From Flavobacteriales bacterium (GTDB lineage: Bacteria > Bacteroidota > Bacteroidia > Flavobacteriales_D > Sanyastnellaceae), in NCBI GenBank assembly GCA_002863125.1, contig PKEB01000017.1, forward strand, positions 1-38,780: a DNA stretch of 38,780 nucleotides, in the 5' to 3' direction. The notes below the pieces were generated by a model. The model was not told the origin of the DNA, did not search any database, and worked only from the letters and a program-made list of their open reading frames with translations. Every line of letters begins with the position of its first letter. Position 1 is the stretch's first letter. A program made the translations under genes and the position numbers. Positions 1 to 38,780 of this stretch are shown here, piece by piece.

Positions 1-546
1 AACGGTGATCCGCGTTTGGCGGCAACCGTTTTCCAAGAGGGTGACCAAATGGGCGACAGAGGCACGTTCACGCTCGACGCGACCGGTATGCCCCACTTGT
101 ACTACCCCAAGAAGTACTTCATCAACGCATCGGACGAAGCGCCCTTCGGCGATCCCATTCCAAACGGGTACTCCAACGACCGTATTATCCGGTATGCGGA
201 CGTCTTGCTGTTTGGCGCGGAATCTGCCTATTACGTGGGCAATGAAGCCTTGGCGCGTCAGTTGACCAACATCGTGCGCGCTCGTGCACGCAACAACAAC
301 AGCTCAATCCTGCCGAATTTGGATGCAAGCCTCACGGGGCAAGCACTTTTGGACGCCATCTACCACGAACGTCGCGTCGAATTGGGCTTGGAAGGTCACC
401 GCTTCTTCGACTTGGTTCGTCAGGGACGTGCAGCAGAGGAGCTGGCTGAATTTGGGTTCACAGCAGGTGTGAACGAAGTGTTCCCCATCCCCGAAGTTGA
501 AATCACCCTGAGCGGTGGTTTGATCACCCAAAACAACGGATACTGA
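1..546 (+). CDS. susD: SusD/RagB family outer-membrane glycan-binding lipoprotein, C-terminal part
   Basis: Only the last 181 residues are in the window; the frame is open from base 1 and the gene starts upstream. The fragment opens with NGDPRLAATV, then has DRIIRYADVLLFGAESAYY, the ERRVELGLEGHRFFDLVRQG helix and the NEVFPIPEVEI tail. These are typical C-terminal SusD/RagB landmarks. SusD proteins are surface lipoproteins that sit on a SusC TonB-dependent transporter and capture oligosaccharides. A susC gene is expected just upstream but cannot be seen. The stop is one base before the next gene, and a GH16 glucanase follows, so this is the downstream end of a polysaccharide utilisation locus. 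Family assignment is confident; the substrate (a beta-glucan such as laminarin) is inferred only from the GH16 neighbour. Confidence 0.93.
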   Translation, partial: NGDPRLAATVFQEGDQMGDRGTFTLDATGMPHLYYPKKYFINASDEAPFGDPIPNGYSNDRIIRYADVLLFGAESAYYVGNEALARQLTNIVRARARNNNSSILPNLDASLTGQALLDAIYHERRVELGLEGHRFFDLVRQGRAAEELAEFGFTAGVNEVFPIPEVEITLSGGLITQNNGY

Positions 547-547
547 T

Positions 548-1414
548 ATGAAAAATCACATTGCATTTGCCGCCATGGCCTTGGGCGTGGTGATGTATAG
601 CTTGCAGGGCTGCAAGCCATACGAAGAGGAGGGCATCGTTTTGCCCGGTGCCCCTGTGGCCTCCATTTCATGGTCTTTCATCGATGCCGTTGACTCGCTC
701 GGCCAATTCGTTGGGATTGACTCCAACCGCGTGGAACTGCGCGCGGAGGACGTTGAAGGTTCATTCCTGCAGCTGTGGGATTTTGGCAACGGACAAACCT
801 CGGACAAGCAATTGGATACCGCTTACTACCCCGTAGAAGGAAGCTATGAAGTTTCTTACTCGGTGCACACCGCTGGCGGCATGGGCTTGGCGACGGATGT
901 CATCAACATTGAACAAACGCTGGAGCTGCCCTGCGAGGGCACGCTGGCGTTGCTTACCGGTTGCGACAGCCAGAAAACGTGGAAGCTTTCGAATGAGGCG
1001 GGCGCCATTTCTGTAGGGCCGGCTCCGTACTCGACGGAATGGTACACATCCCCGGCTGACGGCCACACTGAATGGCAGACAGATGACCGCTACCAGTTTA
1101 CGGAAGACGGGGACTATCTCTACAACAACAACGGGAGCACGATGAATCCGTTCGACGGCTACGTGGAAACGGAAATGGCCATAGATCCGTCCACCTATCA
1201 GCTGGTGGAAGGTGCAGGAACTTCTGGTGAAGACCAGATCACCCTCGGCGCATTTTCGGAAACCTTGTGCGGTTTCATGGGCGTATGGGATTCGGGTCCA
1301 TTCTACGACGTTTTGGAAATTACAGAAGATCGTTTGGTCTTGCACGGCCCCATTCAGACCGGTGATTGTCAGCAAGCCGAAGGCTGGTTTACCCTAACCT
1401 TTGTAGTGGATTGA
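548..1414 (+). CDS. PKD-domain lipoprotein, SusE/SusF-like position in the PUL
   Basis: The protein has 288 residues, with an N-terminal signal ending in SLQGC (Cys22), a lipobox. Residues about 75-107 contain LQLWDFGNGQTS followed by YYPVEGSYEVSYSV, the core pattern of a PKD-type Ig-like domain. The rest is rich in Trp, Tyr and Asp, as in surface glycan-binding proteins, and includes a segment beginning TGCDSQKTWKLSNEAG. The gene lies between susD and a GH16 gene with spacings of 1 and 2 bases, so co-transcription and probably translational coupling are expected. By position it is most likely the SusE/SusF-like glycan-binding lipoprotein of the locus. That role is inferred from context and architecture; no binding-site motif is visible. 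Confidence 0.8.
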   Translation: MKNHIAFAAMALGVVMYSLQGCKPYEEEGIVLPGAPVASISWSFIDAVDSLGQFVGIDSNRVELRAEDVEGSFLQLWDFGNGQTSDKQLDTAYYPVEGSYEVSYSVHTAGGMGLATDVINIEQTLELPCEGTLALLTGCDSQKTWKLSNEAGAISVGPAPYSTEWYTSPADGHTEWQTDDRYQFTEDGDYLYNNNGSTMNPFDGYVETEMAIDPSTYQLVEGAGTSGEDQITLGAFSETLCGFMGVWDSGPFYDVLEITEDRLVLHGPIQTGDCQQAEGWFTLTFVVD

Positions 1415-1416
1415 TC

Positions 1417-2604
1417 ATGCGAAGATTCAGTGGACTTTTGGCGCTGGCTTGTGCAGTGGGATTGAGCTCATGCGAAGGGTGCGGAGATCCCGAGCCCGCA
1501 GTGAATTCGGAAATTCGCTGGGCAAACGACGTTACGGTGTTTGAAACAGCGGACATCAATGCGGTGACGCTCACCATTACGTTAGGACAAGTGAACACGG
1601 AGCAGGTCACCGTCGATTACGCTACCGTCGAGGGAACCGCCACACCCGGTGAAGACTTCGTCGCTGCCTCAGGAACTGTGACGTTCCAGCCGGGAGAATT
1701 CAGCAAGGAAATTTCGATTGAAATCATTTCCGATGAATACTTGGAGCCGGATGAATTCTTCACGGTGGAGCTGAGCAATCCGGTGAACGGATACATCAAA
1801 ATTGGCGCGCCTGCAGCGAGTGTTGGAATCCGCAACGACGACACGACCATCTACCTCTCAGATGAAGGCTACGAGGCCGCTGATTCATACGAGGGGATGT
1901 CGTTGGTGTGGGCAGACGAATTCGAAGGCGAAGTCATCGACCTCAACAACTGGACGTATGACCTGGGTAACGGAGACTGGGGGTGGGGAAACAATGAACT
2001 CCAGACCTACACCAACAGCAGCAACAACAGCTTCGTCGCTGACGGCAAGTTGTTCATCGTCGCTGAGAAAGTGGGGGAGAGCGCCTACACCTCTGCACGC
2101 CTGAAGTCACTGGACTTGCAGGAGTTCCAATACGGTCGCATTGACGTGCGTGCCATTTTGCCACGGGGACAAGGCATCTGGCCCGCGATCTGGATGCTCG
2201 GAGCCAACTACCCCGACGTCGGCTGGCCCGCGTGTGGTGAAATCGACATCATGGAATTGCTTGGGCATTTGCCCGGTACGATTCACGGAACGGCGCACTG
2301 GGGCATGGATTGGCCCAATTGGACCCACCAAGGCATATCTACGAGCATTTACCCGGAGTACTTCGACGAGGAGTTCCACGTTTTCTCCATCGATTGGTCC
2401 GAAGACAACATAGATTTCATCCTGGACGATGAGGTGTTCTTCAATATCAATCCCAACATGATGAACGGCCAACCGTACCCGTTCAACGACCCATTCTTCT
2501 TTATCCTGAACGTGGCCGTAGGCGGTAATTGGCCGGGCAACCCGGACGCATCCACTGTATTCCCGGTCTTCATGGCCGTGGACTACGTGCGTGTTTATCA
2601 ATAA
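1417..2604 (+). CDS. Calx-beta + GH16 family endo-beta-glucanase (laminarinase-like) lipoprotein
   Basis: The protein has 395 residues when started at the ATG at 1417. That start gives a signal peptide ending in LSSC (Cys19); an upstream in-frame start at 1366 would lie inside the previous gene. Residues about 32-140 form a Calx-beta domain (VDYATVEGTATPGEDF, then SDEYLEPDEFFTVEL). Residues about 158-395 are a GH16 catalytic domain with the signature EIDIME: Glu275 (nucleophile), Asp277, Glu280 (acid/base). GH16 enzymes of this form cleave beta-1,3 or beta-1,3/1,4 glucans with retention. It is the last gene of the PUL and is followed by a strong terminator. Laminarinase activity is the likeliest, but agarase or carrageenase-like GH16 members cannot be excluded from sequence reading alone. 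Confidence 0.93.
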   Translation: MRRFSGLLALACAVGLSSCEGCGDPEPAVNSEIRWANDVTVFETADINAVTLTITLGQVNTEQVTVDYATVEGTATPGEDFVAASGTVTFQPGEFSKEISIEIISDEYLEPDEFFTVELSNPVNGYIKIGAPAASVGIRNDDTTIYLSDEGYEAADSYEGMSLVWADEFEGEVIDLNNWTYDLGNGDWGWGNNELQTYTNSSNNSFVADGKLFIVAEKVGESAYTSARLKSLDLQEFQYGRIDVRAILPRGQGIWPAIWMLGANYPDVGWPACGEIDIMELLGHLPGTIHGTAHWGMDWPNWTHQGISTSIYPEYFDEEFHVFSIDWSEDNIDFILDDEVFFNINPNMMNGQPYPFNDPFFFILNVAVGGNWPGNPDASTVFPVFMAVDYVRVYQ

Positions 2605-2622
2605 CGCGAAAGATGCACAACG

Positions 2623-2652
2623 AAAAAGGGGAGCCGCCGGGCTCCCCTTTTT
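2623..2652. terminator. Bidirectional rho-independent terminator between the GH16 gene and icd
   Basis: A perfect 13-base inverted repeat (AAAAAGGGGAGCC, four-base loop, GGCTCCCCTTTTT) carries an A-run on one side and a T-run on the other, so it can terminate transcription from both strands. It sits 18 bases after the GH16 stop and 22 bases beyond the icd stop, exactly between the two convergent genes. Confidence 0.93.
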
Positions 2653-2674
2653 ATTTGCTCGATGACTGAGGTGC

Positions 2675-4888
<2,214 letters not shown>

Positions 4889-4905
4889 TTAGTCGAAATC
4901 AAGAG

Positions 4906-4924
4906 CGATTTGCCGCGCAAATCG
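4906..4924. promoter_or_regulatory. Inverted repeat in the icd leader
   Basis: CGATTTGC, three bases, then GCAAATCG: perfect 8-base arms centred about 30 bases upstream of the icd start codon. The symmetry is seen directly. It could be a regulator binding site or a small RNA hairpin in the leader. Which of these, if either, is unknown. Confidence 0.4.
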
Positions 4925-4976
4925 GAATTTCAAAGCGGATGGAAAGGTCGGACATAAAACGGACGAAACCAACGCC

Positions 4977-6173
4977 TCACGGGCGCTCATACGTCAAGTA
5001 GGCCGCCACGTTCCAAAAGTTCATTTCGGATTCAGTGAACTGTTGTGCGGTCGGCACATCGATAATCAATTCATGCATTCCGGCGTTGAGGTCCCCCAAG
5101 GACACTCGCACCGGCGGTACATCGCTACCTGGGCACCATCCCGAACGCGAATAATCACTCGATGCAATGCGTTCATCGAGGCTGTCTCCCCTCCAGTAAG
5201 TGCGTTCCATCCAAACCCCGGATGTGGGGTTGAACCGCCGAAAGCTCGCACAGTCGTCTCGCCATGGCGTAAACGACAGGCACGTCTCGCCATCCCACGT
5301 GACGTGGTGTTCGCAACGCACAAATTCATCACCCGTTCCATGACCGCCGTGTCCGGTGGCGGTGTAGTGCAGGACCGCATTGGCCGCTGGTTCGTCGAGG
5401 GCCACATTCACCACTAAAGGCGCTCTCGCAAATCCGTCGTAGGCGGTTTGTTCGCTTCCAAATTTTGACGTGTTCACTAGCGGGAGGGTGGCCAACGATT
5501 TGCCCGGAATGACCGTCGCGGGATTGGGGTCGAAATCCAGTTCAACATCAAGGGTGTACCCTTCGCTTGTCCACGTATCGATGTAAACCCCAAGCGTCGC
5601 AGAATCACCCAGCGCTTCCCACAGATGGCTAATGTCCGCTGTCCAATGCACCGAGTCCTCCCACTCGGGGATGTACACGGGTTTGTATTCGTCCAACGGC
5701 TCGGACGCGCTGAAATGGCCTACGCCGAATGGGGTGATAAAGCGTAACAGCTCAAGGGTGGGTTGGAATCCGGAGCCCGCCTCGTTGAGGGCAATGCCCG
5801 GATAGTTTGCATGCGCTAAGGTGTCCCGGGCAAATCCCACATCCAGCAAATTGAGAGCCGCATCAGGAAGCAGGACCAACGAACCCGATTTATCCCAAGG
5901 ATCACCGGCGGATCTCAACGTTACGTGAGCGGTGATGGTCGGCCGGATATCAAAAGAGGGAATGCCGATTTTACGCGTCAGGAACCGTCCGTTGTCCCAG
6001 CGGAGCCAGCCATCGTCCGCACGGAGGGAGTCCCAGTTGGTGGATGGCGCAAAAAAGATGTGCGTGCTGTCCATGCACAGGACGGAGGCATCCCGCTCTT
6101 GACCTTGAGGTGAATGACACGAAAAAAGGGCAAAAACAACCATACCAATCGACCAGGGAAAGAACTTCGTCAT
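4977..6173 (-). CDS. PNGase F-like (peptide-N-glycosidase F related) lipoprotein
   Basis: The protein has 398 residues with a lipobox LFSC (Cys19), so it is probably membrane-anchored. Comparison with remembered Elizabethkingia PNGase F shows matching landmarks in order: PWDKSG at 92-97 (PNGase F EWDRY, catalytic Asp60; here Asp94), RFITPFGVG, YIDTW at 197-201 (PNGase F YTETW, Glu118; here Asp199), YTLDVELDFDP, then GHGGHGTGDEFVR (PNGase F Glu206; here Glu283), FTPWRDDC, and RSGWCPGSDVPP near 343 (PNGase F RAGWCPGMAVPT). The two-lobed PNGase F fold hydrolyses the Asn-GlcNAc amide bond to release N-glycans. The primary catalytic Asp and Glu positions are kept, with Glu118 changed to Asp. Activity is therefore plausible but not certain. 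It is divergent from an exported esterase 57 bases away. Confidence 0.8.
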   Translation of the reverse strand: MTKFFPWSIGMVVFALFSCHSPQGQERDASVLCMDSTHIFFAPSTNWDSLRADDGWLRWDNGRFLTRKIGIPSFDIRPTITAHVTLRSAGDPWDKSGSLVLLPDAALNLLDVGFARDTLAHANYPGIALNEAGSGFQPTLELLRFITPFGVGHFSASEPLDEYKPVYIPEWEDSVHWTADISHLWEALGDSATLGVYIDTWTSEGYTLDVELDFDPNPATVIPGKSLATLPLVNTSKFGSEQTAYDGFARAPLVVNVALDEPAANAVLHYTATGHGGHGTGDEFVRCEHHVTWDGETCLSFTPWRDDCASFRRFNPTSGVWMERTYWRGDSLDERIASSDYSRSGWCPGSDVPPVRVSLGDLNAGMHELIIDVPTAQQFTESEMNFWNVAAYLTYERP

Positions 6174-6207
6174 AGCTTTTGTAGTTTTATCCGTATCTGA
6201 TTGACAC

Positions 6208-6215
6208 GAAACATA
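6208..6215 (-). promoter_or_regulatory. Possible Bacteroidota -7 element upstream of the PNGase F-like gene
   Basis: On the minus strand this reads TATGTTTC, seven of eight matches to the Bacteroidota -7 consensus TAnnTTTG. It lies 34 bases before the ATG at 6173. No clear TTTG -33 box is placed correctly, so the call is tentative. Confidence 0.3.
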
Positions 6216-6230
6216 AACCTGCTATCAAAG

Positions 6231-7523
6231 ATGAAACAATTCTCCTTGCCGTTGCGGTCTGCGGCCATGGCTCTCTTCGTCGCCTTGTTGTTCGTTCCAG
6301 TTCACGCTCAAGTTGATGACTGCAACGGAACCCGCTATCGATACACTTCTGCATTCGAAAATTTTAATGTCTCTTACGACGTCGAATACGGCAATGCGAT
6401 TAACACAACGGGATTGAATCAAAGCCTTGTCGTTGACATCTACGAACCGGAAGGAGATGTGCACGAGAGTAGGCCTTTGATCATCATGGGGCATGGGGGA
6501 TTCTTCATTGGCGGTGACAATGCCGGTGTGGATGTCGTGCCACTTTGTGAAGACTTGGCCAAGATGGGGTATGTCGTCGCCTCCATGTCGTACCGTGTTG
6601 GCGTGGACAATTTCCTAGATGTCTCGAATGCCTTGGTGCGCTCCGTTTGGCGCGCATATCACGACGGGAAGGCCGCAGTTCGCTTTTTTCGAAAAACGGT
6701 GGAAGAGGGTGGTAATCCGTGGGGCGTAAACACCGATCATATTTATTTGGGAGGGGTATCCGCAGGAGCATTCATCGGCTTGCACATGGCGTCCATCGAT
6801 GAGGAATCAGAGATCCCTCCTCAAGTCGATCAATCTCAGCCGGGCATGGGTGGAGGACTGGAAGGCGAGTCTGGCAACCCCGGCTACAGCAGCTCGATTG
6901 CAGGTGTTGTCAATATCGGTGGGGCACTGAAGACGGTTGACTTCATGAGTGAAGGTGATGCTCCCATCGTTTCTGTGCATGGAACCAATGATGAAACGGT
7001 GCCGTTTAGCAATGGAATGATCATGCTGAGCGGCTTCCCCATTACGGAAGTGGATGGGAGTGCGATGATTCATGAAGCAGCGCAAGCGTTGGGGATTGAA
7101 AGTTGCTTAACTGAAATAGAAGGGGCGGGACATGCCCCGCACATCACGGATTCTGATGCATACTATGAAACATTGGGTACTATTTCTGGAGCGCTATCGA
7201 GCTGGATATGCTCTGACTACGAGCCTGTATGCGGTCCTTATGACTACGAAGCCGTAGGGGTTGCCGAATGGCTGCAGACTCAATACGGCCAGTGGCGCGC
7301 GTTCCCCACGGCCGTAGACGCAGGTGAGCCCCTGCAGATCCAGTGGTTGGTTTCTCCTCGGGCTGCGTGGAATTATGAGGTGTACGACGCCAGCGGACGG
7401 TTCATTCAAGCGGCTACAGGTGCAGGCGAATGGTTCGCCGTGCCTACCGGTAACCTGGCCGCAGGGCTGCACTTCATCCGAATTCCCGGCACAACAGAGT
7501 CCCACCGCTTCTGGGTGCAGTAA
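6231..7523 (+). CDS. Secreted alpha/beta-hydrolase (esterase/lipase-like) with T9SS type A sorting domain
   Basis: The protein has 430 residues from the ATG at 6231, which gives a clean Sec signal peptide (MKQFSLPLRS to VPVHAQ). An ATG ten codons upstream would add an unlikely prefix. The hydrolase domain shows the oxyanion-hole region IIMGHGGFFIGGDNAG, the nucleophile elbow GVSAG with Ser177, an Asp candidate in GTNDETVPF and a His in GAGHAPH. The last 80 or so residues (YEVYDASGRFIQAATG, ending RFWVQ) form a T9SS type A C-terminal sorting domain, so the enzyme is probably exported to the cell surface or beyond. Substrate is unknown; carboxylesterases of this type commonly act on acyl esters, including sugar acetyl or feruloyl groups. 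It ends directly against the convergent BNR gene with no spacer. Confidence 0.85.
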   Translation: MKQFSLPLRSAAMALFVALLFVPVHAQVDDCNGTRYRYTSAFENFNVSYDVEYGNAINTTGLNQSLVVDIYEPEGDVHESRPLIIMGHGGFFIGGDNAGVDVVPLCEDLAKMGYVVASMSYRVGVDNFLDVSNALVRSVWRAYHDGKAAVRFFRKTVEEGGNPWGVNTDHIYLGGVSAGAFIGLHMASIDEESEIPPQVDQSQPGMGGGLEGESGNPGYSSSIAGVVNIGGALKTVDFMSEGDAPIVSVHGTNDETVPFSNGMIMLSGFPITEVDGSAMIHEAAQALGIESCLTEIEGAGHAPHITDSDAYYETLGTISGALSSWICSDYEPVCGPYDYEAVGVAEWLQTQYGQWRAFPTAVDAGEPLQIQWLVSPRAAWNYEVYDASGRFIQAATGAGEWFAVPTGNLAAGLHFIRIPGTTESHRFWVQ

Positions 7524-10079
7524 TCACTGTCCTTTGATGACCTGAAGCGAACGAGGTCCATTTGCTGTTTCCAGCACTACAACGTATTTCCCGGCTGGCC
7601 AAGCGCCTGACGCCAGGACCAATGATGACGCGTTGGCCACATTCTGCTCGTGAACGATGCGGCCGCTGAAGTCGACCACGCGCACGGATTCGACATCCTC
7701 CCCCAAGCTGAGGTTGAGGGTGCTCGTGAACGGGTTGGGGTACGCCCAATTCTCGGGTGCTTCGAAATTTGCCACCGCGTTTGGCTCAACCACCTCTGGT
7801 GCGGGGAGCAACGAGTCGAGTGGGAAGCTCAACAAGCTCCGCGCGAACGTGCCCGCAATGAGCCGGTTAGTGATGGTGTCCGCGTCGACATCGTACACCG
7901 GAATGGTGGGCAAGGTGCCCACGGGTTCCCAATTCGCTCCGCGGTTCAATGTGGCGAACACGCCCGCGTCCGTTGCCACCACCCAAATGCTGTCGTTGAG
8001 CGCGTGGATCTGATTCACAGGATGCTCGGGCAGGTCGCCTTGGATGGGCTGCCATGATTCACCGATGGCCGCGCGGAAGATGAAGGGGGAGTACACAGCA
8101 TTCCGGTAGCCGCTCACCGTGCAGAACATGGAGTCCGGGTGGTAGGGGTCAAATTCGACGTCCGTGACGAATTGCCCCGGCAATCCTGTTTCCATGGGTT
8201 GCCACGAATCGCCGTGGTCCTGCGAAATCCACACCCGACCGTCCGTCGTTCCAGCGGCAACGACATCCGCGTCGAAATGCGACCCTGCGAGGGCGCTTAC
8301 ACACCGATAGGACAGGCCCGGTTCGGTGGCGTACGTCAGGTCCTCGCTGACTGGCTCCCACACGTCGACGGGAGCGTCTTCCATGCGGTACACACGTTGA
8401 GAACCGGTCCACATTTCATCGGGGTTGGACGGGTGGTAGATCAAGGGCGCATCCCACCAGACGCGGTCCTCTTCCTCAATGCCGTAAGTGAAGTCGTTCC
8501 ACTGGAGTTCTTCACCCGGTTCGGTCATGCTGAACCGCCAATTGCCCCATTGGTACCCAGCATACCGGAGCGCGGGGTCGGTGGGGTGGTAGATGGCGGT
8601 GAAGCCATCGCCGCCGAGGTCTCGGGTCCATCCACCCAAGTCTTCGTAATTGCCCGTGGTCGTTCCGTTGTCTTGTGCACCGGCTGTGTAGAATCCCGGG
8701 TTGTGTGGATTCCACGTGGCGCGGTAAAACTGGGTGACGGGGATGTCTTCGAGGTCTTCCCACGTCGCGCCGTGGTCCTCGGTTTTGTAGAGGCCGCCGT
8801 CGGTGGCCAAAATGCACGTCTCCGACCCCAGCCACTGCAGGTCGTGCTTGTCGGCGTGCACCTCGTAGGTCCACCATTCCGGCCCCATTAGGTTCCAGTT
8901 GGCTCCGCCGTTGACGGAATTCCAAAGATTCACCCCGAGGATGGTGATGTCATCGGGATTGAAGGGGTTGATGCGCACCTTGGAGAAGTACCATCCAAAT
9001 CCGCCTAAGGCGTTCTCGGGTATGTTGTCCTCTGGGATGACGGCACTCCAGGTTTCTCCGCCATCGGTGGTGCGGTACAAGTTGTCCAGTTGGCTGTCTT
9101 GTCCGACCACGAGGGCGTAGACGCCTTGGGAAGAGTGGGCCAATCCGATGCGCCCGCGTTCCCCTTGGCCCCAGGGATTGGGAATTGCTTGCCAGTTGGT
9201 TCCGTTGTCCACGGATTTCCAAATGCGGCAATGCGGTCCCCACACTTCACTGGCCGTCGAGTTGCGTGTTCGCTGCCATGCCGCCGCGTAAATGGCCTCC
9301 GTATCGGGGTCGTACAGCAGGTCGGTCACACCCGCAGAATCATTGGGCAGTAACACCTGTTCCCAATTGACCCCCGCATCTGCGCTCCGAAACAGTCCAC
9401 GGTACGCGTTGGGCTGGGCGGGTTTTCCCATTGCTCCAGCGAAGAGGACGGGAGCTGCTCCGTCCAAACCAGGAACAAACAGCAATTTGCTGATGACTCC
9501 CATGGAGTCCAGCCCCATGTTTTCCCACGAGCCACCGCCGTCCAATGATCGGTAGATCCCGTTTCCGATGCGCGGGAAACTGCTGATCTGCGGGTCGCCG
9601 GTGGCCAGGAATATCCGATCGGGGTTGCCGGGGTAAAAGGCCAAGTCACCCATGGCCATGGCAGGAAAATCCTCTGTCAGGGGTTGCCACGTGCCGCTGT
9701 TTGATCCCTTCCAAAGTCCGCCTGCGCTGCTGCCTGCGAAAAGCGTCACGGGGTCATCGGGGTGTTGTCGGATGAAATTGAACCGTCCGCCAATGTTCGT
9801 GGGGCCTTCCAACCGCCATTCGCCCTCGATGTTTCGCGCTCCTGCTCCCTGTTCCGTGTGCTCGCGTTTCCACCGATCGACTTCGTCCAAGAGTTGCGCG
9901 GCATGCCACGCATCCCAGTCCGCATCGGGTGCCGACCACTTCCAGGCTTCGGCTTCGAATGGCTTTAGTTTCTTGAATTCAACCGATGCCTCAGCCTCAG
10001 GCTTCATCGGGGAACAAGTACAAAGCAGCAAGGTGGCTGCAGCGGCAATTAAGTAGGCAGTTGGGTTCAATCGAATCAT
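7524..10079 (-). CDS. BNR/sortilin-like beta-propeller exoprotein with T9SS type A sorting domain
   Basis: The protein has 851 residues from the ATG at 10079, whose A is shared with the stop of the upstream gene (TGATG), implying coupled translation. A longer frame exists upstream but lies inside that gene. The N-terminus MIRLNPTAYLIAAAATLLLC is a hydrophobic signal with Cys residues that look like a lipobox. The body holds many BNR/VPS10-type motifs of the form SxDGGxxWE (SLDGGGSWENMG, TTDGGETWSAV, TEDHGATWEDL, SQDHGDSWQPM, NRGANWEPVG), and its start resembles EGPTNIGGR families. This predicts one or two beta-propellers. The C-terminus (YPNPFTSTLNLSLG to SLQVIKGQ) is a T9SS type A domain. 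Function is unknown: a surface-binding propeller or a glycosidase-like enzyme. It is the last gene of the operon containing blh. Confidence 0.85.
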   Translation of the reverse strand: MIRLNPTAYLIAAAATLLLCTCSPMKPEAEASVEFKKLKPFEAEAWKWSAPDADWDAWHAAQLLDEVDRWKREHTEQGAGARNIEGEWRLEGPTNIGGRFNFIRQHPDDPVTLFAGSSAGGLWKGSNSGTWQPLTEDFPAMAMGDLAFYPGNPDRIFLATGDPQISSFPRIGNGIYRSLDGGGSWENMGLDSMGVISKLLFVPGLDGAAPVLFAGAMGKPAQPNAYRGLFRSADAGVNWEQVLLPNDSAGVTDLLYDPDTEAIYAAAWQRTRNSTASEVWGPHCRIWKSVDNGTNWQAIPNPWGQGERGRIGLAHSSQGVYALVVGQDSQLDNLYRTTDGGETWSAVIPEDNIPENALGGFGWYFSKVRINPFNPDDITILGVNLWNSVNGGANWNLMGPEWWTYEVHADKHDLQWLGSETCILATDGGLYKTEDHGATWEDLEDIPVTQFYRATWNPHNPGFYTAGAQDNGTTTGNYEDLGGWTRDLGGDGFTAIYHPTDPALRYAGYQWGNWRFSMTEPGEELQWNDFTYGIEEEDRVWWDAPLIYHPSNPDEMWTGSQRVYRMEDAPVDVWEPVSEDLTYATEPGLSYRCVSALAGSHFDADVVAAGTTDGRVWISQDHGDSWQPMETGLPGQFVTDVEFDPYHPDSMFCTVSGYRNAVYSPFIFRAAIGESWQPIQGDLPEHPVNQIHALNDSIWVVATDAGVFATLNRGANWEPVGTLPTIPVYDVDADTITNRLIAGTFARSLLSFPLDSLLPAPEVVEPNAVANFEAPENWAYPNPFTSTLNLSLGEDVESVRVVDFSGRIVHEQNVANASSLVLASGAWPAGKYVVVLETANGPRSLQVIKGQ

Positions 10080-13000
10080 CAGCGAATCAACAAGATGTGG
10101 CCTTGCAAAGTTTTGATGGCATACGCATCGTCCCGCAGCACAGCCTCGTAGTGGTATACGCCATCGGGTGCAAAATGGTCGCCTCCTTGTACGTCGCCTA
10201 CCCAATGTTCCTCGGGGTCCTCAGATGCGAAGACCAAGGAGCCCCACCGGTCGTAGATGTGCAGTTCAAAGCGCGTGACCGCGCCGCTGGTGTACATGCG
10301 CCAGGCGTCGTTGTGTCCATCGTTATCCGGGGTGAAGGCATTAGGAGCAAAAGCATTCAGCCCCTCCGCCAGGTCAATCACGGCGCATGTCAAGGACGAG
10401 CAGCCCAGACTGTCCTCTGCTTGCAAGCAAAGTTGGAACAGGTCCAAGCCAATTTCAGGAATGGAAAACGATTGATAGGTGCCTTGTCCCATGGTCGTTT
10501 CGTCTACATGCCACGTGTACGTGTTGGTCGGGATGGAATCCGAAGCCCATGCCTCGATGTTGGTGTCGAAAATGGATGCCTGCGCTGGGGATAAATTGAA
10601 CGCGGAGGAAGGTGGAGCACCGAGGCAGAGCAATTCCTCGGCCGAAGCTGTGTTCGTGCATCCATTGTTATCCAAAACGGTATGGCTCATCAGGTAGCAG
10701 CCCGGGTTTTCGATGACAAAAAGATTCTCCTCACAGCCCATGGATCCCCCTACGCCATTGGCGTTGTACGTCCATTGGCAGTCCACAATGCTCGGATTCA
10801 CCGGTGCGCTGCACTCAATCACCGCGGGTGCACATCCTTCAGCAGGTGCATAAGTGAAATCAGCATTGGGCAGGGCGTGAACGGTGACTGTAGCATCCGT
10901 TGTCGTTCCGCAACTTCCCGGAATGGTGTAGGTGATGGTGTGCACCCCCGTACCCGCAGCGGAGGGTGAAAACTGTCCGGCGGTTGAAATGCAATTGACG
11001 CACGATGCGGACCAGTCACCTCCTGCTTCGTCTGCCACGGCGGTGGCTGGATCATGGTCCAAGCAATACTCAGGGATCAAGGAAAATGCGCTGCTCGTAT
11101 TCGGCGTCACGGTGAACGTGGCCGTGCCTGTTGCTGGACACGTCCCGTCGATGGTGTACGTGAGGTCCCACGTGCCGGTCCCGGCGATTTGCGTGTCAAA
11201 TACGCCTTCCGAAGTGCAGCAGTTGGCGCATTCGGCGGTCCAGCTGCCGCCATTGGTGACGGGCACCATCACCACTTCACCCGTGCCTTCGCAGAAACTC
11301 TGGTCATCGATTCCGGCGTCTGGGACGCTTCCAATTTCCACCTCTACCGTAGTTGTCTGCGCACAAAGGTTGTCGGACGTGTACGTGATACTTACGGCAC
11401 CGGGCGATGCATTCGAAGGGGACAATTGGCCATTTGCCGACAGGCAGTCTGCACAAGTTCCCGCCCAGCTTCCGCTGTACAAATCGTCGGTCGTTAGCAG
11501 CACCGTTGCCGCATCGTTGCACACGAATTCCGGAGCGGTGATTTCCACCGGTTCGGGAGAACTGAGGCTGACCTGAACCTCAGATGGTACCATCGGGCAT
11601 CCGTTGTTGGTGCCACTCAACGTGTAGGTGCCGCCATCTTCGGCTGCAGTGGAGGCGATAAACAACGTCTCTTCGGCGAAGGCATCCCCATTGGGCAAAG
11701 TCCATTCCCATACGGCGTCGGCGAGTGCCGCATTCGGTTGCAATGTCAGGCTGCTTCCCTCGCAAATTTCGATGGGCTCCGTGTCGAGTGGAGCTTGTAT
11801 CGTTTGCGTTACCACGAGTTCAAACGTCGTCGGCTCAGAAAGGCACGACTGGGCTTCGATGACCAACGTGTATTCCCCGGCGTCGGAAGGGTCGGCATTG
11901 GAATAGGAGGCAGTGCTGTCGCCCTCGGAAATGAGGTTGCCTTCAGCATCTTCCCAAATCCAATTGTTCGCCGGTGTCAAGGAAGTAAACGACCAGTTAT
12001 CTCCTTCGCACAGCGCGTCGATGGGTGCGACCTCCGGGGCAGGAGGCTGTGGGGCAACAAAAAGCTCGAGGGTATCCGGTAAAATCTCACACTCACCGGC
12101 CATCCCTGAAACCAAGTACAGTCCGGCATCTTCAACGGTTAACGGACCGATGGTAATTTCATCGCCTTCGGCTTCGAATCCGTTGGGTCCGATCCATTCA
12201 TAGGAGGCTTCCAAAATGGGGGAGGCAAACAGCTCTGCGGTCTCCCCGGCGCACAATTCATTGTCCGAAGCGAATGTCGAGTGCTGGTAATTGGAGAAGT
12301 CGCTGAAGTAGCCGTAACGCGTTCCTGAAGAAGCGCCTCCGTTGATGATGCCGAGGTGGAACTTTGCGGTACCGTTGACCAGTCGAGAGGCACCGCCTGT
12401 GGGGACGAATCCCGATGCGGTGATGTTGGCGTACATCCATTCGCCTTCCGTTCCGGGCACATCGCTGAAGTTCACCGCGTTGATGTTGCCGACATTTCCA
12501 TTGAACGTGAAGTCTCCCTCAGCCCCTGAGGGCACGATGATTTTCATGCCGATGAAGTCATTGCTCGATCGCACGAAGGCCACTTCATCCGACCCGGTGC
12601 AGGTAATAGGCGGCAGGATGGCACCGCCGACTTCGCAGCCGAATCCGGTCATGTGCAGCGCGACCACGGGCGCGCTCGTCTCGTAAAAAGCAGCCGGTGC
12701 GCTCAAGGTATGCGCATACGTTTCACCTGCATTAATTGTCCAGACGTTGGTGCCGTTGATGGAAATGGACGTGTTGTCCTCGGTCCCCACGATGAAGACC
12801 TTGTCGGGTCCACCTAAGTTGCCTTTGATGGCAATGTATTCCTTGCCTGCCACGTCAACAGGAATGACTTGGTCACCCATAATGTCATAGCAGCCACTCG
12901 GGTTGAAAGGTGCACCAAGGAGGCTGTCGTCACTGATTGTGACTGCAATGGGCGCGGAGCTTTGGATCAACGTGCCAGAAGGGTGCGATATGGCCAAAAC

Positions 13001-13615
13001 CGAAGCTGCTCGCAGCGCATAAGTTTCCCCTTGATTCAATTCAATGACAATTGGCACGCCGGCTGCATAGCCTGTTAGTGCAGCTGTCGGTGTAACCGTG
13101 ATTTCAGTACCGTCCTCCGTTGCCACAATATCGATGCTGGCGGTGGACTGTTGGTACACATTATCTAAGTAGTTTTGGAAGGGTACGTAGAACGTTTCTC
13201 CCAGCGCCGATGCCCCTTTTAAAGCAAAAATGTCTGGATTGTTAGGGTGGTTGATTTCATAATAAGCAGTCACGGGTGCGTCCGAAATGATGCGAAGGCC
13301 TTTCTCCAAAACCGTGTTGAACGGTTTGTTTTCAATGTCACCCAACCACGGCGTGAGGTCCAGGGTTTGCGTTCCATTGGCTGGTATGTTCAAGGTTTGG
13401 ACTGGAAACGTCGGGTTAGCCGGCTGGTCGACGGTCACTTGAGCGGCCTCTGCCAAGGTCGAAAAGCGCAACAGAATGGGGTCGTCACCGTGGCCATCCC
13501 ATACCTCAGGGGCGACAAACCAGAACTCCGTATCCAACTGTCCGATGGCCCCCGGCAAACTGCACGTCTGGGCCAGACACAACACGGTGAGCAAGCGAAG
13601 AACACGGGTGATCAT
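10079..13615 (-). CDS. Giant surface protein: IgGFc-binding-like N-terminus, Ig-like repeats, T9SS type B (CHU_C) C-terminus
   Basis: The protein has 1178 residues from the ATG at 13615, giving a signal peptide (MITRVLRLLTVLCLAQTC to AIGQ). A longer frame upstream overlaps blh and is rejected. After cleavage come LDTEFWFVAPEVW and about 430 residues resembling the IgGFc-binding protein N-terminal domain (VATEDGTEITVTP, YIAIKGNLGGPDKVF, GVCGxG-like VALHMTGFGCEVGGA). Ig-like/PKD modules introduced by LCAGE, LCEGD, ICEGS and FCEGT follow, including three related modules with CxxC motifs (CADC, CANC, CVNC). The end (FAPNAFTPDNDGHNDAW to GHILLIR) is the gliding-motility type T9SS sorting domain. 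A role in adhesion, gliding or cell-cell contact is inferred. It is a clear paralogue of the 14508-17918 protein and is separated from it by blh. Confidence 0.88.
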   Translation of the reverse strand: MITRVLRLLTVLCLAQTCSLPGAIGQLDTEFWFVAPEVWDGHGDDPILLRFSTLAEAAQVTVDQPANPTFPVQTLNIPANGTQTLDLTPWLGDIENKPFNTVLEKGLRIISDAPVTAYYEINHPNNPDIFALKGASALGETFYVPFQNYLDNVYQQSTASIDIVATEDGTEITVTPTAALTGYAAGVPIVIELNQGETYALRAASVLAISHPSGTLIQSSAPIAVTISDDSLLGAPFNPSGCYDIMGDQVIPVDVAGKEYIAIKGNLGGPDKVFIVGTEDNTSISINGTNVWTINAGETYAHTLSAPAAFYETSAPVVALHMTGFGCEVGGAILPPITCTGSDEVAFVRSSNDFIGMKIIVPSGAEGDFTFNGNVGNINAVNFSDVPGTEGEWMYANITASGFVPTGGASRLVNGTAKFHLGIINGGASSGTRYGYFSDFSNYQHSTFASDNELCAGETAELFASPILEASYEWIGPNGFEAEGDEITIGPLTVEDAGLYLVSGMAGECEILPDTLELFVAPQPPAPEVAPIDALCEGDNWSFTSLTPANNWIWEDAEGNLISEGDSTASYSNADPSDAGEYTLVIEAQSCLSEPTTFELVVTQTIQAPLDTEPIEICEGSSLTLQPNAALADAVWEWTLPNGDAFAEETLFIASTAAEDGGTYTLSGTNNGCPMVPSEVQVSLSSPEPVEITAPEFVCNDAATVLLTTDDLYSGSWAGTCADCLSANGQLSPSNASPGAVSITYTSDNLCAQTTTVEVEIGSVPDAGIDDQSFCEGTGEVVMVPVTNGGSWTAECANCCTSEGVFDTQIAGTGTWDLTYTIDGTCPATGTATFTVTPNTSSAFSLIPEYCLDHDPATAVADEAGGDWSASCVNCISTAGQFSPSAAGTGVHTITYTIPGSCGTTTDATVTVHALPNADFTYAPAEGCAPAVIECSAPVNPSIVDCQWTYNANGVGGSMGCEENLFVIENPGCYLMSHTVLDNNGCTNTASAEELLCLGAPPSSAFNLSPAQASIFDTNIEAWASDSIPTNTYTWHVDETTMGQGTYQSFSIPEIGLDLFQLCLQAEDSLGCSSLTCAVIDLAEGLNAFAPNAFTPDNDGHNDAWRMYTSGAVTRFELHIYDRWGSLVFASEDPEEHWVGDVQGGDHFAPDGVYHYEAVLRDDAYAIKTLQGHILLIR

Positions 13616-13635
13616 GGCAATTGGGTGGGGAGATG

Positions 13636-14511
13636 TCAACGTCGGCGTTTGGTTGTAGCCATTAGAAACCAATGCGACTCGAAGATATGGGGAATGCTGA
13701 TGCAACCCAATAACATAAAAAACGCGCCAACCGTTGCATCCGACTGTACGGCTTCCGGATTGCCCAGCCCCCACATTCCGAGGCCGATGAGTGCGAGGGC
13801 ACCCACCGTAAAAGGCAGGGCTTTCATCCATAAGGATTTTGAAGAAAGCCCCAATCCTTCTCGAAGGTGATGCCAGCCCGAAGCGCTGTGTTGGCCGATG
13901 AAGTACAATCCGAACGACAACAAGACAGGAATCCAAGGGGTGAGGCCAATCAGGGCAATGGCGAGTCCCCACGTCCAGTGCTTCATGCGCAAAGCGGCAA
14001 TTCCACACGCAATCAACCCGGCAGTGAACCCAAATTGCAATTCATCCTGCACCTGCACGAGTGCTTCGCAAGCGCCTGAGGAGACGCCCATCTGGGCAAT
14101 GATGGGGTTGACTTCTTTCACGTGCCAACCCAGGATCATGCCCAATGCGACCGTTCCCCAAGCCATGTGGCCTTTTGAAATGCCCCACCGTTCAAAATCC
14201 GCCTGCCCAAAATGCCAAGCGCTGAGGAGCAGGAAAACGAGGAGGCCCGCATGCGGGAAAATCCACCAAGCGCCAAGGATCCCGGCGATGGCCAAGAGGT
14301 AACTCAATATATACAAGCCTGAATGACGTCCGGGCGACCGGTGGCGGTGCGTCCATACATCCAACGCGCCGTGTGGAATGCCAACAGCCAGCAATCCGAT
14401 GAGCAACAGCGCCCCCAAAAACGAGTCTACCCAACTCACACCTCCCGCGTCGAAACCGATGTAGAGCAGCGCGACGACCAATAGGCCAACCGGTCGGATG
14501 TAGCCGTTCAT
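13636..14511 (-). CDS. blh: Brp/Blh family beta-carotene 15,15'-dioxygenase
   Basis: The protein has 291 residues and is strongly hydrophobic, with several membrane-spanning helices. The conserved His-containing motifs of the Brp/Blh family are all visible: GIPHGALD (His47), SAWHFGQADF (His100), YFIGQHSASGWHHLRE (His208, His214, His215) and SIPHIFESHWF (His275, His280). These His residues bind the catalytic iron. The enzyme splits beta-carotene into two molecules of retinal, the chromophore of proteorhodopsins, in the inner membrane. The start ATG overlaps the upstream stop by four bases (ATGA), and the next gene begins 20 bases after its stop, so it is embedded in an operon with two giant T9SS surface proteins. 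In marine Bacteroidota blh normally sits beside a rhodopsin gene; none is in this window. Family call is very secure; use of the retinal is not shown here. Confidence 0.94.
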   Translation of the reverse strand: MNGYIRPVGLLVVALLYIGFDAGGVSWVDSFLGALLLIGLLAVGIPHGALDVWTHRHRSPGRHSGLYILSYLLAIAGILGAWWIFPHAGLLVFLLLSAWHFGQADFERWGISKGHMAWGTVALGMILGWHVKEVNPIIAQMGVSSGACEALVQVQDELQFGFTAGLIACGIAALRMKHWTWGLAIALIGLTPWIPVLLSFGLYFIGQHSASGWHHLREGLGLSSKSLWMKALPFTVGALALIGLGMWGLGNPEAVQSDATVGAFFMLLGCISIPHIFESHWFLMATTKRRR

Positions 14512-17500
14512 CGCACCAAGGTTAGGCTTCCAAACAGCCGAATGGGGCCGGGTTCAGTGAAGGTGGTGGTGCCGTTTTCATCCGTTATGCTCAAGTCGCC
14601 TTCGTTGCGGTTGATGACGACCTCGTAGTAATAGGTGCCTTCGACGGCCTCCTCGGGAGTGGGTTCCCAACCGGCGGCGTTGCCAAAGTCTTGCGACTCG
14701 TACACCACTTGGCCCCACCGGTTGAAGATGCGGCAGGTGCTGAATGGGAAATACGTCAAGTCCGGCAATGCGAAGCGCTCGTTCTGCGCGTCCTGATTGG
14801 GCGAAATGATATTGGGGACGACCAAGGCGCACAACACGGTCGTCACATCGAACGTCCCTTCGGCCGTTAAGTTGCACGGAGCCCCCGTGTTCAAAAACGC
14901 GGTGTAAACGCCGTCGTACAAAGCCACCATCCCGGGGCCTTCTCCGAATTCAATCGTGTTTTCATCGCTGTCTGTGTAGGTCCACTCCACAGCGTACAAC
15001 GGGTCCCATTCTGGCAAATCCAAGGCCGGCGTATTGTCCGGACAATGCTCGACTTCGATGGGGCCAAAGTTTCCGGCAATCACCTCAGGGAGTGGCGCAA
15101 TCTCCAGTTCTGCGGAGACAACTGGGGATGGGCAGTTCGACTCTATGACGTACACTTCATAGGTGCCGGCAGCACCCAACGGCACGGCATCCAGTGGCCA
15201 TGTCTCCCCGGTGAAGGCGCCCCAATACGGATGGAACCAATGGATGGTACCGTCGCTCGCCGCTTCAGCACTCAGTGACCAATCTGAACCTTCACAGATT
15301 TCTGTAAACCCACTCAGCACGGGAGGCGCGGGGGTTGGAAATACATCGAGGTACACCGAGTCGGGAAGCATGGGGCACGTGCCCACCGCGCCGTTGACGA
15401 CGTACCACCCGGATTCATCCGGTTGCACGTTGTTGAGGGTCACGGATTGGGCGCTGGAATTGAAGTTCGCTGGCCCATTCCACAACCAGGCCGTGCCATC
15501 GGGGCCGTTGCCGTCTAGGATCCATTCATCGCCTTGGCAGATTTGGTCGGCTTCAATTGGACTGCCGTTGGCATCCAAGATGTCGAGGCTTTGCTGGGGG
15601 ACGAGGCTGAAATCGAAAGCCTCTGGTCCTGCGATGCAGCCGAGGTAATTTACGCTCACGCTGTACGCTTGTGCATCCGCCCAATCCGCCTCCGCAATCA
15701 CCCATGGATTCCCGGAACCCAAGCTGTCCCCATTGGCATCAAACCACGTTACAGCCGCGGTTCCGTCAGAGGAGTAGTTGGCGTAGAATGTCGCTTCATT
15801 CCCAAGGCACACGGCGGGTGCATCCACGGATTGAATGACCGGGTTTTCAATGATCTCCACCCAGGTTGAATCCGGTAGCAGCGGACACCCTTCCGCTTCG
15901 CCTTGCACGGTGTACCAACCGGAATCCTCAGGTTGGCTGTTGTTCACCTGCACACCCACTTGGTTTCCCATGGCTTGACCATCCGGGTTGGTCCAGGCAT
16001 AAGCGGCCCCGGCAATCTGAAGGGCCTCCAAGGTGAAGTTTTCAGTTTGACACCAGGTTGCATCGTCTGTTGAAATGTTGAGCGCTTGCTGCGGGATGAC
16101 TTCCACGTCGAACAACGTCGGCGGAGAAAGGCACCCGTGGTCGTTGACGACGAGCGTGTAAATGCCATCGTTGTCGAGGGTGACGGACGCCTCGGCAATG
16201 CTGTCTGCGCTGGGATAAAATCCGTCGGGTCCGGCCCATTGGTACTGCACCGTTTCCAACGGGGTGGTGGAGAGCACCAATGGGGCGCCTTCGCACACCA
16301 CTGAGTCCCCTGAGATTTCGGGAGCTTCTGGGAACGGGTAGACCAACAGATTCAGGGTGTCATTTTCGATTGGACACGCACCGACAAAGCCGGAGACTAT
16401 GTATTCCCCGGCATCGCCCAATCCGACTTCGCCAAACGGGAAAGGATTGCCTTGCCCGGAGAACCCGTTCGGTCCCGTCCAATCGTAAGTGGCTCCAAAA
16501 AGCAGGTTGGATTCAAGCTCGAGTTCATCCCCCTCACACAGTGTATTGTCATCCACTTGAACGATGTAGGCTTGAGCTGCGTAGTTGCTGAAGTACCCGT
16601 AGCGCGTGCCCGAAGATGCCCCGCCGTTGATGATTCCCAAGTGGAAATTGGAGGTCGAGTTGTACAAGCGGGAGGCGGATAACTGCGGTACAAAAGACGA
16701 GGCGGTGATGTTGGCGTATTTCCATTCGCCATCCGTGCCCGGGACGTTGCTGAACTGATTCGCATTGATCAATGCGGGATTTCCGTTGAATTCAAAGTCG
16801 TCTTCACCTCCGGCCGGCACGAGGATCTTCAATCCAATGAATTCGTTTGTGGACCGAATGAAAGCGACTTCCTGAGAGCCGGTGCACACAATGGGAGGGA
16901 GCAACGCGCCGCCTACTTCACACCCGAATCCGGTCAAGTGCAACGCATATACTGGACTGCTGGCTTCGTAATACGCCGAGTTTGCATACAAGGTGTGCGA
17001 ATAGATGGAAGTCAAGTTGTTTAGCGTCGTGACCACGTTGCCATTGACGGAGATGGTGGTGTTCGCCTCGGTGGGGATGAAAAACACCTTGTCCGGCCCG
17101 TTGAGGTTGCCTTTGATGGCGATGTATTCCGTTCCGACAATGTCAATGGGGACAATTTGGTCGCCGAAGAGGTCGGCACAGCCGCCGTATGGTGTGCCGT
17201 TGAGGGAGTCATCGCTGATGGTAATGGCAATGGGATTGTCCGAATTGACAACGGTCCCGAAGGGATGTTGGCTCGCCGCCGTGGATGTCGCCCGTCCGCT
17301 CCATGTTTCGCCGGCATCCAAGGTGATGGTAAACGTGACATTTTGTGGATGTCCGACGATGGGTTTTCGCGGTGTGATTTCGATGGTGGTGTTGTCCTCG
17401 GTGGCCACAATGTCAAAACCTGCGGGCGACTGCGTGTAGCCGTTATTCAAGTAATTCTGAAAAGGAACAAAAAATGCGGTACCCAGTGCGTTTGCGCCTT

Positions 17501-17918
17501 TCAGCGCGTAGATGTCTGGGTTGAGATTATTGGATGGGTTCACCTCGTAATAGGCTTGGATCAGCGCTGTGGAGGTGATTTTCAGCCCCTTGGTCAAAAC
17601 CGTATTGGCAGGCTTGTTTTCGACCAAGGAGAGCCAAGGCGCCAAATTGAGGGAGGAAACGCTGTTGGCGGGGACCGAGATGGTTTGCGTGGGAAACGCT
17701 CCATTGGCCGGCTGTTCCACGGTGACGATGGCGGCTTGGTCAAACGTAGCGAAGCGCAGGAGCGTCGGACTGTCGCCATGATTGGCCCAAACCTCCGGAG
17801 CGACAAACCAAAATTCGGTGTCGACCTGCGCGTGCACGCGACCGAGCCCGCTCAGCAAGCAGGCCATCAGCACGAGGTACACCAGGGGGGAGAGCCGTTT
17901 CAAATTCAAGTCAATCAA
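14508..17918 (-). CDS. Giant surface protein, paralogue: IgGFc-binding-like N-terminus, Ig-like repeats, T9SS type B C-terminus
   Basis: The protein has up to 1136 residues. The signal peptide is KRLSPLVYLVLMACLLSG to VHAQ, followed by VDTEFWFVAPEVWANHGDSP, nearly the same as in the 10079-13615 protein. The homologous N-terminal block (YIAIKGNLNGPDKVF, LHLTGFGCEVGGALLPP, LGIINGGASSGTRYGYFS) continues for about 430 residues. About six Ig-like modules follow, each introduced by CEGD, CEGA, CLGN, CQGD or CEGS, and then a T9SS type B end (VVPNIISPNQDAQNERFALP to SLTLVR). No in-frame ATG precedes the signal peptide. The frame has TTG codons at 17918, 17909 and 17903, the last giving the best signal peptide, and the first ATG is at 17867 within the hydrophobic core. 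The exact start is therefore uncertain. It is the first gene of the four-gene operon. Adhesion or gliding-related function is inferred. Confidence 0.85.
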   Translation of the reverse strand: MIDLNLKRLSPLVYLVLMACLLSGLGRVHAQVDTEFWFVAPEVWANHGDSPTLLRFATFDQAAIVTVEQPANGAFPTQTISVPANSVSSLNLAPWLSLVENKPANTVLTKGLKITSTALIQAYYEVNPSNNLNPDIYALKGANALGTAFFVPFQNYLNNGYTQSPAGFDIVATEDNTTIEITPRKPIVGHPQNVTFTITLDAGETWSGRATSTAASQHPFGTVVNSDNPIAITISDDSLNGTPYGGCADLFGDQIVPIDIVGTEYIAIKGNLNGPDKVFFIPTEANTTISVNGNVVTTLNNLTSIYSHTLYANSAYYEASSPVYALHLTGFGCEVGGALLPPIVCTGSQEVAFIRSTNEFIGLKILVPAGGEDDFEFNGNPALINANQFSNVPGTDGEWKYANITASSFVPQLSASRLYNSTSNFHLGIINGGASSGTRYGYFSNYAAQAYIVQVDDNTLCEGDELELESNLLFGATYDWTGPNGFSGQGNPFPFGEVGLGDAGEYIVSGFVGACPIENDTLNLLVYPFPEAPEISGDSVVCEGAPLVLSTTPLETVQYQWAGPDGFYPSADSIAEASVTLDNDGIYTLVVNDHGCLSPPTLFDVEVIPQQALNISTDDATWCQTENFTLEALQIAGAAYAWTNPDGQAMGNQVGVQVNNSQPEDSGWYTVQGEAEGCPLLPDSTWVEIIENPVIQSVDAPAVCLGNEATFYANYSSDGTAAVTWFDANGDSLGSGNPWVIAEADWADAQAYSVSVNYLGCIAGPEAFDFSLVPQQSLDILDANGSPIEADQICQGDEWILDGNGPDGTAWLWNGPANFNSSAQSVTLNNVQPDESGWYVVNGAVGTCPMLPDSVYLDVFPTPAPPVLSGFTEICEGSDWSLSAEAASDGTIHWFHPYWGAFTGETWPLDAVPLGAAGTYEVYVIESNCPSPVVSAELEIAPLPEVIAGNFGPIEVEHCPDNTPALDLPEWDPLYAVEWTYTDSDENTIEFGEGPGMVALYDGVYTAFLNTGAPCNLTAEGTFDVTTVLCALVVPNIISPNQDAQNERFALPDLTYFPFSTCRIFNRWGQVVYESQDFGNAAGWEPTPEEAVEGTYYYEVVINRNEGDLSITDENGTTTFTEPGPIRLFGSLTLVR

Positions 17919-17994
17919 TTGGTTGGAGCAAGGTAATTATTTCAACGCAACGAAAATGCGTTTGCTCCCGTATACCGCACAAGAAAAGAATCCC

Positions 17995-18387
17995 ATGGCT
18001 TACCTCTGGAACCCCAATGCCCTTCCTCAATTCGATAACGATACGCTGATTTTGCGCATTCCGGCTTCCGGTTTGTTTGCCCGTGTTTCTGGGCCAATTG
18101 TGGAATTGCTCAGTCAACTGCCTTTCTCGGACGTGGACGCCGCCGCTGCTGATTGGCAGAAACGGTGCGGTCGTGCGGACCTCGAGGCGCAAAGCGCCAG
18201 CATCATCTGGCACGAATTGGTGGATCTTGGAGCCATTCGGGAAGTTGAATTCGACAAGCCGTTGAACCCCGCGCCAGAAGGGCAGGTGATCCAATTGGAC
18301 ACCGGTCAACGCCATTCGCGCCTTCATCGGTTCATGGGCGCTCAGGGATTCCTCGCTGATGACGACGTCCTGCATGCAGGAGCGTAA
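17995..18387 (+). CDS. Small protein of unknown function, possible PqqD-like fold
   Basis: The protein has 130 residues from the ATG at 17995 (MAYLWNPNALPQFDNDTLIL); an in-frame ATG at 17956 would add 13 residues. No signal peptide or membrane segment. The pattern of short beta-like segments (LILRIPASGLFARV), then a helix PIVELLSQL, a linker with DAAAADWQKR and a final helix SIIWHELVDLGAI, recalls PqqD-like winged-helix domains. The resemblance is weak and from pattern reading only, so no function is assigned. It is divergent from the blh operon and directly precedes a small lipoprotein-like frame. Confidence 0.6.
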   Translation: MAYLWNPNALPQFDNDTLILRIPASGLFARVSGPIVELLSQLPFSDVDAAAADWQKRCGRADLEAQSASIIWHELVDLGAIREVEFDKPLNPAPEGQVIQLDTGQRHSRLHRFMGAQGFLADDDVLHAGA

Positions 18388-18404
18388 GCACGCGCTCAGC
18401 CGCG

Positions 18405-18412
18405 TATCTTCG
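18405..18412 (+). promoter_or_regulatory. Possible -7 element before the small lipoprotein
   Basis: TATCTTCG matches the Bacteroidota -7 consensus TAnnTTTG at seven of eight positions and lies 18 bases after the stop of the preceding small gene. If real, transcription would begin near 18418, just before the start-less reading frame described in the next entry. Confidence 0.25.
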
Positions 18413-18476
18413 TCCAAAATTTGCACGCAAGTTTGGACGCCTTACATCACCGCTCAGAAGCCTTGGATTTGTAGCC

Positions 18477-18845
18477 TTGGCCATTTCGCTTTTTTCATGC
18501 GAAGGCAACACCCGCCTCGAGTGGAACCTGCAAAACCACTCTTCAGAAGATGTGTATGTCGTGCACAAGACCTGGGACTACAGCTCCGTCCCGCCTGAAA
18601 CGGTATCCATTGCTGCAGGTGAGACCTACCTCCTTGGGGTCAATGACATTCTCGGTGGCAATTCCACTCCATGGGATCCAGCCAGTTTCATTGACACGCT
18701 GTTCGTGACCTCCGCTGCCGGAGCATTGTGCACCAAGGATTGGACTGATACAGAAAACTGGGGAATTGTGAGCCAGGAAGAGCGTCGCATCCCGTCCAAT
18801 TGGTCACACACCTATTTCTTTCGCGTCGAGGACGCCGACTTTTAA
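18477..18845 (+). CDS. Small lipoprotein of unknown function, start codon unclear
   Basis: The frame is open from 18363 to 18845 and encodes a hydrophobic segment LRSLGFVALAISLFSC, a good lipoprotein signal with lipobox LFSC, followed by about 112 residues of mature protein (CEGNTRLEWNLQNHSSEDVY onward). There is no ATG or GTG ahead of the signal. The only candidate is a TTG at 18477, which would leave a signal of just seven residues before the Cys. An ATG at 18374 lies in another frame, so either a non-standard start is used or a one-base frameshift separates start and body. The mature part looks like a compact beta-rich domain; no family recognised. Its stop overlaps the convergent AMP nucleosidase stop. 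Confidence 0.6.
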   Translation: MAISLFSCEGNTRLEWNLQNHSSEDVYVVHKTWDYSSVPPETVSIAAGETYLLGVNDILGGNSTPWDPASFIDTLFVTSAAGALCTKDWTDTENWGIVSQEERRIPSNWSHTYFFRVEDADF

Positions 18846-19615
18846 CGCCACTTCAGGTGCTTGATCGACCGCCCTTCGGATTGAATTTCCTTGAGGGAGT
18901 CGATGCCAATGCGGATGTGTTCGTCCACAAAGGATGCCGTGACTTTGGCGTCGCTGGCATCGGTTTTCACGCCTGTTGGGGTCATGGGCTCGTCGCTCAC
19001 GAGCAGCAACGCCCCGACCGACAACCGATTTGCGAATCCCACACTGAACAGGGTGGCCGTCTCCATGTCGATGGATTGCGCCCGTGTGCTGCGCAAGTAC
19101 GCTTTGAACGCATCGTCGTGTTCCCATACCCGGCGGTTGGTCGTGTACACCGATCCCGTGTAGTAGTCCCGGTTGTAATCCCGAACGGTTGAGGAGATGG
19201 CGCGCTGCAATGCGAAGCTCGGCAAGGCTGGAACCTCGGGTGGGAAGTAGTCATTGGACGTCCCCTCGCCGCGAATCCCGGCCAACGGCAAGATGAGGTC
19301 ACCGATGCGGTTTTTTTCCTTCAAGGCTCCGCATTTCCCCAAGAAGAGCACGGCCTTCGGTGCGATGGCCGATAGGAGGTCCATGACCGTAGCTGCATTG
19401 GCGCTTCCCATGCCGAAATTGATCATGGTCGTGTCGTCTGCCGTGGCGCAGGGCATGGCTTTCTCCCGGCCGACAATTTCACATCCATTCCATTCGGCGA
19501 ACTTGTCGAGGTAGTTGCTGAAGTTGGTCAGGAGGATGTGGCTTCCGAAATCATCCAACTGCATGCCAGTGTAGCGCGGCAACCAATTTGTTACGATGTC
19601 TTGTTTCGTTCGCAT
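18842..19615 (-). CDS. amn: AMP nucleosidase
   Basis: The protein has 257 residues from the ATG at 19615 (MRTKQDIVTNWLPRYTGMQL); an ATG six codons earlier is less likely given the family N-terminus. It belongs to the short Bacteroidota-type AMP nucleosidases of the purine nucleoside phosphorylase superfamily. Visible landmarks are INFGMGSANAATVMDLL, VLFLGKCGALKEKNRIGDL, the ribose-contacting SIDMETATLFSVGF and LVSDEPMTPTGVKTD. The enzyme hydrolyses AMP to adenine and ribose 5-phosphate in the cytoplasm. It is divergent from cytidine deaminase with 51 bases between starts and belongs functionally with the CNT transporter and thymidine phosphorylase downstream. Confidence 0.92.
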   Translation of the reverse strand: MRTKQDIVTNWLPRYTGMQLDDFGSHILLTNFSNYLDKFAEWNGCEIVGREKAMPCATADDTTMINFGMGSANAATVMDLLSAIAPKAVLFLGKCGALKEKNRIGDLILPLAGIRGEGTSNDYFPPEVPALPSFALQRAISSTVRDYNRDYYTGSVYTTNRRVWEHDDAFKAYLRSTRAQSIDMETATLFSVGFANRLSVGALLLVSDEPMTPTGVKTDASDAKVTASFVDEHIRIGIDSLKEIQSEGRSIKHLKWR

Positions 19616-19666
19616 GATGCCAAGGTAACGCATCCCGGACCAAATAAATTTTCTTTACTTGCGTGC

Positions 19667-20152
19667 ATGATTCAACGCATTGAACGGTCTTTTCACCTCG
19701 AGGAATGGCGGGCGGATGAGCTGGAAACCTCCGACCATGAGTTGCTCCAATCCGCACATAAGGCGTGCCAAGCAGCCTATTCCCCGTATTCGAAGTTCAA
19801 TGTGGGCTCCGCGGTCCGGTTGGCTTCAGGAACCATTGTGGCGGGCAGCAACCAGGAAAATGTAGCCTATCCCAGCGGGTTGTGTGCCGAGCGCGTTGCC
19901 TTTTTTGCTGCCGGTGCGCAGCATCCGGATGACCCCATCGTAGCCGCGGCGGTGGTCACCGATAGCACCATGTCTGTGCTTGATTTCTCGCCGTGCGGCG
20001 GTTGCCGACAAGTGATGCTGGAGACGGAGGATCGCCAGGGCACGCCCATCCGATTTCTGATGCAGGCGGGCGAATCGAATGTGTTGATTTCACAGGACGT
20101 TGCGCAGTTTTTGCCTTTGTCGTTTAAGCTGCCTGCTCACCGCAACCCTTAA
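19667..20152 (+). CDS. cdd: Cytidine deaminase
   Basis: The protein has 161 residues from the ATG at 19667; longer in-frame extensions overlap the divergent AMP nucleosidase and its promoter. The zinc and catalytic motifs are complete: CAE at 73-75 (Cys73 ligand, Glu75 proton shuttle) and PCGGC at 109-113 (Cys110 and Cys113 ligands). SPYSKFNVGSAV and GSNQENVAYPSG are the substrate-binding segments. It deaminates cytidine and deoxycytidine to uridine and deoxyuridine. The N-terminal extension of about 25 residues before the core is slightly longer than in the smallest family members. It heads a plus-strand run with a secreted unknown protein, a nucleoside transporter and thymidine phosphorylase. 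Confidence 0.94.
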   Translation: MIQRIERSFHLEEWRADELETSDHELLQSAHKACQAAYSPYSKFNVGSAVRLASGTIVAGSNQENVAYPSGLCAERVAFFAAGAQHPDDPIVAAAVVTDSTMSVLDFSPCGGCRQVMLETEDRQGTPIRFLMQAGESNVLISQDVAQFLPLSFKLPAHRNP

Positions 20153-20176
20153 GCCCGGATTGACGTATACCGCAGC

Positions 20177-21442
20177 ATGCGGTGTTCACACCTCAATTCG
20201 ATTTCAACGTTGGTGTGGTCAGGAATTTTCTTGGCCATTGCCGTGGCATTTCCTGCGGTGAACTTGAGCCAGCAATCCCTGCATTCGATTCAATTCGATG
20301 CGGGTTCGGGTGTTGCTTGCAATCCGATGCAATCCACTGCATCCGGGTTGGTGGGGACTTCAGCCGCTTCGCTGAAGGGATGGGGCCATCAAAGCACGGG
20401 GCGCACGCTCATGCACTGGAAAGGCTCGCTGAATCACGAAGCGTACAACGGGCAGCCCGCAGCGAACCAATTTCGGATCAATGGACACGTGGGCCTGCGC
20501 CGGGCCCTCGGCGAGCATGCGGAAACCGGCATTGAAGCCGGAGTTTCGCAGGGGACAGTATGGGAGCGAAGCATGCGGTACCGGGAGGAATGGCGAGCAT
20601 TTGATGCCGGCCATTGGAGCGGCGCGTGGTGGATGGCATTGCGCAGTGAAGGACGAACAGGCCGGATTTATGTCGAAAAACACGGCTGGAATTACGGGGC
20701 CAACCTCGGATTTGATCGCGGTGAATTTCACGTTGGCGGGGAAGTCCGCCTTCCCATTTTGACGCGTGTTCGGGGCCACATCCGCTTGAACAAAATTGGC
20801 CAACGCCGAACCCATCACATGGCGGATTTGGTCTTTGCGCTCCGCCACTGCGAGAAGCAATTTCGCAATTGGGCCCTGAGTGAGGGAGCGGTGGGTAACG
20901 GCCTTGATTTCCGTTCAGCAGCGCGCTCCGCGGCTGGGTCGGAATGGATGGGCTACCGAATGTGGAGCGAAACCGAAGGGGAGGTGCGTCTGGAGGTTCC
21001 GGAACACCGAGGCCTCAGCGGTGGTGTTGAAATGGCATGGAGGCACCGCGTCGATGCCGTGCGTGGTACCTACGATGAGGACCGCGCCCTGGTTGGGGCG
21101 TGGATTTCAGGGGCAAACCGCGCTTGGTCCGGTAAAGCCCGGTGCACGTGGAATGCTGTCCACAGTGCTGGCCAGGCCGTTTACAGCGAGCACGGTTGGG
21201 ATACTTACCGGTACAACCACGTGGTGTGCGAAGGACGCTTGGAGCGAACGATTCGAGGAGATGTGGGGGCTTTCGTCGCTGGTGGGTTGCAGCTGTGGCG
21301 GTCGAACGCCCTACCTGTTGGATGGTACCAGCGATCAGATTGGTCCTCTGGCTGGATCCGTTGCGGTATCGTGTGGCAGGCGTCAACGGCTCCGCGTTGG
21401 GAGCGACGTCACACCTTGAAGCGCAGAATCCCTGTAGAGTAG
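20177..21442 (+). CDS. Exported protein of unknown function within the nucleoside gene cluster
   Basis: The protein has 421 residues from the ATG at 20177, beginning with a signal-like segment ([19 protein letters not shown]). The rest is rich in Trp, Arg, His and Gly with alternating hydrophobic and polar residues ([39 protein letters not shown]), which suggests a beta-rich envelope protein, possibly a small outer-membrane barrel. I do not recognise a family. It lies 24 bases after cdd and 35 bases before the CNT transporter gene, all on the plus strand, so co-expression is likely. An outer-membrane channel or surface binder for nucleosides would fit the context, but this is inference only. 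Confidence 0.65.
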
Positions 21443-21477
21443 TCGACATTCTTCCGAAGCATTGTAGATTCGTTGCC

Positions 21478-22740
21478 ATGACAGTGATAATGAGTCTCGT
21501 GGGCATGGTGGTTTTGGTGGGCATCGCATTTGCCGCATCGAACAACCGGAAGGCCATCCAATTGCGCACGGTGTTGGGAGCGTTCGCCATCCAGTTGTTC
21601 TTCGGCGCATTCGTTTTGTACATCCCATCTGGAAAATCCCTTCTCATATCCATATCATCCGGGGTACAGCGGGTGATTGATTATGGAAACGATGGCATCA
21701 CCTTCATTTTCGGAGGCCTCAACTCCGACCAGATGTTTGAAGTCTTCGGTGGATCCGGGTTTGTCTTTGCCGTTCGCGTGCTTCCGGTCATCATTTTCTT
21801 CTCGTCCCTGATCGCAGTGCTCTACCACATCGGCATCATGCAGTGGGTGATCAACGTGCTGGGCGGTGGATTGCGTCGGGCACTGGGCACGTCGCGTGCC
21901 GAATCGCTCTCTGCAACGGCCAACATTTTTGTCGGGCAAACCGAAGCACCCCTCGTCGTGCGTCCCTTCATCAAGAACATGACCTCCTCCGAGCTCTTTG
22001 CAGTGATGGTAGGGGGGCTGGCCTCGGTCGCGGGGTCGGTACTGGCGGGGTATGCGTCCCTCGGGGTACCGCTGGAGTACTTGATTGCTGCATCCTTTAT
22101 GGCGGCCCCGGGCGGGTTGTTGTTTGCCAAGCTCATTTACCCGGAGACAGAAGAGCCCAAGGAGGCCTTGTCCACCGAAGAAATGAATGAGGAGTTGGAT
22201 GGTCAATCGGTGAATGTCATCGATGCGGCGGCCAACGGTGCGGCCTCAGGCCTCAAACTGGCAATGAATGTCGGTGCCATGTTGCTCGCTTTTGTGGGGT
22301 TGATTGCATTGGTCAACGGCCTGTTCAGCGGCATCGGAGGATGGTTCAATCACCCGGAACTGACCCTCGAATTGATCCTAGGCTATGTCTTTGCGCCGCT
22401 GGCGTTCTTGATTGGTGTGCCGTGGCATGAAGCCATCGTGGCCGGTTCTTTCATAGGTCAAAAGCTCATTGTCAACGAATTCGTGGCCTACTTGAATTTC
22501 GCGCCCTACTTGGCTGAAGGCGCCGAGGTAGTCCTGAGCGAGAAGACCAAGGCTATTGTCTCTTTTGCGCTTTGTGGGTTCGCCAACTTGTCGTCGATTG
22601 CCATTCTGCTGGGAGGACTGGGGTCGTTGGCCCCGTCGCGCCGCCCGGACATTGCACGGTTTGGTTTGAAGGCTGTGCTTGCTGCCACGTTATCAAACCT
22701 GATGTCGGCAACGATTGCGGGGTTGTTTTTGTCGCTGTAA
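21478..22740 (+). CDS. nupC: Concentrative nucleoside transporter (CNT/NupC family)
   Basis: The protein has 420 residues from the ATG at 21478 ([18 protein letters not shown]); a second ATG at 21490 is also possible, and the longer open frame upstream runs through the previous gene. It has about ten hydrophobic segments and the CNT hallmark region [17 protein letters not shown], plus [46 protein letters not shown] and [21 protein letters not shown] transporters import nucleosides across the inner membrane using a sodium or proton gradient. The gene is followed 17 bases later by thymidine phosphorylase, so imported pyrimidine nucleosides can be cleaved directly. Assignment is firm; nucleoside preference cannot be read from sequence. 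Confidence 0.94.
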
Positions 22741-22757
22741 ACGGCAGGGGACTGACC

Positions 22758-24086
22758 ATGTTGATTCCGGAAATCATACGAAAGAAGCGGGACGGCCAAG
22801 CCTTGAGCACGGCTGAAATTCAACGTTTCGTACAGGGGGTAACCGAAGGAGAAGTAACGGACGCGCAGATTGCGGCGTTCGCCATGGCCTCGATTTTTCA
22901 GGACATCTCGTACCGTGAGCGCACCGACCTCACGTTGGCCATGCGCGATTCCGGCAAGGTGCTCAACTGGGACGCCGAACGATTGGGGGGTCCTGTGTTG
23001 GACAAGCACTCCACGGGTGGTGTCGGCGATACGGTGTCGTTCGTGCTGGCCCCAATTTTGGCTGCATGTGGCGGCTTTGTGCCCATGATTGCCGGTCGGG
23101 GATTGGCACACACGGGCGGGACAATTGATAAACTTGAGTCCATCCCAGGGTACACTACCGCCCCGGACGAGTCGACGTTTCGCGGAGCGGTCGAGCGGTG
23201 CGGATTTGCCATCGCCGGCCAAACCGATGATTTTGCGCCGGCCGACCGTCGCATGTACGCCACCCGCGATGTGACAGCGACGGTGGAGCAGTACGGATTG
23301 ATCACGGCCAGCATCTTGTCGAAGAAACTCGCAGCAGGCCTTGGGTCGTTGGTGATGGACATCAAGGTCGGGAATGGGGCGTTCATGACAGACATGACCG
23401 TAGCGCGTGAGTTGTCGGACTCGCTCTGTGCGGTGGGAACCCAAGCCGGCATGCCCACCGAAGCGTTGCTCACCGACATGAACCAACCGTTGGCGGATGC
23501 CGCGGGCAACGGGCTTGAGGTGAAAGAGGCCATGAGCTTGTTGCGGGGTGAAATCACGGAAGGAAGGCTGCATGAGGTGACCAAGGCACTGGCCATTCGC
23601 AACGGCTGCCTATCCGGCTTGTTTGCCTCTGAGAGCGATGGGGCAAGCGCCGTAGATCGCGTGCTGTCGGATGGAACAGCAGCAGAACGTTTTGCTCAAT
23701 CCATCTCAGCGATGGGCGGACCTGCGGATTTGTTGTCCAATCCGAAGCACCTCGCGAACGCTCCCGTTGTTCGACCGGTGATGACCGGAGCTGCAGAGTG
23801 GGGCAAAACCCTCACGCAAGTGGATACCCGTCAACTTGGTTTGGCGGTGGTGGATTTGGGCGGTGGTCGGACCCACGCGGGTCAATCCATTGACCATGCT
23901 GTGGGATGCACGGGCTGGCTGCGCTGTGGATCGATTGCCGATGCCGATGTGCCGTTGGCGATGGTGCATGCGCGAAACGAGGCGGATTATGAGCGAGCGG
24001 CGCACCGCATCCGCCATGCCTTCCAATTTTCAGAAAAAGCGCAGGCGACGGCGGCAACCGTTGTCATCGAACACCGCACAGCCTAA
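22758..24086 (+). CDS. deoA: Thymidine/pyrimidine-nucleoside phosphorylase
   Basis: The protein has 442 residues from the ATG at 22758. It carries the phosphate-binding KHSTGGVGDT motif (83-92) and the family signature AGRGLAHTGGTIDKLE (112-127), plus SKKLAAGLGSLVMDIKVGNG, the domain-closing Lys region. Length and order match bacterial thymidine phosphorylases. It converts thymidine (or uridine) and phosphate to the base and (deoxy)ribose 1-phosphate in the cytoplasm. Together with cdd and the CNT transporter it completes a pyrimidine-nucleoside salvage route. The next gene starts nine bases downstream and is not obviously related in function. Confidence 0.95.
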   Translation: MLIPEIIRKKRDGQALSTAEIQRFVQGVTEGEVTDAQIAAFAMASIFQDISYRERTDLTLAMRDSGKVLNWDAERLGGPVLDKHSTGGVGDTVSFVLAPILAACGGFVPMIAGRGLAHTGGTIDKLESIPGYTTAPDESTFRGAVERCGFAIAGQTDDFAPADRRMYATRDVTATVEQYGLITASILSKKLAAGLGSLVMDIKVGNGAFMTDMTVARELSDSLCAVGTQAGMPTEALLTDMNQPLADAAGNGLEVKEAMSLLRGEITEGRLHEVTKALAIRNGCLSGLFASESDGASAVDRVLSDGTAAERFAQSISAMGGPADLLSNPKHLANAPVVRPVMTGAAEWGKTLTQVDTRQLGLAVVDLGGGRTHAGQSIDHAVGCTGWLRCGSIADADVPLAMVHARNEADYERAAHRIRHAFQFSEKAQATAATVVIEHRTA

Positions 24087-24095
24087 GTTTGCGGT

Positions 24096-24875
24096 ATGGT
24101 TAAAGTCAAGGTTTTCGACTCTTCCGCGGCCAAGGCGTCCAAGCGGCAAGTCATGGAGGCGCCCGCTACCGATGCAGAGGCGTTTTATGATGTGGTTGAT
24201 TCACGAAGGAGCGTGCGAATCTATGCGGATGAACCCGTGCCCGAGGAGGCAGTGCGGCGGGCGATGGATGCGGCCTTGAAAGCCCCCAATTCCTCTAATC
24301 TTCAGGTGTGGGAAATCCACTGGGTGCGCTCCGCCGAAAAGAAGGCGGAACTGGCCAAATACTGCTTGGGGCAACCTGCAGCGACAACGGCGCAGGAGTT
24401 GTTGGTGTTCGTGGCGCGTCCAGACTTATGGCGCCGCAACAACAGCCGGATGATTACCCACCTGCGTTCCAATCCCAAGACCCCGGAAAAAGCCTTCCAA
24501 TACTTCGAAAAAATCACCAAAATCGTCTACAACCAAGGGCCTTTCGGCGTGTTCCGTCCGTTCAAATGGATCTGGTTCACCGTGCGGGGTTGGAGTAAGC
24601 CGACCCCACGCGAGCCCATCAGCCTGGCGCACATGGACGTTTGGGCCCACAAGACGACCGCCTTGGCGTGCCAGACCTTCATGCTGGCCGCGCGGGCCGA
24701 GGGGTACGATTCATGCCCCATGGAAGGGCTGGATTCCAAACGCGTCAAACAATTGCTCGGCTTGCCGCGCCGCGCTGGCATCACCATGGCCATCTCGATG
24801 GGGAAACGCGCGGAAGGCGGCATCTACAACGAACGGTTTCGGTTTCCTCAGGAGGACTTCATTCATGAACACTAA
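24096..24875 (+). CDS. Nitroreductase family flavoprotein
   Basis: The protein has 259 residues. RRSVRIYADEPVPEEAVRRA followed by ALKAPNSSNLQVWEIHWV is the FMN-binding start of the nitroreductase family. Near the C-terminus, ALACQTFMLAARAEGYDSCP and PRRAGITMAISMGKRAEGG give the second flavin-contact and dimer region. Family members are FMN-dependent homodimeric NAD(P)H oxidoreductases acting on quinones, nitro-compounds or other substrates. A central insertion of about 50 residues (ITHLRSNPKTPEKAFQYFEK to RGWSKPTPREPIS) makes it longer than the minimal 200-residue form. Spacing to neighbours is 9 and 8 bases, so it is probably in one transcription unit with deoA and the TerC gene. Substrate unknown. 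Confidence 0.88.
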   Translation: MVKVKVFDSSAAKASKRQVMEAPATDAEAFYDVVDSRRSVRIYADEPVPEEAVRRAMDAALKAPNSSNLQVWEIHWVRSAEKKAELAKYCLGQPAATTAQELLVFVARPDLWRRNNSRMITHLRSNPKTPEKAFQYFEKITKIVYNQGPFGVFRPFKWIWFTVRGWSKPTPREPISLAHMDVWAHKTTALACQTFMLAARAEGYDSCPMEGLDSKRVKQLLGLPRRAGITMAISMGKRAEGGIYNERFRFPQEDFIHEH

Positions 24876-24883
24876 ACGATGCG

Positions 24884-25654
24884 ATGGATTGGTTGATTAG
24901 CCTCATCATGTTGGTGGCCCTCGAGGCGGTATTGGGCATTGATAATTTGCTGTATATCGCTATCGAATCTGGTCGAGTTGATTCGTCTCAACAAACTCGA
25001 GTACAGCGTATTGGGATATTTGGAGCTGTGATAATGCGGGTAGCGTTATTGCTGCTGCTCGTGCAACTCATCCAGTGGTTTCAGCTGCCCTTCGCAACCG
25101 TTCATTGGGAGGGGGTGATTGAAGCGTCTTTCAACGGCCACAGCGTCATCGCCATGGTGGGTGGCGGGTTCATTGTGTACACCGCAGTGAAAGAAGTTTG
25201 GCACATGCTCGCCGGCGATCTGGGCTCCCACGAAGCACAAGCGACACCGAAATCTGCCCGCGCTGCCATCTTCGCCATGGTGCTGATGAACGCCGTGTTT
25301 TCTTTCGATAGCGTTTTGACGGCCATTGCGCTGACCGACAACATGGCGGTTATGGTTGTGAGCATCCTGCTGAGCGGCGTTATCATGCTGCTGCTCGCCA
25401 ATCGTGTGGCAGCGTTCCTAAAGAAAAACCGAGCCTACGAGGTGCTCGGTTTGTTCATTCTGTTGCTGGTCGGAGTAATGCTGCTTTCTGAAGGTGGGCA
25501 TCTGGCCCATTTGACCTTGTTTGGTGGGGAAGTGCATGCCCTCAACAAGACCACCTTCTACTTTGCTGTTTCCGTGCTCATCGCGGTGGATTTGGTCCAA
25601 TCGCGTTATCAAAAGCGCCTTGCGAAGGCTCAGGAATCTGCTTCCGCTGAATAG
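24884..25654 (+). CDS. TerC family integral membrane protein
   Basis: The protein has 256 residues with about seven hydrophobic helices. The opening LVALEAVLGIDNLLYIAIES, with its Glu and Asp inside a helix, and the second half-repeat MNAVFSFDSVLTAIALTDN are the two acidic signatures of the TerC family. Members such as TerC and Alx are inner-membrane proteins connected with tellurite resistance, pH response and manganese export. The acidic residues in helices are thought to coordinate metal. Manganese or general metal efflux is the most probable role; no other ter genes are nearby. It overlaps the convergent asnB gene by 25 bases at the 3' end. Confidence 0.9.
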   Translation: MDWLISLIMLVALEAVLGIDNLLYIAIESGRVDSSQQTRVQRIGIFGAVIMRVALLLLLVQLIQWFQLPFATVHWEGVIEASFNGHSVIAMVGGGFIVYTAVKEVWHMLAGDLGSHEAQATPKSARAAIFAMVLMNAVFSFDSVLTAIALTDNMAVMVVSILLSGVIMLLLANRVAAFLKKNRAYEVLGLFILLLVGVMLLSEGGHLAHLTLFGGEVHALNKTTFYFAVSVLIAVDLVQSRYQKRLAKAQESASAE

Positions 25655-27309
25655 CCGGAGTTGTGCACGTTGGTGACCGCGCGCCCCGAAGGGTCGACCA
25701 CATTTTTGAGGCTTTCATTCCATTCCAGTGCCTTCTCCGTCGAGCAGGCTACAGACTTGCCGCCAGGGACGGAATTCGCCGCGGCAGCCGTCGGAAAGTG
25801 CTTTTCAAAAATGGTGCGGTAGAAGTACCCTTCTTTCGTTGCCGGAGGATTGATTGGGAAACGCACGGATGCGCGTTCCATCTCATCGTCGCTCACCAAA
25901 CGCTCGGCGTGGTCTTTCAATCCATCGATCCAGCCGTAACCAACACCGTCGGAGAATTGCTCCTTCTGGCGCCAGAGTACTTCGTCGGGAATGAGGCCCT
26001 CGAACGATTCGCGGATGATGTGCTTCTCGATTTTGCCGTTGCCGCCCATTTTCGCGGCCGGGTCGAGGTTCATGGCGTAGTTGACAAACGGCTTGTGCAG
26101 GAATGGCACACGCGTTTCAATGCCCCAGGCCATCATGGATTTGTTCGCTCGGGAGCAATCGTATTTGTTCAATGCCAAAACCTTGCGTACGGATTCCTCG
26201 TGAAACTCCTTCGCATCGGGAGCCATGTGGAAATAGAGGTATCCGCCAAATAGTTCGTCTGCACCTTCGCCACTGAGGACCATCTTGATGCCCATGGCTT
26301 TAATCTGGCGTGCCATCAAGTACATGGGCGTGGAGGCCCGGATGGTGGTCACGTCATAGGTCTCAATGTGTTTAATGACATCTTCGAGGGCGTCCAGGCC
26401 TTCTTGAATGGTAAACACAAGCGGGTGGTGAATGGTGCCAATGTGGTCGGCCACTTTTTGCGCCGCAGCAACATCCGGGCTTCCCTCGAGGCCAATGCTG
26501 AAGCTGTGCACTTGGGGCCACCATGCTTCGGAATTGTCCTCATCGTCCACGCGCATTTGCGAGAAGTTCTTGGCAACCGCTGCAATGACGGAAGAGTCGA
26601 GCCCACCGCTGATGAGGAGACCGTAGGGCACATCGCCCATCAGATGTGATTTGACGCTCTGTTCGAGCGTGGCGCGCAATTCTTCCTTTCTGTAAGCCTG
26701 CTTTGGAGCTTTTTCCCAATCCATCCAGGCTTCGTTGTAATACCGCGTGGGGGCAGCATCCTCCGACGACCACACATGACCGGGAGGGAATTCACTCACA
26801 TCCTCGCACAAGGGTTCGATGCCTTTCATTTCTGATGCGACAACCAAAGCGCCATCGGCGGTGTGGCCGTAGTACAGCGGAATGATCCCAATGGGGTCGC
26901 GGCCGATCAGCCACGTGTCATTTTCGACGTCGTATAACACGAAGGCAAACATGCCTTCCAAGTGGTGCGCGAGTTCGCGACCGTGCGCCCTGTACAAGCT
27001 GAGGATGACCTCACAATCGCTGCCGGTTTGGTAGGGAAATGAAGTCGTTTGCGCCCGAAGTTGCTTGTGGTTGTAGATCTCGCCGTTCACCGCAAGCGCC
27101 GTTCCGGTTTCCGGATCCAGCAGGGGCTGGGCGCCACTCGTAACGTCCACAATGGCCAGTCGTTCATGGGCCAGGACTGCGCGTTCGTGCTGGAACACCC
27201 CGGACCAATCGGGTCCGCGGTGCCGTTGCCGTTTCGAAATGGCGAGGGCTGTTGCTCGGAGCTCATCTGCGGGAGCGTCCGCATTGAGGATGGCGGTAAT
27301 TGAACACAT
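25630..27309 (-). CDS. asnB: Asparagine synthetase B (glutamine-hydrolysing)
   Basis: The protein has 559 residues from the ATG at 27309, chosen because it places the essential nucleophile Cys at position 2 (MCSITAILN); an upstream start would bury it. The glutaminase domain (RQRHRGPDWSG, LAHERLAIVD, LAVNGEIYNH, TGSDCEVIL) is followed by the synthetase domain with the pyrophosphate loop SGGLDSS at 234-240 and the LSGEGADELFGGYLYFH segment. It makes asparagine from aspartate, glutamine and ATP in the cytoplasm. Length and motif order fit the E. coli-type AsnB. The gene is divergent from a T9SS subtilase 113 bases away and converges with the TerC gene. Confidence 0.95.
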   Translation of the reverse strand: MCSITAILNADAPADELRATALAISKRQRHRGPDWSGVFQHERAVLAHERLAIVDVTSGAQPLLDPETGTALAVNGEIYNHKQLRAQTTSFPYQTGSDCEVILSLYRAHGRELAHHLEGMFAFVLYDVENDTWLIGRDPIGIIPLYYGHTADGALVVASEMKGIEPLCEDVSEFPPGHVWSSEDAAPTRYYNEAWMDWEKAPKQAYRKEELRATLEQSVKSHLMGDVPYGLLISGGLDSSVIAAVAKNFSQMRVDDEDNSEAWWPQVHSFSIGLEGSPDVAAAQKVADHIGTIHHPLVFTIQEGLDALEDVIKHIETYDVTTIRASTPMYLMARQIKAMGIKMVLSGEGADELFGGYLYFHMAPDAKEFHEESVRKVLALNKYDCSRANKSMMAWGIETRVPFLHKPFVNYAMNLDPAAKMGGNGKIEKHIIRESFEGLIPDEVLWRQKEQFSDGVGYGWIDGLKDHAERLVSDDEMERASVRFPINPPATKEGYFYRTIFEKHFPTAAAANSVPGGKSVACSTEKALEWNESLKNVVDPSGRAVTNVHNSGYSAEADS

Positions 27310-27390
27310 GTTGCACTTTTCTTTGGTGCTCCTACGCATACAGCGGAGTGGATGTTGCATTTTGGTCCATCAATTTTACCTGCTTAGTGA

Positions 27391-27398
27391 TACCTTTG
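27391..27398 (+). promoter_or_regulatory. Bacteroidota-type -7 promoter element for the subtilase gene
   Basis: TACCTTTG is a perfect match to TAnnTTTG and lies 24 bases before the subtilase start codon. The nearest TTTG upstream, at 27361-27364, is 26 bases away, longer than the usual spacing of about 19. The -33 partner is therefore uncertain. Confidence 0.45.
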
Positions 27399-27422
27399 AA
27401 GAACCTCAAAAATTTTGAAACC

Positions 27423-30400
27423 ATGGTGAGCAAACCTCAATTTGCGCTGCTCTTTGCGCTGCTGTGCTTTACTGCATCCCTTTTTGGTCAAATTGCGACC
27501 GACGAAACGCCTTTCATCGAACATGAAATCTTGGTCATGTTGGCTAACGATGTTCAGCCGGAAAAGGTGTTGACGGAATTGGCCGAAGACGTGGATTTTC
27601 AAGTACTCAGCGTTCCGTCGCCCTCGACCAACATTTACTTGGTGCACGTAGATGGATCGGAATGGGCTAACGCATTGGGCAAATTCAAATCCCACCGCCA
27701 CGTCCGAGCGGCGCAGCTGAATCACCTGGTTTCTGAGCGTGAAACAGTGCCGAACGATCCCAATTTTGGCCAGCAATGGCACCACGTCGAATCGGGCGAT
27801 CACGACATTGATTCGGACCTTGCCTGGGACGTGACGACTGGCGGAGTAGCAGCCAACGGTGCGCGCATTGTTGTGGCCGTCCTCGAAGGCGGCGGCTCCA
27901 ATTATAGCCACACCGACCTCATCGACAACCACTGGACCAACCCCGGTGAAGTGCCCGACAACGGCATCGATGATGACAACAACGGCTATGTGGACGACTA
28001 CAACGGGTGGAACGTGGGCAGCAACAATGACAACATTGCAGGCGGCGGACACGGGACCTCTGTCAGCGGCATGATCGGCGCGACCGGTAACAACGGCACC
28101 GGCGGAGCCGGAGTCAATTGGGACGTGGACATCATGCAGGTGGACATGGCGGGTGGTCTCTCGGAGAGCAACGTGATTGCGGCCTATGAATACCCCAAGA
28201 CGTTGCGCGACCAGTTCAATGCGACGGGAGGAAACGAAGGGGCATTCGTTGTAGCCACCAATGCTTCTTGGGGCATCGATCAAGCCAATCCCGCCAACTA
28301 CCCGGCATGGTGTGCTTACTACGATGAACTCGGAATTTCGGGCATCTTGAACTGCGGAGCTACGGCAAACCAATCTTGGAACATCGACAACGTAGGGGAC
28401 ATGCCCACCGGTTGTTCATCCGATTACATGGTGTCGGTGACGGCGACCAACGACAACGATGTTCGGACTTTCAGTGGTTACGGCGTGGAGAGCATCGACT
28501 TAGGTGCTCCCGGAGAGCAGGTGTACCTGCCCAGTGGATCGAGCAACTACGGCAACACCAGCGGTACTTCGTTCGCGAGCCCGTGTGTCGCCGGTGCCAT
28601 TGCGCTGGTCTACAGTGTGCCGTGTCCTGACCTTGCGGAGCTGGCCATTGCCAACCCACAGGGCGCAGCTGATTTGGTGCTTGGCTACATCTACGATGGC
28701 GTAGACTTGGTGCCCAATTTGCTCACAGAAGTGGCCACCGGAGGGCGCCTTAACGTGGCGAACTCGGTCAATCTGGCGATGGCTGGATGCGGCCCGGTGG
28801 ACTGCTCCATCGAGTCCTTCACTGCGACCTCCGAATGCGTGTACGACATGGGGGCCGATACGGTGCTGACCATTGTAACCTTGGACGCTTCGTTTTCTAA
28901 TTTCCTCTGTGCCGCGGACATCGTGTGCTACAAAGATTCGGCTGCGGAAGACTGGACGTGTGAACTCACCGAATTGTTGGGGGAAGATTTGAGTAACAGC
29001 TCGGCCTTGACGTTGGCCGGTCTGATGCCCAATACCACATACGAGGTGTTCTTCTCGCTCGATACCTTGGTGAGCGATACAATCGCATTTAGCACGCCGG
29101 ATTGCAGCGCGCTGATTCCGGGTTGTACGGATCCTGATGCCTTGAATTACGACGAAAATGCGACCATCGACAACGGCGGGTGTGAATACCCTTGCACGGA
29201 TGTGGTGCTCACGATTACGACGGATTGCTGGCCCGAGGAAGTGGGGTGGACCATCGTTAGCGAAAGCGGAAATGAGTTGGCCGGCGTCGCTCCAGAGACC
29301 TATGAAACAGACGAAGCAGAAGAGGTCTGGGAGGGGTGTTTGGTCAACGGGTGCCATGTCTTGACCATTACCGACGAATACGGAGACGGCATGTTTGGTA
29401 GCCAATGGGGCTCGTGTGATGTGGATGGAGATTACGTGTTTACCACAGCGGAAGGCGCGGTCATTGTAGCGATGGGCGATCCGGATTATGGCGATGGTAT
29501 CTCGCACGATTTCTGTTTGCCATTTGAACCCGGCTGTGCGGATAGCTCAGCGTGTAACTTTGATAATGAGGCTACGGTTAATGATGGTAGTTGCTACTTT
29601 GTCGGTGATGCCTGTGATGATGGTAATGAGCAAACAATACTAGACGAATACAGTGCAGAATGTGATTGTATTGGAGTCACCGCGGTGTTAGGCTGTACTA
29701 GTGAAGCTGCGTGCAACTTCAGCCCAGAGGCCAATGTTGACGACGAGAGCTGCTTTTTTGTTGGCGATGCCTGTGATGATGGTGATGAAGACACCGTGTT
29801 CGATGCGTACACTTCCGATTGTGAATGTGCAGGGGTCCCTGCGATTGAGGGCTGCCTGGATGAAAACGCGTGCAATTTCAATGCCGAGGCCAACGTAGAT
29901 GATGCCTCGTGTTTTTATGTCGCGCAAGGAACGATTGCAGGCGCGCAAACCGCGACGGACATGACCACCGAAACCTACTCCTACGACGGAAATGCTGAAA
30001 ACACCTACGACTGGACCGTCACGGGCGGTTCCATCCAAGGGGAGTCCAGTGGTGTGGGCTTGCTGAGCGTGGATGTCATGTGGTCTTCAACTGGCAACGG
30101 CTTGGTGACCGTCACCGAAACCGACACAACGGGTTGCAGCGGCGACGTCGCAATCGATGTGGACCTCTTGGTTAATTCCATTGGTGAATTGGAAATGATG
30201 GGCATGGTGTTGTACCCCAATCCGGTGCAGGATGTCCTCATTCTCTCGACACAGAATGCAGCCTTCGGACTCGAGTGGGTGGAATTGGTTGACATCCGAG
30301 GCCAAGTGGTCCGGACGTGGCCAGCCGTCGATGTGCAAATGAACTTGAATGTTCAAGACTTGGCTACAGGCTTCTACACATTGCGCATCAGCCTCGAAGG

Positions 30401-30440
30401 TGGCACGCTGGCAGCTGCGCCGGTCGTGATTCAGCGATAA
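27423..30440 (+). CDS. Secreted subtilisin-like (S8) protease with Cys-rich repeats and T9SS type A sorting domain
   Basis: The protein has 1005 residues from the ATG at 27423 (MVSKPQFALLFALLCF to LFGQ signal peptide). An inhibitor-like prodomain is followed by an S8 catalytic domain: VVAVLEGGGSNYSHTDLI, GGGHGTSVSG (His210), the oxyanion-hole TNASWG and GTSFASPCVAGA (Ser383). At the place of the catalytic Asp in the usual DTG/DSG motif the sequence has Glu155, read directly as GAA. After about residue 560 come four Cys-rich modules of the type GCTDPDALNYDENATIDNGG, then ACNFDNEATVNDGSC and two more, resembling calcium-binding repeats. The final 80 or so residues (LYPNPVQDVLILS to AAPVVIQR) form a T9SS type A domain. 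It is a surface or released protease; whether Glu155 supports catalysis is open. Confidence 0.9.
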   Translation: MVSKPQFALLFALLCFTASLFGQIATDETPFIEHEILVMLANDVQPEKVLTELAEDVDFQVLSVPSPSTNIYLVHVDGSEWANALGKFKSHRHVRAAQLNHLVSERETVPNDPNFGQQWHHVESGDHDIDSDLAWDVTTGGVAANGARIVVAVLEGGGSNYSHTDLIDNHWTNPGEVPDNGIDDDNNGYVDDYNGWNVGSNNDNIAGGGHGTSVSGMIGATGNNGTGGAGVNWDVDIMQVDMAGGLSESNVIAAYEYPKTLRDQFNATGGNEGAFVVATNASWGIDQANPANYPAWCAYYDELGISGILNCGATANQSWNIDNVGDMPTGCSSDYMVSVTATNDNDVRTFSGYGVESIDLGAPGEQVYLPSGSSNYGNTSGTSFASPCVAGAIALVYSVPCPDLAELAIANPQGAADLVLGYIYDGVDLVPNLLTEVATGGRLNVANSVNLAMAGCGPVDCSIESFTATSECVYDMGADTVLTIVTLDASFSNFLCAADIVCYKDSAAEDWTCELTELLGEDLSNSSALTLAGLMPNTTYEVFFSLDTLVSDTIAFSTPDCSALIPGCTDPDALNYDENATIDNGGCEYPCTDVVLTITTDCWPEEVGWTIVSESGNELAGVAPETYETDEAEEVWEGCLVNGCHVLTITDEYGDGMFGSQWGSCDVDGDYVFTTAEGAVIVAMGDPDYGDGISHDFCLPFEPGCADSSACNFDNEATVNDGSCYFVGDACDDGNEQTILDEYSAECDCIGVTAVLGCTSEAACNFSPEANVDDESCFFVGDACDDGDEDTVFDAYTSDCECAGVPAIEGCLDENACNFNAEANVDDASCFYVAQGTIAGAQTATDMTTETYSYDGNAENTYDWTVTGGSIQGESSGVGLLSVDVMWSSTGNGLVTVTETDTTGCSGDVAIDVDLLVNSIGELEMMGMVLYPNPVQDVLILSTQNAAFGLEWVELVDIRGQVVRTWPAVDVQMNLNVQDLATGFYTLRISLEGGTLAAAPVVIQR

Positions 30441-30455
30441 AGTACTCTTTGCGAC

Positions 30456-31322
30456 CTACCCAATGCGGGGTCCAATTTCGAACCAAAAAGAACCTCCATG
30501 GCGCTCGACGCCGTGGAGGTTTTTGTTGTCCCAAAGTGGGGCCAAAGCCGCCTTCATCTCCGGCTGCTGCGCGACCCAAAACGCAGGGAAAATCGGGCGG
30601 TAGCGATCGGGGTTGCTCATGACCATGGCTGCGAGCACGTATTGCTCGGAATAGCCGCGTTCGCACATGTCTTGCGGGTAGTCCCAGGGCAAGTAAACAT
30701 CGTGTACCTGCACGATGACCCCTTCTATGAGGCGTGGAAGCCATTCCAAGAAGAACACCGTCGCATCTGAATTGGGCAAGGTGCGGTGGCTGTTGTCGAT
30801 GAACAGGATATCGCCGGCTTCGAGCTCATTAGCCCATTCGGTCCCCACCTGCTCAAACGGCCTGCGAACAATCCGCTGTGATACCTGGTCGATGTCCGCA
30901 CGTGGATAGGGGTCTATGCTGATGATCTCAGTGTCGGTGCTGCATTGGTTTTTGGCTGCAGCTGCGACCAACGTGGAATTGCCTGAGCCGACTTCCATGT
31001 ATTTTTTCGGCCTCCGCTCGGCGATGAACATGTACAACGCCGCCATATCCAATCCGGGCAGGAAGTTGTTGTTCCAAGCGGGAAGCAGCGGATTGGACTC
31101 TTCGGAGCGCTTGCGAATGGCATGCAGCTGCTCGGTGTAATGAAGAATGCGCTCAACTTCGCCGGTAATGTTCGAACGTTGCTGTTCCAAAATGGCTTGG
31201 ATTTCGACCAATCCAGCACCGGACGCTGGACTCGAACGCGGGGTAAAATCCACCCGGTAATCGAGGTGCAGCGTCTGCCAACGCTTGGAAAGGAAACGAT
31301 AAATGGACTTCAGGGTGTTCAT
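30456..31322 (-). CDS. Class I SAM-dependent methyltransferase
   Basis: The protein has 288 residues. Motif I is YMEVGSGNSTLVAAAAKN (from residue 108), followed by EIISIDPYPRAD (acidic end of strand 2) and GDILFIDNSHR, VIVQVHDVYLP, which is the layout of Methyltransf_24-like enzymes. The N-terminal 90 residues contain a coiled-coil-like helical region (EIQAILEQQRSNITGEVERI). Substrate unknown; proteins of this form often modify sugars or surface polymers. It overlaps the upstream acyltransferase by four bases (ATGA) and is the last gene of the minus-strand operon that starts at 34919. Its last codons contain a hairpin that looks like the terminator for the convergent subtilase gene. Confidence 0.82.
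   Translation of the reverse strand: MNTLKSIYRFLSKRWQTLHLDYRVDFTPRSSPASGAGLVEIQAILEQQRSNITGEVERILHYTEQLHAIRKRSEESNPLLPAWNNNFLPGLDMAALYMFIAERRPKKYMEVGSGNSTLVAAAAKNQCSTDTEIISIDPYPRADIDQVSQRIVRRPFEQVGTEWANELEAGDILFIDNSHRTLPNSDATVFFLEWLPRLIEGVIVQVHDVYLPWDYPQDMCERGYSEQYVLAAMVMSNPDRYRPIFPAFWVAQQPEMKAALAPLWDNKNLHGVERHGGSFWFEIGPRIG
30486..30524. terminator. Terminator hairpin inside the 3' end of the methyltransferase gene
   Basis: AACCTCCATGGCG, loop CTCGA, CGCCGTGGAGGTT form a 13-pair stem with one T-G wobble, with a T-run after it on the plus strand and an A-run just before it. It lies about 50 bases beyond the subtilase stop and within the last 22 codons of the methyltransferase, so it probably ends subtilase transcription while being translated on the other strand. 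Confidence 0.7.
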
Positions 31323-32083
31323 CCTTTTCGCTCTTCCGCTATCTGTTCATCCCATTCTCGGCGCAAGCGCAGCGCTTCTTTTTCCGTCCATGCTCGGGTT
31401 TTTTCCAGCATTTCACCCCCATCAGGCAGGCTATACGTGGGGCCATAGGACACCTTGACATCGATGTGCTTGGCTCCAAACTGCTTCCACGCGTGGGGAA
31501 CAAACATGGACTGGCCGACCCACGCGATGTTCGGGTCTTTGTATTCGATGGCAATGGGCGTCACGGGAAAACCGCCTTCGGCGCTGATGTAGAACATCGA
31601 GGGGCGGTATTCCAACACATCGGGGCCCATGTGGGTGGTCCCTTCCGGGAAAATCACAATGCCAAAACCGTCCTGCAGCCGCTGCTTCACGGACTCGCGG
31701 GTTTCCTTCCGGCTTTCTTTGCTTTTGCGGTTGACCCAAATGGTTCCCAAAAGCGTCGCCCCCCAGCCGATGATGGGCCATGATTTGCTTTCAACTCGTC
31801 CTACGAATACCACGGGCGTCTTGGCCGGAATCATCACGGCATCGACGTAGCTGCGGTGGTTGCCCATGAGAATGGATGGTTCCTCGGGCAGTTCCCCCTG
31901 CACAAATACCCGGATTCCCATGAGCGCGTACACGCGGTGGATGAATTCAATGAGGATGCGGTGAATGCGATGGCGATCGGCACCGTGAATGATGTGCACG
32001 ATTCCCAGCTTAAGGGTATAGGCCAAACTCAAAAAGAGGAACCCCGGAATGCGGTAACTGGAACGGAGGAAGCGCGCAATCAT
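31319..32083 (-). CDS. plsC: 1-acyl-sn-glycerol-3-phosphate acyltransferase (PlsC family)
   Basis: The protein has 254 residues with an N-terminal hydrophobic anchor (IPGFLFLSLAYTLKLGIVHII). The acyltransferase motifs are in order: NHRSYVD (His76 and Asp81, the HX4D catalytic pair), GWGATLLGTIWVNR, FPEGTT (145-150) and VTPIAIEY. PlsC-type enzymes add the second acyl chain to lysophosphatidic acid at the inner membrane in phospholipid synthesis. Related LPLAT proteins can acylate other lipids, so the exact substrate is probable rather than certain. It overlaps the pseudouridine synthase upstream and the methyltransferase downstream by four bases each (ATGA), a sign of translational coupling. 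Confidence 0.88.
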   Translation of the reverse strand: MIARFLRSSYRIPGFLFLSLAYTLKLGIVHIIHGADRHRIHRILIEFIHRVYALMGIRVFVQGELPEEPSILMGNHRSYVDAVMIPAKTPVVFVGRVESKSWPIIGWGATLLGTIWVNRKSKESRKETRESVKQRLQDGFGIVIFPEGTTHMGPDVLEYRPSMFYISAEGGFPVTPIAIEYKDPNIAWVGQSMFVPHAWKQFGAKHIDVKVSYGPTYSLPDGGEMLEKTRAWTEKEALRLRREWDEQIAEERKG

Positions 32084-32739
32084 TCGTGCGAAGATAGGCG
32101 GAAGCGTTGGACGAATTCAGATTGGTGTACAAAGGGCACCTTTCTGAATTTTTTGGACGGTTCGGCTTCAAGCTGGATTTGAACGTGGGCATTCCAAGGG
32201 TGCTCAAAGGCCAAGCCATAGGCACAGAGAAAAAGTCCACTTCCGGTGTATCGTTCTCCTGGGACGTAGTAGCGGTCATCCCCGACAATTCCGTGCCCTG
32301 CGCCAAACAAGTGACGCCGGATCTGATGGGTCCGCCCGGTGACAGGCTCAGCACATACCAAACTCACGGACCCGGCACCCGCCATCGTTCCCATGGCCAG
32401 CCGTTCGACCCGGGTGCAAGCGGTTTTCCCATCCAATGACCACATCAGGGCCATCGATCGCGGAACTTTCCCGAGCACCAAGGCGACATACCGCTTGGCC
32501 ACGCGGCGCTGTTCGAAGAGCAATCCCACCGCTCGTGCGGCTTGCTTGGTCTTCCCAAACACCACCCAACCGCTCGTGCCAAAGTCGAGGCGGTGGCACG
32601 GTAAAACACCGCCTTCGGACAGGTCGCTACGCGTGCGGTTCAGGGTTCGGACAAACGTGCTTCCGCTGTTGCCCGAAGTCAATATGCCGTGGGGTTTCCA
32701 GGCAACGAGGAGGTGCTCATCTTCGAACCCGATGTGCAT
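32080..32739 (-). CDS. RluA family pseudouridine synthase
   Basis: The protein has 219 residues from the ATG at 32739 (MHIGFEDEHLLVAWKPHGIL). A GTG at 32760 that overlaps the upstream stop (GTGA) is an alternative and would couple translation. The catalytic Asp is in CHRLDFGTSG (Asp52), followed by KRYVALVLGKVP and the closing EPVTGRTHQIRRHLFGAGH, all typical of RluA enzymes. These convert specific uridines in 23S rRNA or tRNA to pseudouridine. It is shorter than full-length RluC/RluD because it lacks an S4 domain, resembling RluA or the single-domain members. Target RNA unknown. Confidence 0.88.
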   Translation of the reverse strand: MHIGFEDEHLLVAWKPHGILTSGNSGSTFVRTLNRTRSDLSEGGVLPCHRLDFGTSGWVVFGKTKQAARAVGLLFEQRRVAKRYVALVLGKVPRSMALMWSLDGKTACTRVERLAMGTMAGAGSVSLVCAEPVTGRTHQIRRHLFGAGHGIVGDDRYYVPGERYTGSGLFLCAYGLAFEHPWNAHVQIQLEAEPSKKFRKVPFVHQSEFVQRFRLSSHE

Positions 32740-32756
32740 CGGTGTTGGGTTGGGCT

Positions 32757-34919
32757 TCACGGAGTGGGGAGGGGCACGTTCATGGCATCGAGCATGAACG
32801 CCCACTTATCGGCTTGCTCGTCCAGGATTTTGGATGTGGGCTTGCCAGCGCCGTGACCGGCATTTTTCTCAATGCGAATGAGCGCCGGTCGATTGCCTGC
32901 TTGACAGGCCTGCAGACGTGCGGCGAATTTGAAGCTGTGCGCGGGAACGACACGGTCGTCGTGGTCCGCCGTCGTCACCATGGTGGCGGGATAGGCCGTT
33001 CCAGGGGCGAGGTTGTGGTACGGGCTGTACCCTGCGAGGTTCTCAAAGTCCGCCTTGGAACTGTCCGCACATCCGTACTCCGGAATCCATCCCCATCCGA
33101 TGGTGAACCGGTGATAGCGCAGCATGTCCATCACGCCAACAGAGGGGAACGCTACGCCGGCAAGGTCGGGTCGCTGGGTCATGGTCGCACCGACCAACAA
33201 ACCGCCGTTCGATCCCCCGGCAATGGCCAGACGACTCGATTGGGTGTAGCCTTGATCGATGAGGTATTCGCCTGCGGCAATGAAGTCGTCAAATACGTTT
33301 TGCTTCTTGAGCAACATGCCCGCTTCGTGCCATTCTTCCCCAAATTCACCTCCGCCGCGCAGGTTGGGCATGGCATAAACGCCGTCGTTTTCCAAGAGCA
33401 GCAGCAAGGAAGAGCTGAAACTCGGGGTCAAGCTGATGTTAAAACCGCCGTACGCATAGAGGTACGTTGGTCGGTTGCCGTCGAGCGCGAGTCCTTTTTT
33501 GTGGACGATGAACATCGGCACCGGGGTACCGTCTTTGGATTCGTACCAGACCTGCTTTGATTCGAAGTCTGCGGGGTTAAAATCAACTTCAGGTGCAGCA
33601 AACAGCGTACTTTCCCCCGTGGCCATATCGTAGCGGTAAATGGAAGTGGGGTAGGTAAATGAGGTGAAGGCGTAAAACGTCTCCTTCGCGTCGATTTTGC
33701 CGCCAAAACCGCCGGCTGTTCCCGCGGCATTCGGAAGTGCAATTTCGCGTGGGTTCGAGCCGTCCATGTCCATCCGGATAACGGCGTTGCAAGCATTCTT
33801 AAGGTACGTCGCGAAGAGTTGGCCACCGGTGCTACGCACGCCTTCAAGCAGGTGCTCAGAGGCAGGGATTATGTCCACCCAATCGGAGGTGTTCGACGCG
33901 GAAATTCCAGCCAATCGATACGTAGGGGCGTCGGTATCGGTCACCACCAGGAATCGCCCGTTGTGGTGGTCAATCACGGAGCTGCGGGTGTTGAAGCCGG
34001 GGATCAGCGATTGCCAGCTGGCGTTGGGGTTGCTGAGGTCCAAAAAGTCCAAGCTGTTGCCATCGGTGCCAGTGGAGGAATTGAGGATGAGGTATTTCTT
34101 ATCCTCGGTGGCGTAGGCGAAGTGGTACCTGTTGGGTTCGTTCTCATTGCGGTAGACCAGACGGTCCTCGGACTGGTCCGTCCCAACTTCGTGGTAGTAC
34201 ACGCTGTGGAAGGTGTTCTCGGCACTCAGTTCACTGCCCTCCGGTGCCGGATAGCGGCTGTAGTAAAACCCGTTGCCGACCCAGCTCGTGCCGGAGAACT
34301 TCACCCAGCGCAGGACATCCCCTTGGTGCGTGCCCGTGGCCAAGTCGTACACATGAATTTCCTGCCAGTCGGATCCCGCTTCGTTCTGAATCACGGCGAT
34401 GTAGCGGTTGTCGTCGCTCGCGCTACCGAGGGATGCCGTAACGGTACCGTCCTCGCTCAACGCATTCGGATCGAGGAAGAGCTTGTCCTCGCCGTCCAGT
34501 GTTTCGCGCACGTACCAAACGCTTTGGTTTTGCAGTCCATCGTTCTTCGATAGGAAGTACCGGTCGCCGATTTTCCGTGGCATTCCGATTTTTTCATAAT
34601 TGAAAAGCGTTTCAAAACGATCGCGCAGCGGTTGGCGCCAGTCCAAGCTGTTCAAGTAGCCTTGGGTGCACTCGATTTGTTCATCCACCCAAGCCATGGT
34701 TTCTTCGGAGCGGTCGTCTTCCAACCACCTATACGGGTCCGCGACCTCAATGCCCCACAGGGTGTCTTTGACGTTTTCGGTGCGGGTCTGAGGGTAGTCC
34801 ATGGTGCGGTGCATCGGGGAGGTAGAAGTTTGGCAATTGGTGAGGAGGAGCGAGGCGCACAATGCAGAAGCAACGGCAGCAAGGCCTCGGAATGAAAGAG
34901 CTGTGGGTTGGTGAATCAT
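32757..34919 (-). CDS. Prolyl oligopeptidase family (S9A) lipoprotein
   Basis: The protein has 720 residues with a signal ending in LLLTNC (lipobox Cys), so it is probably anchored in the envelope. The N-terminal segment [18 protein letters not shown] is the hallmark of prolyl oligopeptidases and is followed by a seven-blade propeller region. The C-terminal hydrolase domain holds GGSNGG with Ser570, the Asp in [10 protein letters not shown] and the His in [10 protein letters not shown]. These enzymes cut after proline in short peptides, with the propeller excluding proteins. Here it would process peptides in the periplasm or on the surface. It is the first gene of a minus-strand operon with a pseudouridine synthase, PlsC and a methyltransferase, and is divergent from an AIM24-like gene 36 bases away. 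Confidence 0.93.
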
Positions 34920-34955
34920 GGAACATCAGTTATTTTCCCCAAAAATACCGGAAAC

Positions 34956-35759
34956 ATGAGCAACGCGAGCGACGAGATTGACTTTCAGATTTATGGCGAT
35001 GACATGCAAACTGTCGAGGTTGAATTGGATCCCGGCGAGACTGTGGTCGCCGAAGCTGGAGCGATGAATTGGATGGAAGAGGGCATCCGCTTCGAGGCGC
35101 GCATGGGGGATGGATCCGCTGTGGCTTCTGGTTTTTTTGGTTCGCTCTTGGGTGCTGGAAAACGCATCTTGACAGGCGAATCCTTGTTCATGACCCATTT
35201 CACGAACGATGGAATCGGCAAGGGCCGCGTGGCTTTTGCTTCGCCCTATCCGGGCAAAATTATGCCCATTCAGCTGGCAGAGTTGGGGGGTGAAGTCATC
35301 TGCCAGAAGGATGCGTTTCTGTGCGCGGCACGTGGCACAGAGGTGTCCATCGCGCTCAACAAGCGTTTGGGGGCGGGTTTCTTCGGAGGTGAAGGGTTCA
35401 TCCTTCAGCGACTCAGGGGGGATGGAATGGCCTTCTTGCATGCAGGCGGGACCATCGTGCAAAAGCAACTCAACAACGAGAGTCTGCGAATCGACACCGG
35501 GTGCATTGTGGCGTACGCCGGGCAAATTGACTATTCCGTGGAAGCAGCCGGTGGATTGAAGTCGATGTTCTTTGGAGGCGAAGGGTTGTTCCTGGCAACG
35601 CTGCGCGGCACCGGAACGGTGTGGCTGCAATCCCTGCCGTTCAGCCGTTTGGCCAATCGAATCCTGGCCAATGCGCCAGCGGCTGGTGGAAATTCGAAAG
35701 GGGAAAGGTCAACCTTGGGACAACTCGGGCGCATGATTGACGGTGATTTTCGAATTTGA
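34956..35759 (+). CDS. AIM24 / TIGR00266 family protein
   Basis: The protein has 267 residues from the ATG at 34956 ([20 protein letters not shown]); a start at 34908 would overlap the divergent gene's start. The typical features are [21 protein letters not shown] near the start, [23 protein letters not shown], then [28 protein letters not shown] and a second related block [24 protein letters not shown]. This is the beta-rich double-repeat fold related to the tubby superfamily and to yeast AIM24. Biochemical function is not established for bacterial members. No signal peptide; probably cytoplasmic. It precedes the RRM gene by 80 bases on the same strand. Confidence 0.88.
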
Positions 35760-35761
35760 AC

Positions 35762-35769
35762 TATGTTTG
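35762..35769 (+). promoter_or_regulatory. Bacteroidota-type -7 promoter element for the RRM gene
   Basis: TATGTTTG is a perfect TAnnTTTG match three bases after the AIM24-like stop and 70 bases before the RRM start codon. A TTGA about 21 bases upstream (35737-35740) could serve as the -33 element. The RRM gene therefore probably has its own promoter and a leader of about 60 bases. Confidence 0.45.
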
Positions 35770-35839
35770 TGCGTGTTCGTAAAAACATGCCAAGCTAGTG
35801 TGGTCTAAACCCACCTCTCTTTACCACTCTTTTTTTTAA

Positions 35840-36379
35840 ATGAAACTCTTCGTTGCCAAGTTGAACCGTGATGTTCAGGATGAGCATTTGGTTGAGGCGT
35901 TTTCTGCATACGGTGAAGTCGCCTATGCGCGCGTCATCACAGATCGGGATACCGGTCAGTCGAAATGTTTTGGGTTTGTACAAATGCGCGATGAGGCTGC
36001 TGGAAGGGCCGCCATTGACGAAATGAATGGAGCGGAACTCATGGGGTTCCGGATGGTGGTAAAGGAGGCAGAGGAACGACCGCGTGCCCAGGGAGGTGAA
36101 CACAGGCCAAGCCGAGGCTCAGGTCCAGAATCACCGAGCGGCCGTCCCCGTTCTCCTCGCAGTTCGGATGGCGCGGAGTTCAGTCGCCAACCCGAATCGT
36201 CCGGATCGTCCGGACCGCCGGAAGCGAAGCAGCGTGATTTCCGCAAAAAGTTCAGTCCGAAAAAGAGCAACAAGACCAAGGGCCAACGTGATATTTATGC
36301 CGACGGTCCGAAGCCTTCAAAAATGAAGAAGACCAAGCCCAAAAACACGGATTGGCTTGACGATTTGGACGATTATTAA
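35840..36379 (+). CDS. Single-RRM RNA-binding protein with basic disordered tail
   Basis: The protein has 179 residues. Residues 1-77 form one RNA recognition motif, with RNP2 as LFVAKL (3-8) and RNP1 as KCFGFVQM (42-49), both with the aromatic RNA-stacking positions. Residues about 78-179 are a low-complexity tail rich in Arg, Ser, Pro, Gly and Lys (EERPRAQGGEHRPSRGSGPE, FRKKFSPKKSNKTKGQRD) that ends in the acidic TDWLDDLDDY. Similar RRM proteins in Bacteroidota and cyanobacteria bind RNA and are often cold or growth regulated. The tail is likely disordered and adds non-specific RNA contacts. It has a good -7 promoter element upstream and its own terminator. RNA targets are unknown. Confidence 0.9.
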   Translation: MKLFVAKLNRDVQDEHLVEAFSAYGEVAYARVITDRDTGQSKCFGFVQMRDEAAGRAAIDEMNGAELMGFRMVVKEAEERPRAQGGEHRPSRGSGPESPSGRPRSPRSSDGAEFSRQPESSGSSGPPEAKQRDFRKKFSPKKSNKTKGQRDIYADGPKPSKMKKTKPKNTDWLDDLDDY

Positions 36380-36402
36380 AGAGATTAAACGGACCATCAG
36401 AT

Positions 36403-36428
36403 GGGGAGCGAAATGCTCCCCTTTTTTT
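36403..36428 (+). terminator. Rho-independent terminator after the RRM gene
   Basis: GGGGAGC, five-base loop GAAAT, GCTCCCC, then a run of seven T. The stem is perfect and begins 24 bases after the RRM stop codon. Confidence 0.92.
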
Positions 36429-36472
36429 GCTTTTTATCAGTGATTTTATGTTTTAAAACTGCCTGAATTACA

Positions 36473-36502
36473 ACATATTTAGGCGGACAAAAAACATATT
36501 TA
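36473..36502. repeat. Direct repeat ACATATTTA with 21-base period in an AT-rich leader
   Basis: ACATATTTA occurs at 36473-36481 and 36494-36502, both preceded by A, in the 150-base AT-rich stretch between the RRM terminator and the repeat-protein gene. A related TATATTTA, close to the -7 consensus, is at 36548-36555, 24 bases before the start codon, and another partial -7 (TAGGCTTG) is at 36513-36520. The 21-base spacing equals two helical turns, as expected for paired operator sites. No gene is seen in 36380-36578. Confidence 0.4.
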
Positions 36503-36578
36503 ATCGAGATAATAGGCTTGAATATCGAAAAGTGTACGAAAATTCGCTATATTTACGATGCCATAAACCATCACGAAA

Positions 36579-38780
36579 ATGAGCCGTATCCTACTGCTTT
36601 GCGCCGGATTATTGATGTCCGGACTCACTTTTGGTCAGTATTCACTGACAGTTTCGGAGCATGCGACTGACATCGTACCGGGTCAAACGACCTATCGGGT
36701 GTACGTTGATATGATCAATCCTGGAGACTTTTTGAGCTCCGTCTACGGGAATGAGGGCGACCCCATGTCGTTTTCCACCTCAGACGGATTCTTCAACGAT
36801 CCATTTGGCTCAACGGTAGCTTCTGGGATCAACCCAGCATTCTTCGCTTTCGTTCCCACGCTTGAGGCGGACAGTTGGATTACGATTGGCATTGACAGCC
36901 AGAATACCGGTGATGAAGTTGCCATTAGTACGGTCGAAGATGCTTCTCAACCGTTTGTGGCTTCTTTCCAGTCGGGATCGGCTATTGACGGACAGGACAT
37001 TGAAATCAACACCCAAACTGGAGGTGCTTGGTACGTTTTGAATGGTTCTCCGAATGGTTTGCCCGATGATGACGGTCGTGTTTTGGCTCTACAATTCACA
37101 ACCGCGGGGACATTCTCTGGAGAAATGAATTTCCAAATTTTCGAGAACGGTGATGGTTCAACTGATATTCGGAAGACATTCTCTTTTGATGGCGCTGGAA
37201 CGTTTTTTGAGGATGGCGATGGCGGCGGCGGCACAGATCCAGTGTTGGGTTGCACGGATGTGTCCGCTTGTAATTACAACGCAGATGCCACGGAGGATGA
37301 CGGTTCTTGCTTGGAATTAGATGAATGTGGTGTGTGTGGTGGTGACGGAATTGCCGACGGCGCTTGTGACTGTGACGGTAATGGTCCTGTTGCCGGCTAC
37401 GATTGCGACGGCAACTGTATGAACGACGAGGATGGCGATGGTACCTGTGATGAATTTGAAGTAGCTGGTTGCACCGACGCTACCGCTTGTAATTATAGTA
37501 TTGATGCCACGGATGACGATGGCTCATGCCTCCAGCTCGATGAATGCGGTGTTTGTGGTGGTACGGGCATCCCAGATGGTGCTTGCACTTGTTCGGGCGA
37601 CGTGTTGGACGAGTGCGGTGTCTGCGGCGGTGAAGGCATTGCCGACGGTGACTGCGACTGCGACGGTAACACGGAAGATGCGTTGGGTGTTTGTGGAGGT
37701 GATTGTACTTCTGATGCGAATAGCAACGGCATCTGCGACAGCGATGAACTTGCGGGCTGTACAGACAGCGACGCCTGTAACTATGACCCAAATGCTACGG
37801 AAGACGATGGTTCATGTGACTTCTGCTCATGCGCGGGTGAATCCGCCGGTGGTGTGGCGAGTGGCTACACTTTAACGGTAGAAGAACATGCTGTGGATGT
37901 TGTTCCTGGCCAGACGACGTACCGTCTATATGTAAACTTAGTTAATGAAGATGATTTCTTGAGCTCGGTTTACGGCAACTACGCGGATCCATTGAACATT
38001 GCTACTGACTTAGGTTTTTTCAATGATCCGTTTGGTTCAACGGTGGCTTCAGGCATCAACCCTGCGTTCTTCGGTTTCGTTCCAACGCTCGCGGCTGATA
38101 GCTGGATTACCATCGGTATTGACAGCCAGAATACGGGTGATGAGGTTGCAATTAGTACAGTCGAGGACTCAGCACAGCCGTATGTTGCGGCATTCCAAGC
38201 GGGCTCTTCGCTTGATGGTCAAGATATTGAATTGAATACCCAGACGGGTGGAGCCTGGTATGTATTGAACGGTACGCCTAACGGCATTCCTGACGCTGAC
38301 GGTCGTGTGTTGATTATGCAGTTGACGACGTCAGCTGGTCTTTCGGGTACGCTTCCGGTTCAGATTTTTGAGAATGGTATTGGCACGAGCGACTTACGCA
38401 AGACGTTCACGTTCGACGGTACTGGTACATTCAATGCGTTGGGTGAAGGTTCAGGCGGCAATTCTTGCGGATGTACGGACGACTCGGCCACGAATTACGA
38501 TCCAGATGCTACGTACGACGATGACAGCTGCGAGTACTCCGTATCGGGTTGCACCGACGATACCGCGTGTAACTATGATATCGACGCGACGGACGATGAC
38601 GGTTCTTGCTTGCAATTGGATGAGTGCGGTGTATGCGGTGGTGACGGCATTGCCGACGGCGCTTGCGACTGCGACGGTAACGGTCCTGCTGCCGGTTACG
38701 ATTGCGACGGCAACTGCTTGAACGACGCGGACGGCGACGGCACTTGTGATGAATTTGAAGTAGCGGGTTGCACCGATGAT
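36579..38780 (+). CDS. Large secreted modular repeat protein, N-terminal part (runs off the window)
   Basis: 734 codons are open from the ATG at 36579 to the window end without a stop. The signal peptide is [20 protein letters not shown]. The mature part starts with a domain of 190 residues ([20 protein letters not shown] to [10 protein letters not shown]) that I do not recognise. It is repeated with high identity from residue 430. Between and after the copies are Cys/Asp/Gly-rich modules of the form GCTDxxACNYxxxATxDDGSC, followed by [20 protein letters not shown] and [20 protein letters not shown], which resemble thrombospondin type 3-like calcium-binding repeats. In Bacteroidota such proteins normally end in a T9SS domain, which would lie beyond the window. 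Role as a calcium-stabilised surface or matrix protein is inferred. Base composition is more AT-rich and the codons are looser than in the neighbours. Confidence 0.87.
36639..37208 (+). repeat. Copy 1 of an unrecognised domain of 190 residues
   Basis: Residues 21-210 of the repeat protein. Invariant blocks shared with copy 2 include [57 protein letters not shown] and [13 protein letters not shown]. The two copies can be aligned with only one residue of length difference. Confidence 0.9.
37248..37466 (+). repeat. Cys/Asp-rich 73-residue module, copy 1
   Basis: 219 bases beginning at [10 protein letters not shown] and ending at [10 protein letters not shown]. The same module of identical length recurs at 38547-38765. 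Shorter GCTD-led modules begin at 37467, 37755 and 38469, and a further copy starts at 38766 and is cut by the window end. Confidence 0.9.
37866..38432 (+). repeat. Copy 2 of the unrecognised domain (189 residues)
   Basis: Begins [20 protein letters not shown] at residue 430 and ends [10 protein letters not shown]. Many differences from copy 1 at DNA level are synonymous, so the copies have diverged under protein-level constraint rather than being a fresh duplication. Confidence 0.9.
38547..38765 (+). repeat. Cys/Asp-rich 73-residue module, copy 2
   Basis: 219 bases from [10 protein letters not shown] to [10 protein letters not shown], the same length as the 37248-37466 module and nearly the same protein sequence in its second half ([20 protein letters not shown], then [14 protein letters not shown]). 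Confidence 0.9.

Follow-up and report, generated by a model that had tools for sequence, protein, structure and literature searches.

The beta-carotene 15,15'-dioxygenase gene blh in the stretch of Flavobacteriales DNA analysed here (38,780 nucleotides, hereafter the window) is located between two tandem paralogous genes for type IX secretion (T9SS) surface proteins, surfA and surfB. This order was conserved in relatives within one group of uncultured bacteria, the content of the slot between the two genes was exchanged in a sister clade, one Blh and one proteorhodopsin (PR) were found in the genome, and Blh was placed in trees beside fusions of lycopene cyclase and Blh (CrtY-Blh). Probably, the sole visible Blh feeds the unlinked PR, a fusion-derived domain has come to reside in a surface-protein operon, and the link serves the expression of blh. 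The arrangement resembles a gene settled at a favourable expression site more than it does a light-controlled attachment switch.

Gene layout and surface proteins

The genes of the locus are encoded on the minus strand. The first, surfA (14508..17918), encodes a secreted protein of the cell surface whose IgGFc_binding and Ig-like domains are accompanied by CHU_C, a type IX secretion domain, and its uncertain TTG start at 17918 is an upper limit, with the true start possibly slightly downstream. It overlaps blh (13636..14511, Brp/Blh family, 291 amino acids) by four nucleotides, ATGA. The blh stop is followed after 20 nt by the ATG of surfB at 13615 (10079..13615), and the surfB stop TGA at 10081-10079 contributes its A as the first base of the ATG at 10079 of a BNR/sortilin-type protein gene (7524..10079). 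These spacings were as claimed in a preliminary description of the window, and the paralogy claimed there for surfA and surfB was confirmed by 51% identity across about 720 residues. Upstream of surfA, a block on the same strand (17929..17957) was conserved in an alignment of seven genomes of the window's subclade, with a 21-nt insertion breaking it in G021, and is a candidate promoter or 5' leader of the unit.

A Pfam scan identified IgGFc_binding (PF17517) in surfA (1.9e-28) and surfB (9.9e-34) and CHU_C over the cut-off in both (1.3e-13 and 1.3e-15, respectively). The NCBIfam T9SS type B model TIGR04131, with a cut-off of 35 bits, was matched at 48.6 bits by surfB and at 29.6 bits, under the cut-off, by surfA. 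The BNR protein contained Sortilin/BNR repeats and a type A sorting tail (Por_Secre_tail, 28.5 bits, cut-off 27), and a C-terminal type IX sorting domain was consequently present in each of the three proteins. The description of surfA and surfB as giant was generous (1136 and 1178 amino acids). Gliding-specific features were absent from the Pfam and NCBIfam scans, which included no SprB/RemA-type adhesin domain among the matches. The two proteins share the domain make-up of T9SS (CHU_C) surface proteins with IgGFc_binding but occur as a tandem pair of paralogues separated by varying metabolic genes. The pairing of IgGFc with type IX secretion had no match in a literature search that covered mostly non-subscription papers.

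Slot content across the genus

Twelve of the 22 genus genomes, the window's included, had the order surfA-blh-surfB; genus and family groupings here are the codes of the genome collection used. The BNR gene came next in eleven of these, the contig of G006 ending within surfB, and the conservation of order that the preliminary description had proposed to look for was thus found. The ATGA overlap was kept in 12/12, and this recurrence shows that the layout is not due to chance. An identical junction in 12 assemblies also led to rejection of a misassembly or an oddity of the window alone. An apparent 325-nt junction gap in G002 was likewise rejected, since the ATGA there is intact and is followed by a run of N that marks a gap in the assembly. 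The locus neighbourhood was largely syntenic within the genus.

The slot held blh in all 12 clade I genomes in which it was visible. The six genomes of the sister clade (clade II) kept the surfA, surfB, BNR order with a different slot, which held a SulP/STAS permease in four and was empty in two. In the remaining genomes the slot was at a contig end (three) or the locus was not found (one). All slot-blh genomes were on one side of a seven-gene tree and the SulP or empty genomes on the other, and the slot-Blh tree broadly followed this topology; G006 and G008 fill less than half of the columns of the seven-gene tree, and the long branch of the G008 row is an artefact of a surfA fragment entered as surfB. 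A blh belonging to a different lineage was present outside the slot in five of the six clade II genomes, in two of which the assembly had it in fragments. Identity of the slot Blh with this blh was rejected as they formed separate clades (three of the five clade II sequences in the tree). Across the operon, the gaps held unrelated metabolic genes, namely blh, the SulP permease and a CoA-synthetase-like gene.

Stop-start coupling is proposed because the surfA 3' end in the window, CGATGA (an Arg codon and the stop), supplies the ATG of blh, which would probably be read from the surface-protein transcript in this way. The clade II surfA genes ended in CGTTAG, CGATAG, CGATAG, CGCTAA and CGGTAG, with CGATGA in G013, and the mostly missing ATGA suggests that the motif goes with blh, with the caveat that these six genomes are not independent.

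A light-linked lifestyle programme had been suggested, with retinal production coupled to attachment or motility. Retinal would then be co-regulated with the surface proteins, and attaching cells would shift PR capacity up or down. The retention of ATGA in every slot-blh genome though Blh identity to the window's protein drops to 42%, together with the constant presence of blh in the clade I slot, would fit such a programme, and long ATGA retention could itself mean selection for co-expression. With so syntenic a neighbourhood, however, stability alone is weak evidence, and the sister clade kept the surface operon but had other contents, or none, in the slot, Blh there being encoded elsewhere in five of the six genomes. 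PR and the slot blh were also on different contigs wherever both were found. A light-linked adhesion switch was therefore not supported and is considered quite improbable. A similarly low probability is given to the related proposal that transcription of the surface operon sets the retinal supply, and hence PR capacity, clade-wide through one mRNA and the stop-start overlap. The acceptance of unrelated metabolic genes in the operon gaps instead suggests that the link serves blh expression and not a joint light-adhesion function.

Blh protein and proteorhodopsin

Membership of Blh in the Brp/Blh family was indicated nearly full length by curated models, with matches to Pfam BCD PF15461 (1.2e-28, 100.9 bits, cut-off 28) and TIGR03753 (121 bits, cut-off 95.25). 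Residues H47, H100, H208 and H275 were invariant in 22/22 aligned Blh. The metal-binding residues of the 66A03 enzyme are given as His21, His78, His188 and His192 in PMC9227343. The first three of these are fitted by H47, H100 and H208 in order and spacing, with 66A03 itself outside the alignment and His192 left unmapped. An AlphaFold2 model was all-helical with a mean pLDDT of 92.2, and searches of solved structures returned no convincing relative (one chain at E 0.11 in one search, none at E <= 0.001 in the other). The dN/dS of blh was 0.10-0.155 in 6/6 pairs, with dS > 1 in four of them, and exceeded the surfA value of these pairs by a factor of about 1.5 to 3, blh being the faster-evolving gene. 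A pseudogene or a second copy was rejected as one copy was found, the frame was open and selection was purifying.

Retinal is the light-absorbing part of the light-driven pump. The window genome (98.7% complete) contained one Blh, on contig C21, and one PR, on contig C19, as well as the beta-carotene pathway. Its carotenoid operon included CrtI, CrtD, IPP isomerase and CrtYcd over the cut-off and phytoene-synthase-like and CruF-like proteins under it. The earlier reading of blh as embedded in a run of surface-protein genes, with no link to rhodopsin, was borne out, as blh was not beside rhodopsin in the manner of a PR-blh photosystem gene cluster. The rhodopsin sought elsewhere in the genome was located on the other contig, and the case of a degenerate blh accompanying an intact rhodopsin-linked copy did not apply, since this was the sole Blh found.

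PR was found in 10/12 slot-blh genomes, on a contig other than that of blh in 10/10, and was not found in G006 (95% complete) or G001 (73%). These two genomes, and the position of Blh on a divergent branch near the fusions and less constrained than surfA, would be consistent with a use besides charging PR, such as production of another apocarotenoid or action on another substrate. Against such a use are the ten genomes with PR, G013 (85% complete), in which the slot was empty and neither Blh nor PR was found, and the window genome, in which no other Blh was found to charge its PR. Another use of the Blh product is unlikely, given the family match, the co-occurrence with PR, the purifying selection and the conservation of the histidines, and we see only a slim chance for it. 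The slot Blh is probably an ordinary retinal synthesis enzyme, which as the only visible one in the organism would supply the unlinked PR.

Origin of the slot Blh

The 80 best loci of one scan were taken for comparison, 371 relatives being counted. Among these 80, 69 were outside the genus and 67 of those were CrtY-Blh fusions, and in 35/67 a PR gene immediately precedes the fusion in the same orientation. In the larger tree, which sampled 24/67 of the outside fusions, the slot Blh formed one clade (95/89) inside the fusion clade and sister to the G045 CrtY-Blh fusion (100/99). In the smaller tree (16/67) support was 69 for the slot clade and 94 for its joining with G045. The larger tree excluded L103 and the smaller also L101, L104, L107, L115, L116, L117 and L118, two clade II sequences were excluded, from G011 (two frames) and G014 (two in-frame stops), and the G002 Blh contains a run of N. 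In the PR tree, the group labelled family standalone Blh-linked takes in five fusion loci (L108, L110, L112, L114 and L119), and eight genes were entered twice under two locus ids, with only 22 of the fusion-linked PR rows included.

Fission of the slot Blh from a CrtY-Blh fusion is favoured, not proven, by these placements. The domain would most likely have separated from a fusion of the kind often found after rhodopsin in Bacteroidota and have come once to lie between the two tandem surface-protein genes. A standalone slot Blh that was ancestral or independently relocated, with the G045 fusion arising separately, is rather doubtful. AU tests did not reject it at 5%, whether the fusions were constrained to a clade that excludes the slot Blh (p = 0.051, lnL 14.5 worse) or slot and standalone Blh to a clade of their own (p = 0.0528), but the larger tree nests the slot clade within the fusions. 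Also against it, a CrtY relative was detected in 0/22 genus genomes, by a search without a positive control, and in none by Pfam in the window genome, and CrtYcd was present in 18/22. Loss of the cyclase half would be tolerable as the carotenoid operon has an independent CrtYcd-type cyclase.

Genomes from outside the genus showed no surfA-surfB tandem, 0/21 having two matches on one contig with only six candidates scored per genome, although G045, two pieces of which were at contig ends, may have one. Both directions of slot change are therefore compatible with the data, and the slot of the genus ancestor could have held blh that was then lost in clade II.

Promoter patterns

A sigma-70 scan identified four promoter-like sites, where 5.5 would be expected from shuffled sequence, and nine terminator-like sites, where the expectation was 12.8. 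Two of the promoter-like sites were on the strand of the genes, one within blh and one spanning the blh-surfB gap, with none in surfA. The Bacteroidota-type promoter has the consensus TTG-N17-23-TAnnTTTG. When 11 of the 12 slot-blh genomes were scanned, the full pattern was absent 5' of blh in 11/11 and 5' of surfA in 11/11, and its absence before blh is uninformative on blh because it was equally absent before surfA. A lone -7 element preceded blh in G021. The full pattern was found before surfB, inside blh, in 3/11 genomes (G001, G004 and G010), and from these matches surfB may not depend on the surfA transcript.

Relation to known systems and implications

In marine Flavobacteriia, a rhodopsin-blh gene pair has been described (PMC5932025). 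As in that description, PR co-occurs with a dioxygenase of the Blh family that should provide its chromophore, whereas here the two are on separate contigs and blh is between surface-protein genes. The nearest relatives outside the genus are the Bacteroidota CrtY-Blh fusions (PF05834 and PF15461), often directly after PR, but here the cyclase half is absent and the cyclase of the genome is of the CrtYcd type. Blh is also joined with carotenoid enzymes in the CrtI-CrtB-CrtYcd-Blh four-domain protein of Thecamonas trahens (PMC10016063), although this is a eukaryote with a different cyclase type and order, and the Blh here stands alone. No report of a bacterial CrtY-Blh fusion was recognised in the literature searched, mostly non-subscription papers and including the portions available of PMC10016063, PMC5877348 and PMC2889829.

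The slot blh would be overlooked by surveys that search for retinal synthesis next to rhodopsin alone, and such Bacteroidota could then be scored as lacking the means to charge PR. The locus is a traceable case of a Blh, with relatives among the PR-linked CrtY-Blh fusions, that is kept in a new operon without a cyclase or PR neighbour, and of an operon gap filled by different lineages with different metabolic genes. If the switch reading were true, cells displaying the surface proteins would also charge the light-driven pump, and if expression proves to be joint, the locus would provide a testable model for the coupling of light use to surface proteins.

Organisation of the surface-protein operon

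The layout surfA-blh-surfB-BNR proposed in the preliminary description was confirmed, with all four genes on the minus strand. The surfA (17918-14508) and surfB (13615-10079) products were paralogues of each other by sequence comparison, each carrying an IgGFc_binding domain and, at the C terminus, the type IX sorting domain CHU_C. Between them, in the position termed here the slot, is blh (14511-13636), encoding a predicted beta-carotene 15,15'-dioxygenase that scores over the PF15461 and TIGR03753 curated cut-offs, which overlaps surfA by an ATGA and is followed after 20 nt by surfB, and this shares one base with the gene for a protein with sortilin/BNR repeats and a Por_Secre_tail (BNR, 10079-7524). 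A conserved block upstream of surfA, TGAAATAATTACCTTG, was kept in the seven aligned genomes, differing at a single base in G006, and is the leading candidate for where this putative unit starts. Elsewhere in the window are a PNGase F-type peptide N-glycosidase with both N-glycanase domains (4977-6173), adjoining a monomeric isocitrate dehydrogenase and with a relative in twelve other genus loci, and a very fast evolving 421-aa protein without a Pfam match (20177-21442; identity in the genus 88% down to about 21%) between highly conserved neighbours.

Purifying selection on blh was indicated by dN/dS of 0.10-0.155 in six of six pairs, with stricter constraint on surfA (0.04-0.09). The structure model of Blh was all-helical (pLDDT 92), and four histidines were invariant in 22 of 22 aligned sequences (11 slot, 5 fusion and 6 standalone). 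Among His21, His78, His188 and His192, given as essential in the 66A03 enzyme in PMC9227343, three fit invariant Blh histidines by order and spacing while the fourth was unmapped.

Rhodopsin and carotenoid genes of the window genome

The assembly (2.27 Mb, 98.72% complete, 0.02% contamination) contained one Blh, that of the window on contig C21, and the search for a rhodopsin elsewhere returned a single gene on contig C19, beside what we take to be Maf-like and selenophosphate-synthase-like proteins. Its protein contains a helix-G lysine and RYVDWILTVPLMCVEF, in which D, T and E occur as in proteorhodopsins (PR) that pump protons. This PR (L003:10339-11052) shared only about 71-84% identity with the others of the genus, including 80.6% with that of G020, a genome whose surfA is 93% identical, and may have been replaced by transfer.

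A genome search found no PF05834 lycopene cyclase. A CrtYcd-type cyclase (PF18916, TIGR03462) was located on contig C12. Clustered with it were CrtI, IPP isomerase and CrtD, all scoring over cut-off, and phytoene-synthase-like and CruF-like proteins, which scored under it. From these genes the organism is probably able to make beta-carotene, with the window Blh as the only visible retinal source in the genome.

Slot content across the genus

The genus comprised 22 genomes under the grouping code used. A PR was present in 18 and a Blh match in 18, seventeen above the family cut-off and G017 below. The search of relatives recovered surfA-blh-surfB in twelve (G000, G001, G002, G003, G004, G006, G009, G010, G012, G015, G020, G021), with BNR next in eleven; the G006 contig stops inside surfB. 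Conserved order alone is weak evidence of joint function, since the flanking genes are mostly syntenic as well. The slot held a SulP/STAS permease in four sister-clade genomes, G011, G014, G018 and G019 (by locus number, not in genome order: L088:8361-10091, L089:8015-9745, L091:4362-6092, L092:9004-10746; Pfam run on two), was empty in G005 and G013, and was out of view at contig ends in G007, G008 and G017. The surfA-surfB locus was not found in G016, which is 64% complete.

A CoA-synthetase-like gene (PF00501, PF16177) was upstream of surfA in thirteen genomes of both clades, three of them with an ATGA end there too (G003, G010, G017); none of the seven genomes in the subclade of the window showed it. 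Given this gene and the changing slot content, the metabolic genes of the operon differ between lineages. Another addition, a DUF2805 gene, lies between surfB and BNR in G011 (L092:5017-5457).

In all twelve slot-blh genomes surfA ends in ATGA and this ATG is the blh start, while the distance from blh to surfB is variable. The surfA ends of the six clade II genomes were CGTTAG, CGATAG, CGATAG, CGCTAA, CGGTAG and, in G013, CGATGA, so a surfA end can supply the ATG by itself. Strict ATGA retention goes with blh presence, and the twelve cases are not independent events because the genomes are related.

A seven-gene tree of 21 genomes split clade I (twelve with slot blh, three unseen) from clade II (four SulP, two empty), and the slot-Blh tree was in broad agreement; a single insertion, before or after this split, followed by vertical descent would therefore fit. 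Another Blh lineage, standalone and separate in the Blh tree, was found in five of six clade II genomes, in two frames in G011 and with two stops in the G014 frame. In G005 this blh and the gene for a CHU_C/Calx-beta surface protein lie tail-to-tail (L023:6741-9101), so that blh again adjoins a T9SS gene yet is outside its operon. The genus PRs grouped together irrespective of the Blh type carried, and a g18 sequence and one further sequence (L190) also fell within this group.

Origin of the slot Blh

Slot Blh formed one clade (support 95/89), whose closest neighbour in the tree, as sister (100/99), was the Blh portion of a lycopene cyclase-Blh (CrtY-Blh) fusion from G045, another genus of the family, and the enclosing clade consisted mostly of such fusions. 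Among the best 80 of 371 relatives in a genome scan, all 11 genus loci had surfA-blh-surfB (uncultured assemblies titled Flavobacteriales (8), Crocinitomicaceae (1), Bacteroidetes (1) and bacterium (1)), and the 69 outside loci comprised 67 fusions and two short or edge-cut frames. A PR was in the examined locus for 38 of these 67 fusions, in 35 on the same strand at most 300 nt upstream, and IgGFc-type or similar proteins lay within the examined DNA of six of the 69 loci, no closer than 2.2 kb to the fusion. Outside the genus, twelve loci were read and none showed surfA and surfB in tandem, but two G045 pieces stop at contig ends.

Fusions of PF05834 and PF15461 (about 610-700 aa; L133-L201 (67 of 69), L108, L109, L110, L112, L113, L114, L119) occur commonly among Bacteroidota, in many cases immediately after PR; Pfam confirmed both domains in seven of seven scanned, and literature searches recognised no bacterial report.

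Fission of the Blh domain from such a fusion was ahead by 14.5 log units, just short of formal significance (AU p = 0.051), and is the favoured origin on these trees. CrtY was found in none of the 22 genus genomes, in a search without a positive control. A genome with CrtYcd would be able to tolerate losing the cyclase half, and CrtYcd is present in 18 of 22 genus genomes and several fusion-bearing ones (G030, G038, G045, G046, G064); it was not found in the fusion-bearing g12 genomes G053, G055, G056, G058 and G059.

Rhodopsin and blh are described in PMC5932025 as frequently adjacent, with blh second only to PR itself in its enrichment among genomes that have PR. Within the family but outside this genus, PR and blh shared a locus in 15 of 20 sampled loci, and PR linkage is therefore the common state there. 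The preliminary description had suggested a light-linked switch in which retinal production is coupled to surface attachment or motility; this is weakened by the exchange of blh, permease and empty slot, and is needed to explain none of the observations. The best account is that a retinal enzyme was relocated into a surface-protein operon. The slot blh would probably be expressed from the operon transcript, and its retinal would feed a PR encoded elsewhere in the genome.
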